NCBI RefSeq assembly: GCF_001431485.1
Contig: NZ_LDJM01000045.1
Location: 1-64,000, forward strand
Length of the DNA stretch: 64,000 nucleotides
Reading direction: 5' to 3'
Source: Stenotrophomonas ginsengisoli
GTDB taxonomy: Bacteria > Pseudomonadota > Gammaproteobacteria > Xanthomonadales > Xanthomonadaceae
Part shown: positions 1-64,000 of the stretch, piece by piece
How positions within the stretch are numbered: the stretch's first letter is position 1
Layout: every line of letters starts with the position of its first letter
Translations under genes and position numbers: made by a program
The notes under the pieces: model-generated
Databases searched by the model: none
What the model saw: the letters and a program-made list of their open reading frames with translations, nothing else
What the model was told of the DNA's origin: nothing

Positions 1-68
1 AGCGGCCCCGGCCGCGATCAGGCTTTGCCGATCGACGATCACCGGTCGCGCCTTGAGACGCTCCTACC
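1..68. repeat. REP-like palindromic pair at the window edge
   Basis: A GCGGCCCCGGCCGCGA arm is followed about 25 bases later by GGTCGCGCC and CGCTCCTAC, the same vocabulary as the other extragenic palindromes in this window. It is cut by the window edge, so its full extent is unknown. Confidence 0.5.
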
Positions 69-218
69 GCCAGTCCCGGCAGTCTCTCGCACTGCTGAAG
101 CTTCGGATCCACGGACCTTCCTGCCAGCTCAACTCCTGTGCGAGCGCCCCCGGCCGCGACAGCATCAACGCACGCGATCCTCACCGTCACTGAATCCTGC
201 CGCCGCCACGATCGCGGC

Positions 219-719
219 ATGAGCAGCTCTTCCACCCGCGTGATCGATGCCGTCGGCCAGACCCTGGCCGAGGAATTCGCCCTGCCCGAGCCGGCCACCG
301 CCACCTTGATCGCAGCCCGCCTGCTCAGTGCCATCGTGCTCGGCGGTGTGCTGGGGCTGGAGCGCGAGGCCAAGGGCCGCGCGGCCGGGCTGCGCACCCA
401 TATCCTGGTCTGCACCGGCTCGGCCCTGTTCGTAATGGCCCCGCTGCTGGCCGGGGTCAGCGAGGCCGAGGTGACCCGGGTAATGCAGGGCGTGGTGTCG
501 GGAATTGGCTTTCTCGGCGCCGGGGCCATCCTCAAGCTGGACGGCAGCCAGCGCGTGCAGGGCCTGACCACCGCCGCCGGGATCTGGGCCACCGCGGCCA
601 TCGGCATGGCGGTGGGCATGGGCATGCATCTGCTGGCCCTGGCCAGCACCCTGGCCGCGCTGCTGGTGATCAGCGTGCTGCCATTGCTGCTGCCGGACAA
701 GCCCGACCCGCAGCCCTGA
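219..719 (+). CDS. MgtC/SapB family inner-membrane protein
   Basis: A 166-residue protein with an N-terminal helix, then about four hydrophobic segments. The family signature is clear: LGLEREAKGRAAGLRTHILV near residues 45-65, GIGFLGAGAIL around residues 98-108, then GLTTAAGIWATAAIGMAVG. This matches the MgtC/SapB membrane domain without the long C-terminal ACT-like domain of true MgtC, so it is better called MgtC-like/YhiD-like than a Mg2+ virulence factor. The family is linked to Mg2+ stress and modulation of membrane ATPases, but a specific role here is not shown. The start chosen is the ATG at 219; in-frame upstream codons are low quality. The next gene converges on it from the other strand. 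Confidence 0.88.
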   Translation: MSSSSTRVIDAVGQTLAEEFALPEPATATLIAARLLSAIVLGGVLGLEREAKGRAAGLRTHILVCTGSALFVMAPLLAGVSEAEVTRVMQGVVSGIGFLGAGAILKLDGSQRVQGLTTAAGIWATAAIGMAVGMGMHLLALASTLAALLVISVLPLLLPDKPDPQP

Positions 720-743
720 CCACGCCCAGCTACCGGGCGCGGC

Positions 744-1925
744 CTACTGCCGGCGCAGGGTGATCAGGTCGATGCGCGGCTCGATGCCCAGACGCGGCGT
801 GAAGCCATCCCACTGCCCGGCACCACCGCTGACGAACAGGGTCATCTCGCCGATGCGGTAGGCATCGCGCACGAAGCCGTCATTGGCCGGGGCCACCAGC
901 CAACGGTCCATGCCGATGATGTGGCCGCCGTGGGTATGCCCGGACAGCTGCAGGTCCACCTGGCCGCTGGCCGCCACCTCGCGCGCCAGCTTGGGCTGGT
1001 GCACCAGCATCAGGTGCAGGGCCGAGGCCGGGTCAACCTGGGCCAGGGTGGCCGCCAGCTCCGGGCCGGGAATCCCGGCCGCCTGGGCGCTGGGCCGACG
1101 CGCGGCCAGGTCACCCAGGCCGGACACGGTGAACCCCGCACCCTGGTGCTGCAGGCGCACCGTACGGTTTTCCAGCACCGGCAGGCCGAGGCTGGCAAAG
1201 AAGGCCATCCAGTCGGCGTAGTCGTGGTAGACCTCGTGGTTGCCCGGCGAGGCCCACACCCCCAGCGGCGCCTGCAGGCCGGCCAACGGGGCCACCATCG
1301 GCCCGCTCACCGCCACCGGGCCATCGACCATGTCACCGGGCAGCACGATCAGGTCCGGCTGCGCAGCCAGGGTGCGTTCGACAATGCCCTGGGTGCGTGC
1401 ACGGCCCTTGGCCGGGGTGATGTGCAAGTCGGCCAGCACCGCGATGCGCAGGCCATCCAGGCCTTCGGGCAGGCCGGCGATGGCCAGCTCGCTGTGGCGC
1501 ACCTGCGGCAGCTTCAGCCCATTGTAGATGCCGGCACTGGCCATCACCGCGGCCAGCAGCACCGCCGTGTTGGTCAGCCACGGCGCATGCCAGCGGCGCA
1601 AGCCGATCCCCGGCGCACACCGCAGCACGCGCTCAAGCCCGGCATGCAGGCCCCAGCCCAGCGTGCGCAGCAGCACGAACAGCAACAACAACATGCCCAG
1701 CACGATCAACCAGCCGGCACCGAGCTGCAGCCAGGACACCGTGGCATAGCCGACCAGGTCCGCCCGCCACAGCACGATCAACAACGGCAGCAGCAAGGCC
1801 GGCAACAGCGATATACCGATCCGGCGCCAGCGCGCGCCACGGCTCAGTGCGCCCAGCGGCCACCACAGGGCGAACACCAGCAACGGCAGGATCAGCGATA
1901 CAAGCAACATTCTCATTGTCGGCAA
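744..1925 (-). CDS. Membrane-anchored calcineurin-like metallophosphoesterase (YaeI-like)
   Basis: A 393-residue protein with about four N-terminal hydrophobic helices (residues 5-25, 38-53, 62-88, 118-136) and a C-terminal phosphoesterase domain. The metal-binding motifs are all visible: D-x-H in ADLHIT (166/168), GDMVDG (D198), GNHE (229-230) and GHTHGG (329-334). This is the arrangement of YaeI/YkuE-type enzymes, which act on lipid-linked or phosphodiester substrates at the membrane. The exact substrate cannot be read from sequence. ATG at 1925 is used; an ATG three codons later is equally possible. It stands alone, convergent with the MgtC-like gene and followed upstream by a cluster of palindromic repeats. 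Confidence 0.88.
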   Translation of the reverse strand: MPTMRMLLVSLILPLLVFALWWPLGALSRGARWRRIGISLLPALLLPLLIVLWRADLVGYATVSWLQLGAGWLIVLGMLLLLFVLLRTLGWGLHAGLERVLRCAPGIGLRRWHAPWLTNTAVLLAAVMASAGIYNGLKLPQVRHSELAIAGLPEGLDGLRIAVLADLHITPAKGRARTQGIVERTLAAQPDLIVLPGDMVDGPVAVSGPMVAPLAGLQAPLGVWASPGNHEVYHDYADWMAFFASLGLPVLENRTVRLQHQGAGFTVSGLGDLAARRPSAQAAGIPGPELAATLAQVDPASALHLMLVHQPKLAREVAASGQVDLQLSGHTHGGHIIGMDRWLVAPANDGFVRDAYRIGEMTLFVSGGAGQWDGFTPRLGIEPRIDLITLRRQ

Positions 1926-2049
1926 AACCCGGCCGGCAGTACGGCAAGCAGATGGAAGCCGTGCAGGGTGTCATGCCCGGCGCCGGCGGCCAAGCCCACC
2001 GGCGTGACACTGTGGTGCAGGGACAACCCACAGGCAGCGCGCACTGCCC

Positions 2050-2371
2050 GTGGGTGCGGCCCGGGCCGCGACCGGGGACTTCCCGATTCTCAAGATTCAG
2101 CCGCGTCGCGACCGGGGTCGATCCAACAACAGCCTAAGCGGTTGCAGCTGCCATCGGCACCGCCCAGTGGGAGCGGCCCGGGCCGCGACCGGGCGTTTCC
2201 CGACTCACCTGGCTCAGTGCAATCGCGAGCGGGGCCGCTCCTGCAACAGCGAAAGCCGGCCGCAGGATGCGATGTTCCCCGCCCCCCGGTGGGAGCGGCC
2301 CGGGCCGCGACCGGGAGTTTCCCGATTGACCCGACCCAGCGCATTCGCGACCGGGGTCGCCCCTGCAACAG
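2050..2371. repeat. Three REP-like palindrome pairs in a row
   Basis: Three near-identical units of about 83 bp begin at 2050, 2167 and 2289. Each opens with GTGGGAGCGGCCCGGGCCGC (first copy GTGGGTGCGG) and closes with an inverted counterpart, TCGCGACCGGGGTCG or a close variant, then CTGCAACAGC in copies 2 and 3. Within a unit the two arms face each other, so the transcript would form a large cruciform. Such extragenic palindromes are common in Xanthomonadaceae and pseudomonads and are thought to be mobilised by RAYT transposases; none is in the window. No gene is seen in 1926-2383. Confidence 0.85.
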
Positions 2372-2383
2372 CTGGCAGGCAAC

Positions 2384-4201
2384 TCAGCCCTGCTGGCTGG
2401 CGATCCAGGCCTGCAGCTTGGTGTCCAGCAGGTCCAGCGGCAGGGAGCCGTCCTTGAGCACTTCGGCATGGAAGGCGCGGATGTCGAACTTCTCGCCCAG
2501 CTCCTGCTCGGCCTTGCGCCGCAGCTGCTGGATCTTGAGCTCGCCGGTCTTGTAGGCCAGGGCCTGGCCGGGCCAGGCGATGTAGCGCTCGGCCTCGGCC
2601 ACCGCATCGGGCTCGCTCACCGAGGAGTTGGCCTTCATATAGGCCAGCACCTGCTCGCGGCTCCAGCCCTGGTCATGCAGGCCGGTGTCCACCACCAGGC
2701 GCACCGCACGCCACAGCTCGCCCTGCAGGCGGCCGAAGTAGCTGTACGGGTCGGTGTACACGCCCAGTTCGCGGCCCAGGCTTTCGGCATACAGGCCCCA
2801 GCCTTCGATGAAGGCGGTCTGCCCGCCGAAGCGGCGGAAGGCCGGCAGGCCGGTCAGTTCCTGCTGCAGGGCCAGCTGGAAGTGGTGGCCGGGGATGGCC
2901 TCGTGCAGGTACAGGTCCTCGGCATCCCAGGTCTTGCGGGTGGGCAGGTCGAAAGTGTTGACGTAGAAGATGCCCGGGCGCTTGCCGTCCTCGCTGGGGC
3001 TCATGTATTCGCCACCGGCGGCCGATTCGGCGCGGAACGCCTCGATCGGGCGGATCTCGAAGGCGGCCTTGGGGGTCAGGGAGAACAGCTCGGGCACCTT
3101 GGCCCCCACCCGGGCTTCCAGCGCGCGGTAATGGGCCAGCAGGGCCGCTTCGTCGGCAAACTCGAACTGCTTGTCGCTCTGCATGAAGGCAAAGAACTCC
3201 TGCAGCGTGCCCTTGAAGCCGACCTGGGCCATCACCTGGCGGATCTCGCCGTGGATGCGCGCCACTTCGGCCAGGCCGGTGGCATGCAACTGGGCCGGGG
3301 TCTGCGCGGTGGTGGTGCTCTGGCGTGCGTTGTAGGCATACCAGGCCGCGCCATCGGGCAGCGCGCCCAGCGAGACGCTGTCGCGGCAGGCCGGCAGGTA
3401 TTCGTTGGCGATGAAATCACGCTGCTTGCGCAGGGCCGGCAGCAGCTGGGTGTCGATCAGCTGGGTGTAAGCCGCGCTCAGGCGCTCGCGGTCGGCCTCG
3501 CTGAAGTCGGCCGGCATCGTGCTGATCGGGCCCCAGAACAGGCTGTTGGCCGCGCCATCCACCTTGACCACCGCATCCATCTGGCCGATGACCTTGCTCA
3601 TCAGCACCTTGGGCTGCACCACCCCGGCGGCCATGCCCTGGCGCATGTTGGCGATCTCGGTGTCGATCAACACCGGGATGCGCGCGGCGCGGGCCAGCCA
3701 GTTGTCGTAATCGGCCACGGTCTTGAACGGCTGCGCGCTCTGCCCCGACCCCAGCAGCACGGCATAGCTGGCCAGCGAATCCATCTGGCTGACCGGCAGC
3801 ATCCAGCCGGGGAAACGCTCGCCTTCCAGCGCCAGCTCACGCTCGGACACAAAGATGCGGTAGCTGAGCAGGTCCTGGCCCTGCAGGCCCTCCTCGCCGA
3901 TGGCGCGCGCCGCGTCCAGCCAACGCTGCTGATAGGCATGCACTTGGGCGCGGTAATCAGCCGCGCCAAAATCGGGCAGCTGGTCATCAAAGCGATGGTC
4001 GCCCTGGAAGGTGGCCTGCACCGGGTTCAGCTGCAGCCCTTCTTCCCAGAAATCGGCATACAGGGTGTTCAACTGCTGCGCCGCGCTCTGGCTGGCGGCG
4101 GCAACCGGCGCGGCGGCCGGTTCCGGCGCGGGGGAACAGGCGCTCAGCCCGGCGGCCAGGGCCAGGCAGAGGGACAGGCAGATCGGGCGCAGACGGGGCA
4201 T
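2384..4201 (-). CDS. DUF885 family lipoprotein, predicted zinc-dependent peptidase-like
   Basis: A 605-residue exported lipoprotein: the signal peptide ends in the lipobox LSAC (Cys22). A Pro/Ala linker is followed by a long helical DUF885 domain. The family hallmark HEAIPGHH is at residues 433-440 with GWGLYAE about 35 residues later, the gluzincin-like arrangement that supports metal binding and hydrolysis. Members are found in many Xanthomonadaceae genomes in several copies; their substrate is unknown, and peptides or esters in the periplasm are plausible. The start is the ATG at 4201, which is directly followed by an ideal signal sequence; the open frame continues far upstream only because of high GC. 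It is divergent from the amino acid permease. Confidence 0.87.
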   Translation of the reverse strand: MPRLRPICLSLCLALAAGLSACSPAPEPAAAPVAAASQSAAQQLNTLYADFWEEGLQLNPVQATFQGDHRFDDQLPDFGAADYRAQVHAYQQRWLDAARAIGEEGLQGQDLLSYRIFVSERELALEGERFPGWMLPVSQMDSLASYAVLLGSGQSAQPFKTVADYDNWLARAARIPVLIDTEIANMRQGMAAGVVQPKVLMSKVIGQMDAVVKVDGAANSLFWGPISTMPADFSEADRERLSAAYTQLIDTQLLPALRKQRDFIANEYLPACRDSVSLGALPDGAAWYAYNARQSTTTAQTPAQLHATGLAEVARIHGEIRQVMAQVGFKGTLQEFFAFMQSDKQFEFADEAALLAHYRALEARVGAKVPELFSLTPKAAFEIRPIEAFRAESAAGGEYMSPSEDGKRPGIFYVNTFDLPTRKTWDAEDLYLHEAIPGHHFQLALQQELTGLPAFRRFGGQTAFIEGWGLYAESLGRELGVYTDPYSYFGRLQGELWRAVRLVVDTGLHDQGWSREQVLAYMKANSSVSEPDAVAEAERYIAWPGQALAYKTGELKIQQLRRKAEQELGEKFDIRAFHAEVLKDGSLPLDLLDTKLQAWIASQQG

Positions 4202-4339
4202 CGCACAACTCCAGGCAACAGGGCAAAAACCGCCCATCTCAGACGCCGCTTGCAAGGACAAACCAGGCAAAGGGCACGGCGACGGGCCGAACTGGCGATA
4301 ATACGCCCCGTTTGCTCCCTCTACGCCCCCGGTTGTTGC

Positions 4340-5644
4340 ATGTCCCTGTCCCCCTCTGACGCGCCTGCCAGCGCACCGCAAAAACGCCCGCTCGGCTTCT
4401 GGTCGGCCACCGCCCTGGTGGTTGGCAGCATGATCGGCTCGGGCACCTTCCTGCTGCCGGCCGCCCTGGCCCCGTATGGCGCCGCCAGCCTGCTCGGCTG
4501 GGGCATCACCCTGTGCGGTGCGTTGCTGCTGGCGGTCACCTTCGCCGCGCTGGCCCGGCGCTGGCCGCAGACCGGCGGCCCGTACGTGTACGCGCGCAAC
4601 GCCTTCGGCGAGCTGCCCGGCTTCATCGTGGCCTGGAGCTACTGGGTGTCGATGTGGTGCGCGATTGCCGCCATCGCGGTCGCCTTCGCCGGCAGCATCG
4701 GCGCGATCTTCCCGGCCTTCACCGCGACCCCGGTGCGCGCGGCCGCCTGTGGCCTGGGCGCGCTGTGGCTGTGCGCAGGCGTCAACCTGCTCGGCGTGCG
4801 CGAGGCCGGGCGCATGCAGCTGCTGACCACCGTGCTCAAGGTGGTGCCGCTGCTGCTGTTCGGCCTGGTCGCACTGTGGTTCATCGACACCAGCCACTAC
4901 GTGCCGTTCAACCCCAGCGAGCAATCGCTGGGCGGCGTGGCCGCGGCCACCGTGGCCCTGACCCTGTGGGCAATGATCGGCCTGGAAGCGGCCACCGTGC
5001 CGGCCGATTCGGTGCAGGATGCGCCGCGCACCATTTCCCGCGCCACCGTGGCCGGCACCGCCATTGCCGGCGTGGCCACCGTACTGGCCTGCACCACCGT
5101 GCTCGGCCTGCTGCCGCGAGAGGTGCTGGCCGCCTCCGGTGCGCCGATGGCCGATGCCGCCGCCGCCCTGTGGGGGCCGACCGCCGGCCACATCCTGGCC
5201 GTGGTGATGGCCATTTCCTGCCTCGGCGCGCTCAATGGCTGGACCCTGCTGGCCGCCCAGCTGCCGATGGCGGCAGCCCGAGATGGCGTGCTGCCGGCCG
5301 CCTTCGCCCGTGAGAACCACCGCGGCACGCCGGCCTTCGGCGTGCTGGTCAGCGCCGGCCTGGCCAGCGTGCTGGTGATTGCCAACTACAACCGTTCGCT
5401 GGTGGACCTGTTCACCTTCTCTGTGCTGCTGTCCACCGCCGCCACCCTGCTGCCGTACCTGGTCGGGGCGCTGGCCTGGGTCTGGCGTGGCAGCGGCCTG
5501 GCCAGCCGCATCGCAGCCAGCGGCGCGCTGGCCTTCAGCCTGTACGCGGTGATCGGCGTCGGCAGTGAAGCCCTGCTCTGGGGCCTGGTGCTGGTCGCCG
5601 CCGGCCTGCCGCTGTATGCGTGGATGCGTTACCGCCGCGGTTGA
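4340..5644 (+). CDS. APC-superfamily amino acid permease/antiporter (AdiC/YjeH-like)
   Basis: A 434-residue integral membrane protein with about 12 hydrophobic helices. The first helix carries VVGSMIGSGTFLLPAALAPY (residues 22-41), the classic substrate-binding GSxIGSG loop of the amino acid-polyamine-cation family. The segment GLEAATVPADSVQDAPRTI in helix 6 matches the AdiC/CadB branch (basic amino acid/polyamine antiporters), so exchange of arginine, agmatine or another amino acid is likely; the substrate is not provable from sequence. Start at ATG 4340. It is divergent from the DUF885 gene, and a perfect 14-bp hairpin lies just past its stop. Confidence 0.88.
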   Translation: MSLSPSDAPASAPQKRPLGFWSATALVVGSMIGSGTFLLPAALAPYGAASLLGWGITLCGALLLAVTFAALARRWPQTGGPYVYARNAFGELPGFIVAWSYWVSMWCAIAAIAVAFAGSIGAIFPAFTATPVRAAACGLGALWLCAGVNLLGVREAGRMQLLTTVLKVVPLLLFGLVALWFIDTSHYVPFNPSEQSLGGVAAATVALTLWAMIGLEAATVPADSVQDAPRTISRATVAGTAIAGVATVLACTTVLGLLPREVLAASGAPMADAAAALWGPTAGHILAVVMAISCLGALNGWTLLAAQLPMAAARDGVLPAAFARENHRGTPAFGVLVSAGLASVLVIANYNRSLVDLFTFSVLLSTAATLLPYLVGALAWVWRGSGLASRIAASGALAFSLYAVIGVGSEALLWGLVLVAAGLPLYAWMRYRRG

Positions 5645-5653
5645 CCCCTGACA

Positions 5654-5687
5654 GGCCAAGGCTCGGCCCACCTGCCGAGCCTTGGCC
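5654..5687 (+). terminator. Perfect 14-bp hairpin after the permease gene
   Basis: GGCCAAGGCTCGGC and its exact complement are separated by a 6-nt loop, starting 10 bases after the permease stop. There is no T-run after it, so it may act as a transcript-stabilising hairpin or Rho-assisted terminator rather than a classical intrinsic one. Confidence 0.55.
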
Positions 5688-6259
5688 CACCGGCATCCCG
5701 CCCCGGGCGTGCCGCCTGCTGCCGCCAATGGCCAAACTTGGCACAGCAGAAACCGCTCACCGTGCCGTTATGGAGTGTCAGTACTTCCCGGTACGGCCAA
5801 GCAATGTGCAGGCACGCCGGCGTGCTTCCCGCGCTTGCTGACGAGCCCTCCATGCCCTGCCCGCCGCCCTGCCCGCCTGTTCCGTGCTCCGCCCTGCCCA
5901 GCAGGCCGGCTGCAGCCACATCGGTGCCCGCCAGGCGCGCGCCCGCGACGCCCTCCCATCGCGGCAGCTGCCGCTGTCATCGCGCACGGCCCGCAACGCC
6001 CGGGCCGCTGGCCTGCGCACGCCGCAAACGGCGCAGGCAACCGGCTGCCGTCGGCATTCTCCCAGCCCGCATGCACTGCCCCGGCATCCCCGGACGCAGC
6101 ACGGCCGGCACCGCGCAGCTGCGCATCACTAGCCACACACCATCGCTCCCACCTGCCTGCACAGCGCGGCAGCCAGGCCTGCGCACTTTGCCTCCCCCAT
6201 CCGTCGGGCTCTCCCTCCCCCGTGTGCCCACGGCATCCCTCCCCTGTCGGTAGCCCTCA
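5688..6259. other. Long intergenic stretch before the chemoreceptor gene
   Basis: About 570 bases with no convincing gene. Several open frames exist on both strands, but they read as Pro/Arg/Cys-rich low-quality translations expected from GC-rich DNA. I see no clear FliA or sigma-54 promoter motif upstream of the chemoreceptor. It presumably holds that gene's promoter and leader. Confidence 0.4.
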
Positions 6260-8350
6260 ATGAACACATACCTGCAACGTTTCAGGATCGGCAGTCGTCT
6301 GACTGTTGCCTTCGCCCTGCTGCTGGCCTTGATGCTGACCATCGGCATCAGTGCCCTGCTTGCCGTTTCCGCACTGGACAAAGGCATGCATGCCGTCGGT
6401 ACCCAGAGCGCCCAGCGCCTGAAGTACGCCAACCAGGTGCTGGACGCCAACAACGGCCTGTTCAACCACCTGCAGGCGATGATCATCGCCTCCAGCCCGG
6501 CGCAGCAGGCCAGCATCAACGATCAGTTCCTGCAGACCCGCCGGGGCCTTGTGCAGGCACTGAAAGACCTCGATGCCCTGCCCGCCGATGCGCAGACCCG
6601 TACCGCACTGGAACAGATCAACGAGGTCCGCAGCCACTCCATCACCTTCAACAACCAGGTCGCCCAGCTGGCCATGGCAGGCGACAAGGACGCCGCTGCC
6701 ACGACCATGCGCGAGCAGGCCACCCCGGTACTCAATGACCTGCACAGCAAGGTCGTGGCCTTGGTCAGCCATGAGGAGGCGCTCATGGGCGCCGCCGTGG
6801 CCAGCGCCCAGGCCACATCCAGCCAGGCAAACCGGGTGATCATCACCATCATGCTGGGCAGCCTGCTGATCGCCATCGGCATGGCCGTGGCCATCACCCG
6901 CAGCCTGACCGGCCCGCTGGGCCGTGCTGCAGCTGCTGCCCGCGACCTGGCCGACGGCAAGCTGGAAGGCAGCGTATTGAGCGGTGGCGCCGACGAAGCC
7001 GGCGATGTGCTGCGCGCCATCCAGCACACCCGCGATTCGGTGATCAGCCTCAAGGACGGCCTGGAGGAAATGGCCCGCCAGCATGAGGCCGGGGCGGTGT
7101 CCTGGCGCACCGATGCCAGCCACCTGCAGGGCCAGTACCGCGATGTGGCCGAGTCGATCAATGCCCTGGTCAATGACCACATCACTGCAGCGATGCTGGC
7201 CGGCGAGATGGCCAGCCGCTATGCCCGTGGTGACCTGAGCCAGGATTTCCCGCGCGTGTCGGGCGAAAAGCAGGTGCTGATGCATGCCATGGACGAGGTG
7301 AAGGCCAGCATCCAGGGCGTGAGCAATGAAATCCTGCACATCAGCCAGGCGGCCATGCGCGGTGACTTCAGCGTGCGCGGTGATGAAAGCCGCTTCGAAT
7401 TCGGCTTCCGCCAGATGGTGGTCAACCTCAACCAGCTGATGGCCACCGCCGACGGCAGCCTGGCTGACCTGTCCGGCCTGTTGCGCGCCATCGCCCAAGG
7501 CGACCTGACCCAGCACATGCAGGGCGAGTACGAAGGCGTGTTTGCCCGCATGCGCGATGATGCCAACGCCACCATTGCCACCCTGACCGGCATCGTCGCT
7601 GACATCCAGCAGGCCAGCCAGAACATCACCACCGCCGCCAGCGAGATTGCTGCCGGCAGCGCCGACCTCTCGCGCCGTACCGAGCAGCAGGCGGCCAACC
7701 TGGAGGAAACCGCCGCCTCGATGGAGGAACTGACCTCCACCGTGCACCAGAACGCCGGCCACGCCCAGCAGGCCAATGCGCAGGCCATGGCAGCCGCCGA
7801 TGTAGCCAGTGCCGGCGGCGTGGTGGTGGGCGATGTGGTGGCCACCATGGCCGGCATCGAGCAGTCCTCGCGCAAGATTGCCGACATCATCAACGTGATT
7901 GACGGCATCGCTTTCCAGACCAACATCCTGGCCCTGAATGCCGCGGTGGAAGCCGCGCGTGCCGGTGAGCAGGGCCGCGGCTTTGCCGTGGTGGCCAGCG
8001 AGGTACGCACCCTGGCCCAGCGCAGCGCCAGTGCGGCCAAGGAGATCAAGGAGCTGATCGACGACTCGGTGGCCCGCGTGGCCAGCGGCTCGGCCCTGGT
8101 CGGCCAGGCCGGCAGCACCATGCGCGAGATCGTGAGCTCGGTGCAGCAGGTCACCGCGATCATGGCCGAGATCAGCGCTGCCTCGCAGGAACAAAGCGGC
8201 GGCATCGAGCAGGTCAGCCAGACCGTGGTGCAGATGGACCAGACCACCCAGCAGAACGCCGCCCTGGTGGAGGAAACCAGCGCCTCGGCCCACGCCATGG
8301 AAGCTCAGGCCCATGCACTGGCCCGCGCGGTGGCCGTGTTCCGCCTCTGA
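6260..8350 (+). CDS. Methyl-accepting chemotaxis protein with several HAMP domains
   Basis: A 696-residue receptor. TM1 is at about residues 13-37, a four-helix-bundle type periplasmic sensor fills 40-190, and TM2 lies at about 193-213. A first HAMP ([12 protein letters not shown]...) follows, then two or more further HAMP-like repeats between about residues 270 and 440 ([22 protein letters not shown] and [11 protein letters not shown] are the repeated elements). The cytoplasmic signalling hairpin contains the invariant tip [20 protein letters not shown] preceded by [14 protein letters not shown]. No C-terminal CheR-binding pentapeptide is seen; it ends ARAVAVFRL. It senses an unknown periplasmic ligand and signals to CheA/CheW elsewhere in the genome. 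No other chemotaxis genes are nearby. Confidence 0.93.
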
Positions 8351-8526
8351 GGCCTGCGGTATCGCCCACACCGGTGTCATCGGCCGCACGCTGATGATGC
8401 CGGTGGCAGGCGCACATGGCCCGAGCATGGCAAGCAACGGCCGGCACTGCCCGCTAAACTGGGCAACATTGGCCGGATGCGGCCCGGCCCGGCGCCTGGT
8501 GCGCCCCATCGTCCACGGAATCACCG

Positions 8527-9120
8527 ATGCGTACCTTTGTCCTGCGCGCCCGCGCCGCCCCCACCGACAGCCAGAAACTGCTGGCCGGCATCGGCCAGGA
8601 AGCCCACACCGAAATCCTCGCCCACACCCTGATGAACGCCATCTTCGTGGCCCAGGGCCATCGCGAGGACGTGGTGGTGTACCTGGTGCTGGAAAGCACC
8701 CAGGACTTTTCGCGCAGCATCCGTTTCACTGCCCGCGAGATGACCAACATCGGCGGCTTTGACGAGCGCAACCTGCTGGCCAAGGTCGCCGCAGCACTGG
8801 ATGCCTCGCGCGGCATGGGCAAGGAAGAAACACGCCCGGTCGCCCCCGGCATCGAGGTCAGCACCATCAGCTTCGAAGCCCTGGTCAAGCAGCTGGCGGC
8901 CGATCACCAGCTGTACATGCTGCAGCCCAAGGGCACCGCCATCGGCGAGGAAGCCTTTGGCGACAACCCCTGTTTCCTGCTCACCGACCATATCCCGATG
9001 CCGAAAAAGACCTTCGGCAGCCTGGAGCGGCTGGGCACCAAGCACCTGTCGCTGGGCAAGAAGATGCTGTTTGCCTCGCAATGCGTGGTGTTGATCCACC
9101 ACGCACTGGACCAGCGCTGA
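8527..9120 (+). CDS. trmY: TrmY-like tRNA pseudouridine N1-methyltransferase (SPOUT family)
   Basis: A 197-residue SPOUT-class methyltransferase. The trefoil-knot C-terminus is diagnostic: FLLTDHIPMPKKT (about 150-162), then LGTKHLSLGKKMLFASQCVV and HHALDQR at the end. This follows the archaeal TrmY pattern (GDHIG-P, LG-EKISLG, LASQCI-I-H-ELDRR). Archaeal TrmY makes N1-methylpseudouridine at position 54 of tRNA. A bacterial enzyme of this family could do the same, but bacteria normally carry m5U54 made by TrmA, so the natural target here is open. It begins at ATG 8527 after a modest GGAA site, stands alone between the chemoreceptor and an MpaB-type gene, and full family length suggests it is intact. 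Confidence 0.82.
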   Translation: MRTFVLRARAAPTDSQKLLAGIGQEAHTEILAHTLMNAIFVAQGHREDVVVYLVLESTQDFSRSIRFTAREMTNIGGFDERNLLAKVAAALDASRGMGKEETRPVAPGIEVSTISFEALVKQLAADHQLYMLQPKGTAIGEEAFGDNPCFLLTDHIPMPKKTFGSLERLGTKHLSLGKKMLFASQCVVLIHHALDQR

Positions 9121-9244
9121 GCCGGCCGCTCTGATGCCATAAGCCACCTGCCGCCACTGCCATGCGTGGCAGGCACGGCAAGCTGAACCTTGGCGGCAAG
9201 GCTGTGGATGCCGCCTGCACACAGCGCCCGGCACCCTGCGCGGC

Positions 9245-10021
9245 ATGCAAGCCATCATCCCACCGCCTGTCACCCTGGCCAGCATCAACCGCGAGGCCTA
9301 TATCTACCTGGGCGCCGGTGCCGCCGTGGCCTGGCAGCTGGCCCTGCCCGGCGTCGGCCGCGGCGTCGCCCGCCACAGCCAGACCCTGCAGCGCCCGCTG
9401 TCGCGCCTACGCGCGACCATGGCCTATATCTATGCGGTCAGCCTCGGCACCGATGCCGACCGTGCCGCCATTGCCAACCACGTCAACCGTGCCCACCGCC
9501 CGGTGCAGGGCGAGGGTTATTCGGCCTTCGACCGCGACCTGCAGCTGTGGGTGGCCGCCACCCTGTACCAGGGCGCACTGCAGATGCATGAGTGGTTTGT
9601 CGGCCCGGTGCCGCTGGCCAGCCGCGAACCGCTGTACCGCCAGGCCTGGGCCTTCGGCCGCGTGCTGCAGGTACGCGACACACAGTGGCCGCCCAACCAC
9701 CAGGCCTTCGCCCAATGGTGGCAGGGCCAGCAGGCCCGCCTCGCAGTGGAGCCGGAAGTGCGTGAGTACCTGCACGCCCTGCTCGATGGCCGCCACGCCC
9801 CCTGGTACCTCAAGCCGGCACTGCCGCTGCAGTCCTTCGTCACCCGCGCCCTGCTGCCCAAGCACCTGCGCCAACTGTTCGCCCTGCCCTGGAGCGAACG
9901 CGACCAGCACCGCTGGCAACGCCTGCACCACTGGGCACCACGCCTGTACTGGAAACTCCCCGCCTGGCTACGCCACTGGCCGGCCAACCATTACCTGCGC
10001 AAGCAGCATCAGCAGCGTTGA
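9245..10021 (+). CDS. MpaB/DUF2236 family oxygenase-like protein
   Basis: A 258-residue protein of the DUF2236 (ER-bound oxygenase mpaB/latex-clearing protein related) family. Recognised by the N-terminal NREAYIYLGAGAAVAWQLA, then NHVNRAHRPVQGEGYSAFDR and LQLWVAATLYQGAL around residues 77-118, where family members have the conserved Arg/His of the heme-binding helical core. Fungal MpaB cleaves a farnesyl side chain and Lcp cleaves rubber; bacterial relatives are mostly uncharacterised, so an oxidative role is inferred. ATG at 9245. The next feature downstream is a pair of REP-like repeats and the tail of mcrC on the other strand. Confidence 0.8.
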   Translation: MQAIIPPPVTLASINREAYIYLGAGAAVAWQLALPGVGRGVARHSQTLQRPLSRLRATMAYIYAVSLGTDADRAAIANHVNRAHRPVQGEGYSAFDRDLQLWVAATLYQGALQMHEWFVGPVPLASREPLYRQAWAFGRVLQVRDTQWPPNHQAFAQWWQGQQARLAVEPEVREYLHALLDGRHAPWYLKPALPLQSFVTRALLPKHLRQLFALPWSERDQHRWQRLHHWAPRLYWKLPAWLRHWPANHYLRKQHQQR

Positions 10022-10040
10022 AAATAACGAGCGTGCTCCA

Positions 10041-10143
10041 TAGGAGCGCCCCAGGCGCGACCAGCGACTGGAACCGTTGCCTGCGTCGTCAGCACGGAAA
10101 AGCACAGCCCATGACTCCGTAGGAGCGCCCCCGGGCGCGACCG
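10041..10143. repeat. Two direct REP-like repeats downstream of mcrC
   Basis: TAGGAGCGCCCCAGGCGCGA at 10041 and TAGGAGCGCCCCCGGGCGCG at 10120 are direct copies of the same short palindrome, about 79 bases apart. They sit between the convergent ends of the MpaB-type gene and mcrC and could serve as terminator-like hairpins. Confidence 0.7.
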
Positions 10144-10144
10144 G

Positions 10145-11413
10145 TCAGCCCACAACCCGCCCCACCAAACGCGTCCCAACCAATTCCCCGGTGCGCAGAT
10201 CCAGCGGGATTACTTCCAGACTCAAAACACCGGCGTCATCGAAATTGAACAACGGCAAAGCCTCATCAAACGACGATGTCCTCGGATAGATAAGACTCAT
10301 CCGCCCCTGACCACCTAGGTATTTCTGACCATAGGCAAAGAGCTGGTAGAGATCAGCCTGGCTGATGCCGTACTTGTTTGCCCGGTTACCGGCATCCAGC
10401 CGCTTCCATTTCGCATCGCCCACCCAGCAAAAGCCGGATTGGTCGATGAGGAAATCCGGCTGCAGCTGGAACATCGCACCGCCCTCATGGCGACACAGCG
10501 ACTGGCTGGCGGCTTGTTCGCGCAGGCGGACGCCAACTGGCAGATGCAGCCGCAGGGCCCAGCCGACGAAGCGCTCGAATACCCGCTGCATCGGAAACAG
10601 CAGGCTACGGCCCTGCCACTGCCCCAGCATCGCCAGAGGATTGCGCTCACCCAGAATCATCGCCACCCACGGCCGGATATCGCGGTAATGCGCCATCAGG
10701 CGGTCATCGCGCCAGCACTGAAAATCGCGGGTGTTGTCTCGTGAGGCAGGCACCTCGTGGAACACATGCGCCAGCTCGTGGCTCAGGCGCCAGTTGCCCG
10801 GATCGCGTGTCAGGCCACGCACCTTGTCCAAGGCCGAACGGATCAAGCGGTTCTCCGGGCGATCGGCATCAAAGACCTGATGCTCCACTTGGAACAGGTG
10901 CGCGCGGCCGGCCGGCTGGCGCAGCTGCTGGGCGATGAGCAGACGGCCACGCAGATGGCGCAACTGATCCTGCTCGGCGCGGTAGTCGCAGCGCACACCG
11001 CGCTGCACCAGCGTCTCCAGCGCCAGCAGGAACTGCTGCATGATCCATTCGCTGACCGGCATGGTGTGCGTCTGCAGCGATGCCTCGCCCAGATCACGCA
11101 CCGGCAGATCCAGACAACGTTGCAGCATAGCCAGCAAGGTGGCACGTGAGCGCGCCGGATCCTCGTTGCCATCCACCGTCTTGGGCAGGATCTCGATGCG
11201 CGTACCGCAGGGCGTTTCGATCAGACCGACATGGCCATCCAGACGCAGCCATCGCTGGTCTTCCATCTGCACCAGCGACACGCCACCGCTACCCAGCAGC
11301 CGGCCCTGGCGGCAAAGCCAGTCAAAGGCTGAAGGTGGAATGCACCGCTGGTGCATCCCTTCCTCCTGCAAGGGCGCGCTCGTCAGTCGCGCATGTTCAT
11401 GGACCAGGATCAC
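10145..11413 (-). CDS. mcrC: McrC-type nuclease subunit of a McrBC restriction system
   Basis: A 422-residue protein of the McrC/LlaJI-specificity type. It shows the conserved GHVGLIETPCGTRIEILPKT in the N-terminal third and a C-terminal PD-(D/E)xK nuclease core: LQPDFLIDQSG (D in beta-2) followed by WVGDAKWK (D-x-K) near residues 320-340, then an ISQADLYQLFAYGQKYLGG helix. McrC is the endonuclease partner that stimulates McrB GTPase activity and cuts modified DNA. Its GTG start (11413) overlaps the mcrB TGA by three bases (GTGA), so the two are translationally coupled. GC content is visibly lower than in the neighbouring housekeeping genes, which suggests acquisition. Confidence 0.9.
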   Translation of the reverse strand: MILVHEHARLTSAPLQEEGMHQRCIPPSAFDWLCRQGRLLGSGGVSLVQMEDQRWLRLDGHVGLIETPCGTRIEILPKTVDGNEDPARSRATLLAMLQRCLDLPVRDLGEASLQTHTMPVSEWIMQQFLLALETLVQRGVRCDYRAEQDQLRHLRGRLLIAQQLRQPAGRAHLFQVEHQVFDADRPENRLIRSALDKVRGLTRDPGNWRLSHELAHVFHEVPASRDNTRDFQCWRDDRLMAHYRDIRPWVAMILGERNPLAMLGQWQGRSLLFPMQRVFERFVGWALRLHLPVGVRLREQAASQSLCRHEGGAMFQLQPDFLIDQSGFCWVGDAKWKRLDAGNRANKYGISQADLYQLFAYGQKYLGGQGRMSLIYPRTSSFDEALPLFNFDDAGVLSLEVIPLDLRTGELVGTRLVGRVVG

Positions 11414-13929
11414 GCCTGCGCTACCGACGCATCCTGGTAAATGCCCATGTAGGCGGCAGGATCATCGAAAGCCTCATCATCCAGCTGCCACAGCCGCGAA
11501 AGACCGGGAAGATCGATGCCCTCACCGAACAATGCCGAACTCCCCATGCCCGGTTCGATCAGGAAACGCGGCGCGCTTGCCTTGCGATGGTCATTGAGGA
11601 CCCAGGCAATCTTCTGCCAGTCCTCGTAAAAGTATTCCTGCAACAGCGGAATGACCTGGCGACGGAACACCTTGGCCAATGCCGCCATCGAAGGGGCATC
11701 CTTCAACCCCATGAACCAGGCATGTCCGATCTGGTAGTCGCGCCCCAGGAGTACCGCGATGCGCTGGTTCATGACCGTCAGCATCTGCGCAACGTCGATA
11801 TCTTCGATCAACACCCCTGCCAGCAATTCCGGCCTGGGTGGCAGTTCGATGAACTCGAAGCGGCGTCGCAGCGCCACATCCAGCGAGGCCAGCGATCGGT
11901 CTGCATTGTTCATCGTACCAATCAGATGCAGATTGGAAGGCACACTGAAACGCTCCTTCGAATAAGGCAGCGTTACCGACAGCGCCTCCTTCTGACCATC
12001 GCGCTTGGACGGCTCGATCAAGGTGATCAGCTCGCCGAAGATGCGCGAGACATTGCCGCGGTTGATCTCGTCGATGATCAGCACGCGTGCTTCCGGTCCA
12101 TTTACTTCGGCCTGCCCACTGTCCAGCAGTGCAACCAGGCGATCGCGCTTGATCGCCGAAGGCTCATAGACCGTCATCTGGCTGAAGCGTTTGTCGGTCA
12201 GCTCCTGGTACGGGCGCCCCGGTGAGTACTGGCGCAGCCAGCGCACCGGGCGGCTGTGCGTGTATTCGCGATCCTCGCTGTCCACGAATTGGTAGTCGCC
12301 GGTGATCTCGCCAATGGCCCTGAACTTCAGATTACCTTCGGTCACCAGGATCAAGTCTCCCGGTTTCATCTGCCGTACGAACACATTCAAGGCTGTTGCC
12401 GGGTAACCACTACCCTGCTGTCCGGCTGCCTTCAGACGATCAGTGATGTCCTGCCGGGAGGCCACACCGGTCAGATCCACACCTGAGCCAAAGCCGAGCA
12501 AGGCGCAGCCGTTGGCCATGCATTGCTCAAAGATATGACCTTCAGTCAGCGCATCCCCCAGGGACAACTTCCAGATCCGACGGTCGCTGACATCGAGGCC
12601 TTCGCTTCCCTCAGTCACGACACGGCTGCGCGCCGCTTCGCAAACGGTCTTGAACACGCCGGGCTCGACACTGTATTCCAGTCCACCACCCTCTTCGGCC
12701 GCATTGGCACGGATGCCTTCAACAAAGTCCTCATAGCTGAAGCTCTGGTGGAAGGTCACAAAATGGATGTGGCCACTTTCCGCAAGCTCGTCAAAACGCT
12801 GCTTCAGCGCATCACGATTCTTGGCATTGACGGCAAGGAAGCTTGGATCGAGCAGTTCCAGCGCAGCGTCCACTGTGCCGTGTGTCTTGCCGGTACCGGG
12901 CGGGCCGTAATAGATGCGGTTGATCGGCTGAAGGCATTTGTCTTCCATGTTGACCTCTGCGTCTGACGCCCCATCTGATATCTGCGTAACAGCAGGGCTG
13001 GTGGATTCGGCAATACGGCTCTTCGACTCATGCCGGATGCGGTAGACGCCATCCTCGTCTTCGGCGATGACGATGGCATCTCCTGCACGTACCCCCTTCT
13101 GCCGGAAATAGCTTCCCAGACGCTTGCGCAACCTACCGCTTTCGCCGGTCGTGGTACGGAAATCACTTTTGAAGCGCTCACCGGTATCGGTCAGGAACTC
13201 CAGCGGCTCGCCGGCCTCAGCATCTGTAGCGCCGCCTCGGACAGTCTCCGGAAACGGAGCACTGATAAGACTGAAAGACAGATAGCCATTGTCGATTGCC
13301 CCTTGGGTCAGGGTGATGCGCAAGGGGTTGGCTTCGACCCAATCCCGCCAGACCTTTCGGCTGAATGCCATCAGCGGCTCGTCTTCTTGCCGCATTGCCG
13401 CGATTCCGCCATAGAGCTGGCTGAGCGGTGTACGACGATCCGTGGCCGGCAGGCCCATCGCATGCAGAAGTGGTTTGCGGGAAAAGACACAAGGAAAAGG
13501 CGCACCGTCCCGCTGCTGGTAATGGAAGGCGATCTTCCAGCGATACGATTCCCCCAGGCGACTGCGGTCAACCACGTCCAGCTCGCCACGACTTGCCGCT
13601 TCGGCTATGGCGAGCACCTCGGAACGTACAGCATCGAAAGCTCGCTCGGGCGTGCTGCCGAACTGCTGGTACCAGCCATAGTGCTCGTCATAAGCCCGCG
13701 AACCATCGCCCACCTTTGGCGTGCTGTCATTGCGCGAGTAGATCCCGAACTTGAAGGCCGAACCACCCCAGATGCTGCCGTAGCCATCCAGACGCCCTTC
13801 CATCCAGTAAGTGAAGCAATCCTTGTCACCGGCACGGGTGTATTCATCCAGTGTCATCATCCTCAGACGGCTGATGGGCCACTGCACCAAAAACTCATCC
13901 CAAAGACTTTCATTCAGATCGAATGCCAC
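11410..13929 (-). CDS. mcrB: McrB-type AAA+ GTPase with an EVE-like insertion
   Basis: An 839-residue motor subunit of a modification-dependent (type IV) restriction system. Residues 1-180 form an N-terminal module that is not the usual McrB DUF3578; about 240-305 looks like a second small beta-rich module. The AAA+ core has Walker A GPPGTGKT (342-349), Walker B VLIIDEINRG (616-625) and the McrB signature MNNADRS (673-679) followed by ALRRRFEFIELPP. Roughly residues 448-568 between Walker A and B look like an EVE/PUA-like modified-base reader: WKLSLGD, then ALLGFG, then MKPGDLILVTEGN and AIGEITG. The GTG at 13929 is chosen because AGGGGG lies five bases upstream; a TTG at 13950 is an alternative. 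It overlaps mcrC downstream. Confidence 0.9.
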   Translation of the reverse strand: MAFDLNESLWDEFLVQWPISRLRMMTLDEYTRAGDKDCFTYWMEGRLDGYGSIWGGSAFKFGIYSRNDSTPKVGDGSRAYDEHYGWYQQFGSTPERAFDAVRSEVLAIAEAASRGELDVVDRSRLGESYRWKIAFHYQQRDGAPFPCVFSRKPLLHAMGLPATDRRTPLSQLYGGIAAMRQEDEPLMAFSRKVWRDWVEANPLRITLTQGAIDNGYLSFSLISAPFPETVRGGATDAEAGEPLEFLTDTGERFKSDFRTTTGESGRLRKRLGSYFRQKGVRAGDAIVIAEDEDGVYRIRHESKSRIAESTSPAVTQISDGASDAEVNMEDKCLQPINRIYYGPPGTGKTHGTVDAALELLDPSFLAVNAKNRDALKQRFDELAESGHIHFVTFHQSFSYEDFVEGIRANAAEEGGGLEYSVEPGVFKTVCEAARSRVVTEGSEGLDVSDRRIWKLSLGDALTEGHIFEQCMANGCALLGFGSGVDLTGVASRQDITDRLKAAGQQGSGYPATALNVFVRQMKPGDLILVTEGNLKFRAIGEITGDYQFVDSEDREYTHSRPVRWLRQYSPGRPYQELTDKRFSQMTVYEPSAIKRDRLVALLDSGQAEVNGPEARVLIIDEINRGNVSRIFGELITLIEPSKRDGQKEALSVTLPYSKERFSVPSNLHLIGTMNNADRSLASLDVALRRRFEFIELPPRPELLAGVLIEDIDVAQMLTVMNQRIAVLLGRDYQIGHAWFMGLKDAPSMAALAKVFRRQVIPLLQEYFYEDWQKIAWVLNDHRKASAPRFLIEPGMGSSALFGEGIDLPGLSRLWQLDDEAFDDPAAYMGIYQDASVAQA

Positions 13930-13980
13930 ACATCCCCCTACTGTCTGCAAACGCCATCAAAAGAACATCAATGATGAAAA

Positions 13981-14009
13981 TAAATATTAATCATATCGAA
14001 TGAATGCAA
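13981..14009 (-). promoter_or_regulatory. Candidate sigma-70 promoter for mcrBC
   Basis: On the minus strand TTGCAT (14009-14004) and TATTTA (13986-13981) are separated by 17 bases, about 50 bases upstream of the mcrB start, within an AT-rich stretch. A TATGAT hexamer also overlaps this region. Prediction from motif only. Confidence 0.35.
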
Positions 14010-14257
14010 AACATCCTCAAGGAGAAATACCACATAAAGATATCCATGAGCGCAGAGAGCCCATACCCCCATCACCTTGATCAAGGACTACATATCCCCA
14101 GGATCATTTACAACTTAATTCAGCTTAATTCATCCGCCTCCACGCCGAGGAGGCCGGCAATGCAGCACTGAGCCGCCAGCTCATCAAAACCTTCATTAAC
14201 AATCATGACATCGATCTCATGTCCCTGATCCCCGCAGGCATCAGATCACCTGCTTGA
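14004..14257 (+). pseudogene. Possible frameshifted remnant of a small gene in AT-rich DNA
   Basis: Two overlapping open stretches read like one broken frame. ATG at 14004 opens a 55-codon frame (MQNILKEKYHIKISM...) ending at 14171. In the next frame 14130-14257 is open for 42 codons with ordinary composition (EEAGNAALSRQLIKTF then NNHDIDLMSLIPAG). Joining them near 14130 would give a protein of roughly 80 residues. There is no good ribosome site and no family I recognise, so this could equally be non-coding DNA. Nothing else is seen in 14010-14390. Confidence 0.25.
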
Positions 14258-14392
14258 TAACGCCACTGACTTCATCACTGCTTCCCAAATATTTCTTTGC
14301 AGCAAGATAGTAAAATTATCGACTCTAGCTAGATTCCCCACTGAAAATCAGGCGCAAGACCCGGCACCTACCGCGAGCCAGCAGGAAAAAGC

Positions 14393-14447
14393 ATCGCGGC
14401 CGGGGCCGCTCCCACAAAACCGGGGCCTACGAGGCTGTGGGAGCATG
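14393..14447. repeat. REP-like palindrome
   Basis: ATCGCGGCCGGGGCCGCTCC at 14393 is followed by CTGTGGGAGCATGC at about 14435, the same repeat vocabulary as at 2050 and 18612. It lies just downstream of the phosphoesterase gene and marks one edge of the AT-rich mcrBC region. Confidence 0.65.
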
Positions 14448-14459
14448 CTTGTATGCTGC

Positions 14460-15998
14460 TTACCGGCTGCCGGCTTCCAAGCTGTAGGTGGTACTGGCCC
14501 GGTATTCCCCACCCGGCAACTGGGCGCGCACTTCGACTTGGTGCTCACCGACGGCGAGTTTGGTAGGCAGTGCGCCGCGCCACAGGTGCGGTGAGGGCTT
14601 TGCTTCAGGGCTGCGGTCATAGCTGCGCAGGCCATCGGCAAGGTCATCAGCCACGTTTTCCAGCAGCAGGGCCGGGTCCGGCGCGGTGACGCGCTTCATG
14701 GGCTGCCAGTCGCCGCCATCGACACGGAACTCCACCTGCGTATCGGCATCACCCATCCACACGTTGGCGTACAGGCCCCAGGCCGGGTAGGCGCCCTGGC
14801 GCAGCACCTTGGGCGCGTGCAGGTGCATCTGCGCATCATCCGGGGCGCGGGCGGCACGGTATTCGAGCTGGTAGCCGCCCTGCCCGTCCACATGCAGCAG
14901 GCCGTAACCATTGGGCGTGCCATCGGCCATGGTGGCGGCGGGAATGCCGTCCTTGTCGGTTATGCCAGACCAGAACGCGCCACAGGCGGCGCCAACATTG
15001 TATTCGTGCAGGCGCCCTGCCCCGTTCCAGCCATCGGCGCTGCTGTAGTAGCGATGCTCCTGGGTGTGGGTGTGGCCACTGAGCACCAATCGCTTGGGGA
15101 AGCGGGCCAGCAGGTCGAACAGTTTCTGCCGGTCGGCTGCGCGGAAGTTGGCATCAAACAGCGGCATGTGCAGGCCGATGACCACCAGCCGCGCGTCATC
15201 CAGGGTGGCCAGGTACTGCGCCAGCCAGGCGAACTGCTCATCGCGCAGTCCGCCGATATAGGCCGGGCGCTGGCCGGGCTGGGCGATGATGTCGTCCAGG
15301 CCAATAAACACCGCCTGCGGCTCTTCCCAGGCGAAGGTGTCCGGGCCCAGCGCACGCTGGAAACTGGTCAGGGCATCGGCATCGCTGCTCGCATCCAGGT
15401 CCATGTCGTGGTTGCCGGGGATATGCAGCCACGGCACGCCCAGGCGCGTGGTCTGCGCGGTCAGCGCCGGGTACAGGGACAGGTCGTCATTGGCGATGTC
15501 GCCCAGGGTCAGGCCCAGGTGGGCACGGTGCGTGCCGATCAGCGGTTCGATAATGTCGCGGGCGTAGTAACCCACTTCGGTGAGGTCAGCGGTCTGCGAA
15601 TCGGCAAACAGCAGGCTGCTCAGGGTGGCCGGGGCCAGGGTCTGACGCTGCAGGGCAAAGCTGCGGCACTGCGCCGGACGTGGGGCAGGCGGCAGGCCAT
15701 AGGAATCCAGCGAGCGCGAATCATCCCGGTGGCGCCAGGTATCGGGCAGGCCATCATGGCGCGCCACACTGGCCCAGCCGGCGGGTTTGACGATGGACAC
15801 CAGCGCCGCGTCGGAGATCGGCAACAGGTAGTGGCCATGCGCATCGGTACGCACCAGCGCCTGGCCGTCGCTGACCAGCACGCCAGGCACGCCCTCACCG
15901 CTGGCTTGGTCGACCACCTTGCCGGAAAAGCACGGCCACTGGGCGGCGGCAATCGGGGACAGGGCCAGCAACAGGCTGGCCGCCAGGACGTGGCGCAT
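14460..15998 (-). CDS. Secreted calcineurin-like phosphoesterase with N-terminal carboxypeptidase-regulatory-like domain
   Basis: A 512-residue exported protein: signal peptide at residues 1-19 ending AAA-Q, then a small beta-sandwich (about 22-120; SGKVVDQASGEGVPGVLVSD and TDAHGHYLLP are typical of peptidase-associated Ig-like folds). The phosphoesterase domain has FADSQ (D133), LGDIANDD (about 166), PGNHDMD (195-201), a GLHMPLF helix and SGHTHTQEH at about 305. A C-terminal beta domain follows, as in the three-domain metallophosphoesterases of Bacteroidetes and Xanthomonadaceae. A likely role is periplasmic or extracellular phosphate-ester hydrolysis; substrate unknown. ATG at 15998 has GGAG six bases upstream. 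Confidence 0.87.
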   Translation of the reverse strand: MRHVLAASLLLALSPIAAAQWPCFSGKVVDQASGEGVPGVLVSDGQALVRTDAHGHYLLPISDAALVSIVKPAGWASVARHDGLPDTWRHRDDSRSLDSYGLPPAPRPAQCRSFALQRQTLAPATLSSLLFADSQTADLTEVGYYARDIIEPLIGTHRAHLGLTLGDIANDDLSLYPALTAQTTRLGVPWLHIPGNHDMDLDASSDADALTSFQRALGPDTFAWEEPQAVFIGLDDIIAQPGQRPAYIGGLRDEQFAWLAQYLATLDDARLVVIGLHMPLFDANFRAADRQKLFDLLARFPKRLVLSGHTHTQEHRYYSSADGWNGAGRLHEYNVGAACGAFWSGITDKDGIPAATMADGTPNGYGLLHVDGQGGYQLEYRAARAPDDAQMHLHAPKVLRQGAYPAWGLYANVWMGDADTQVEFRVDGGDWQPMKRVTAPDPALLLENVADDLADGLRSYDRSPEAKPSPHLWRGALPTKLAVGEHQVEVRAQLPGGEYRASTTYSLEAGSR

Positions 15999-16039
15999 GG
16001 GGCGCTCCGGAAGGTGATCCAAGGAACGCCCATTGTAGA

Positions 16040-16064
16040 AGGTCGCGACCGGGGTCGCTCCTAC
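16040..16064. repeat. REP-like palindrome upstream of the phosphoesterase gene
   Basis: GGTCGCGACCGGGGTCGCTC followed by CTACG. It includes the small palindrome GGTCGCGACC. The rest of the 15999-16417 gap shows no gene that I can support; weak open frames there are GC-bias artefacts. Confidence 0.7.
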
Positions 16065-16417
16065 GGGAGCTGGCTGCTTCGGTGGCGCGGCAGTGCCTGC
16101 CGGCCAGTACAGCGATGATCGTGCCTGGCATGCCGCTATGGCCGCATCCACTGGGCACATCATGCAAGGCCATCTGCTGCCCGGCCCGGCCTGCCGTGCG
16201 CAGCTACCGCATGAATGCGCAAGTGGCTTGCCCTTGGCACTGCCGCCGTCGCTGTCTTTTCAACGCCATCGCCGTGACAAGCATCACCTATCTGACGCGA
16301 CAACCCGACACATCGGCATCAACGCGAAAAACGGACCATTCCCCCTTGCCGCCCAGCGTGCTATTACCACCCCACAGCCTTGCGCACGCAGCCCGCTCTC
16401 GTTTGAAGAGAGATGCG

Positions 16418-17107
16418 ATGACCTTGCCCGCCCGATTGCGCCCCCTGTACGCAGGTGCCCTGGCCCTGCTCTGCCTGCCCAGCCTGATCGCCTGCGCCCG
16501 AACCGGAAACGACATGAACCCGAACGCTGCCCATTCGCCCGTTAGCGCTGCCGCCGACCCGATGGCGGAATTTCGCAACCCCAAGCCCCGGCAGGCATAC
16601 CGCATCACCATGACGATCACCGGGGCACCCGGCCCCTTTACCTGGATGCGCCCGATTGCCCACTACGATGTCACCAACCGCGAATGCTTGAGCCCTCCGA
16701 AGGACAACCCGGGCGGGCGCAGCGCGCCGGTACCGACGGCCCCTACGGATTTCCAGCTCACCCAGACCGGCGAAGGGATCTATACCGGCGTGGTCCATGC
16801 CGACCTGATGCTGGACCGGGATTACAACGGCCACGGCATCTGCCACTGGGAGATGACCTCGGTGGTGGTGCAGATGAAGCCAACCGGGGCAGCAGGCGAA
16901 ACGTTCTTTGTACCGGCCATCCCCGGCAACAAACTCTCACCCGGCAACACGCTGACCATTTACTACAACAAGAACGCCTATACCCGCAAAGATGCCAGTG
17001 CACTGGGCAACCCAGGCTTCAGTGACCGCCAGCACGTGTCGCCCTCGATAGCGGAATCGGACCTGTTCACCATCACCTTCCGTGTCGAAGAAGAGGCATC
17101 ACCATGA
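16418..17107 (+). CDS. Lipoprotein of the kind paired with T4SS (X-Tfe) effectors; candidate immunity protein
   Basis: A 229-residue exported lipoprotein: basic N-terminus, hydrophobic core and lipobox LIAC (Cys about 26). The mature part is beta-rich and contains RQAYRITMTITGAPGPF, CLSPPKDNPGG and MLDRDYNGHGICHWE. From memory, lipoproteins with this pattern are found in Stenotrophomonas and Lysobacter beside effectors secreted by the bacteria-killing type IV system; that assignment is inference. A GAAGAGAG site precedes ATG 16418. Its stop overlaps the start of the next small frame (ATGA), the immunity-effector order also seen at 26.6-29.5 kb. If the downstream effector is truncated, this would be an orphan immunity gene kept for protection. 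Confidence 0.7.
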   Translation: MTLPARLRPLYAGALALLCLPSLIACARTGNDMNPNAAHSPVSAAADPMAEFRNPKPRQAYRITMTITGAPGPFTWMRPIAHYDVTNRECLSPPKDNPGGRSAPVPTAPTDFQLTQTGEGIYTGVVHADLMLDRDYNGHGICHWEMTSVVVQMKPTGAAGETFFVPAIPGNKLSPGNTLTIYYNKNAYTRKDASALGNPGFSDRQHVSPSIAESDLFTITFRVEEEASP

Positions 17108-17271
17108 GCATGGGAAGCCAGCAATACGCTTATCTGGCTGACCATAGCTATGGCCGCAATGAGAGAGGCAAGCAATCTGTAGAACAACTGAAAACCACGA
17201 TCGAGCCGCCCGATCTCCCCTGGCTGCAGCGGCAACAAGCGAACATGTACAACGGGCAGCGACAGCCCTGA
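17104..17271 (+). CDS. 55-residue frame, probable N-terminal stub of a truncated effector
   Basis: ATG 17104 overlaps the upstream lipoprotein stop as ATGA. The 55-residue product starts MSMGSQQYAYLADHSYGRNE and continues through EQLKTTIEPPDLPW to a TGA at 17271, which abuts the stop of the convergent MORN-repeat gene. The opening resembles the first residues of alpha/beta-hydrolase (lipase)-type secreted effectors, which often begin with a YALLA-xxAYG motif. No XVIPCD tail remains. I infer a decayed effector gene downstream of its immunity gene; it could also be a short genuine protein. Confidence 0.45.
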   Translation: MSMGSQQYAYLADHSYGRNERGKQSVEQLKTTIEPPDLPWLQRQQANMYNGQRQP

Positions 17272-18399
17272 TCAAAGCCCCTCGTCATCCACGCTGATGA
17301 CCTTGCCATCGCGCATGATGAAATCCACATAGCGCTTGCCGTCGGGTTCGTAATCACGCACACGTCCCACAGCCACGCCGTTTTCCATTACTCCTTCACT
17401 CTTGAGCGTGCCATCAAAACGCCAGAACGTGTAGGGGCCTTCCTTCTTGCCCGCCGCATAGGTGTACATGCCACTGGGGCGGCCGTTTTCATACCAGGTC
17501 CAAGCCTGCCCATGCTTCTTGTCATCGACATAAGGCATGCGTGAGGCGCGTTTGCCACTGGGATAAAATACAAGCTCTTCTTGCCACACGAAGCCGTCAC
17601 GGGAAATTCTGTTGGCCCGGCGCCCATTGTCATACCAGCTCTCATACAGGCCCGTGCCCCGGTCCTGAATGTAGGTACCCCTGCTCTCACGCCGGCCATT
17701 GGCATGCCAGGTTTCATACACCCCCATGCGTTGGCCGGCACGGTAATTTGCCCGGGACTGCAGCTGTCCATCTGGGTAATAGGTCAGTGCCGGGCCGTCC
17801 AGCCGGCCGTCGCTGTAGAACATGTCACTTTTGACCTGCCCGTCATCGTAGAACGCCCGGCTGCGCTGATTGAGCTTGCCATCCACATACTGGCCTTCGA
17901 ACGTGCGGACACCCGCCTCGTTCCAGTAGATATGGCTGCCGCTGTTTTGGCCTTGGCGGTAGCCAACATCCGACGCCTTCTGCCCATTGCGGTGCCAGCT
18001 GGTCTGCCGGCCCGTGGCACGCATGACCTGCAGATCAGACTGGGCCAGCAGATTGGTCGGCATATACACACGGATGCTGGTGCTGCGTTGCTTGCCATCA
18101 GGCCAATAGCTGCTGATTTCACGCCAACCGTGCGCATCACCGCCATCCAGCACGCGGTAATAAGCCACTTCTGGCAAACGCTCAGGTGTAATCGCCCCCT
18201 GCAGCAATACGCCATTGCCACTGTAATAGCCGACCACGCAATGAGCGATGGACTGCACCACTACCGGTGAGTAAAGACAGGGGTAACCATGTCGCTCTGG
18301 CTCGGGAATGCCATCGAGGGCATCGGCTGCAGCATGCGAAGCAACACCGAACGACAGCATTGCGGCGAAAATCTTGGGGAAACTCAGGCGCATAATCAT
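17272..18399 (-). CDS. Secreted MORN/YwqK-repeat protein
   Basis: A 375-residue protein with a signal peptide (residues 1-24, ending SHAAA) followed by at least eight MORN-2/YwqK-type repeats of about 22 residues. Repeat cores visible include SSYWPDGKQRS, TSWHRNGQKAS, AFYDDGQVKS, TYYPDGQLQS, ETWHANGRRES, ESWYDNGRRAN, VFYPSGKRAS and TWYENGRPSG. These beta-hairpin repeats are often annotated as YwqK-type antitoxin, but the name does not prove that role. In this context, next to a candidate effector stub, an immunity or envelope function is possible. ATG 18399 is used; an ATG two codons later is equally plausible. Its stop directly abuts the small frame on the other strand. Confidence 0.75.
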   Translation of the reverse strand: MIMRLSFPKIFAAMLSFGVASHAAADALDGIPEPERHGYPCLYSPVVVQSIAHCVVGYYSGNGVLLQGAITPERLPEVAYYRVLDGGDAHGWREISSYWPDGKQRSTSIRVYMPTNLLAQSDLQVMRATGRQTSWHRNGQKASDVGYRQGQNSGSHIYWNEAGVRTFEGQYVDGKLNQRSRAFYDDGQVKSDMFYSDGRLDGPALTYYPDGQLQSRANYRAGQRMGVYETWHANGRRESRGTYIQDRGTGLYESWYDNGRRANRISRDGFVWQEELVFYPSGKRASRMPYVDDKKHGQAWTWYENGRPSGMYTYAAGKKEGPYTFWRFDGTLKSEGVMENGVAVGRVRDYEPDGKRYVDFIMRDGKVISVDDEGL

Positions 18400-18611
18400 T
18401 CGCTTGCCATAATTCCGTTTATGGAAAGCGCAGGGTAAGCCATCGTGGCCAGGGTTACTGCGACCGAGCGCATGAAACAGCAGCCGGCTTCCGGCCTGTC
18501 CAGCCGGGATCCCGAAAAAAGCCGCCCTGAAGGACACCGTATCGCGCCAAGGTCCGCTCGCACCCGTCAGGCCGCAGCGCGCAGGCGTTGATGGATACCC
18601 CATAGCGCTCG

Positions 18612-18713
18612 GTTCGCGGCCGGGGCCAATCCTGCAAAGGTAGAAGCAGCCCGAATGGAGTCGCTCCCACAGATGCGGCAGGTTTCTTCAGCAGCAAGCG
18701 ACTGTGGGAGCGT
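18612..18713. repeat. Cluster of REP-like palindromes downstream of hisIE
   Basis: TTCGCGGCCGGGGCCAATCC at about 18613, then GGAGTCGCTCCCACAG at 18658 and CGACTGTGGGAGCG at 18699; the last two are inverted relative to each other and can form a hairpin. The 18400-18728 gap otherwise shows no gene. This cluster could end the his operon transcript. Confidence 0.7.
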
Positions 18714-18728
18714 GCCTGCCCGACGGCC

Positions 18729-19358
18729 TCAATCGTGCAACAGGCTGGGGTCGGCGTGGCGGGCCTTGAGCAGGGTGATCACATCTGCCAGGCCCAGGCC
18801 GCGATCACGCAGCAGCACGGTGAGGTGGAAGATCAGATCCGCCGCTTCACCGGTGAGCTCTTCCGGCGTCTGGGCCACGGCAGCCAGGGCCGCTTCGACG
18901 CCCTCCTCGCCCACCTTCTGCGCGATGTGGCGGGTGCCCTTGGTGAACAGCTTGCTGGTGTAGCTGCCCTCGGGCATGTCGGCCTTGCGCCGGGCCACCA
19001 GTGCATCCAGCTCGGCCAGGAAGTTGCCCGGTGCCGCCGGGAAGCAGCTTGCGGTGCCCTTGTGGCAGGTGGGGCCATCCGGGTTGGCCAGCACCAGCAG
19101 GGTGTCGTTGTCGCAATCGACCTTGATGTCGACCACGTTGAGGTAGTTCTCCGAGGATTCGCCCTTCATCCACAGCCGCTGCTTGGTGCGGCTGAAGAAG
19201 GTGACCTTGCCGCTGTCGCAGGTCATCTGCAGGGCGGCCTGGTCCATGTAGCCCAGCATCAGCACGCGCAGGTTGGACGCGTCCTGCACGATCACCGGCA
19301 CCAGGCCGTCGACCTTGGCCCAATCCAGCGCAGGCAGTGCGCTCATATCAATAGACAT
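18729..19358 (-). CDS. hisIE: Bifunctional phosphoribosyl-AMP cyclohydrolase/phosphoribosyl-ATP pyrophosphatase
   Basis: A 209-residue fusion catalysing steps 2 and 3 of histidine synthesis in the cytoplasm. The N-terminal cyclohydrolase has [20 protein letters not shown] and the zinc cysteines in VDCDND and [10 protein letters not shown] (about 93-115). The C-terminal pyrophosphohydrolase has [12 protein letters not shown] and [14 protein letters not shown]. Last gene of the his operon. The ATG at 19358 overlaps the end of hisF by 11 bases, so translation is coupled. Confidence 0.96.
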
Positions 19359-20124
19359 CACGCACCTCGATCTGTTGCTCGCGCAGGAAGGATTTGAGTT
19401 CCGGGATCGCAATCGCGCCACTGTGGAACACGCTGGCGGCCAGTGCACCGTCCACATCGGCCTGGTCAAACACGTTGGCAAAGTGGGCCATCTCGCCTGC
19501 ACCGCCGGAGGCGATCAAGGGCACCTTGCACAGCGCGCGGGCGGCACGCAGCTGGACGATGTCATAGCCACGCTTGACCCCGTCGTTGTCCATGCAATTG
19601 AGCACGATCTCCCCTGCCCCGCGCTGCTGCACCTCGGCCACCCAATCCAGGGTGCGGCGGGCCTCGCTGCGGGTCTTGGACGGATCACCGGTAAACGAGC
19701 GCACCCGCCACTGGCCGTCCTCCTCCTTGATCGAATCGATACCCACCACCACGCACTGCTCGCCGAAGGCCTGGGCCAGTTCGCCGATCAGCGCCGGGCG
19801 CTGCAGGGCCGGGGTGTTGATGGAGATCTTGTCGGCGCCGGCATGCAGGATGGCGCGGGCGGTTTCCACATCACGGATGCCGCCGGCCACGCAGAACGGG
19901 ATGTCGATCAGCCGGGCCACACGCTCGATCCAGCTGCGGTCCACGCTGCGCCCTTCCGGGCTGGCGGTGATGTCGTAGAACACCAGTTCGTCGGCACCGT
20001 TGTCGCGGTAGCGCAGGGCCAGCTCGACGATGTCGCCCATGTCGATGTGGTCGCGGAACTTGACGCCTTTGACCACCCGCCCCTCGCGCACATCCAGGCA
20101 GGGAATGATTCGGCGGCTCAGCAT
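19348..20124 (-). CDS. hisF: Imidazole glycerol phosphate synthase cyclase subunit
   Basis: A 258-residue TIM barrel that uses HisH-derived ammonia to convert PRFAR into IGP and AICAR. The key aspartates are visible in [16 protein letters not shown] (D11) and [10 protein letters not shown] (near D130). Full family length. The start (ATG 20124) overlaps the 3' end of hisA by 7 bases, and its end overlaps hisIE. Confidence 0.97.
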
Positions 20125-20852
20125 GCCAGGGCCTCGCTCAGTTGCAGGCGGCCTTCCAGCAGTGCCTTGCCCAGCACCGCGCCACCGCAGCCTGCGGCCT
20201 TGGCGGCAGCCACATCGGCCAGGTCACGTACACCCCCGGAGGCCTGCACGGCCACGCCGGGCAGCAGTGCCACAAGATGTGCGTAGAGCTCGATATTGGG
20301 GCCGGACAGCATGCCGTCGCGGGCAATGTCGGTGCACAGCAGATGTTTCATCCCGGCGTCCGCATAACGCTGGGCCAGCTCGTCCAGGGTGACATCGGCC
20401 GTTTCCGTCCAGCCATGTACCGGCAGGCGCCAGACACCATCGGCGCCTTGGCGGGTATCCAAAGCGATGGTCAGGCGCTCTGCGCCGAACTCGGCCAGCC
20501 AGCCAATGACGGTATCCGGGTCACGCACGGCCACCGAGCCGACCACCACACGCGCCGCGCCAGCGGCCAGGATCGCGGCCACATCATCACGGCAGCGCAC
20601 GCCACCGCCGGTCTGGATCTTCAGGCCGGTCTGCGCGCTGATCGCCCCCAGGGTTTCGGCCAGGGTGTAGCCGCCAGCCTTGGCCGCATCCAGATCGACC
20701 AGGTGCATCCACTGCGCACCGGTATCGGCGAAGGCCTGCGCACGCGGCAGCACGTCATCGCCATAGGTGGTCTGCTGGTTGTAGTCGCCCTGGACCAGAC
20801 GCACCACGGCGCCGTTGCGGATGTCCAGTGCGGGATAGACGACAAAGCTCAT
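20118..20852 (-). CDS. hisA: ProFAR isomerase
   Basis: A 244-residue (beta/alpha)8 barrel catalysing the Amadori rearrangement of ProFAR to PRFAR (step 4). Catalytic signatures: [19 protein letters not shown] (D8 region) and [14 protein letters not shown] (D127 region), both phosphate-binding halves present. ATG 20852 overlaps the hisH stop by 4 bases. Confidence 0.97.
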
Positions 20853-21463
20853 GAGAAATCCATTGCCAGGAAGTTGCGCAGCAGTTGCTCGCCGGGGCCG
20901 GCCGAACGTTCGGGATGGAACTGGGCACCGCAGTACAGGCCGTGCTGCACCATGGCGGTGAACAGCCCACCGTGGTGGCTCACCGCCACCGTATGGCTGG
21001 ACACCGGTGCGGCGTAGCTGTGCACGAAGTAGGCACTGGCACCGGCTGCGATGCCCTCGAGCAGCGGCGATTCGCGCAGGGCCAGCAGTTTGTTCCAGCC
21101 CATGTGGGGTACGCGGATGCCCACGGCCGGATGCAGGCGGCGCACCACGCCGGGCAGCAGGCCCAAGGCATCCACGTTGCCCTCTTCGCTGTGTTCGTAC
21201 AGCAGCTGCATCCCCAGGCAGATGCCCAACAACGGCTTGTCCAGCTGGCGCAGCGGCTCAACCAGGCCCTGGCTGTGCAGGCGCGCCATGCCCTCGGCAG
21301 CGGCGCCCACGCCGGGCAGGATTACCCGCTGGCAGGCGGCCAGTTCATCGGCATCGCGCACCAAGGCCACCTCAACGCCGATACGCTCCAGTGCATAGCG
21401 CACCGAGCCGAGGTTGGCGCCACCGGCATCAATCAGGCCGACCGTCGGTTTGCTCTCGCTCAC
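20849..21463 (-). CDS. hisH: Imidazole glycerol phosphate synthase glutaminase subunit
   Basis: A 204-residue class I glutamine amidotransferase. The nucleophile Cys is in [16 protein letters not shown]; the His-Glu pair is in [13 protein letters not shown] near the C-terminus. It forms the HisFH complex and channels ammonia to HisF. The GTG start at 21463 overlaps the hisB stop as GTGA. Confidence 0.96.
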
Positions 21464-22533
21464 AGCGCCCCCTTGGTGGATGGCAACTCGGTGCCCACGC
21501 GGGCAATGGACTGGCGCAGGGTGCGGGCGAAGGCTTTGAAGCCGGCTTCGATCTTGTGGTGGTCGTTGTCACCTTCCACGGTGAGATGCAGGTTCATGCC
21601 TGACGCATCACACAGCGAGCGCCAGAAGTGCTCGACCAGCTCGGTCGGCAGGTCGCCCACCTTCTCGCGCTTGAATTCGGTCTTGAACACCAGGTACGGG
21701 CGGCCGGAAAAATCCAGCGCGCACGAGGCCTGGGTTTCATCCATCGGCAGCACGAAGCCGTAACGGCCGATGCCACGCTTGTCACCCAGCGCCTCGCGCA
21801 GGGCCTGGCCCAGGGCCAGGGCCGTGTCCTCGACGGTGTGGTGCTCGTCGATGTGCAGGTCGCCCTTGGCCACCACGTCCAGGGCAAAACCGCCGTGGCG
21901 GGCGATCTGCTCGAGCATGTGGTCAAAGAACGGCAGGCCGGTATCAAAACGGCACGGGCCGGTCGCGTCCAGATCCACCGCGATACGGATCCGGGTTTCC
22001 TTGGTATTGCGCTCTACATGCGCACGACGCGGCGCATCGGCCAACTCGTGGGCAATGCCGTCCCAGTCCCACTCACCACCGAACTCATCGGTAGCGAGCT
22101 GGAAGGCGCGGATCTTCATGTTGTCGGCAAACTGCACGTCGGTCGGGCGGTCGCCCACCATCGCGCTGCGCGACCAGTCGATCGTGCGGTCCTGCAGGTA
22201 GCCCAGCATCATGCCGATGCCCGGCTTGCGGTTGGGGCTGTTGTCGGCCGGGAAGCTGGGGTCGATCAGCACATCGCGGAAGGTGATGCCCTGGCTTTCA
22301 AAGACCTGCATCATCAAATCGTGCGGGCCGTCGAATGTGGCTTGCGGGTAGGCGTCGGTGCCCAGGCCGTCCTGGTTGGAGACGATCACGAACTGCCAGC
22401 CGGCATCGCGCAGCTTGATCAGCGCCGGGATCACGTTGCGCACAAAGCGCAGCTTCTCGAACGCATCAATCTGGTAGTCGGCCGGCTCCTCGATCAGGGT
22501 GCCGTCGCGGTCGATGAAAAGAATCGGGGTCAT
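21460..22533 (-). CDS. hisB: Bifunctional histidinol-phosphatase/imidazoleglycerol-phosphate dehydratase
   Basis: A 357-residue fusion. The N-terminal HAD-type histidinol-phosphatase begins [15 protein letters not shown] (D-x-D motif near residues 8-10) and has the zinc/HAD elements to about residue 165. The C-terminal dehydratase shows [35 protein letters not shown] and [11 protein letters not shown], the metal-binding His clusters. The fused form is typical of gammaproteobacteria. ATG 22533 overlaps hisC by 4 bases. Confidence 0.97.
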
Positions 22534-23612
22534 GCGGTGGCCTTCAAAGCGCAGAGCGTGGCGATCACGCGGTCATTCTGTTCGGGCGTGCCCAGGGTAA
22601 TACGCAGGGCGTCACCAAGCTGTGGCGCAGCACGCTGGTCGCGCACCACGATGCCGGCAGCCAGCAATGCCTGGAACGCGGCCTCGGCGTCGTGGAAACG
22701 AGCCAGCACGAAGTTGGCATCGGAAGGATAGACGCGGCTCACCACGGCCAGCTGGGCCAACGCGTCCTGCAGGCGGACGCGCTCGTCACGGATCTGCACC
22801 ACGCGCTGGGCGGTAAGCGCACGTGCCTGGGCACTGAGCCCGGCCAGGGCCAGGGCGCTGCACGGGGTGGGAACCGGGTACGGCGCCTGCACACGGCGCA
22901 AGACGGCGATCAGCCCGGCATCGGCAATCAGGGTACCGATGCGCGCCGCAGCCAGGCCATGCGCCTTGGACAGCGTACGCAGCACCGCGATATTGGCGTA
23001 CTGGCCCATCAGGCTGACCGCAGACGGCTCATCGGCAAATTCGCCATAGGCCTCGTCCACCACCACCAGAGCGCGACCGGCCAGCGCCGTGGCCACCCGC
23101 ACCACATCGGCCAACGGCACGCTCTTGCCGCCCGGGTTGGACGGCGAGCACAGGAACACCAGCTTGGCCTTGCCGGCGATGGCGGCGGCAATCACGGCCT
23201 CGATATCCGGCACCAGGCCGTCATCGGTATCGAGCAGCGGCACCTCGATGGCCTTGGCACCCTGCAACCGGGCACTGACCGCATACATGCCGAACACCGG
23301 CGGGGTGAACAGCACGCCATCGCGGCCGGGTTCGCACAGGCTGCGCACCAGCAGGTCGATGGCCTCGTCGCTGCCACGGCCAACCAGCACCTGGGAGGCT
23401 TGCGCGCCGTAGAGCTCGGCCAGCGCGGTCACCAGGGCAGCCGGCTGCGGCTCGGGATAGCGGCGGCAGGAACCGCCCTCATCACCCGGGTTGGCCCAGG
23501 CCGCCTCGTTGGCATTGAGCCAGACATCACCGCTCAATTTGGCGGTGCGCGCGGAGGAATAACCGCCGAAGCCGGCCAGATCCGCCCGCACCAGATTCAG
23601 CACGTCGCTCAC
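22530..23612 (-). CDS. hisC: Histidinol-phosphate aminotransferase
   Basis: A 360-residue fold-type I PLP enzyme converting imidazole acetol phosphate to histidinol phosphate with glutamate. Visible elements: [36 protein letters not shown] and the PLP lysine in [13 protein letters not shown]. The GTG start (23612) overlaps the hisD stop as GTGA. Confidence 0.96.
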
Positions 23613-24904
23613 GGCTGCACTCCCAGGCGCAGGGCCACCGCATTGGCGTGGGCACCCAGGCCTTCGGCGCGGGCCAGGGTGAGCGCACAGGGGCCGATGG
23701 CCGCCATGCCTTCGGCCGAGGCCGACTGCACCGAGATCAGGTTCTGGAAGCTGGCCACGCTCACGCCCGAATACGCGCGCGCCGCACCGGCGGTGGGCAG
23801 CACGTGGTTGGTACCCGAGCAGTAATCGCCCAGTGCTTCGGGGGTGTAATCGCCCAGGAACACCGAGCCGGCGGCCTGCACCTGGTCCAGCCAGGTGTCC
23901 GGCTGGCGCAGGGCCAGGATCAAGTGCTCCGGCGCATAGCGGTTGGAGATGGCAAAGGCCTGGGCGATCGATTCCACCCGGATCAGGCGCGAGGCATCCA
24001 GCGCCTGGCGGGCGATGCCTTCGCGGCCGAGCTGGGCCACCTGCTTTTCCACCTCGATGGCCACGGCCGCAATCATCTGCTCACTGTCAGACAACAGCAG
24101 CACCTGCGAGTCCGGGCCATGCTCGGCCTGGGACAGCAGGTCGGCAGCAACAAAGGCCGGATTGGCACCGGCATCGGCAATCACCAGCACCTCGGACGGG
24201 CCGGCCGGCATGTCGATGGCAGCGGCGCCGTCCTGCGCTACCTGCTGCTTGGCCTCGGTCACAAACGAATTGCCCGGGCCGAACAGCTTGTCGCAGGCCG
24301 GCACCTGTTCGGTGCCGTAGGCCATGGCGGCAATGGCCTGGGCGCCGCCGAGCTTGAACACGCGTTGCACGCCGGTCAGACGTGCGGCCACCAGCACCGC
24401 CGGGTCGGCCGTGCCGTCCTTGCGCGGCGGCGTGCACAGGATCACCTGCGGGCAGCCCGCCAGCTGCGCCGGCACGCCCAGCATCATCGCGGTGGACGGC
24501 AGCGGCGCACTGCCGGCCGGCACGTACAGGCCAACGCGGCCAATCGGGCGGATGATCTTGCCGCAGGTCACGCCGGGGGCGGTCTGCAGCGAATACGGCT
24601 GGGCCATGCCCGCCTCGTGGTACAGGCGGATGCGGGCGATGGCATCGACCATGGCCTGGCGCAGTTCAGCCGACACCGCGGCCTCGGCAGCAACGAATTC
24701 GCTCTCGCTGACTTCAAAGCTGTCCGGCGCCACGCCATCAAAACGCTGGGTGATCGCGCGCAGGCCGGCATCGCCCTCGCTGCGTACCTGGGCAATCAGG
24801 CCCGCCACTGCATCGCGGGTCTGCGCGGCCACGGCCTGCACCGGCCGGGTCAGCGCCGCGGCCTGGCCGGCAGCATCGAGTTCATTCCAGATCAGGGTGT
24901 TCAT
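23609..24904 (-). CDS. hisD: Histidinol dehydrogenase
   Basis: A 431-residue zinc enzyme for the last two NAD-linked oxidations to L-histidine. Characteristic stretches: [58 protein letters not shown] (His/Glu catalytic pair EHG) and [11 protein letters not shown] 24904 overlaps the hisG stop (ATGA); upstream in-frame extension lies inside hisG and is not used. Confidence 0.97.
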
Positions 24905-25812
24905 GCCAGCGATTTCTCCACGGCCAGCACCATGAGCTGCGAGGCCCCGGCGCGTTCGATTTCTTCCAGCTGCTGCCAGCTCAGTCCACTCGGGCACATC
25001 GCCTGCAGGCGTGCCGGCTGGGCGGTGCCCGGCAGGCGGATCAGTTCGGCACCGGCCGGCAGCAGGCTGCCGATGGACGGCAGGGCCTCATCGGCGGCAC
25101 TGAACATCACCAGCTTCTGCTCGCGGCTGGCATTGATGCCATCCAGGCGGCGCAGCAGCATCGCCATCAGGCCGGCGCGGCTGTCGGTCAGCTCGTCCAC
25201 CGGCCCGGCCAGCACAGCGGTGGATTCCATCAGGATCTCCACCGGCTTGAGCTGGTTGGCGCGCAGGGTGGCGCCGGAAGACACCAGGTCGGCAATCAGG
25301 TCGGCGGTGCCCAGCTTGGGGGCAATTTCCACCGAGCCGGACAGCTCGACCACATCGGCCTTGATCCCGCGCTCGGCCAGCCAGGCGGTGAGGATGGCCG
25401 GGTAGCTGGTGGCAATGCGCTTGCCCTGCAGCATGTCAACGCCGCTCCATTCCCATTCTTCTGGAATGCCCAGCATCAGGCGGCAGTCGCCGAAGGGCAG
25501 CGCGCGCAGCGACTGGTAGGCATCGCTCATGCCGATCTGGCGACGGGCCTTGGCCTGCTCGTCCAGTTCGTTGAAACCGACGATGCCCAGATCGCACACG
25601 CCATCGGCGATCAGGCCGGGGATGTCGTCATCGCGCACCAGCAGCAGATCCACCGGCAGCGACTCACCAAAGCAGAACAGCTTGTCGCGCGATTCACGCC
25701 AGCTCAGGCCACAGGCGGTGAGCAGGGCGCGGGCCGGGTCGGCCAGGCGGCCCTTCTTCTGGATGGCAATGCGCAGACGGTCACGCGCCGGCGCGGCAGG
25801 ACTTGGGGACAT
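24901..25812 (-). CDS. hisG: ATP phosphoribosyltransferase (long form)
   Basis: A 303-residue enzyme for the first committed step, ATP plus PRPP to PR-ATP. Long-form family member with N-terminal [45 protein letters not shown], the PRPP-binding region, and a C-terminal ACT-like regulatory domain (about 225-300) that is expected to bind histidine for feedback inhibition. It follows the TrpR-like gene by 27 bases, so both are probably on one transcript. Confidence 0.96.
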
Positions 25813-25839
25813 GGGAGCAATCTCGAATCGAATGGGGGA

Positions 25840-26151
25840 TCAGCGCGGGGCAAGGCGGTCGATGGCAACGGCATAGCCGCCATGACCCTGCTCCAGCGTG
25901 CGCGCCACGCGCCCGGTGGTGGTCACACTGACCCCGGTGCGTTGATGGATATCGCGATACGGCACGCCATCGCGCAGCAACGGCACCACCCGCCAGCGGT
26001 CGCTCATCGCCTCCAGCTCGGCCGGCGTGCACAGGTCACGCAGGAAGGCGATCACTTCCTCGGCACTGCGCAGTGAACCGATGGCCTGGGCCAGGCTGTC
26101 CAGCGCCTGCGGATCCGGGCGCTGCGGGGTGGTGACGGGACGTGGCTTCAT
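25840..26151 (-). CDS. TrpR/YerC-like repressor heading the his operon
   Basis: A 103-residue DNA-binding protein of the TrpR superfamily (YerC/YecD branch). The helical core AEEVIAFLRDLCTPAELEAMS is followed by the helix-turn-helix YRDIHQRTGVSVTTTGRVARTLEQG (shown by residues about 66-91). It is the first gene of the his operon, 27 bases before hisG. A perfect 20-bp palindrome covers its promoter. I recall TrpR-like histidine regulators (called HisR) being proposed for Xanthomonadales; here position and operator support a histidine-responsive autorepressor. The effector molecule (histidine or histidyl-tRNA state) is inferred, not shown. Confidence 0.88.
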   Translation of the reverse strand: MKPRPVTTPQRPDPQALDSLAQAIGSLRSAEEVIAFLRDLCTPAELEAMSDRWRVVPLLRDGVPYRDIHQRTGVSVTTTGRVARTLEQGHGGYAVAIDRLAPR

Positions 26152-26161
26152 CTTGTATCAA

Positions 26162-26207
26162 TGTAATAGCGTGCTATTACATTACGCCGCAATGCAGCAG
26201 TGGTCAA
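26162..26207 (-). promoter_or_regulatory. his operon promoter with overlapping palindromic operator
   Basis: On the minus strand TTGACC (26207-26202) and TAATGT (26184-26179) are spaced by exactly 17 bases. The perfect inverted repeat TGTAATAGCGTGCTATTACA at 26162-26181 (9-bp arms, 2-bp centre) overlaps the -10 box and probable start site and ends 11 bases before the TrpR-like start codon. This is the geometry of direct repression. The leader is too short for a His-rich attenuator peptide, and none is seen. Confidence 0.75.
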
Positions 26208-26670
26208 TGCCCCGGCTAACACCAACATGGCCGGCCGGGAAGTCCATTCAGCCCAATGTCGTCCCACTTGGCACCGCGCTCCGGCGATTGCCCCTACTGC
26301 AATGCAGTGCACCGAGCCGATGAACACGACCACGCCCGATTTGGCGTCACCCTTGTTGGCCAGCATCATGGCCGCGTCGACACCTGCCCCACACCCAAAA
26401 CGCCCGCATGGCATTGATCAAAAATCTGCTGGGATCAGGCCACGCTTCAAGTGCGTCAGGCACACCTCCAATCCTGCCAGTGCGGCCACGCACCCGGAAA
26501 TTTCCGATACAAGAACGCAATATTTCCTGACCTTGCCCAATCACCCATCCGCCAACTACATCGCAGGACCACCCACACCACGCCGTTACCATCAAACCTC
26601 ATCCCACTGCAGGGGCCAGGCTGCAGGCCCCGCATGACACGCCGCGCCACGTTTCCCTGGAGACAAAGCC
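26208..26670. other. Intergenic stretch between the his operon and the immunity genes
   Basis: About 460 bases. Open frames exist on both strands, including a Gly/Ala-rich one on the minus strand, but none has a ribosome site or a recognisable family. It presumably contains the promoter of the first lipoprotein gene. I cannot place that promoter with confidence. Confidence 0.35.
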
Positions 26671-27306
26671 ATGCAAGGATTGAAAACCGCCCCCACCGGC
26701 ATGCGTACCGCCACCCGTGCCAACCGCTTGCCGCTGCTTGCCATGAGCGTATTGCTGACAGCCTGCCACGCACCACAGGCCGAGTCGGCTGACACTTCAC
26801 AGCCCCGCGCGGAAAACACAATCGCCACCACCGCCCCGGCTGCGGAACCGACACCGGCAGCCGGCGATCAAGCCCAAGCCTTGACCACCCAGCCTCCCGC
26901 CACCGCGGCAACCGAAACCCACCCCCAGATCGATGCGGACGGCAATCCGTATCGCCCCGATGATTCCTACAGCCGGGCCAACCTACGGCCGCAGTACCGA
27001 CAGTGTGTCGCGGCCAGCGGAGCCGATATATCCGCACTGCGCGCCTGCATGGATGAAGAATTCCAACGGCAGGATGAGCGGCTACGCCTGGCTTGGGGAG
27101 CTATAGCAAACGGCCCGGACAGTTCATTCAAAGACAGACTGGCCGATGAGCAGCACATATATATGCGTGACACCTACCAAAAATGCCACTACGACCCGAT
27201 AACTAAAGATCAAAACCAATTGATTGCTGCGCAACCCTGCCTAACCAATCGCTACGCCAATCGTTCCGCTGCGCTTGAGGCATTGATGCACAACGCTCCG
27301 ATGTAG
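26671..27306 (+). CDS. LprI-like lipoprotein, candidate T4SS-effector immunity protein (copy 1)
   Basis: A 211-residue lipoprotein: signal peptide with lipobox LTAC (Cys about 32), an Ala/Thr/Pro-rich spacer to about residue 85, then an LprI-like (DUF1311-type) helical domain. Conserved elements are QYRQCVAASGA, ACMDEEFQRQDERLRLAWG, LADEQ and CLTNRYANRSAALEAL, with paired cysteines for periplasmic disulfides. LprI-type proteins inhibit lysozyme-like enzymes. In Xanthomonadaceae such lipoproteins serve as immunity (X-Tfi) to peptidoglycan-cleaving effectors. It is a tandem paralogue of the next gene: both begin MQGL and share the leader sequence just upstream. Confidence 0.75.
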   Translation: MQGLKTAPTGMRTATRANRLPLLAMSVLLTACHAPQAESADTSQPRAENTIATTAPAAEPTPAAGDQAQALTTQPPATAATETHPQIDADGNPYRPDDSYSRANLRPQYRQCVAASGADISALRACMDEEFQRQDERLRLAWGAIANGPDSSFKDRLADEQHIYMRDTYQKCHYDPITKDQNQLIAAQPCLTNRYANRSAALEALMHNAPM

Positions 27307-27470
27307 CGACCGGCCCCATCTCACATGATAGCGCGAGAAAAATCAGGCGACTGGACGGCGAAGAGAGCACGCAAAACCGGCACCAGCCAAACCCGCCAGT
27401 TATTGAACACAGGCTGCAAGCGGCGCATCGCAGGCTGCTGATTGCCAAACGCTTCCCTAGAGGCAGACCG

Positions 27471-28109
27471 ATGCAAGGATTGAACTGGGCACATGCTTCC
27501 AATCACGTCATCGCGCGCACTTCCTGCTGGCCGATCCTTGCACTGAGCTTGACGCTATCTGCTTGTCAGCCCCGGCAGACTGATGCCGCCATATCAGCCC
27601 CACCAGTTACGGCAGTGGTGCCCAACCCACTGGGTAAAACCCGATCCACCGCAGAGTTTTCGACATCCCCGGATGCGCCCACTCCCGCCGGACAATACGC
27701 ATCACCGTCGACCATGGAAAGCACAGACAGCGCGCACATCCTCGCAGAAGAAGACGATGTGCATCTGCCGGATAACTCGTACAACCAGGCCAACCTGCGG
27801 GCGCAGTACGAAACTTGCGTATCCGCCAGCGGCGGCGTGACGCCCGCCATTCAAGCCTGTATGGATGAAGAATTCCGTTGGCAGCAAGCACGCTTGCGTA
27901 ATGCATGGGAAACCATCGCTGATGGCCCGGACAGCACATACAAGGACGAACTGGCCGACGAGCAGGATGCCTACATACGCGATACCGACCGTTACTGCCG
28001 CTTCGACCTCACCCCCCAAGGCCAAGGCCAGATGCTGGATGCCCGATCCTGCCGCATCAACCGCTACGCCAACCGTACGGATGCTCTGGAGAAATTGATC
28101 AACAAGTGA
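27471..28109 (+). CDS. LprI-like lipoprotein, candidate immunity protein (copy 2) next to the effector
   Basis: A 212-residue lipoprotein paralogous to the preceding gene. Signal peptide with lipobox LSAC (Cys about 31), low-complexity spacer, then the same domain: QYETCVSASGG, ACMDEEFRWQQARLRNAWE, LADEQDAYIRDT and RINRYANRTDALEKL. The upstream bases (TTCCCTAGAGGCAGACCG) resemble those of copy 1, so the duplication includes the ribosome site. It ends 25 bases before the effector start, the usual immunity-then-effector order, and is therefore the likelier cognate antidote. Copy 1 may guard against a related toxin. Confidence 0.78.
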   Translation: MQGLNWAHASNHVIARTSCWPILALSLTLSACQPRQTDAAISAPPVTAVVPNPLGKTRSTAEFSTSPDAPTPAGQYASPSTMESTDSAHILAEEDDVHLPDNSYNQANLRAQYETCVSASGGVTPAIQACMDEEFRWQQARLRNAWETIADGPDSTYKDELADEQDAYIRDTDRYCRFDLTPQGQGQMLDARSCRINRYANRTDALEKLINK

Positions 28110-28134
28110 TGCCTATTGCAAAGGAGTGCTGCAA

Positions 28135-29520
28135 ATGGACCATGACGATCTGCAAAAGAAAACCACAATAGCTGGGAAAACCCAGTCGGATGACACACCA
28201 TCGATCACATCGCAGCGCGCCAACCACCAGGATCCAGCGTTTACAACTGGCGAACGCATTCAGGTCATCGAGCCATATGGCAACACCGACAACACACTCA
28301 ATCGGGTCATTGCACGCGGGACCTCCGGAGAAGAGGCATACAACGACTTGCAGATCCACCACCCGCGCACAAACCGCGCGGCGGTTCTAACAAGCAATAC
28401 AGCCTTGACCGACCGACCTTCACAAATGATGGAAGGGCATCTCGAGGCCGTGCGCATCACAGGCGACCGCAACGGCATACCACTCGTGCAAAAGGATCTC
28501 ATCCTTACTGATGAAAAAGGCTACCGCAGCATCATGATCCCCAATCCGGTTGCCGGCTTTGTGGAGATAAACAAAAACGCCTGGAACTCGGTGAGCATCT
28601 GGAGCCAGCCTGCCGGCCACCCGGACCGCGAGTTGTTGGGCCAGGTACTGCATGGCGAACGCGGCAGCTCACCGTACAAGACCGGCGATTACGTCGAGTA
28701 CGGCGCCCCGTTGATCAAGCAATCCAACGCAGGCACGGGGGCGGTGCATACACATATCGAGCTGGAGCCGGATCAATTCCGGAAGTATCTGGGCGACATG
28801 CTCAATGACCGCGTTACCCTGAGCCAGGACACTGCCTCCCGGAATCCATCCACGCGCAGCGCCATGGCCGACGGCATGCTGACCAGAGCCGAGCGCGGCG
28901 GTGAGGTCAGGGCCATGCAGGAAAAACTGGCTGGCCTGGGCTATCGGGGCCAGGACGACAAGCCGTTGGCCAGTACCGGCTACTTCGGCGATGACACCTT
29001 CGCAGCAGTGCAGGCCTTCCAGCGTGCCAATGGCCTGAAGGACGACGGCAAAGCCGGCAGCAAGACCCTGGCCGCCCTGGACGTGGCTACCGAGGCCAAG
29101 CCGCAGCACGCGGCAGGACCGGACATGCGCGATGCATCCAGCCCGGACAACGCCCGCTTCCAGCAGGCCATGGAAAAGCTGCAGGAGATGGAAAAACAAC
29201 GCGCACACGCAGGATTGCAGCCACTGTTTGCCGACAACCAGCAGGTCGAGCGCACTGCCGGGCAACTGGTGCTGGCGAGCAAGGCAGCGGGCATGGACAG
29301 GATCGACTCGGTAGTGGCGCGCCTGGATGGCACCGGCGTGTTCGCCATCCAGGGGCAGTGCAACGATCCGGCCGCACGTCGTGCGGCTGTCGAATGCAAT
29401 CATGCGCTCTCGCAGCCGCTGGAAGCCAGCAGCCGCCAGGCCGGACAGCTCGATGCACAGCCCCAGCAAAGCCCGCATCAGCAGCAGGATCAAGAGCTCA
29501 ACCGCGCACGCGGACTGTAA
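28135..29520 (+). CDS. T4SS (X-Tfe) antibacterial effector: M23-like, PG-binding and XVIPCD domains
   Basis: A 461-residue protein without a signal peptide. Residues about 130-215 look like a LytM/M23-type peptidase: GFVEINKNAW, then TGDYVEYGAPLIKQSNAGTG and VHTHIELE, where H205-x-H207 matches the M23 zinc motif. Residues 254-317 form a peptidoglycan-binding domain (GEVRAMQEKLAGLGY ... GYFGDDTFAAVQAFQRANGL). Residues about 335-455 fit an XVIPCD, the VirD4-recruitment signal of Xanthomonadaceae effectors, with a Gln-rich tail (QQSPHQQQDQ). Expected role: secretion into rival bacteria and wall cleavage. ATG 28135 is chosen for AAGGAG eight bases upstream. The first M23 His/Asp pair is not obvious. 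No T4SS machinery is in the window. Confidence 0.82.
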   Translation: MDHDDLQKKTTIAGKTQSDDTPSITSQRANHQDPAFTTGERIQVIEPYGNTDNTLNRVIARGTSGEEAYNDLQIHHPRTNRAAVLTSNTALTDRPSQMMEGHLEAVRITGDRNGIPLVQKDLILTDEKGYRSIMIPNPVAGFVEINKNAWNSVSIWSQPAGHPDRELLGQVLHGERGSSPYKTGDYVEYGAPLIKQSNAGTGAVHTHIELEPDQFRKYLGDMLNDRVTLSQDTASRNPSTRSAMADGMLTRAERGGEVRAMQEKLAGLGYRGQDDKPLASTGYFGDDTFAAVQAFQRANGLKDDGKAGSKTLAALDVATEAKPQHAAGPDMRDASSPDNARFQQAMEKLQEMEKQRAHAGLQPLFADNQQVERTAGQLVLASKAAGMDRIDSVVARLDGTGVFAIQGQCNDPAARRAAVECNHALSQPLEASSRQAGQLDAQPQQSPHQQQDQELNRARGL

Positions 29521-29734
29521 GGCAGGCTTAGATGATGCTGCCCGCCTTCTGCATCAGCCACCGCACGGGCTGCAAGCGGGCATGCGGCTGCGGCCAACGG
29601 CCAGCAATCCTTGATTTCCTGCACATCACCCTGTGCTGCACACGGCTGGTGGCATGCGTGATGCCGCCAAAAACCTTTCCGACTTCAATAACGGCGCCGT
29701 TTGGAGTCCGGGATGCACTTCCCCATCGAGCAAA

Positions 29735-29765
29735 GCAAAAGCCCCCGCAACGCGGGGGCTTTTGC
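29735..29765. terminator. Bidirectional intrinsic terminator between effector and hisS
   Basis: GCAAAAGCCCCCGC and its exact complement flank a 3-nt loop; the A/T flanks supply a T-run in both directions. It serves the convergent effector and hisS transcripts. No gene is seen in 29521-29809. Confidence 0.88.
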
Positions 29766-29809
29766 AGGGCGTCCAGCCACCGGATCCAGGCCCGATGGCG
29801 GATGGCCCG

Positions 29810-31210
29810 TCAGCGCACCATGGCGCGTGCCTGCTCCAGCTCCACCTGCAAGGTGGTGGCCAGCTCTTCGCGGGCGACTTCGAACTGCTGCTCACGCACC
29901 AGGTCCTTGACCGCCACCACGCCGCGGTTGATTTCATCCTCACCGGCCAACACCACGAAGCGGATGCCCGCCTTGGCTGCGTACTGGAACTGCTTGCCGA
30001 TCTTCTTCGGCTCCATCTGCACTTCGGTGTTGATGCCACCGGCACGCAGGCGACGGGCGATGTCCAGCGATTGCGGCATGGCTGCCTCGTCCATCAGGGC
30101 GACCATCGCCTGCACGCTGGAAGCGGCGATGCCATCGATCAGGCCGGCCTCGCGCAGCTGCCAGAACAGGCGGGTCAGGCCGATGGAAATGCCCACGCCC
30201 GGCAGCTTGCTCTTGGTGTAGTGGCTGGCCAGGTCCTCGTAACGACCGCCGGAGCAGATCGAACCGATTTCCGGGTGCTTGGTCAGCTGGGTCTCGTACA
30301 CGGTGCCGGTGTAGTAATCCAGGCCACGGGCAATGGAGAAGTTCAGGCAGTACGCGGTTTCCGGCACGCCCAGGCCACGCACCAGCTCGATCACCTCGCG
30401 CAGTTCGGCCACGCCGGTGCGCAGCATGTCGGTGGCATCGGCCGAGGCCAGCAGGGCATCGAGCTGGGCCAGCGCGTCGGCATGGCCGGTGGAACGCACG
30501 CCGATGAACTCCAGGATCTTGGCCACGCGATCAGCCGGCAGGTTGAAGCCTTCGCCCATCAGGGTGTCGCGCACATAATCCGGGCCGCGCTTGTCGATCT
30601 TGTCGACCTCGCGCAGCACGGCCAGCTGCAGTGCACCGTCAGCCACGCCCTGGGACTCGAAGAAACCACGCAGCAGCTTGCGGTTGTTCAACTGCACCGA
30701 AAAGTCACCGATGCGCAGCTCGGTGAACACGGCATTGATCACCGCCAGCACTTCGGCGTCATAACGGATGGACAGGTTGTCCTTGCCGATGACATCGATG
30801 TCGCACTGGTAGAACTCGCGGAAGCGGCCGCGCTGGGCGCGCTCGCCACGGTAGACGCGCTGCATCTGGTAACGGCGGAACGGGAAGCTCAGGTCATGCT
30901 CGTGCTCGGCCACATAACGGGCCAGCGGCACGGTGAGGTCAAAACGCAGGGCCATTTCCGGGGTGCTCTTGTCACCGGCCTCGGCGGCATTGGCCAGCGC
31001 ACCGGTGGACTGCACGAAGTACACCTGGCGCTCGGTTTCACCGCCGCTCTTGGTCAGCAGCACATCGGACAACTCGAACACCGGGGTTTCCACCGGCAAG
31101 AACCCGAAACGCTCGTAGTTGCGGCGGATGACGTCCAGCATGCGCTGAAACGCAATCTGCTCACGCGGCAGCAGTTCCATGACGCCGGCGGGCGTGCGGG
31201 GCTTGATCAC
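29810..31210 (-). CDS. hisS: Histidyl-tRNA synthetase
   Basis: A 466-residue class II aminoacyl-tRNA synthetase charging tRNA-His. Motif 2 is [20 protein letters not shown], followed by EFYQCDID; the histidine-specific HisA motif is [13 protein letters not shown]; motif 3 is [18 protein letters not shown]. The anticodon-binding domain is C-terminal. The GTG at 31210 gives the usual N-terminus IKPRTPAG. In many gammaproteobacteria hisS sits between rodZ/ispG and yfgM; here it is about 25 kb away, divergent from an FNR-type regulator. Confidence 0.95.
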
Positions 31211-31233
31211 GGTAGAACTCCATCAAACAGTGC

Positions 31234-31252
31234 AATAGGTCGAACGCCTATT
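31234..31252. promoter_or_regulatory. Inverted repeat in the hisS-fnr divergent region
   Basis: AATAGG-N7-CCTATT is a perfect dyad in the 105-base gap between the divergent hisS and FNR-type genes. It could be an operator or part of the promoters. It is not an FNR box (TTGAT-N4-ATCAA). Confidence 0.3.
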
Positions 31253-31315
31253 CTAATACCGCAGCCGGCTCCGAGCATGAAGTAGAATGGCCGCAACTGC
31301 ACAGCATCCTGCGAC

Positions 31316-32080
31316 ATGTCCTGGCCCCATCCTCCTCCAGATGCCGCGATGAACGGCAACCCTGCAAACGGCAAGGATTGCTCGCCGGTCAGCGACTGTA
31401 TCCACTGTTCGGTGCGCCACCTGGCCGTGTGCTCGGCCCTGTCGGCCGAAGAAGTGCATGCGCTGGAACAGGTCACCACCTCCTATGCAGTAGACAACGG
31501 CGCCACCCTGGCGCGCGCCGGTGAAGACCGCCTGCATGTCTATACCTTGACCGCTGGTGCCCTGCGTCTGGTCCGCACCCTGGCCGATGGCCGTCGCCTG
31601 GTGACCGGTTTTGTGCTGCCCGGAGACTATGTCGGTCTGTCCGGCAGTGATACCTACCGCTATGACATCGAAGCCATTGCCGACAGCCGCGTCTGCCGCG
31701 TCGGCGTGGCCCAGATGCGCGAGCTGCGCCTGCGCTACACCCACCTGGAGCGCAAGCTGCTGCAGCGCGCCTGCCAGGAGCTGGACAACGCCCAGGACAG
31801 CGCCCTGGCCTTGGCCCGGATGCAGCCGCCGGAAAAGCTGGCCGATTTCATCCTGCGCCTGGCCGAGCGCCAGGCCCGCCACCAGGGCAGCGGCAACCGC
31901 GTGGCACTGCCGATGGGCCGTGGCGACATCGCCGACCATCTGGGCCTGACCATGGAGACGGTCAGCCGCACCTTCACCAAGTTGCGCCAGTCCAATTTGA
32001 TCGCCCTGCCCCACCTGACCGTGGTGGAAATCCTCGACCGTGAGGGGCTGGAAAACCTGGCCAGCGACGGCCTGGAATAA
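31316..32080 (+). CDS. fnr: FNR-type transcription regulator (Crp/Fnr family)
   Basis: A 254-residue Crp/Fnr regulator. The N-terminus has clustered cysteines (C22, C28, C31, C39), and a further Cys at 127 (DSRVCRVG) lies where E. coli FNR has C122, so an oxygen-labile [4Fe-4S] cluster is likely. The cyclic-nucleotide-like beta barrel spans about 50-150; the HTH is GDIADHLGLTMETVSRTFTKL (about 204-224), and the recognition helix keeps the E-x-x-S-R of FNR, predicting TTGAT-N4-ATCAA sites. It should switch gene expression under oxygen limitation. ATG 31316 is used; an ATG at 31349 is an alternative that keeps all the cysteines. Confidence 0.87.
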   Translation: MSWPHPPPDAAMNGNPANGKDCSPVSDCIHCSVRHLAVCSALSAEEVHALEQVTTSYAVDNGATLARAGEDRLHVYTLTAGALRLVRTLADGRRLVTGFVLPGDYVGLSGSDTYRYDIEAIADSRVCRVGVAQMRELRLRYTHLERKLLQRACQELDNAQDSALALARMQPPEKLADFILRLAERQARHQGSGNRVALPMGRGDIADHLGLTMETVSRTFTKLRQSNLIALPHLTVVEILDREGLENLASDGLE

Positions 32081-32122
32081 GCCTGCCGGCGCCGGTACCG
32101 GCCCGTGGCGGCAAGGGACAGC

Positions 32123-32147
32123 GGGTTGATGTTTTTTTCATCAACCC
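32123..32147 (+). terminator. Hairpin with an all-T loop after fnr
   Basis: GGGTTGATG and CATCAACCC flank a loop of seven T residues, 43 bases after the fnr stop. The T-run sits in the loop rather than after the stem, so it is not a standard intrinsic terminator. The arms contain TTGAT and ATCAA, the FNR half-sites, but with too long a spacer. Confidence 0.45.
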
Positions 32148-32236
32148 ACCTCCGAGCCAGGTGGCACAAGGGTTGCACCCAGTTGTCCACAAGGTTGCCC
32201 CGCAAGATTTCCACAGCCCCTGTGGACAACTAGGCC

Positions 32237-33547
32237 TCAGCCCTGCAACTGCTCGCGCAGCGCGGCATAAGCCGCCGCCAACGGTTCGGCATGTGCCGGG
32301 CGCGCCAGCAGCGCGGCCAGCGCCGGTGGCACCGCCAGTTCACGCCCGATCAGCGGCTCGACCACCGCCTCGAACTTGGCCGGGTGCGCCGTGGCCGCCA
32401 CCGCCCAATCCTGCCCTGCCTGGGCAATGCCCTCGTTGCGCAGCTGCTCCAGCACGGCCACCGCACAGGCGGTATGCGGGCAGAACACTTCGCCCTGCTC
32501 CCGGTAGCGCCGGGCGATCACGGCCTGGATCTGCGCATCATCGACACTGCGGGCAATGAACTGACCACGCAGCACCGACACATCACCGCCATACAGCCAC
32601 TGCAGGCGCTCGAAGTTGCTCGGCGCGCCCACATCCATGGCATTGGCCAGGGTCGCCACGCTGGCCGCTGGCGCGTAATCGCCGCCGGCAAAGAAGGCCG
32701 GCAGCACCGCATTGGCATTGGTGGCCAGGGCAATGCGACCCAGCGGCACCCCCAGCGCGCGCGCCAGCACCGCGGCCATCGCATTGCCGAGGTTGCCGGT
32801 GGGCACCACCAGGTTGAGGGGGCGGCCAGTGGCGGCCTGATGCGCCAAGGCGGTATGGGCGTAATAGGCCATCTGCGGCAGCAGGCGGCCCAGGCTGATG
32901 GAGTTGGCCGAACTCAGCGGCTTGTGCGCCTGCAGCGCGGTATCGGCCAGTGCCTGCTTGGCCATGGCCTGGCAGTCATCGAAGCTGCCGGCCACCTTGT
33001 AGGTGTGGATGTTGTCACCCAGGCAGCCCAGCTGGTGGGCCTGGCGCGGCGAGACCCGGCCATCGGGATACAGCACCACCACTTCCAGCCCCGGCACCTG
33101 ATGGAAGGCAGCCGCCACGGCCGCACCGGTATCGCCGGAAGTGGCCACCACGATGGTCAGCGGCTGGCCGGCGGGGCGCGGCAGACGCGACAGGCACTGG
33201 GCCAGAAAGCGCGCACCGAAATCCTTGAACGCCGCGGTCGGCCCGTGGAACAGCTCCAGCACATGGTCACCGGCAGTAGCCAGGGGCAGCAGCGGCGCGG
33301 GGAAATCAAAGGCACTGCCACAGATCGCGGCCAGCTCGTCCTGCAGGCCATCACCGGCAAAAAACGGCGCCAGCAGTTCACTCGCGGTAGCCGCGAGGTT
33401 GGCCCCGGCTTGCAGCGTGCGCGCCGCCGGCAATGCCTGCGGCACATACAGCCCACCATCAGGCGCCAGACCGGCGGCAATGGCCGCCGACAGGCCCACG
33501 GCCGGGCTCTGGCCACGAGTGGAAACAAACAGCATCGGCTCAGACAT
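32237..33547 (-). CDS. thrC: Threonine synthase
   Basis: A 436-residue PLP enzyme converting O-phosphohomoserine to threonine. Visible: the PLP lysine in [43 protein letters not shown] and [14 protein letters not shown]. Last gene of thrABC. ATG 33547 overlaps the thrB stop by 8 bases. Confidence 0.96.
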
Positions 33548-34502
33548 CAGACAGGTCCTGCGCAGTGGCGCACAGCTGCGCGCCGGGAGAATTGATCGGG
33601 CAGACATAGGCCTGGCTGCTCTGGCCGGCCGCCGCAAAAGCGGCCTGCACCGCAGATGCCGCCGCATGTGCCGCCGTCGCGTCTTCAAACCAGGCAAACA
33701 GGCTGGGGCCGGCACCGGAGATGCTCGCCCCCATCGCCCCGGCCGCCAGCGCGGCCGCCTTGGCTGGCGCAAAGCCGGCAATCAGGCCGGCGCGGCGTGG
33801 CTCGATCAGCACATCGGCCAGGCCGGCGCGCACCAGGTCCGCCTCACCGCGGTAACAGCCGGCCAGCAGCTGGGCCAGGTGGCTGCTCTGGGCCACAAAC
33901 TCACCCAACGCATAATTGCCCTGCAGCACGGCGCGCGCCTGCCGGGTTTCCAGCACCGCATCCGGATGCACCAGCAGGCAGTGCCAGGCATCGGGCACCG
34001 GGATCGGCACCATGCCCGTGGCCGTCGCCAGCACCAGGCCGCCGAGCAGCATCGGTGCGATGTTGTCGCCATGCTGGCCACCACTGGCCACTGCCTCGCC
34101 CACCAGCGCGAACGGATACAGCTGCTCGCGGCTCAATGGCGTGTCCAGCAAGGCATTGGCCGCCACCAGCGCGGCCACGGCCGAGGCCGCCGAGCCGCCC
34201 ATGCCCGAACCCAGGGCGATGCCCTTGTCGATCACCAGCTCAAACCCATGAGCCAGCCCGAGCCGCTCACGCAGTGCGATCAGGGCCGCACCGGCGGTAT
34301 TGCCGGGAGCCTCCAAGGGCAGCGCAAACGGGGCAAAACGGATCGCGGCAATGCGCACCACCGGCTCGGCGATGCGCCGCACATGCACGGTATCGCCGAT
34401 GCCACCCAGGGCATGGCCGAGGATGTCAAAGCCCACCGCCACATTGCCCACCGAGGCCGGGGCAAACGCACTGGACCAGGCCGAAGGCAACAGCTGGCTC
34501 AC
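33540..34502 (-). CDS. thrB: Homoserine kinase (GHMP family)
   Basis: A 320-residue GHMP kinase phosphorylating homoserine. Motif 1 is [17 protein letters not shown]; the ATP-binding motif 2 is [20 protein letters not shown]; motif 3 is [16 protein letters not shown]. The GTG start at 34502 overlaps the thrA stop as GTGA, and the gene overlaps thrC downstream. Confidence 0.96.
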
Positions 34503-36994
34503 AGACGCACCCCTTCCCCGGCAGCCACCCGCAGCACGTCGGCAAACACACCGGCTGCGGTGACTTCCGGGCCGGCGCCTGGACCCTGCACCACCAGCGG
34601 GTTGTCGCAATAACGGGCGGTGGTGAACTGGACCACGTTGTCGGTCAGGCGCAGATGGGCAAAACCATGGCTGGCCGGCAGCGCCTCCAGGCCCACGGTG
34701 GCGCCCTGCCCCGGCAACAGCCTGGCCACGTAACGCAGCACCTTGCCATCGGCCGCCGCTTGGGCATGGCGCTGCGCAAACACGGCATCCACCTCCTGCA
34801 GGCGAGCCATGAACTGCTCCACCTGCGCATCGCGCAGGCTTGCCGGCACCAGGCTTTCCACCTGCACGTCGTCCAGCTCCAACGTCAGCCCGGCCTCGCG
34901 GGCCAGGATCACCAGCTTGCGTGCCACATCCACCCCGGACAGGTCATCGCGAGGGTCCGGCTCGGTATAGCCCATGCCCCGTGCCTGGCTGACCAGCTGC
35001 GAGAACGGCACGCTGCCGTCGTACTTGTTGAACAGCCAGGCCAGGGTGCCGGAGAAGATGCCCTCGATGCTGCGCAGGGTGTCGCCGGTATCGACCAGGT
35101 CGCGCAGGGTGGTGATCACCGGCAGGCCGGCGCCCACCGTGGCCTCGTAGCGGAAGCGCGCACCGCTGGCCCGTGCCGCGGCGGCAATGGCCGCATAGCG
35201 CGCCTGAGGGCCGGCACCGGCCTGCTTGTTGGGGGTGATCACATGGATGCCGGCCGCCAGCCAGGCGGCGTAGTGATCGGCCACCTGCGAGCTGCCCGAG
35301 CAATCGATGATCAGCGTGTGCGGCAGGTTGCTGGCCCACAGGTGGCTGGCAAAGGCCTCCAGGTCCAGGCCCTGCGACTGGCTGGCCAACTGCTCGCGCC
35401 AGTCCTCACCCAGTGCCGCACCTGCCAGCAGCTGCTGCTGGCGGCTGCCCACCGCCAGCAGGCGCAGGTCCAGATTGGCCCGTTGACGCAGGCCCTGGCG
35501 GGCCGCGAGCAGCTGCTCGATCAGCGCCGCACCGACGTTGCCCGGGCCGATCACCCCGATCGCAAAGGCCTGCTCGGACAGCCAGAAACCGGCATGCGCC
35601 GCGCGCAGTGCACGCTGTGCATCGACACTGGCCACGGCCACGGAAATATTGCGCTCCGACGAGCCCTGGGCGATGGCCAGAATGTTCACCTGGGCCTGGC
35701 CCAGGGCCTGGAACAGACGCGCCGCCACACCGGGCTGGCCGGCCATGCCATCGCCCACCGCCGCCAGCACGCTGACTCCATTGGTGAGCTGCACACGGTG
35801 CACCTGGCCGTTGCCCAGTTCATGGGCAAAGGACTGCAGCAGGGCCTGGCGGCCACGCTCGGCATCGGCCGCCTTGACCACGCAGCAGATCGAATGTTCC
35901 GACGAACCCTGGGAAATCATCACCACCGACACCTGGGCATGGCGCAGGGCGGCGAACACGCGCTCGGCGGTACCCGGCACGCCGATCAGGCCACTGCCCT
36001 CCAGGTTGAGCACGGCCAGGCCTTCGCTCAGGGTCAGGCCCTTGATCGGCCCGCTGGGCTGGCTCTGGGCGACGATGCGGGTGCCCGGATGGGTCGGGTT
36101 GAAGGTGTTGCGGATCACGATCGGCATCTGCCGCGCGATCGCCGGGCTCATGGTCTGCGGGTGCACCACCTTGGCCCCGAAGTAAGCCAGCTCGCAGGCC
36201 TCGTCGTAGCTGAGCGTGTCCAGGGTGACCGCCTCGGGCACCACCCGCGGGTCGGCCGAGAGCACGCCATCCACATCGGTCCAGATGTGCAGCTCGGCCG
36301 CCTCGAACAGGGCGGCGAAGATGGCGCCGGAATAGTCGCTGCCGTTGCGCCCCAGGGTGGTGATGCGGCCCTGGCCATCGCGGGCAACAAAACCGGTGAC
36401 CACCACCCGCGACTGCGGGTTGGCCTGGCGCCAGGCTGCCAGATTGGCCGCACTGCGCTGCCAGTCCACGCTGACCCCGAGCTCACCGTGGGCCACCACC
36501 AGCACCTCGCGGGCATCGAGCACCGCGCAATCATGGCCGAGCTGGTTGAAGTAACCACCCAACAGCTGGGCCGAGAACACCTCGCCCAGGCCCTGCACAC
36601 GCTCCAGCACTTCCTCGGGCAGGCCGCCGATCACCGCCAGTGCTTCGAGCAGGCCGGCCAGCTTGTCAAAACGCCCGTCCAGCCAGGCCAGCAGGTCGGC
36701 CGACTGCTCGCCCAGCAGCTCGGTAGCGGCCAGATGGTGGCGCTCGCGCAGGGCCTGCCAGGCCTGTCGCCACTGCACATCACCACGGGCGGCCAGGTTG
36801 GCCAGCTCGATCAGCGCATCGGTGACGCCCTTCATTGCCGAGACCACCGCCACCTGGGTGGTCTCCTGGCGCTGCAGCAACAAGCCGGCGACATGCCGGT
36901 AACGCTCGGCCGAAGCCACGGAGGTACCGCCGAACTTGTGGGCGACCACCTCGGCCGTGCGGGATTGGGCAGGTACTGCAGCAAGCGATGACAT
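34499..36994 (-). CDS. thrA: Bifunctional aspartokinase/homoserine dehydrogenase I
   Basis: An 831-residue two-domain enzyme that starts and diverts the aspartate pathway to threonine. The kinase opens with [17 protein letters not shown] (about 16-32), with ACT regulatory repeats near 320-450 ([32 protein letters not shown]), typical for threonine feedback. The dehydrogenase has [17 protein letters not shown] (about 478-494) as its NAD(P) site, plus [10 protein letters not shown] and [17 protein letters not shown] 36994 is preceded by GAGGT seven bases upstream. A leader peptide and hairpin lie further upstream. Confidence 0.97.
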
Positions 36995-37016
36995 CGAAAC
37001 TGACCTCTGCTGTGGA

Positions 37017-37068
37017 GGCCCTGCACCGCTGGTTGGGGAAGTCCCGCAACCTGGTTCGGTGCGGGGCC
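37017..37068 (-). promoter_or_regulatory. Attenuator-like hairpin between thrL and thrA
   Basis: GGCCCCGCACCG and CGGTGCAGGGCC (minus strand) pair with one mismatch, and the interior can extend the stem through GTTG/CAAC. The stem starts 14 bases after the thrL stop and ends 22 bases before thrA. No U-run follows, so the mechanism may be atypical or Rho-assisted, or this could be one of several alternative folds. Confidence 0.55.
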
Positions 37069-37082
37069 GTAGTTTTCGGGGG

Positions 37083-37154
37083 TTAGACGAAGACGACGGG
37101 CCGCACCAGGCAAGTGGTGACGGTAATAATGGTCATGGTCATGCCGGCCGACAT
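37083..37154 (-). CDS. thrL: thr operon leader peptide
   Basis: A 23-codon frame that includes MTMTIITVTTCLV, with five Thr and two adjacent Ile codons within ten residues, the composition expected of a ribosome-mediated thr attenuator sensor (threonine and isoleucine charging). It lies about 90 bases before thrA and is followed by a strong hairpin. The ATG at 37154 is used; ATG codons at 37142 and 37136 could also initiate. It is too short for ordinary gene finders. Confidence 0.8.
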   Translation of the reverse strand: MSAGMTMTIITVTTCLVRPVVFV

Positions 37155-37231
37155 CACACCGGTCCCGTTGCGCTGGGCGCAGACAGGTTCAGTGGCGTGG
37201 ACGAGGGCGTGATTGGCTGACATGACCCGCA

Positions 37232-37260
37232 GCAAAACGCAGTGGCCTGCGCGCTGTCAA
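37232..37260 (-). promoter_or_regulatory. Candidate thr operon promoter
   Basis: A consensus -35 TTGACA (37260-37255, minus strand) is followed after 17 bases by TTTTGC, a poor -10. It lies about 80 bases before thrL. Weak -10 boxes are usual where GC content is high; confidence is limited. Confidence 0.4.
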
Positions 37261-37269
37261 CTGTTGCAT

Positions 37270-37285
37270 TGCAAAATAATTTGCA
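37270..37285. promoter_or_regulatory. TGCAAA dyad upstream of the thr promoter
   Basis: TGCAAAATAATTTGCA has perfect 6-bp arms around a 4-bp centre, just upstream of the -35 box. A third TTGCAAAT copy lies near 37317. Possible activator or repressor site in an otherwise AT-poor region. Confidence 0.35.
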
Positions 37286-37486
37286 CACGATCATCGGCGA
37301 ACACGCCGCGATTTTGTTGCAAATGTGATCGTCAGCGATCTTCGTGCAATTGCCCGCCATTACCGGCAGACAATCGCCACCGCGCGCCGTCGCCAGCGAG
37401 GCGCTCTGGCCTGATCCCGGCCTTGCACCGCTGACCGACACCTTGTGCCAGCTACCGCCCGCCAGCGGCCACATTGCGCAGCCGCA

Positions 37487-38458
37487 TCAGCCGCGGCGCT
37501 GCTCCCAGCGCGTATGGGCGCGGGCGGCCAGCACCACGCCGCCGACCAGCAGCAGTACGGCCAGCCCCTCCAGCAAGCCCGGCCAGCGTTGCTGCCAGAC
37601 AAACCCGTACAACAGGGCAAACAGGGTCTCGAACACGATCAACTGCCCGCCCAGGCTCAGCGGCAGGCTGCGGGTGGCGCGGTTCCAGCAGGCATTGCCC
37701 AGCACCGAGGCGCCGATGGCCAGCAACGCGCAGATACCGGCAAAGTGCAGCCATTGCGCCGGTGCCTGCCCCTGCGGCCCCAACCACAGCGCCAAGGGCA
37801 GCAACAACAGGGCAATGCCACCGGTGGCCACCCCGGTCAGCAAGGACCAGCCGTGGCCGGAAATGACAGGGTAGCGGCGCATCCACACCACATTGGCAAT
37901 CGAATAGGCCGTCCAGCTGAGCAGGGCCGCCAGCGCGCAGGCCAGGCCGAGCAGGCGCTGGCCGACAGGAACAACCGCGTTGCCCGCCGCCCCGCCATGC
38001 CCGGCCGGGTTGGCCAGGGCGGCCCAGGCCACCAGCACGGTGCCGGCCACGCACAGGCCCAGGGCTGGCGCCAACCAGCGCAGCGGCAGTACCCCTGGCC
38101 GGCGTGCGTCAAACACCGCCACCAGCACCGGCACCATGCCCACGATCAGGGCCGCGGCCGCGCCGCCGGCCCAGTGCACGGCCATGGCCAGGAACACGAA
38201 ATACACCAGGTTGCCCAGCAGGCTCAGCCCGGCCAGGGCAATCCACGCGCGACGGTCCACCTGCTCGCGCAGGGCCGGCCACAGCGGCAACAGCAGGACC
38301 AGGGCAACCGCGCCATAGAGCAGGTAACGGCCTACGGCCAGCTGCAGCGGCGAAAATGCCGTGGTCAGCGCCGGGGCCAGGAACACCATGCCCCACAGCG
38401 CCCCGGCCAACACCCCGTTGAACAAACCCCACGCCGTGCTGTTGTTGCGGTCGATCAC
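37487..38458 (-). CDS. DMT-superfamily (EamA) transporter
   Basis: A 323-residue inner-membrane protein with about ten hydrophobic helices in two EamA repeats. Family features include NGVLAGALWGMVFLAPALTT in helix 1, GRYLLYGAVALVLLLPLW, and SLLGNLVYFVFLAMAVHWAG at the end of repeat 1. Probably an exporter of amino acids or other small metabolites; the substrate cannot be told from sequence. The GTG at 38458 with GGGGTT upstream is chosen; a GTG at 38497 would add 13 residues. Neighbour of thrABC, but with its own leader region between. Confidence 0.82.
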   Translation of the reverse strand: MIDRNNSTAWGLFNGVLAGALWGMVFLAPALTTAFSPLQLAVGRYLLYGAVALVLLLPLWPALREQVDRRAWIALAGLSLLGNLVYFVFLAMAVHWAGGAAAALIVGMVPVLVAVFDARRPGVLPLRWLAPALGLCVAGTVLVAWAALANPAGHGGAAGNAVVPVGQRLLGLACALAALLSWTAYSIANVVWMRRYPVISGHGWSLLTGVATGGIALLLLPLALWLGPQGQAPAQWLHFAGICALLAIGASVLGNACWNRATRSLPLSLGGQLIVFETLFALLYGFVWQQRWPGLLEGLAVLLLVGGVVLAARAHTRWEQRRG

Positions 38459-38534
38459 GCTGACAACCCCGTAATGCGAACAGGCCGAAGGCGACACAGC
38501 GCGCTGCGCTGGTTGCTCTATCGGCCTGTACGGA

Positions 38535-38611
38535 TGGTGGCCCCGACACGATTCGAACGTGCGACCTGTCCCTTAGGAGGGGACCGCTCTATCCAGCTGA
38601 GCTACGGAGCC
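38535..38611 (-). tRNA. tRNA-Arg (anticodon CCT)
   Basis: A 77-nt cloverleaf on the minus strand with encoded 3' CCA. Acceptor GGCTCCG pairs with CGGGGCC; the D arm has AGCTGGATA; anticodon stem GTCCC/GGGAC encloses loop CTCCTAA; the T arm has TTCGAAT. The anticodon CCT reads AGG codons. No integrase or duplicated tRNA end is next to it, so it has not served as a visible insertion site here. Confidence 0.97.
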
Positions 38612-38868
38612 ATGAAGCAGGCGATTCTAACATTTGCCCTGCATCAGGGCCATCGCTTGCGCATAACCGGTGTCGGCAGCGGTCAGTGCGGCTGATGAAG
38701 GGAAATATCCGGCTTGCCCTGCACGCATGACCAGCGCCACTGCACAGGCATCAGTTTGGGTATCAGGCTTGCATATTCAGTGGTCTGTTAATATGGGCGG
38801 GCACATGCCGCCTCCCCCCGGACGCACCGCGGGTGCGTGACCTTTACGTAACGTAATCTGGAGTTTCC

Positions 38869-40401
38869 ATGTCGTTTGAACTGCTCAAGGCCCTCGGGCT
38901 GGACACCACCAATTCCGGCACCTATCTGGGTAACGGGCAATGGTCCCCGGCCACCGGCGCTGGCGTGATCAGCCCGCGCAACCCGACCACCGGGGAGGTG
39001 ATTGCCGAGGTCCAGGCCACCACCGAGGCTGACTACGAAACCATCGTGGCGCGTGCCCAGGAAGCCTTCAAGGTCTGGCGCACCACCCCGGCACCGCGCC
39101 GCGGCGAAGCCGTGCGCCTGTGTGGCGAGGCCCTGCGCAAGCACAAGGACGCCCTGGGTTCGCTGGTCGCGCTGGAAATGGGCAAGTCCAAGCCGGAAGG
39201 CGACGGTGAAGTGCAGGAGATGATCGACATCGCCGACTTCGCCCTGGGCCAGAGCCGCATGCTGTACGGCTACACCATGCATTCGGAGCGTCCGGGCCAC
39301 CGCATGTACGAGCAGTACCAGCCGCTGGGCCTGGTCGGCATCATCTCGGCCTTCAATTTCCCGGTGGCCGTGTGGGCCTGGAACAGCTTCCTGGCCGCGA
39401 TCTGCGGTGACATCTGCATCTGGAAGCCGTCCAACAAGACCCCGCTGACCGCCATTGCTTCGATGAAGATCTGCAACGAAGCCCTGCGCGAAGCCGGCTT
39501 CCCGGACATCTTCTTCCTGATCAACGACGCCGGCACCGCCCTGTCGGAAAAGCTGGTGGCCGACAAGCGCGTGCCGCTGATTTCCTTCACTGGTTCCACC
39601 CAGGTCGGCCGCACCGTCAACCAGGTCGTGGCCAAGCGCCTGGGCCGCTGCCTGCTGGAGCTGGGCGGCAACAACGCCATCATCCTGGATGAAACCGCCG
39701 ACCTGAAGCTGGCCGTGCCGGGCATCGTGTTCGGCGCCGTCGGCACTGCCGGCCAGCGCTGCACCACCACCCGCCGCCTGATCGTGCACGAATCGATCTA
39801 CGACAACGTGCTGGCCACCCTGGTCAAGGCCTACAAGCAGGTCGAAGGCAAGATCGGCGACCCGCTGGATGCGGCCAACCTGATGGGCCCGCTCAACAGC
39901 CCGGAAGCGGTGCAGCAGTTCCTGGCCTCGATCGAGAAGGCCAAGGCGTCCGGCGGCACCGTGGAAACCGGTGGCACCGCCATCGACCGCCCGGGCAACT
40001 TCGTCCTGCCGGCCATCGTCACCGGCCTGAAGAACAGCGATGAAGTGGTCCAGCACGAAACCTTCGCCCCGATCCTGTACGTGATGAAGTACAGCAGCCT
40101 GGACGAAGCCATCGACATGCAGAACGGCGTGCCGCAGGGCCTGTCCTCGTCGATCTTCACCACCAACCTGAAGGCCGCCGAGAAGTTCCTGTCCGCTGCC
40201 GGCAGCGACTGCGGCATTGCCAACGTCAACATCGGCACCTCCGGCGCCGAGATCGGTGGCGCCTTCGGTGGCGAGAAGGAAACCGGCGGTGGCCGTGAGT
40301 CCGGCTCGGATGCATGGAAGGTCTACATGCGCCGCCAGACCAACACCATCAACTACTCCGATTCGCTGCCGCTGGCCCAGGGCATCAAGTTCGACCTGTA
40401 A
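38869..40401 (+). CDS. amaB: ALDH7-family aldehyde dehydrogenase (alpha-aminoadipic semialdehyde dehydrogenase type)
   Basis: A 510-residue NAD-dependent dehydrogenase most like AmaB/antiquitin (ALDH7). These oxidise alpha-aminoadipic semialdehyde (piperideine-6-carboxylate) in lysine catabolism. Features: [31 protein letters not shown], catalytic Glu in [10 protein letters not shown], catalytic Cys in [11 protein letters not shown], and the ALDH7-typical [20 protein letters not shown] near the C-terminus. CTGGAG lies six bases before ATG 38869. Monocistronic, ending in an intrinsic terminator. The assignment to lysine breakdown is by family; no other lysine genes are adjacent. Confidence 0.9.
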
Positions 40402-40409
40402 GCCCTACC

Positions 40410-40437
40410 GCTCCCGCACCCCGGTGCGGGAGCTTTA
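40410..40437 (+). terminator. Intrinsic terminator after the ALDH gene
   Basis: GCTCCCGCACC and GGTGCGGGAGC flank a 2-nt loop and are followed by TTTA, nine bases after the stop codon. Confidence 0.85.
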
Positions 40438-40456
40438 TGCCAGGAGCGTCTGCGCA

Positions 40457-40798
40457 ATGACCGAAGTGCCCTCCACCCCGTCCGGCTCCTCCAACGCCCC
40501 GCCGCCGGCCCCCGTGGTCAACACCCCTGCCGTCAGCACCACCAATGGCTATGCCGTGGTCGCACTGACCCTGGGCATCCTGGGCTGGACCCTGATCCCG
40601 TTCCTGGGCAGCATCGGCGCCATCATCTTTGGCCATATCGCCCGCGGCCAGATCCGCCGCCAACCGCAGGACGGTGATGGCCTGGCCCTGGCCGGGCTGA
40701 TCCTGGGCTGGATCTCGGTCGGCCTGTGGCTGATCGGCGTGATCTGCTTCATCCTCTTTTTCGGCGGTCTGGCAGCACTGGCTGCCATGAACGCCTGA
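40457..40798 (+). CDS. DUF4190-type small membrane protein
   Basis: A 113-residue protein with a Pro/Ser/Ala-rich cytoplasmic tail (about 30 residues) and two hydrophobic regions: AVVALTLGILGWTLIPFLGSIGAIIFGHIARGQI and LALAGLILGWISVGLWLIGVICFIL. The central GHIARGQIRR...GDGLALAGLILGW pattern is diagnostic for DUF4190. The function is unknown; it may be a membrane scaffold. GGAG precedes ATG 40457. It ends 14 bases before pyrD. Confidence 0.82.
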   Translation: MTEVPSTPSGSSNAPPPAPVVNTPAVSTTNGYAVVALTLGILGWTLIPFLGSIGAIIFGHIARGQIRRQPQDGDGLALAGLILGWISVGLWLIGVICFILFFGGLAALAAMNA

Positions 40799-40812
40799 AC
40801 CGGTAGTACCGC

Positions 40813-41865
40813 ATGTATTCGCTCCTTCGCCCCGCCCTGTTCTGCCTTGATGCCGAAAAGGCCCACCATGCCGGCCTGCGCAGCCTGGAATTTGCCCACC
40901 GCAGTGGCCTGATCGGCCTGGCGGCAAGCAAGCCGGCGCCGCTGGTGACGTCGGCCTTCGGCCTGAGCTTCCCCAACCCGGTCGGCCTGGCCGCTGGCCT
41001 GGACAAGAACGGCGAACACATCGATGCCCTGTTCGCACTGGGTTTTGGCTATGTGGAGATCGGCACGGTGACCCCGCGCCCGCAGGCCGGCAACCCGGCC
41101 CCGCGTCTGTTCCGGGTGCCCGAGCACATGGGTGTGATCAACCGCATGGGCTTCAACAATGCCGGCGTCGATGCACTGGTGGCCAATGTGCGCCGCGCCA
41201 AACGCAATGCCGGCATCCTGGGCATCAACATCGGCAAGAACAAGGACACCCCCAACGAGTCGGCCCATACCGACTATCTGGCGTGTCTGGAAAAGGTCTA
41301 CGAACTGGCCGACTACATCACCGTCAACATTTCCTCGCCCAATACCGCCGGCCTGCGCGAGCTGCAGGAAGAACAGGCCCTGCGCGACCTTGTCAGCCGC
41401 CTGCGCGACGGCCAGGAAAACCTCGCTGCCCGCCTGGGCAAGCGCGTGCCGATGCTGGTCAAGGTGGCGCCGGATTTGAGTGACGCCGATGCCGATGCCG
41501 CCGCACGCGTGCTTGGCGAGCTGCAGGTGGACGGCGTGATCGCCACCAACACCACCATTTCGCGCAGCGGCATCGAAGGCCATGCCCTGGCCAACGAGGC
41601 CGGCGGCCTGTCCGGTGCCCCGGTGATGGCCCGCTCCACTGCGGTGCTGCGCCGCCTGCGCACCCGCCTGCCCGAGGCGATTCCGCTGATTGGCGTCGGC
41701 GGCATCTGCTCCGGTGCCGATGCGGCAGCCAAGATGAGCGCCGGTGCCAGCATGGTCCAGCTGTACAGCGGCCTGGTCTACCGTGGCCCGGCCCTGATCG
41801 GCGAGTGCGTGGATGCGATCCGCCGCCGTCGCGAATCCCCTTCCAGCGGGGTCGCCCACCTGTGA
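40813..41865 (+). CDS. pyrD: Dihydroorotate dehydrogenase (quinone, class 2)
   Basis: A 350-residue membrane-associated flavoenzyme oxidising dihydroorotate to orotate with quinone. Class 2 features: the N-terminal helical membrane arm (residues 1-40), [39 protein letters not shown], the catalytic Ser in [15 protein letters not shown] and the FMN-binding [21 protein letters not shown]. It overlaps murB by four bases (GTGA). Confidence 0.96.
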
Positions 41866-42905
41866 GCACGCCCGGCTGGACCCTGCAGCACGATGTTCCC
41901 CTGAAGCCGCTGAACACCTTCGGCGTTGCCGCCACCGCCCCCACCCTGCTGCGCGTGCACGACAGTGCCACCCTGGGCCAGGCACTGGCATTACCGGAAG
42001 TAGCCGGGAAGGCGCTGCTGCCGATCGGCGGCGGCTCCAACCTGCTGCTGGTCGATGACCCGCAGGCGGTGGTACTGATGATCGACGATGCCAGCGTGGG
42101 CATCATCGAGCACCGTGCCGACCATGCCATCGTGCGCGCCGGCGCCGGCCTGGTCTGGCATGCGCTGGTGATGTGGACCCTGGACCAGGGCCTGTCCGGG
42201 CTGGAAAACCTGGCCCTGATTCCCGGCACCGCCGGTGCCGCCCCGATCCAGAACATCGGTGCCTATGGCGCCCAGGCAGGCGACTTCATCCATGCGGTGG
42301 AAGCCTGGGACCGGCACAGCGGCCAGCTGCAGCGCCTGTCCCCGGAGCAGTGCCAGTTTGCCTACCGCGACAGCGTGTTCAAACAGCAGCCGGACCGCTG
42401 GATCATCACCGCCATCGAGCTGCGCCTGCCCTTGCTCAGTGAGTTGCGTACCGGCTATGCCGGCATCGAACAGGAAATGCAGGCCCAGGGCGTGACCCTG
42501 CCCGAGGCGCGCGACGTGGCCAACGCTGTGATCGCGATCCGCCAGCGCAAGTTGCCCGACCCGGCCGTGCTGGGCAATGCCGGCAGCTTCTTCAAGAACC
42601 CGATCGTGACCGCCGAGCAGGCCCTGGCCCTGCAGCAGGACTGGCCGCAGATGCCGCTGTACCCGGCTGCCAGCCCGGAGATGCGCAAGCTTTCTGCCGG
42701 CTGGTTGATCGAACAGGCCGGCTGGAAAGGCGCACGCCAGGGCGATGCCGGCGTCTCGGCCGAACATGCCCTGGTGCTGGTCAACCACGGCGCTGCCAGC
42801 GGGGCGCAATTGCTCGATCTGGCCCGCCAGATCGCCGCCGGGGTGCAGGCCCGCTTCGGCGTGGCAATCGAGCCGGAACCGCGCCTGATCGGGGCTGCGT
42901 GGTGA
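41862..42905 (+). CDS. murB: UDP-N-acetylenolpyruvylglucosamine reductase (type I MurB)
   Basis: A 347-residue flavoprotein reducing UDP-GlcNAc-enolpyruvate to UDP-MurNAc in wall synthesis. Type I length with N-terminal [12 protein letters not shown]-binding [46 protein letters not shown], and the proton-donor Ser in [13 protein letters not shown]. The GTG at 41862 is coupled to the pyrD stop, and its own stop overlaps the start of the next transporter. Confidence 0.96.
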
Positions 42906-43807
42906 ACAAAAGCGCGCCCATGCGTGCAGCCTGGCTGATGCTGGGCAGCACCCTGGCCTTCGGTTTGATGGCCGTGACCATCCGCCTGGCCACCGCGTAC
43001 GTTCCCACCACCGAGGTGGCCTTCTTCCGCAATGCCTTCGGCCTGGTGGCCCTGCTGCCGATGCTCATCCATGCCGGCCCGCAGGTGTTCAAGACCCAGC
43101 AACTGCCGCGCTACGCCCTGCGCGCCGGCATCGGCCTGGTCTCGATGCTGTGCGGCTTCTGGGCCCTGGGCCACCTGCCCCTGTCCCAGGCGGTGGCCAT
43201 CTCCTACTCCACCCCGGTGTTTGTCACCATCGCCGCGGCCTTGTGGCTGGGCGAAGTGGTGCGCGTACGCCGCTGGGCGGCGGTGATTGCCGGCTTTGCC
43301 GGGGTACTGCTGATCGTGCGTCCGGGCCACCAGGATTTCAGCCTCGGCCTGCTGGTGCCGGTGGCCGCGGCCATCCTCAGCGCATTGGTGGCCATCCAGA
43401 TCAAGCAGCTCACCCGCATCGATGCACCCGATACCGTGGTGTTGTACACCTACCTGTTCTGGGTGCCGCTGTCGCTGCTGCCGGCCCTGCTGCAGTGGGT
43501 CTGGCCGGCACCGGTTGCCTGGCTCTGGCTGGCCGCCACCGGCGTGCTCGGCACCGCCGGTCAGGTGCTGTGGACGCGCGCCCTGCGCCTGGGCGATGTC
43601 TCGGCCCTGACCCCGATCAGCTTCACCCAGTTGCCGCTGGTGGCAACCATGGGCTGGCTGTTGTTCGGTGAGAAAATCGATGCCTGGACCGTGGCCGGGG
43701 CAGCGGTGATCCTCGGCGCCAATGCCTACATCGCCCACCGCGAAGCGGTGCTGGCACGCAAGGCAGCCAGCAGCCGCCCCAGTGCCGAGGCCAAACCGGC
43801 CGAATGA
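42902..43807 (+). CDS. DMT-superfamily (EamA) transporter
   Basis: A 301-residue protein with about ten hydrophobic helices forming two EamA repeats. Conserved parts: STLAFGLMAVTIRLATAYVP, VAFFRNAFGLVALLP, LSQAVAISYSTPVFVTIAAALWLGE closing repeat 1 and PLVATMGWLLFGEKIDAWT in repeat 2. The GTG at 42902 overlaps the murB TGA, so it is coupled to pyrD-murB although its cargo is unknown. An additional GTG one codon upstream cannot be excluded. Confidence 0.85.
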   Translation: MNKSAPMRAAWLMLGSTLAFGLMAVTIRLATAYVPTTEVAFFRNAFGLVALLPMLIHAGPQVFKTQQLPRYALRAGIGLVSMLCGFWALGHLPLSQAVAISYSTPVFVTIAAALWLGEVVRVRRWAAVIAGFAGVLLIVRPGHQDFSLGLLVPVAAAILSALVAIQIKQLTRIDAPDTVVLYTYLFWVPLSLLPALLQWVWPAPVAWLWLAATGVLGTAGQVLWTRALRLGDVSALTPISFTQLPLVATMGWLLFGEKIDAWTVAGAAVILGANAYIAHREAVLARKAASSRPSAEAKPAE

Positions 43808-43817
43808 CGCGGCCGGC

Positions 43818-45953
43818 TCAGTAGCCCACCACCTGCAGCTGGGGCGGGCCGTTGAGCTTGCCCAGGCACTGCGCCACGGCAGCGGCCGGCAATGCCGGTG
43901 CATACAGAAAGCCCTGGCCCAGGCGGCAACCGGCGGCCAGCAGCAACTCACGCTGGCGGATGTTCTCCACCCCTTCGGCCACCAGGTCGATCTGCAGGCT
44001 TGGCCCGAGCGTGGCCACGGCCTGGATGATGGCGCGGATCGACGGCTCGCACTCCATCCGGCTGATGAAGCTGCGGTCGATCTTCAGGCAATGGATCGGG
44101 TAGTCACGCAGGTGGGCCAACGAGGAATGCCCGGTGCCGAAATCATCCAGGGCAATGCGCACCCCGGCGTCCTTGAGCTTGTGCAGCGCCCGCACCACGA
44201 ACGCCGCACCACGATCAGCCAGCACCTGCTCGGTGATCTCCACCTCCAGCAGGGCTGGCGCTATGCCATGCAGGGCGGCACGCTCAAGCAGGCCTTCGGC
44301 AAAATCATCACGCAGGAATTCCACCGGTGAGGCGTTGATGGCCACCGGCAGCACCGGCAGCCCCTGCCGTTGCCAGCTGGCCATGTCGGCCAGCACCTTG
44401 TTGTGCATCTGCTCGGCCAGGCCCACGGCCAGTTCGTAATCGGCGAAAGCCTCATCCATCTGGCAGCTGATGGCCATCTGCCCGTCCTGCCGTTCCTGCC
44501 AGCGCAACAGCGCCTCGAAACCGACCTGGCCACCGTCGCTCAGGCGCACCTTGGGCTGGTAATACGGCTGCACCCCGCCGTTGCGCACGATCTGCCGGGC
44601 CAGACGCAACTGCCCGGCCGCCTGTTCTGCCGCCTCGAGCAGGCGCAGGGAATACATCCGCACCCCGCCGCGGCCGTTGGCCTTGAGGTCGTTGAGCGCC
44701 GTGTCGGCGGCACGCAGCAGTTCATCGGCGCTGCCACCATCATGCGGATACAGCGCGCAGCCCACGCTCATGCCGCCATTGATCACCTTGCCGGCGTAAT
44801 GGATCGGCTGGTAGGCCAGCAGACGCAGGCGCTCGGCCATCTGCGCCAGCGCCGGCGCATCGTCGATGTCGCTGACCAGGATCGCAAACTCGTCCCCACC
44901 CAGCCGGGTGACCATGCCCTGGCTGCCCACCGCCGCATCCAGACGCCGCCCCAGCACCCGCAACAGGTGGTCACCGGCCGGATGGCCCAGGGTGTCATTG
45001 GTGTGCTTGAAGTGGTCCAGGTCGATCATCATCAGGCCCAGCGGCCGCCCCCCGCCGCTGCGGCCGGTCAAGCGGCGCAGGCGGCGCATGAAGGCACTGC
45101 GGTTGAACAGGCCGGTCAGCGCATCGATCTCGCTGCTGCGCTGCAGGCGCAGTTCCGCCTCACGCTGGGCGGTGATGTTGCGCGAGACACACAGCACCCC
45201 GCTGACACGGCCATCGGGGCCGACCATCGGGGTAAGCAGGTTGTCCCAGTACTGGGCGGCCTGCCCGTCGACCACACTCTTGCCGGAAAAGCGCGCGTTG
45301 CGTCCGGCCAGGGCCCGTGCCAGAGCACGCCGGCCGCGGCCACGGATGTCGGCCGGTAACAGGTCCAGCCAGGGCATGCCGAAGGCCTGCTCGTCCGGCG
45401 ATACCCCCAGGGCAAGGCAGCCGGAACGGTTCATGTGGCGCAGGCTGCCATCCACATTGACCACCTTGATGCAGTCCACCGAGGCATCGAGCATGGATTG
45501 GCGGACCTGCATCTGCGGCAGGCCATCACCCGCATCGGCCTGCGAGGCCAGCGGTACTGCCTGCAGCAACCAGCCCGAGGCCTGCTGCCCGCGCTGGTTC
45601 AATTGCAGATGCAACTGCCAGCGTTGGCCTGCTGCGCCTTCCACTTGCAGGGTTTCGGTCACCGATTGGCCGTGGCCGGACATCCGCGCCATCAAACCAT
45701 GCAACGGCCTGCACCAGCTGCGCGGCAGGCTGCCCAGCACCCCGCGCAGGCCCGGCCTGGAAACAGGCCCGTAATGCTGCTGCCAGTGCCGGTTGGCAAT
45801 GACCTGCAGCGTGCGTGCATCAAGCAGCAGGGCCGGCCACGGCCCGGCATCGAGCAGGGCCCGCGACGCACTTGTCTCAAGGTCTGCTGCGGCCAGCCAC
45901 GCACTCCCCTGACGCCGGTCAGCGACCCGGCGCTCTACTGCACTGTGCTGCAT
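43818..45953 (-). CDS. PAS-GGDEF-EAL cyclic-di-GMP signalling protein
   Basis: A 711-residue cytoplasmic protein. An N-terminal PAS-like region (about 20-135) and a second PAS/PAC (about 145-268, ending VSGVLCVSRNITAQREAELRLQ) precede a GGDEF domain (about 275-435) with an intact RLGGDEFAIL, and an EAL domain (about 455-700). The EAL domain keeps GFEALLRW, NAS, VEITEQ, ALDDFGTGHSSL, LKIDRSFI and VAEGVE, so phosphodiesterase activity is likely. No RxxD inhibitory site precedes GGDEF. Both activities may exist, with the PAS input choosing between them. It converges on the DMT transporter gene. Confidence 0.93.
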   Translation of the reverse strand: MQHSAVERRVADRRQGSAWLAAADLETSASRALLDAGPWPALLLDARTLQVIANRHWQQHYGPVSRPGLRGVLGSLPRSWCRPLHGLMARMSGHGQSVTETLQVEGAAGQRWQLHLQLNQRGQQASGWLLQAVPLASQADAGDGLPQMQVRQSMLDASVDCIKVVNVDGSLRHMNRSGCLALGVSPDEQAFGMPWLDLLPADIRGRGRRALARALAGRNARFSGKSVVDGQAAQYWDNLLTPMVGPDGRVSGVLCVSRNITAQREAELRLQRSSEIDALTGLFNRSAFMRRLRRLTGRSGGGRPLGLMMIDLDHFKHTNDTLGHPAGDHLLRVLGRRLDAAVGSQGMVTRLGGDEFAILVSDIDDAPALAQMAERLRLLAYQPIHYAGKVINGGMSVGCALYPHDGGSADELLRAADTALNDLKANGRGGVRMYSLRLLEAAEQAAGQLRLARQIVRNGGVQPYYQPKVRLSDGGQVGFEALLRWQERQDGQMAISCQMDEAFADYELAVGLAEQMHNKVLADMASWQRQGLPVLPVAINASPVEFLRDDFAEGLLERAALHGIAPALLEVEITEQVLADRGAAFVVRALHKLKDAGVRIALDDFGTGHSSLAHLRDYPIHCLKIDRSFISRMECEPSIRAIIQAVATLGPSLQIDLVAEGVENIRQRELLLAAGCRLGQGFLYAPALPAAAVAQCLGKLNGPPQLQVVGY

Positions 45954-46091
45954 AACCTTGCCCCCGAAACATGACTTTCCCCGTCAAACGCCGCCATGTT
46001 GCCCGGCACCGCGCATAGCGCCGGTGAAGTCTCCCCGCTCAGGATGCTGAACATCATTGCCCTTATGGGCGGCATGCCCCTCCCACAGACA

Positions 46092-46116
46092 ACAAGGGCG
46101 CCAATGGCGCCCTTGT
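46092..46116. terminator. Hairpin downstream of guaA
   Basis: ACAAGGGCGCC and GGCGCCCTTGT flank a 3-nt loop, 33 bases past the guaA stop. The T-run is weak, so it may work with Rho or as a stabiliser. Confidence 0.7.
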
Positions 46117-46148
46117 CATCAATCATCCAAAGCGAAGCGGCTTGTCGC

Positions 46149-47714
46149 TCACTCCCACTCGATCGTTGCCGGCGGCTTGCCGGAGATGTCGTAGACCACG
46201 CGCGAGACGCCGCGTAGTTCGTTGATGATGCGGTTGGACACGGTGCCGAGGAAGTCATACGGCAGGTGCGACCAATGCGCGGTCATGAAGTCGATGGTCT
46301 CCACTGCACGCAGTGCGATCACCCACTCATAGGCACGCGCGTCACCGACCACGCCGACCGACTTGACGGGGAGGAACACGGCGAAGGCTTGGCTGGTCCT
46401 GTCGTACAGGTCGGCCTTGCGCAGCTCGTCGATGAAGATCGCATCGGCCTTGGCCAGCAGCTCGGCGTACTCGCGCTTCACTTCACCCAGGATGCGCACC
46501 CCCAGGCCCGGGCCCGGGAACGGGTGACGGTAGACCATGGCACGCGGCAAGCCGAGTTCGACGCCGAGGCGACGCACTTCGTCCTTGAACAGCTCGCGCA
46601 GCGGCTCGACCAGGCCCAGCTTCATGTCTTCGGGCAGGCCGCCGACATTGTGGTGGCTCTTGATCACGTGGGCCTTGCCGGTCTTGGAACCGGCCGACTC
46701 GATCACGTCCGGATAGATGGTGCCCTGGGCCAGCCACTTGGCATTGGACAGCTTGTTGGACTCTTCATCGAAGATCTCGATGAACAGGTTGCCGATGATC
46801 TTGCGCTTGGCTTCCGGATCGCTCACCCCTTCCAGGGCGGCAAAGTAACGGTCGGCAGCGTTGACACGGACGACCTTGACGCCCATGTTTTCGGCCATCA
46901 TCGCCATCACCTGGTCGCCTTCCTGGTAACGCAGCAGACCGGTATCGACAAACACGCAGGTCAGCTGCTTGCCGATGGCCCGGTGCAACAGGGCAGCCAC
47001 CACCGAGGAATCCACGCCACCGGACAGGCCGAGGATGACCTCGTCGCTGCCGACCTGCTCGCGCACGCGGGCAATCTGGTCATCGATGATGTTGGCTGCG
47101 GTCCACAGGGTGGCGCAGCCGCAGATGTCCACCGCGAAGCGGCGCAGCAGCGCGGTGCCCTGCTTGGTGTGGGTCACTTCCGGGTGGAACTGCACGCCGT
47201 ACCAGCGCTTTTCCTCGTTGGCCATGGCGGCCACCGGAATACGGTCGGTATCGGCGGTGATGACAAAGCCCGGCGGAATGCTGGCCACGTGGTCACCGTG
47301 GCTCATCCACACGTCCAGCAGCGCGGCACCGTCATGGTCGCTCAGGCCGGCAAACAGGGCATCCGGGCTGACCACACGCACCTGCGCGTGGCCGAACTCA
47401 CGCTGGTCGGCCGCTTCGGTGGAACCACCGAGCTGGGCGGCCATGGTCTGCATGCCGTAACAGATGCCCAGCACCGGCAGGCCGCTGTCGAACACTTCGG
47501 CCGGGGCCGTCGGGCAGCCCGCTTCGGTGGTCGATTCCGGGCCACCGGACAGGATGATGCCCTTGGCACCGAAGGCGGCGATATCGGCCGGGTTGTGGTC
47601 CCAGGCCCAGATTTCGCAGTACACGCCGAACTCGCGCAGGCGGCGTGCGATCAGCTGGGTGTACTGGGCACCGAAATCGAGAATGAGGATCTTGTCGTTG
47701 TGGATGTTGGTCAT
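46149..47714 (-). CDS. guaA: GMP synthase (glutamine-hydrolysing)
   Basis: A 521-residue enzyme converting XMP to GMP. The class I amidotransferase domain has [25 protein letters not shown] (nucleophile Cys) and [10 protein letters not shown]. The ATP-pyrophosphatase domain has the P-loop [17 protein letters not shown], and the dimerisation domain ends [19 protein letters not shown]. It follows guaB but is separated from it by a strong hairpin with a T-run. Confidence 0.97.
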
Positions 47715-47750
47715 GACGGCAATGGCCTGGGACTGCGATGGAATGGGGAT

Positions 47751-47782
47751 AAAAAAGAAGGGAAACGCAGGCGTTTCCCTTC
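47751..47782 (-). terminator. Strong intrinsic terminator between guaB and guaA
   Basis: On the minus strand GAAGGGAAACGC and GCGTTTCCCTTC flank a 2-nt loop and are followed directly by TTTTTTAT. It lies 16 bases after the guaB stop and about 40 bases before guaA, so guaA must depend on read-through, regulated antitermination or its own promoter. Confidence 0.88.
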
Positions 47783-47798
47783 ATGGCTCGGCGATGGA

Positions 47799-49318
<1,520 letters not shown>

Positions 49319-49331
49319 CACTCCCCCCGAT

Positions 49332-49364
49332 AACTGCAGCCCCGCTGGGGGCCGGGCTGCAGTT
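49332..49364 (-). terminator. Hairpin after folD
   Basis: AACTGCAGCCC and GGGCTGCAGTT flank an 11-nt G/C-rich loop, 18 bases after the folD stop. It probably separates folD from the guaB promoter. Confidence 0.65.
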
Positions 49365-49381
49365 TCAGCCGATGCGTCGGT

Positions 49382-50257
49382 TCAGCCAGCCGCCTCGGCG
49401 GCCTCGATGGTGTTCTGCATCAGGGTGGCCACGGTCATCGGGCCGACACCGCCGGGGACCGGGGTGATCCAGCTGGCACGCGCGGCGGCCGCCTCGAAGC
49501 CGACGTCGCCGACCAGGCGGCCATCGTCCAGGCGGTTGATGCCCACGTCGATCACCACTGCACCTGGCTTGACCCACTCGCCCGGGATCAGCGAGGGAAT
49601 GCCGACGGCCACCACCAGGATGTCGGCATTGCGCACGGCGCGCTCCAGCTCTTCCTTGGGGGTGAACTTGTGGCAGCTGGTCACGGTGCAGCCGGCAATC
49701 AGCAGCTCCAGGCCCATCGGCCGGCCGACGTGGTTGCTCACCCCCACGATGGTGGCATTGCGGCCACGCACCGGCTGGTCGGTATGGCCGAGCAGGGTGA
49801 CGATGCCGCGCGGCGTGCACGGGCGCAGGCCGAACTCGCGCAGGGCCAGGTGGCCGACGTTCTGCGGGTGGAAACCATCGACATCCTTGCGCGGGTCGAT
49901 GCGCTGGATAAGCCGGTTGGCATCGGGGATGCCCGGCAGCGGCAGCTGGATCAGGATGCCGTGGATGGCCGGATCGGCATTGAGGCGGTCGATCAGGCTG
50001 GCCAGCTCGGCCTCGGTCGTGCCCTCGGGCAGATCGAAATCATGCGCCACGATCCCCACCTTCTCCGCCGCACGGCGCTTGTTGCGCACATACACCGACG
50101 AGGCAGGGTCGCCGCCGACCAGGATCACCGCCAGCCCCGGCTGCGTCTTGCCCTGGCCAAGGCGGGCATCGACCCGGGTCTTCAACTCATCAAGCAATTG
50201 TTCTGCAATGCGCTTGCCATCCAGGATGCGGGCAACATCAGGGGTCTCAACGGTCAT
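49382..50257 (-). CDS. folD: Bifunctional methylenetetrahydrofolate dehydrogenase/cyclohydrolase
   Basis: A 291-residue enzyme interconverting methylene-THF, methenyl-THF and formyl-THF with NADP. Active-site Y-x3-K is in [28 protein letters not shown] and the nucleotide-binding [16 protein letters not shown] are present, followed by [10 protein letters not shown] and [18 protein letters not shown]. Full family length. Its start is about 45 bases from the 3' end of the antiporter gene. Confidence 0.96.
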
Positions 50258-50302
50258 GGTTCATCGGCTGCGGGGGCGGATCGGATGGGTATTGTCCCCG
50301 AT

Positions 50303-52154
50303 TCAGCCGACGCCGTCAGGCCGTTGCTGCACCTGCCCCGCTTCGCTGTCCAGACGCTGGGCATCGCGCCGCGGCCGGGTGAAGGGCACCGGCTGCGGCT
50401 GGCCGGCGTTGCCATAGAGCAGATCACTGTCGGCCATGGGATCGGCCAGGGCGACCTCCAGTGCCAGGCGCTGCCCATCCAGCTCGCGCACCCGGGCAAT
50501 CACCTGTTCGGCCTGCTCGGCATCATCGCCCAGCGCCTGCAGGGCCTGCGCGCCCATGCGCAAGGCCGATTCGAAAGTCTCGCGCACCGGCGCATCGACG
50601 CCGGCAGCGACCAGGCGGCAGGCATGGCCACGGTCCCAGGCCCGCACCACCACCGGCACCAGCGGCGCCAGGACCCGGACCTGGGCCAGGACCCGGTCCG
50701 CCTGCTCGGCACCCTGCACGCAGATCACCACCAGCCCGACCTGGTCGATGCCACAGGCGCGCAGCACATCCAGCCGGGTGCCATCGCCGTAATAGATGCG
50801 CAGGCCGAAGCGCTGCGCGGCACGGATCATGTCCGGGTCGGCATCGATGATGGTGACCTCGGTGCCCCGCGCCAGCAGGGCCTGGCTGACCACCTGGCCG
50901 ACCCGGCCGAAACCGATCACCAGGGCCTGGCCGGCCTGTTCCTGTGGCCGCTCCAGATCGGCATCGTCCAACGGCTGCCGACGCGCGCGCAGGCGACCAT
51001 GGACCAGCACCGCCAGCGGTGTCAGGGCCATCGACAGCACCACCACCGCGGTCAACTGGGCATGCACCCGGGTCGCGATCAAGCCGGTGCCGGCAGCGGC
51101 GGCGTACAGCACGAAGGCAAATTCGCCGCCCTGGGCCATCAGCACCGCACGTTCGGTGGCCACGCCCCCGCTGCTGCCGCACAGCCGCGCCACCAACCAT
51201 ACGCAGGCAGCCTTGGCCAGCATCAGGGCCAGGACCAGGGCGCCGATCCAGCGCCATTGCTCGGCCACTACGGCCAGATCCAGGGCCATGCCGACACCGA
51301 GGAAGAACAGGCCCAGCAACAACCCACGGAACGGCTCGATCTCCGCCTCCAGCTGATGCCGGAAGGCCGATTCACTGAGCAGCACACCGGCCACGAAAGC
51401 GCCCATCGCCATCGACAGCCCGCCCCACTGCATCAACAGGGCCGCGCCCAGCACCACCAGCAAGGCGGCGGCGGTCATCACCTCGCGCGCGCCGGCCCGG
51501 GCCAGCAGCACAAACAACGGGTCCAGCAACCAGCGCCCGGCGGCCAGCAACAGCAGCAAGGCCAGCAGCCCCAGGCCCAGCGACTGCCACAGGCCGCCAC
51601 CGTCGGCATGCGCGCCAGCCGGCGCCATCCACGCGGCCAGGGCCAGCAACGGCACGATCAACAGGTCCTCGAACAGCAGGATGGAGACGATCTGCTGCCC
51701 CGGACGGGTAGACAGCTGGCCACGTTCGGCCAGCAGCTGCATCACCACCGCGGTGGAGGTCAGCACGAAACCGGAGGCGGCAATGAAGGCCACCGGCCAG
51801 GCCAGGCCAGGCCAGGCCGGCAGCGTGGCAGATCGCCGTGAGCAATGCCGTGCAGCCCAGGATCTGCGCGCTGCCCAGGCCGAAGATCTGCCGTCGCAAT
51901 GACCACAGGTGGCTGGGCCGCATCTCCAGGCCGATCAGGAACAGGAACAGCACCACCCCCAGCTCGGCCAGGTGCAGGATGGCCTGCGGATCACTGAACC
52001 AGCCCAGGCCAAGCGGCCCGACCAGGACCCCGGCGGCGAAATAGCCCAGTACCGAACCCAGGCCCAGACGCCGGAACAAGGGCACCGCGGCCACCGCCAC
52101 ACCGAGCAAGGCCACCACCGGCAACAGCTGCCCCGTTTCCTGTCCTGCAGCCAT
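50303..52154 (-). pseudogene. KefB/KefC-type K+/H+ antiporter gene frameshifted at a GGCCA repeat
   Basis: A CPA2-family antiporter split in two frames. The 5' part (52154 to about 51815) encodes GQLLPVVALLGVAVAAVPLF, GYFAAGVLVGPLGLGWF and LFLIGLEMRPSHLWSLRRQI. The rest (about 51810 to 50303) encodes VAFIAASGFVLTSTAVVMQL, GVLLSESAFRHQLEAEIEPF and a TrkA-N domain (VIGFGRVGQVVSQALL). The frame breaks inside a run of GGCCA units at 51795-51818. Losing two units or gaining one would join both parts, so the gene may be phase-variable rather than dead; a sequencing error is also possible. All other conserved segments look intact. Such antiporters expel K+ in exchange for H+, often under electrophile stress. 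Confidence 0.82.
51795..51818. repeat. GGCCA pentanucleotide tandem repeat inside the antiporter gene
   Basis: Four full GGCCA units plus GGCC. Its length sets the reading frame of the antiporter gene. A unit of five bases shifts the frame on every slip event. Confidence 0.9.
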
Positions 52155-52262
52155 GGCCCACACCGTCAGCAAAGAAGATGCCGACTCTAGCAATGCCGGC
52201 CCTGCCCGTGCGTGCATGGCAGTGCCCGAGGCCGGGTAGCCACTGGCAAGGCGGCAGATACG

Positions 52263-52290
52263 ACAACGGCGCGGATGCCCGCGCCGTTGT
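52263..52290 (-). terminator. Hairpin after der
   Basis: ACAACGGCGCGG and CCGCGCCGTTGT flank a 4-nt loop, 27 bases after the der stop. It lies between der and the antiporter gene. Confidence 0.75.
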
Positions 52291-52317
52291 TGTTTGCCTG
52301 CCCGCAGGGCCGGGTTG

Positions 52318-53715
52318 TTACTTGCCCTTGACGTGCTTCATCAGGCGGCGCTTGCGCGCGATCTGGCGATCGGTCAGCGGGTTCTTCTTGCCCTCGTACG
52401 GGTTGGCACCCTCACGGAACAGGAAGCTCACCGGGGTACCGACCAGCTTGAAGCGCTTGCGGAAGAAGTTTTCCAGATAGCGCTTGTACGAATCGGGCAG
52501 CTCCTTCAGGCGGGTGCCATGGACGATGAAGGTCGGCGGGTTGGAACCGCCCGGATGCACGTAACGCAGCTTGGACACATGCCCGCGCACCGACGGCGGC
52601 GGATTGCTTTCCACCGCCACTTCCAGCGCCTTGTTGACCTCGGCGGTGGAAAACTCCTTGGTCGCCGAAGCATGGGCACGGTGGATGGCAGCAAACAGCT
52701 CGCGCATGCCGGTACCGTGCACCGCAGAAATACGCACGGCTTCGGCCCAGGGCACGAACGGGAACTTCAGCGACAGCAGGGTTTCGGCCTGCTCACGCTC
52801 GTAGTCACTGCGCCCGTCCCACTTGTTCAGGGCAATCACCAGCGCCTTGCCCGCATCAAGCACGGCACCGAGCACGGTGGCGTCCTGATCGGTCACGCCT
52901 TCAGAGGCGTCCAGCATCAGCACCGCGACCTGGGTCTGCTCGATGGACTGCATGGTCTTGAAGACGGAGAACTTCTCCACCGCCTCGTCCACGCGCGAAC
53001 GACGGCGCAGGCCGGCCGTATCGATCAGGCGGTACTTGCGATCGTCACGCTCCAGATCCACCGCGATCGAGTCACGGGTGGTCCCCGGCACGTCGGAAGC
53101 GATCATCCGCTCCTCGCCCAGCAGACGGTTGACCAGGGTCGACTTGCCCACATTGGGGCGGCCGACGAAGGCGATACGGATACGCTCCGGATCATCGTCC
53201 AGGGTTTCGGTGGTGCCTTCTTCGGGCAGGCGCTCCAGCACCTCCTCGACCAGGTCATCCAGGCCCTGACGGTGGGCCGCGGAAACGGCCAGCATCTCGC
53301 CGAAACCGTAGTGGGCAAAATCCGCACGCATGCCGTTGGCTTCCACGCCATCGGCCTTGTTGATCAACAACATGGTCGGGCGGGAGAGCTTGCGCAGCCA
53401 CGCAAGGATTTCATCGTCCAGCGCCGACGGGCCTTCACGACCATCGACGACAAACAGGATCAGGTCGGCTTCGGCAGCCGCAGCGCGGGATTGGCGCGCA
53501 GTCGCGCCAGCCAATCCCTCTTCTTCGCCGGCAATACCGCCGGTATCCACGATCAGGAACGGATTGTCGGCATCAAGCCGGCAAGTGCCGTAATTGCGGT
53601 CACGCGTGACGCCCGGTTCGTCATGAACCAGGGCGTCGCGGGTACGCGTGAGCGCATTGAACAGTGTGGACTTGCCGACATTCGGCCGTCCGACCAGGGC
53701 GACCAGAGGCAACAT
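52318..53715 (-). CDS. der: Ribosome biogenesis GTPase Der (EngA)
   Basis: A 465-residue double GTPase needed for 50S subunit maturation. G1 motifs are [15 protein letters not shown] (about 8-22) and [15 protein letters not shown] (about 182-196); G3 DTGG/DTAG and G4 NKAD/NKWD are present in each domain; a C-terminal KH-like domain follows and ends with a basic tail. It follows bamB by 12 bases in a conserved gammaproteobacterial gene order. Confidence 0.96.
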
Positions 53716-53727
53716 CCCTTAACTCCT

Positions 53728-54921
53728 TTATTGGCGCAGCCCGTAGGCGGCCAGCTTTCCGTCAACGTCCTGCACCAGCAGGACTCCATTGGCTACCCGT
53801 GGTGCCGCCAGCAGGCGCTCACCACTGTGCTTGATGCGCCCGGCGAATTCGCCATCAGACAGACGCATCAGATGCAGATAACCTTCCAAATCACCAACCA
53901 CGGCGTAGTCGCCGAGTACGGCCGTACCGGTCAGCTCACGGCGCGCCAGCGCCGGCTGCGACCACAGGGCGGCGCCACTGTACTTGTCCAGCGACCAGAC
54001 CGTCCCCTTGCCATCGGACAACACTACCGCACCGGAGGTCACTGCCAGCTGACCGGCTCCACCGTGGTCACGCACCCACATCGGGCGGCCGCTGGGGCCG
54101 TCGATGGCCAGGGTCTGGTCCTTGTAGCTGGACACGAACACCACATTGCCATCGATCACCGGGGCGGCGTCGACATCGGCCATGCGCTCCAGGTCGGTAC
54201 GGCCTTCGATCGGGCCGACCATCTGCTCCCATACCGGCGAGCCGTCATTCATGGCCAGGGCCGCCAAGGTGCCGTCATCGTTGCCGACGAAGGCCACACC
54301 CGGGCCAGCCAGCACCGGCGCGTTGCCACGCACGGTCAGGGCCGGCAGTTCCTGGGAATTGAACCAGCGCTGGGTACCGTTGCTGGCCTCGAAGGCGGTC
54401 ACCCGGCCGTCGTTGCCACGCACGAACACCAGGCCATTGGCGATGGTCGGGGCGGCAATCACTTCCGAACGCACCTTGGCGCGCCACTGCTCGTTGCCGC
54501 CAGCGGCATCCAGCGCGATCACATCACCATTGAGGGTGCCGATCACCACCAGGCCACCACCGGCGCCCGGGCCACCGGACAGGCGCAGCTCCGGCTTGCC
54601 CTTTTCCTTTTCCGGCTTCCAGTGCCACAGGCTCTTGCCGGTGTTCAGGTCCAGCGCATGTACGCCGCCCTCCAGCGCAGCGGCGTACACCACACCATCG
54701 GCCACCGCCGGTGCCTGGGCAATACCGATACGGCCCTCGCCCTTGCCGACATTGGCCGACCACAGGCGACGCAGTTCCACGCTGGCGTCAAACTTGACCA
54801 GTTCGGCCGGCTCCAGTGCCTTCTTGGCCTTGGCCTTGTCCGAGGTGAACCAGTCCTTCATGCTGGCGCAGCCGGTCAGGCTCAGGCCCACCAGGGCCAC
54901 TACCGCGAGTCGCTTGTACAT
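53728..54921 (-). CDS. bamB: Outer-membrane assembly lipoprotein BamB
   Basis: A 397-residue lipoprotein with lipobox LTGC (Cys about 18) and an eight-bladed PQQ-type beta propeller; repeats such as LDLNTGKSLWHW, LDAAGGNEQWRA, FEASNGTQRWF, IDGPSGRPMWV and LDKYSGAALW are visible. It helps BamA insert beta-barrel proteins. The ATG at 54921 is preferred because AGGCAGG lies five bases upstream; an ATG at 54936 would add five residues. The gene sits between yfgM and der as in other gammaproteobacteria. Confidence 0.95.
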   Translation of the reverse strand: MYKRLAVVALVGLSLTGCASMKDWFTSDKAKAKKALEPAELVKFDASVELRRLWSANVGKGEGRIGIAQAPAVADGVVYAAALEGGVHALDLNTGKSLWHWKPEKEKGKPELRLSGGPGAGGGLVVIGTLNGDVIALDAAGGNEQWRAKVRSEVIAAPTIANGLVFVRGNDGRVTAFEASNGTQRWFNSQELPALTVRGNAPVLAGPGVAFVGNDDGTLAALAMNDGSPVWEQMVGPIEGRTDLERMADVDAAPVIDGNVVFVSSYKDQTLAIDGPSGRPMWVRDHGGAGQLAVTSGAVVLSDGKGTVWSLDKYSGAALWSQPALARRELTGTAVLGDYAVVGDLEGYLHLMRLSDGEFAGRIKHSGERLLAAPRVANGVLLVQDVDGKLAAYGLRQ

Positions 54922-54935
54922 GTACACCTGCCTCA

Positions 54936-55577
54936 TTACGCAGTGGCGTCATCGTTTGCCGGCACTTCACCGCCGACATCGCTCAATTTGGTTTCCAGCA
55001 ACCCGCGCTGCGGGGCATCGTCCTTCAGGCCTTCCAAGGCGCGGGCATAGACCTCACGCGCCTTGTCGGCATCGCCGCCGGCCACGTGGGCATCGCCGAT
55101 GATTTCCAGACTGGTCGCATCGGTTGCGGCAGCCAAGGTGGTGATCGCCTCGGCCGGCTTGCCCGATTCGATCAGCAAGCGCGCAATGCGCTGGTCGACC
55201 AGGGACTTGAATTCACCTTCGGCCTTGAGCTCGCGCAGTACGCCAATGGCCTCCTCGACCTTGCCGGCATCCACCTGCGCCTTGACCAGCGCCAGCGCGG
55301 CCAGATCGACATAGATGCCATTGCTTTCGCTTTCCAGCGCCTTGACCTGACGGGCGGCCTCGTCCAGATCGCTGGAGGCCAGCTGATCCACCACGGCCTG
55401 ATAACGGGCATTGTCGGCAGCCGAGCTGTTCAGCCGCGAGGACTGCCAGTTCTGCCAGCCCCAGATGGCCGCAATACCCAGAGCCACGCCACCGAGAATG
55501 CTCAAGCCATTGCGGCGCAACCAGTCCTGTACCCGCTGCCCTTGTTCGTGCTCGTCAAGAAGATCGTCGATCGCCAT
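54936..55577 (-). CDS. YfgM-type tetratricopeptide protein
   Basis: A 213-residue inner-membrane protein: short cytoplasmic N-terminus (DDLLDEHEQGQRVQDWLRRN), one transmembrane helix (about 25-42: ILGGVALGIAAIWGWQNW) and a periplasmic TPR-like domain. This is the YfgM layout; YfgM acts as an ancillary SecYEG-associated chaperone for periplasmic folding. ATG 55577 is preferred over an upstream start (55589) because the family begins M-x-DDLLDEHEQ. Located directly upstream of bamB. Confidence 0.9.
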   Translation of the reverse strand: MAIDDLLDEHEQGQRVQDWLRRNGLSILGGVALGIAAIWGWQNWQSSRLNSSAADNARYQAVVDQLASSDLDEAARQVKALESESNGIYVDLAALALVKAQVDAGKVEEAIGVLRELKAEGEFKSLVDQRIARLLIESGKPAEAITTLAAATDATSLEIIGDAHVAGGDADKAREVYARALEGLKDDAPQRGLLETKLSDVGGEVPANDDATA

Positions 55578-55634
55578 GCGTACTCTCACCCGCCGCGTGG
55601 GCTGGGCCTATGTGGAAAAACAGCCTCGCCACCA

Positions 55635-56519
55635 TCAGTTGGACAGCGGAGACACCGAACCGTCAGAGGATACCGTAAAGCGGGCCACGTTGGACCGCCC
55701 CATTGTTGCCAGATCAATCGCACGGCCATCGATGCTGGCCTGCACCTGGGTGGAATTGCCCAGCAATACCCGGCCGATGGTCGTGGCCGGATAACTGCGC
55801 TGCTGGCCGGCCTGGACCAATGATTTCTCCACTACCTGGCCTTGCGGCCCGGCAATTTCAATCCAGCTGTCGCCGGCAAACACGAGCAGCAATTGCGCAC
55901 CACCGGCCACCGCTGCGGCCGTGGCTGCCGGTTCGCCAGCCGGCGACGGCGCCGGACTGGCCACTACCGGAGAGGGCGCAGCGGTCACTGCACCTTCGGC
56001 GCCGGTCGACGCAGCCGGAACCGCATCCGCCACCGGCACTGGCAAGGCCAGACGCGCATCGTCCACGGCCACTTCAGCCGGCAGGGTATCCAGCGAGGTG
56101 ACTTCGGCCTGTGGCTGCAACCAGGCGCGCAGCAGCATTGCGCCCGGCACCACCAGCACTGCGGCCAGGGCCACATAAGCCAGCTTGCGCCCCAACCCAC
56201 CGGCGTAACGACGCATGCCCGGCCCGGGCCCATGACTGACCAGGGCCACCGGCGTCTGCTGCTCGGCCGGCACCTGGGTCATCAAGGGTGCCGGGTCCAG
56301 CTGCAGCAGGCGCGCATAGCTGCGCAGCTGCCCACGGATGAACACCGGCGCGCCCAGACGCTCCCAGTGACCTTGCTCCAGGGCTGCAACAACGTGCAGC
56401 GGCACCCGCAACTGGGTGGCGGCCTGATCCAACGACAATCCTGCTGCCTGGCGCGCCTTGCTCAACTGCTCCCCAGCAGCCTGCGCACCACTCCCCTCAA
56501 CAACCGCTTCAGTGGTCAC
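55635..56519 (-). CDS. rodZ: RodZ-like cytoskeletal/HTH membrane protein
   Basis: A 294-residue protein: N-terminal HTH (about 15-80; EQLSKARQAAGLSLDQAATQ, then LEQGHWERLGAPVFIRGQLR), a single transmembrane helix (about 112-132), a Pro/Ala-rich linker and a C-terminal DUF4115 beta domain (about 205-294, beginning LLLVFAGDSWIEIAGPQGQ). RodZ links MreB to the wall-elongation machinery. The GTG at 56519 overlaps the pilF-type gene stop as GTGA, so translation is coupled. Confidence 0.92.
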   Translation of the reverse strand: MTTEAVVEGSGAQAAGEQLSKARQAAGLSLDQAATQLRVPLHVVAALEQGHWERLGAPVFIRGQLRSYARLLQLDPAPLMTQVPAEQQTPVALVSHGPGPGMRRYAGGLGRKLAYVALAAVLVVPGAMLLRAWLQPQAEVTSLDTLPAEVAVDDARLALPVPVADAVPAASTGAEGAVTAAPSPVVASPAPSPAGEPAATAAAVAGGAQLLLVFAGDSWIEIAGPQGQVVEKSLVQAGQQRSYPATTIGRVLLGNSTQVQASIDGRAIDLATMGRSNVARFTVSSDGSVSPLSN

Positions 56520-57331
56520 TGTTGATCAACCCTTGCGTCAGCGTCCTGGCCGGCACCCTGTGCCTGGTCCAGACGCGATTTATAGTGCTCGGCAGCAGCC
56601 TTGTCGCCCAGCTGTTCTTCAACCTTAATGGCCAGTTGTAACACGGAAGCCGTTGCCGGTGCAGCGCCCAGACGACGCTGGTAGAAAGCGCGCGCCGCCA
56701 TCGGGTTGCCGCGCTGCAGCTGCAGGCTGGCCATCGATTCCAGCGCCCCGGGGTGCTCGGGATAGAACACCAGCGCCTTGCGCAACTCCTCCAGCGCCCG
56801 CTCCCACTGGCCACTGCGCTGGGCGCAGATGCCTGCATTGACATGCAGGTCAGCCGGCGCCGCATGCGCGTCCAGTGCAGCACGATCAAACAGCACCAGG
56901 GCCTCGGCCGCCTGTCCGTGCGAACACAGCCAGCCACCGTAATTGTTGAGCAGGTCGCCGCGGCGCGGAGACAAGGCCAGAGCGGCCTGGTATGTCTGCC
57001 CGGCCAGTTCATCGCGCCCCTGGGCTGCGTACACCGCCGCCAGCAAGGTCAGGCCATCGGGCTGGTCGCGATCAAAGGCCACTGCGCGCTTGGCCAGCCG
57101 CTCGGCTTCTTCCCACTGGCCATTGGCATAGGCACGCGAGGCCTGCAGGAAACGCCGCGACCACTCGCGTTCATCGGCCAGCTGGCGGGCAAGCTGACGC
57201 TCGCTCAGGACGGGAGCATCGGCTTGTTGCCCGGCGGCCCCGGCCTGCGCCGATACAGCACACGCCGACACGACGGCCAGCAGCACTGCCGGCAGCCGCC
57301 ATGAAACAGGCTCAGAGGCCGGCCGCAGCAC
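56516..57331 (-). CDS. pilF: PilF/PilW-type TPR lipoprotein for type IV pilus assembly
   Basis: A 271-residue exported protein with six or more tetratricopeptide repeats (about 60-250), the pilot-protein fold that helps PilQ secretin assembly. A lipobox-like VSAC is visible early. The start is uncertain: GTG 57331 (used) gives a good signal sequence with 20 bases of overlap with rlmN; ATG 57367 is 12 codons longer and overlaps rlmN by 56 bases. Between rlmN and rodZ, as in other gammaproteobacteria. Confidence 0.85.
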
Positions 57332-58523
57332 CGCCGCCAGCTTCCAGCGAACGCTTGAATTCGGCATTGCGCCGGGTACGGTCCATCACCTGGCCCTTGA
57401 GCTGGCCACAGGCCGCGTCAATGTCATCGCCACGGGTACGACGGACCATGGTCAGCACGCCCGAATCCAGCAGGATCTTCTGGAACGCACGGATGGACTC
57501 TTCGGTCGGGCGCTCGTAGCGGGTACCCGGGAACGGATTGAACGGAATGATGTTGATCTTGCCCGAATCCTTGGCCTGCACCTGGTTGTCGAACTGGCGC
57601 ATCAGGCGGGCCAGCTGGCGGGCATGCTCGGGCAGGTCGTTGACGCCCTTCATCAGGGTGTATTCGAAGGTCACCGAGTCGCGTTTCTTGTTGGCACGCA
57701 GGTAGCGCGCACAGGAAGCCATCAACTCGACGATCGGGTATTTCTTGTTCAGCGGGACCAGGGTCTCGCGCAGTTCGTCATTGGGCGCATGCAGCGACAC
57801 GGCCAGCGAGACATCGCTTTCCACCGACAGACGGTCGATCTGCGGCACCAGGCCGGAGGTGGACAGGGTCACACGCTTGTTGGCCAGGCCATAGCCCAGG
57901 TCGTCACGCATGATGCTCATCGCGCGGACGACGTTGTCGAAATTCATCAACGGCTCGCCCATGCCCATCATCACCACGTTGGTGAGGCGGCGCATCTGGT
58001 GCGGCACATTGCCCAGGTGGCGTGCCGCGACCCACACCTGGCCGATGATCTCGGCGGTGGACAGGTTGCGGTTGAAGCCCTGGGTGGCGGTGGAGCAGAA
58101 GGTGCAGTTCAAACCACAACCGACCTGCGAAGACACACACAGGGTGCCGCGGGTCTTGTCCGGGATGTACACCGTCTCGATGGCGTTCTTGCCATCGGTG
58201 CCCATGCTCAGCAACCACTTGTGGGTGCCGTCGGCCGAGGGCTTGTCAAACACGATGTTGGGGACGACGACCTCGGCATGCGCATGCAGCTTGGCGCGCA
58301 GCGGCTTGCCGAGGTCGGTCATCTGGTCGAAATCGGTGACGTAGCGATGGTGGATCCACTTCATCACCTGATGGGCACGGAAGCGCTGTTTCTCGCCGAG
58401 CACCTCGTCGAAAAACTTCTCCAGGCCCGCGCGATCGAGGTCGAGCAGGTTCTGCTTCTTGATCACCGGTACGGCGGCGGCGGGAGCCGGCACCAGCACC
58501 GACGGAATCACGACCTCGTTCAC
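57312..58523 (-). CDS. rlmN: 23S rRNA/tRNA m2A methyltransferase RlmN
   Basis: A 403-residue radical-SAM enzyme that methylates A2503 of 23S rRNA and A37 of some tRNAs. The [4Fe-4S] motif [14 protein letters not shown] is visible, with [16 protein letters not shown] and [15 protein letters not shown], and two catalytic cysteines (the second in IDAACGQL). The GTG at 58523 is chosen: AAGGAG lies eight bases upstream, whereas the GTG three codons earlier overlaps that site. Confidence 0.96.
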
Positions 58524-58542
58524 GTCAACCACTCCTTATCGC

Positions 58543-58968
58543 TTAGCGCGAGACAACTTCGGTGCCGGCGAAGAAGTAAGCCACTTCGTTGGCAGCGTTC
58601 TCGACCGAATCCGAACCGTGGGCGGCATTGGCGTCGATGGATTCAGCGAAGTCGGCACGGATGGTGCCCGGAGCTGCTTCCTTCGGGTTGGTGGCGCCCA
58701 GCAGGTCGCGGTGGGCCAGGACGGCGTTCTCGCCTTCCAGGGCCTGGATCATCACCGGGCCGGAGATCATGAACTCGACCAGGGCGTTGAAGAACGGACG
58801 CTCGCGGTGCACGGCGTAGAAGCCTTCGGCTTCGGCGCGCGACAGCTGCTTGTACTTGGCGGCCACGACCTTCAGGCCGGCCTTTTCGAAGCGGGCGTAG
58901 ATTTCGCCGATCACGTTCTTGGCAACGGCATCGGGCTTGATGATGGACAGGGTGCGCTCGAGAGCCAT
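58543..58968 (-). CDS. ndk: Nucleoside diphosphate kinase
   Basis: A 141-residue enzyme exchanging terminal phosphates among NTPs. The catalytic His is in [12 protein letters not shown] (about H117); [12 protein letters not shown] is the N-terminus and [11 protein letters not shown] is conserved. It is followed by the rlmN ribosome site after 14 bases, so both may share a transcript. A CCGCGT-GTTT-ACGCGG palindrome lies at 59017-59032 in its upstream region. Confidence 0.97.
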
Positions 58969-59143
58969 GGGAATATCCTCAGGGGTAATGGGTCAAACGA
59001 CCCGAAACGGGTAAACCCGCGTGTTTACGCGGACTTGAGATAAAAGGCAGTCGGCAATTCTAGCGCCCGCCGCCTGTTTTTGCACAGGCGCAGCTGAATG
59101 ATGCTGCGACGCAACATGACGACAACCCGGGTTCGGCCGTAGG

Positions 59144-59161
59144 ATCAAACAATCGTTTGAT
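59144..59161. promoter_or_regulatory. PsrA-type operator
   Basis: ATCAAACAATCGTTTGAT is a perfect dyad with 7-bp arms and fits the PsrA consensus (G/C)AAAC-N2-4-GTTT(G/C). It lies 11 bases before the start codon of the TetR-type gene, so autorepression is likely. A degenerate CAAAC...GTTT pair with a 6-base spacer sits just before the next gene (about 59830-59845). Confidence 0.8.
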
Positions 59162-59172
59162 TGATAGCCCTC

Positions 59173-59805
59173 ATGCCCAAGCCTGCCCAGTTCTCGACCA
59201 AGGACCGCATCCTCAGCGCTGCCGAGGAGCTGTTTGCCGTGCACGGCTTTGCCGGCACCTCGCTGCGCCAGGTCACCAGCGTGGCCGATGTGAACATCGC
59301 CGCGGTCAACTACCACTTCGGCTCCAAGGACAACCTGGTCAACGAAGTGTTCCGCCGGCGCATGGACGAGATGTCCAGTGCCCGTATGAGCCAGCTGCAG
59401 GCGGCCAGTGCCGAGCACCCCGGCGACCTGCGCGCGGTACTGGCGGCCTTTGTCGAGCCGGCCCTGGCCCTGGCCGGGCAGCAGCACGGCGGCGGCGCCT
59501 TCGTGCGCGTGATCGCCCGCGCCTACGCCGAAAAGAACGACAACCTGCGCAAGTTCCTGTCCGACCACTACGGCCATGTACTGCGTGAATTCGCCCGCGC
59601 CATTGCCGCCTGCCTGCCCGGTCTTTCCAAGGAGCAGCTGTACTGGCGCCTGGACCTTCTTGCCGGTGCGCTGACCTATGCCATGGCAGATTTCGGCTTG
59701 ATCAAGCGCCCTGCAGATACTTCCGAAGCCGACCACCGCAGCCGCGCCGCGCGTGAACTGATCCAGTTCGCCGAGGCCGGCTTCCGCGCCGCCTCTGGCC
59801 AGTAA
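59173..59805 (+). CDS. psrA: PsrA-like TetR-family regulator of beta-oxidation
   Basis: A 210-residue TetR regulator. The HTH is RILSAAEELFAVHGFAGTSL through VNYHFGSKDNLVNEVF (about 11-55), closely following the PsrA pattern, and the C-terminal part shows FVRVIARAYAEKNDNLRKFL and LYWRLDLLAGALTYAM as in PsrA. In pseudomonads PsrA represses fad genes and is released by long-chain fatty acids. Here it is 46 bases before the beta-oxidation genes and has a matching operator. ATG 59173; a TTG four codons earlier lies inside the operator and is rejected. Confidence 0.86.
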   Translation: MPKPAQFSTKDRILSAAEELFAVHGFAGTSLRQVTSVADVNIAAVNYHFGSKDNLVNEVFRRRMDEMSSARMSQLQAASAEHPGDLRAVLAAFVEPALALAGQQHGGGAFVRVIARAYAEKNDNLRKFLSDHYGHVLREFARAIAACLPGLSKEQLYWRLDLLAGALTYAMADFGLIKRPADTSEADHRSRAARELIQFAEAGFRAASGQ

Positions 59806-59851
59806 TCCCTTTCCACCCGTAGTTGCAGACCAAACTCAAAGGTTTACCAAC

Positions 59852-62224
59852 ATGTCCAATACCCTGCTCGTCCGCCGCGTCGCCGTCCTTGGCGCAGGCG
59901 TCATGGGGGCACAGATTGCCGCCCACCTCACCAACGCCGGCGTGGACACCGTGCTGTTCGACCTTGCCGCCAAGGAAGGCCCGGCCGATGGCATCGTGCT
60001 CAAGGCCATTGCCAACCTGGCCAAGCTGAGCCCTGCCCCGCTGGCCTCCAAGTCCCTGACCGGCGCGATCACCGCGGCCAACTACGACACCGGCCTGGAA
60101 CAGCTGCGCGACTGCGACCTGATCATCGAGGCCATCGCCGAGCGCATGGACTGGAAGCAGGACCTGTACAAGAAGATCGCCCCGTTCGTGAAGGACACCG
60201 CGGTGCTGGCCTCCAACACCTCTGGCCTGGGCATCAACAAGCTGGCCGACGTGCTGCCCGAGCAGCTGCGCCACCGCTTCTGCGGCGTGCACTTCTTCAA
60301 CCCGCCGCGCTACATGCACCTGGCCGAGCTGATCCCGGCCAACAGCACCGACAAGGCCGTGCTGGAAGGCCTGGAAACCTTCCTGGTGACCAACCTGGGC
60401 AAGGGTGTGGTGTATGCAAAGGACACCCCGAACTTCATCGGCAACCGCATCGGCGTGTTCTCCATTCTGTCCACCATCTTCCACACCCAGCAGTTCGGCC
60501 TGGGCTTTGATGAGGTGGACGGCCTGACCGGCCCGCTGATCGGCCGCGCCAAGTCGGCCACCTACCGCACCTCGGATGTGGTCGGCCTGGACACCATGGC
60601 CCACGTGATCAAGACCATGGGCGACACCCTGCCCAATGACCCGTGGCATGCCTTCTTCAAGTCGCCGGCCTGGCTGGACGGCCTGATCGCCAAGGGCGCC
60701 CTGGGCCAGAAGACCCGCGCCGGCATCTTCCGCAAGGTCGGCAAGGACATCATGGTCCTGGATGTGGACAAGCAGGATTACCGCCTCTCCGACCGCGCCG
60801 CCGCGACCGAAGTGGTCGAGATCCTGAAGATCAAGAACCCGGCTGAAAAGTTTGCCCAGCTGCGCGCCAGCAACCATCCTCAGGCACAGTTCCTGTGGGC
60901 CCTGTTCCGCGACCTGTTCCATTACAGCGCCTACCACCTGGCCGACATTGCCGACACCGCCCGCGATGTCGACTTCGCCATCCGCTGGGGCTACGGCTGG
61001 AAGCTCGGCCCGTTCGAGACCTGGCAGGCCGCCGGCTGGCAGCAGGTCGCCGGCTGGATTGCCGAGGACATTGCCGCCGGCAAGGCCATGGTCAATGTGC
61101 CGCTGCCGGCCTGGGTGCTGGACGGCCGTGACGGCGTGCATACCGCTGAAGGAAGCTACAACCCGTCCACCAATGCGATCACCCCGCGCTCGGATCTGGC
61201 CGTGTACGGCCGCCAGCGCTTCCCCGATCCGGTACTGGGCGAGCGTTTCGACGCCGGCCAGACCGTGTGGGAGAACGAGGGCGTGCGCCTGTGGACCGAT
61301 GGCGACGGCGTCGGCGTGATCAGCTTCAAGACCAAGATGAACACCGTGTCGGACCACGTCCTGAACGGCATCCAGGAAGCGATCGGCCTGGCCGAGAAGC
61401 AGTTCAAGGCGGTGGTGATATGGCAGAACGGCGAGCCGTTCTCGGCCGGTGCCGACCTGGCCGGCGCCCTGGGCCTGCTCAAGGAAGGCAAGGTCGACCA
61501 GTTCGAGGAAATGGTGGCCAACTTCCAGCGCACCAGCCAGCGCATCAAGTACGCCCTGGTCCCGGTGGTGGCGGCCGTGCGCGGCCTGGCCCTGGGCGGC
61601 GGCTGCGAATTCCAGATGCATTCGGCCAAGACCGTGGCCTCGCTGGAAAGCTACATCGGCCTGGTCGAGGCCGGCGTCGGCCTGCTGCCGGCCGGTGGCG
61701 GCCTGAAGGAAATCGCCGTGCGTGCCAGCCAGGCGGCGGGCAGCAGCGGCGACATCTTCGCCGAGCTGAAGAAGAGCTTTGAAACCGTGGCCATGGCCAA
61801 GGTCTCCAACTCGGCGGTCAATGCCAAGGAACTGGGCCTGATGCGCGCCGGCGACAAGGTCGTGTTCAACGCCTTCGAACTGCTGCACATCGCCAAGGCC
61901 GAAGCCATTGGCCTGGCCGAGGGCGGCTACCGTCCGCCGCTGCCGGCACGCAGCATCCGCGTGGCCGGTGACGTGGGCATCGCCACCTTCAAGATGATGC
62001 TGGTCAACATGCTCGAAGGCTATTTCGTCAGCCCCTACGACTACGAGATTGCCGAGCGCATCGCCACCGTGGTCTGCGGCGGCAAGCTCGACCGCAATGC
62101 GGTGGTCGACGAGCAGTGGCTGCTGGACCTGGAGCGCAAGCACTTTGTCGAGCTGGCCCAGCAGGAAAAGACCCAGGCCCGTATTGCCCACATGCTCAGC
62201 ACCGGCAAGCCGCTGCGCAACTGA
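59852..62224 (+). CDS. FadN-type 3-hydroxyacyl-CoA dehydrogenase/enoyl-CoA hydratase
   Basis: A 790-residue multifunctional beta-oxidation protein. Unlike FadB, the dehydrogenase is N-terminal (VRRVAVLGAGVMGAQIAAHL, about 7-26; then SNTSGLGINKLADVL and HFFNPPRYMHLAELI), and the hydratase/isomerase is C-terminal (about 485-700: FSAGADLAGALGLL, LALGGGCEFQMHSAKTVA, EAGVGLLPAGGGLKE). This is the FadN order of Bacillus. It should oxidise and hydrate medium- and long-chain acyl-CoA intermediates, feeding the next gene's thiolase. ATG 59852 follows a TTTACCAAC leader. Confidence 0.93.
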   Translation: MSNTLLVRRVAVLGAGVMGAQIAAHLTNAGVDTVLFDLAAKEGPADGIVLKAIANLAKLSPAPLASKSLTGAITAANYDTGLEQLRDCDLIIEAIAERMDWKQDLYKKIAPFVKDTAVLASNTSGLGINKLADVLPEQLRHRFCGVHFFNPPRYMHLAELIPANSTDKAVLEGLETFLVTNLGKGVVYAKDTPNFIGNRIGVFSILSTIFHTQQFGLGFDEVDGLTGPLIGRAKSATYRTSDVVGLDTMAHVIKTMGDTLPNDPWHAFFKSPAWLDGLIAKGALGQKTRAGIFRKVGKDIMVLDVDKQDYRLSDRAAATEVVEILKIKNPAEKFAQLRASNHPQAQFLWALFRDLFHYSAYHLADIADTARDVDFAIRWGYGWKLGPFETWQAAGWQQVAGWIAEDIAAGKAMVNVPLPAWVLDGRDGVHTAEGSYNPSTNAITPRSDLAVYGRQRFPDPVLGERFDAGQTVWENEGVRLWTDGDGVGVISFKTKMNTVSDHVLNGIQEAIGLAEKQFKAVVIWQNGEPFSAGADLAGALGLLKEGKVDQFEEMVANFQRTSQRIKYALVPVVAAVRGLALGGGCEFQMHSAKTVASLESYIGLVEAGVGLLPAGGGLKEIAVRASQAAGSSGDIFAELKKSFETVAMAKVSNSAVNAKELGLMRAGDKVVFNAFELLHIAKAEAIGLAEGGYRPPLPARSIRVAGDVGIATFKMMLVNMLEGYFVSPYDYEIAERIATVVCGGKLDRNAVVDEQWLLDLERKHFVELAQQEKTQARIAHMLSTGKPLRN

Positions 62225-62238
62225 GTGCGGCCAGAGCA

Positions 62239-62260
62239 GGCGGCCACCCCGGTGGCCGCC
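62239..62260. repeat. Intercistronic hairpin between the fadN-type and thiolase genes
   Basis: GGCGGCCACC and GGTGGCCGCC flank a 2-nt loop, 14 bases after the upstream stop. There is no T-run, so it could be an mRNA stabiliser that adjusts the ratio of the two products. Confidence 0.6.
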
Positions 62261-62302
62261 CTCCCCGCCCACTGACCGCACCCTTTTGAAGAGATCCAAA
62301 CC

Positions 62303-63508
62303 ATGAGCAAGCAAATCCAGGACGCCTACATCGTCGCCGCCACCCGTACCCCGGTCGGCAAGGCCCCCAAGGGCATGTTCCGCAACACCCGCCCCGATGA
62401 CATGCTGGCCCACGTGCTCAAGAGCGTGGTGGCCCAGGCCCCGGGCATCGATGTCAACCGCATCGATGACGCGATCATCGGCTGCGCCATGCCCGAGGGC
62501 GAGCAGGGCATGAACGTGGCCCGCATCGGCACCCTGCTGGCCGGCCTGCCCAACACCGTGGCCGCACAGACCATCAACCGCTTCTGCTCCTCCGGCCTGC
62601 AGGCCGTGGCCCTGGCCGCTGACCAGATCCGCCTGGGCAATGCCGACCTGATGCTGGCCGGCGGCACCGAGTCGATGTCGATGGTGCCGATGATGGGCAA
62701 CAAGATCGCCATGGCCCCCAGCGTGTTCGACAACGACCACGTCGCCATTGCATACGGCATGGGCATCACCGCCGAAAAGGTCGCCCAGGAATGGAAGGTC
62801 AGCCGCGAAGACCAGGATGCCTTCGCCCTGGCCTCGCACGAGAAGGCACTGGCGGCCATTGCCAGTGGCCAGTTCCGTGACGAGATCAGCCCCTACGAGA
62901 TCCTCAGCCAGCTGCCGGAGCTGGGCAGCGGCAAGATCATCACCCGCCGCCAGATCGTGGACACCGATGAAGGCCCGCGTGCCGGCTCTTCGATCGAAGG
63001 CCTGGCCAAGCTCAAGCCGGTGTTCCGCAACGGCGCCTTTGGCGGCTCGGTCACCGCCGGCAATTCCTCGCAGATGAGCGACGGCGCCGGTGCGGTGCTG
63101 CTGGCGTCGGAGCAGGCAATCAAGGATTACGGCCTGACCCCACTGGCCCGTTTCGTCAGCTTCTCCGTGGCCGGCGTGCGCCCGGAAGTGATGGGCATCG
63201 GCCCGATCGAGGCGATCCCGAAGGCGCTCAAGCAGGCCGGCCTGAGCCAGGACCAGCTGGACTGGATCGAGCTCAACGAAGCCTTCGCCGCCCAGGCCCT
63301 GGCCGTGATGCGCACCTGCGAGCTGGACCCGTCCAAGGTCAACCCGCTGGGCGGCGCCATTGCCCTGGGTCACCCGCTGGGTGCCACCGGCGCCATCCGT
63401 ACCGCCACCCTGGTCCACGGCCTGCGCCGCACCCAGCAGAAGTACGGCATGGTGACCATGTGCATCGGCACCGGCATGGGCGCAGCGGGCATCTTCGAAG
63501 CCCTGTAA
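62303..63508 (+). CDS. Acetyl-CoA C-acyltransferase (thiolase)
   Basis: A 401-residue thiolase (FadA type) releasing acetyl-CoA in the last beta-oxidation step. Catalytic Cys is in TINRFCSSGLQAVALA (about C93), the His in GGAIALGHPLGATGAI, and the second Cys in MCIGTGMGAAGI. Likely co-transcribed with the fadN-type gene 78 bases upstream. Consistent length. It ends before an intrinsic terminator. Confidence 0.95.
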   Translation: MSKQIQDAYIVAATRTPVGKAPKGMFRNTRPDDMLAHVLKSVVAQAPGIDVNRIDDAIIGCAMPEGEQGMNVARIGTLLAGLPNTVAAQTINRFCSSGLQAVALAADQIRLGNADLMLAGGTESMSMVPMMGNKIAMAPSVFDNDHVAIAYGMGITAEKVAQEWKVSREDQDAFALASHEKALAAIASGQFRDEISPYEILSQLPELGSGKIITRRQIVDTDEGPRAGSSIEGLAKLKPVFRNGAFGGSVTAGNSSQMSDGAGAVLLASEQAIKDYGLTPLARFVSFSVAGVRPEVMGIGPIEAIPKALKQAGLSQDQLDWIELNEAFAAQALAVMRTCELDPSKVNPLGGAIALGHPLGATGAIRTATLVHGLRRTQQKYGMVTMCIGTGMGAAGIFEAL

Positions 63509-63579
63509 ACCGCCATGGGCAACGGCAGCCATGCGCTGCTGCTGCCCGCAGCGCCGCGCCGGACACGCCACACACACAA

Positions 63580-63611
63580 ACAAAAAGGAGGCCGCAAGGC
63601 CTCCTTTTTGT
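63580..63611. terminator. Bidirectional intrinsic terminator after the thiolase gene
   Basis: ACAAAAAGGAGGCC and its complement GGCCTCCTTTTTGT flank a 4-nt loop; T-runs exist in both directions. It ends the fad transcript and the convergent sugar-epimerase gene. Confidence 0.9.
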
Positions 63612-63636
63612 TGGTGCAGACTACCGGCTGCAAGGA

Positions 63637-64000
63637 TCAGGGCTTGCGCTGAACCTCGCGCGCGGCAAACGGCAGCACCTTGCGCTCGGCAGGCGACCGG
63701 TCGGCCGGCACCGCCGTACACCGGTAGTCAGGCACCAGCAGCTCCAGCAGGCTGGCCAGACGCACCAAGTCGTACTGACGGCAGGCCTCACGCATCTGGG
63801 TCAGGGCCTGCTGCATCGGCTCATGGGCAAACCCACGCACGTTGGTTTCCAGCACCTTGGGATGCGCGGTGGGCGTGTTGTGCTCATCGGCGTAGTACAG
63901 GGTCTCGTGCAACTTCTCGCCAGGACGCAGGCCGGAGAAAACGATCTGGATGTCGCGGCCGGGTACCCGCCCGGCCAGACGGATCATCTGCTCGGCCAGC
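63637..64000 (-). CDS. CapD/FlaA1-type nucleotide-sugar epimerase/dehydratase, C-terminal part
   Basis: Partial gene cut by the window edge: the last 121 or so residues. The end of the Rossmann domain is visible (AEQMIRLAGRVPGRDIQIVF and GLRPGEKLHETL), matching the C-terminus of CapD/WbpM/FlaA1-type membrane-linked NDP-sugar 4,6-dehydratases, followed by a helical tail ending FAAREVQRKP. It likely makes an activated sugar for surface polysaccharide or O-antigen. Neighbours beyond the window would show which. Confidence 0.8.
   Translation of the reverse strand, partial: LAEQMIRLAGRVPGRDIQIVFSGLRPGEKLHETLYYADEHNTPTAHPKVLETNVRGFAHEPMQQALTQMREACRQYDLVRLASLLELLVPDYRCTAVPADRSPAERKVLPFAAREVQRKP

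Follow-up and report, generated by a model that had tools for sequence, protein, structure and literature searches.

A GGCCA repeat array at the frame break of a KefB/KefC-like antiporter gene in Stenotrophomonas ginsengisoli

The antiporter locus and its pentamer array

The window, a stretch of 64,000 nucleotides from Stenotrophomonas ginsengisoli (contig NZ_LDJM01000045.1, positions 1 to 64,000), contains a KefB/KefC-like antiporter gene of the CPA2 family between intact folD and der/engA genes (Table 1). The gene does not form a single unbroken ORF of about 600 codons. Both halves are open from end to end and their starts lie 361 nt apart, so the halves are one frame off. Orthologue alignment moved the start of the N-terminal product to the ATG at 52154 (the ORF itself spans 51372..52217), and the stop of this frame is at 51372-51374.

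Table 1. Features of the antiporter locus in the window
Feature	Position	Strand	Details
KefB/KefC-like (CPA2) antiporter gene, frame-broken at the array	50303..52154	-	each half matches PF00999; TrkA_N matches only the C half
N-terminal half, 112 codons, ATG at 52154, start of the transport domain	51819..52154	-	PF00999 positions 4-94
C-terminal half, 496 codons from GTG, remaining exchanger domain and TrkA_N, in a different frame	50303..51793	-	
GGCCA array, 4.8 copies (coding strand GGCCT/TGGCC)	51795..51818		24 nt, +10 nt versus relatives
N-frame product as sequenced, about 260 residues, out of frame past the array	51372..52154	-	ORF 51372..52217
folD, intact flanking gene	49382..50257	-	
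der/engA, intact flanking gene	52318..53715	-	

Both halves match the exchanger domain PF00999 above the curated cut-offs (138.9 bits for the C half, 61.6 bits for the N half), and the C half also matches PF02254 (TrkA_N/RCK; 73.6 bits, above the curated cut-off). These are the two domains of a CPA2 monovalent cation:proton antiporter and, with the 361-nt offset, they confirm the KefB/KefC-type halves one frame apart that had been described in a sequence-only reading of this DNA. That reading had also placed the break exactly at the GGCCA repeat. A six-frame search of the genome with PF00999 agrees, with profile positions 4-96 at 52100-51819 and positions 97-371 at 51817-51017; because the two pieces meet at 51819/51817, the frame break falls at the array.

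In NCBIfam, both halves match KefC (NF002924) and KefB (NF002973) best; these are glutathione-gated K+ efflux antiporters. The gene resembles them in its Na_H_Exchanger and TrkA_N domains and its CPA2 family membership, but differs in being interrupted and in having halves that score under the equivalog cut-offs. The C half alone scores 391.8 against the KefC cut-off of 752 bits and 362.7 against a cut-off of 804 bits, as expected because each query is half a protein. The KefB/KefC subtype and glutathione gating are candidate assignments only. The genome encodes three further PF00999 exchangers, all uninterrupted, that might cover for a lost antiporter.

Tandem Repeats Finder reports the array with period 5, unit GGCCA and 100% match, and it is the sole period-5 row among 50 rows in the window. 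Three consecutive GGCCA copies are found at a single site genome-wide, at the antiporter, and the four-copy pattern has no other occurrence in the genome and none in 90 congeners. We surveyed five-base arrays in a sample of 447,608 bases, 13% of the genome (the window and twenty stretches), in which the antiporter array is the longest and the next reaches 17 nt. None of 12 order-4 Markov simulations, each of 447,608 bases, produced a five-base array above 18 nt. Chance does not account for this non-triplet repeat inside a reading frame, and a slippage or duplication event is needed for an array of 24 nt. Arrays of 12, 13 and 14 nt (20, 5 and 4 observed) are no commoner than the simulated means of 42.7, 13.1 and 4.1 (4.08), so a native run of 2.8 copies (14 nt) would be unremarkable.

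Its quasi-palindromic repeat (GGCC-A-GGCC) allows the array to fold when single-stranded. Compared with shuffles under DNA parameters, the coding strand with flanks folds at z -3.35 and the other strand with flanks at -2.36; the array alone folds at z -1.76. Single-strand folding of the array may help slippage.

Tract length, frame and gene retention in relatives

The array region was aligned for the first 142 loci fetched, of which 128 passed a coverage filter; four of these were copies of the window, leaving 124 loci of relatives. The anchored coding segment is 77 nt long here versus 67 nt in 111 of the 124, including all 56 same-genus loci (46 genomes). The other 13 have segments of 64-74 nt, and in some of them the way gaps were placed at the segment edge blurs the length. 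Neither a 77-nt segment nor a GGCCA tract occurs in any of the 124 aligned loci, and the tract is not conserved in related lineages, with four perfect copies likewise lacking from the 90 congener genomes. As relatives have 67 nt and lack the array, the two extra units arose in this lineage, most likely gained through slippage. The unit arithmetic by which the sequence-only reading restored the frame holds up: relatives' segments are shorter by 10 nt, which is two units.

The frame itself is intact almost everywhere else. The 166 loci with both halves (147 distinct C-half proteins, as some genomes were fetched repeatedly) were counted after exclusion of loci below 45% identity or with one half only, and 163 have a single open frame throughout. 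In two the sole stop comes late, close to where the aligned span ends on the C-terminal side, and in one the frame breaks at a different place in the N half. The latter (L053) is the orthologue of Polaromonas eurypsychrophila, an independent N-half break at L053 1663-1973. Among same-genus relatives, every orthologue listed is open over at least 613 aa. The frame argument rests on the segment lengths of relatives and on the two halves read separately.

Programmed ribosomal frameshifting could yield a full protein from the two frames, and it would fit the retention of both halves and the somewhat better folding of coding-strand DNA near the array than of its shuffles. We set it aside as extremely unlikely: 165 of the 166 relatives' loci have no need of a frameshift, the extra 10 nt form a simple repeat, and inspection by eye showed no familiar slippery heptamer at the junction.

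We also consider a sequencing or assembly error, in which case the isolate would truly have the length found in relatives and an intact gene. The genome is a draft of 99 contigs, but the array site is internal to its contig and, at 24 nt, the array is shorter than a short read. An error of 10 nt, exactly two units, is an atypical miscall. Comparison with two congeners, G007 (which has no kef to compare) and G018, also brought up no further genuine frame break in the window. Flagged for frame were 5 of 40 matched ORFs versus G007 and 2 of 14 versus G018; judged by eye, these were put down to antisense or overlapping ORFs, to tandem paralogues or to an over-long start. An error of this kind is very unlikely.

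The antiporter gene is often missing from the genus. A protein search found an orthologue (E below 1e-100) in 52 of 60 congeners and none in 8, and a DNA search found one in 81 of 90 and none in 9, including the closest congener found. Since some congener assemblies are fragmented, gene order was checked where possible. In four genomes (G007, G012, G020 and G029) a single contig carries both der and folD, and kef is missing from the space between the two; the contig of a fifth (G016) ends too early to show the gap between der and folD. Of the 30 congeners searched with Der, G007 comes closest (97%) and is without kef, and G018 (Der 94%) retains an intact orthologue. We read the antiporter, repeatedly absent in the genus, as dispensable.

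The der-folD gap of G007 encodes a rhodanese/ThiF-type gene (L146 1755-3325), and congeners differ in this gap. This gene is absent between 52154 and 52318 in the window, and the S. ginsengisoli genome has no close match to it (best 31%, partial).

Divergence of this antiporter copy

The C half has about 57-61% identity to any congener orthologue and the N half 70-75% to the same-genus orthologues listed. The flanking genes are more conserved: FolD has 86-90% identity to the same-genus loci that hold most of FolD and 94.5% to G007, and Der has 81-97% identity to congeners. Divergence of the C half beside conserved FolD and Der (81-97%) may reflect either fast evolution or an unsampled donor.

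A quick tree with 115 rows gives this copy an end branch of 1.27, where the median is 0.063; a more careful one with 39 rows gives 1.25 versus 0.14. The copy has changed at 24 of 267 columns that are otherwise invariant across the genus and family rows; with each row left out in turn, the next-highest departure is 9 of 276 (L031, from another family). C-half pN/pS is 0.56-0.68 when this copy is paired with four congeners and 0.27-0.51 when the four are paired with each other. N-half values are 0.37-0.44 with this copy, overlapping the 0.17-0.44 found among relatives. We read these values as suggesting that constraint weakened before the frame broke.

The copy retains 243 of the 267 invariant positions, the codon-position GC of the C half is of coding type (0.78/0.47/0.87), and outside the array neither a stop nor a second frame break interrupts the gene. 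The otherwise open frame, the retained residues and the coding-like GC argue that the gene was functional until recently and against long decay.

The tree places this copy outside the family, but constrained placements with the family, the genus or G018 were not rejected (p-AU 0.171, 0.249 and 0.15). Because this copy is the sole flagged long end branch and the constraints stand unrejected, we do not claim transfer. Transfer out of an unsampled source could explain the fast divergence and is a live alternative. The hunt for a closer orthologue covered 100 relatives, 90 congeners by DNA, 246 other family members (an even draw out of a larger group) and, from a contig scan, the 80 best of 87 loci. 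No closer orthologue bearing the tract was found among the loci listed, where the top identity is about 61%.

Probable slippage, possible switching and the fate of the gene

The frame break is probably the result of a slipped-strand expansion specific to this lineage, and the allele most likely represents a recent loss of function in an antiporter gene that is dispensable. The ancestral gene would have had a short native pentamer run of about 2.8 copies that encoded something like GLAWPV. The coding-strand tract GGCCTGGCC... reads GGC CTG GCC TGG CCG, so ordinary codons can yield a short native run. Two units may then have been added, by slippage or by a 10-nt tandem duplication, and with 10 extra nt the reading frame would be lost. 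Translation from the ATG at 52154 is predicted to produce the first quarter of the transport domain, to run out of frame past the array and to stop near 51372. The predicted product of about 260 residues would be native for only about the first 120, with the greater part of the exchanger domain and the entire TrkA_N domain absent. With these missing, the sequenced isolate very probably has no active form of this antiporter. The event looks recent because the rest of the frame is still open. The array, the frame break, the 10 nt in excess of relatives, the intact gene in relatives and its repeated absence in the genus are observed; the slippage step, the loss of function, its recency and the absence of a selected switch we infer.

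The gene is similar to tandem-duplication frameshift pseudogenes in its lineage-specific 10-nt gain and in that relatives have the gene intact or have lost it outright, but unlike them its remaining reading frame is still open. If this is a plain frameshift, it is a further case of a short repeat creating a loss-of-function allele, and an illustration of how one assembly can imitate phase variation.

Phase variation is the alternative in which slippage of the pentamer reversibly switches the antiporter on and off and the switch is kept by selection. The array is a non-triplet tandem repeat within an otherwise well-kept reading frame, it is far longer than chance would give, its quasi-palindromic GGCC units can fold as a single strand, and a switch in the OFF state would look identical to this frame-broken gene. 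Weighing on the other side are the absence of the tract from every relative compared and the lack of other candidate coding switch arrays in the 447,608 bases (five-base arrays of at most 17 nt, four-base arrays of at most 13 nt). The target would also be an inner-membrane K+/H+ antiporter that is often lost in the genus. To our knowledge, this lineage is not known for slipped-strand switches. We regard a selected switch as unlikely. The sequence-only reading had proposed one: its slippage survives as the natural cause of the break, with 10 nt being two units, and its switch is disfavored by the tract being in 0 of 124 relatives' loci, the single array in the 13% sample, the frequent deletion of the gene and its fast evolution. 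Even without selection, slippage could well revert at a certain rate.

Published cut-offs for five-base units differ. Four full copies satisfy the cut-off of 4 used in one scan (PMC5084427) but are below the cut-off of five used by PhasomeIt (PMC6321876). A precedent with about four five-base copies in a coding sequence, where gain or loss of units shifts the frame, is Haemophilus influenzae hsdM, for which length variation among strains and a high switching rate are reported (PMC2651432); the same paper quotes about 1e-4 per generation for tetranucleotide tracts. Because a four-copy pentamer switches hsdM there, a real switch in the antiporter has some likelihood. The hsdM gene is a restriction-modification gene with reported variation (PMC2651432), whereas the gene here encodes a transporter and is from one genome of its species. 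A limited search of the open-access PMC literature, in the text available, found no case of a phase-variable Kef-type antiporter. A study of Bordetella hinzii evolution was set aside as a precedent, since the kefC_3 change given in the available text is missense (PMC8302680).

It is quite unlikely that the array is a contingency locus switching a CPA2 K+/H+ antiporter, such that cells would be with or without one route of K+ efflux and pH control. If such a switch were true, repeat-driven switching would reach beyond surface structures and restriction systems into basic ion balance. The prediction would then be mixed populations whose cells vary in how well they tolerate potassium, pH or electrophile stress.

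The genome contains other repeat arrays. There is a 61-nt perfect array of the heptamer CAAGGTC with 8.7 copies (L156 6701-6761, G000:C4), around which no long ORF is prominent. About 320 bp from it, a sequence at approximately L156 7079-7112 resembles a chromosomal dif (XerCD) site. Long hexamer arrays of up to 78 nt are found at L167 569, 1780 and 7876 (G000:C15) and at L169 14-54 (G000:C17). A six-base unit keeps the frame, so these may be repeats inside proteins. Elsewhere in the window, the neighboring ORFs at 26671-27306 and 27471-28109 (211 and 212 aa) both align to one and the same stretch of a single G007 protein and are therefore probably a tandem duplicate.
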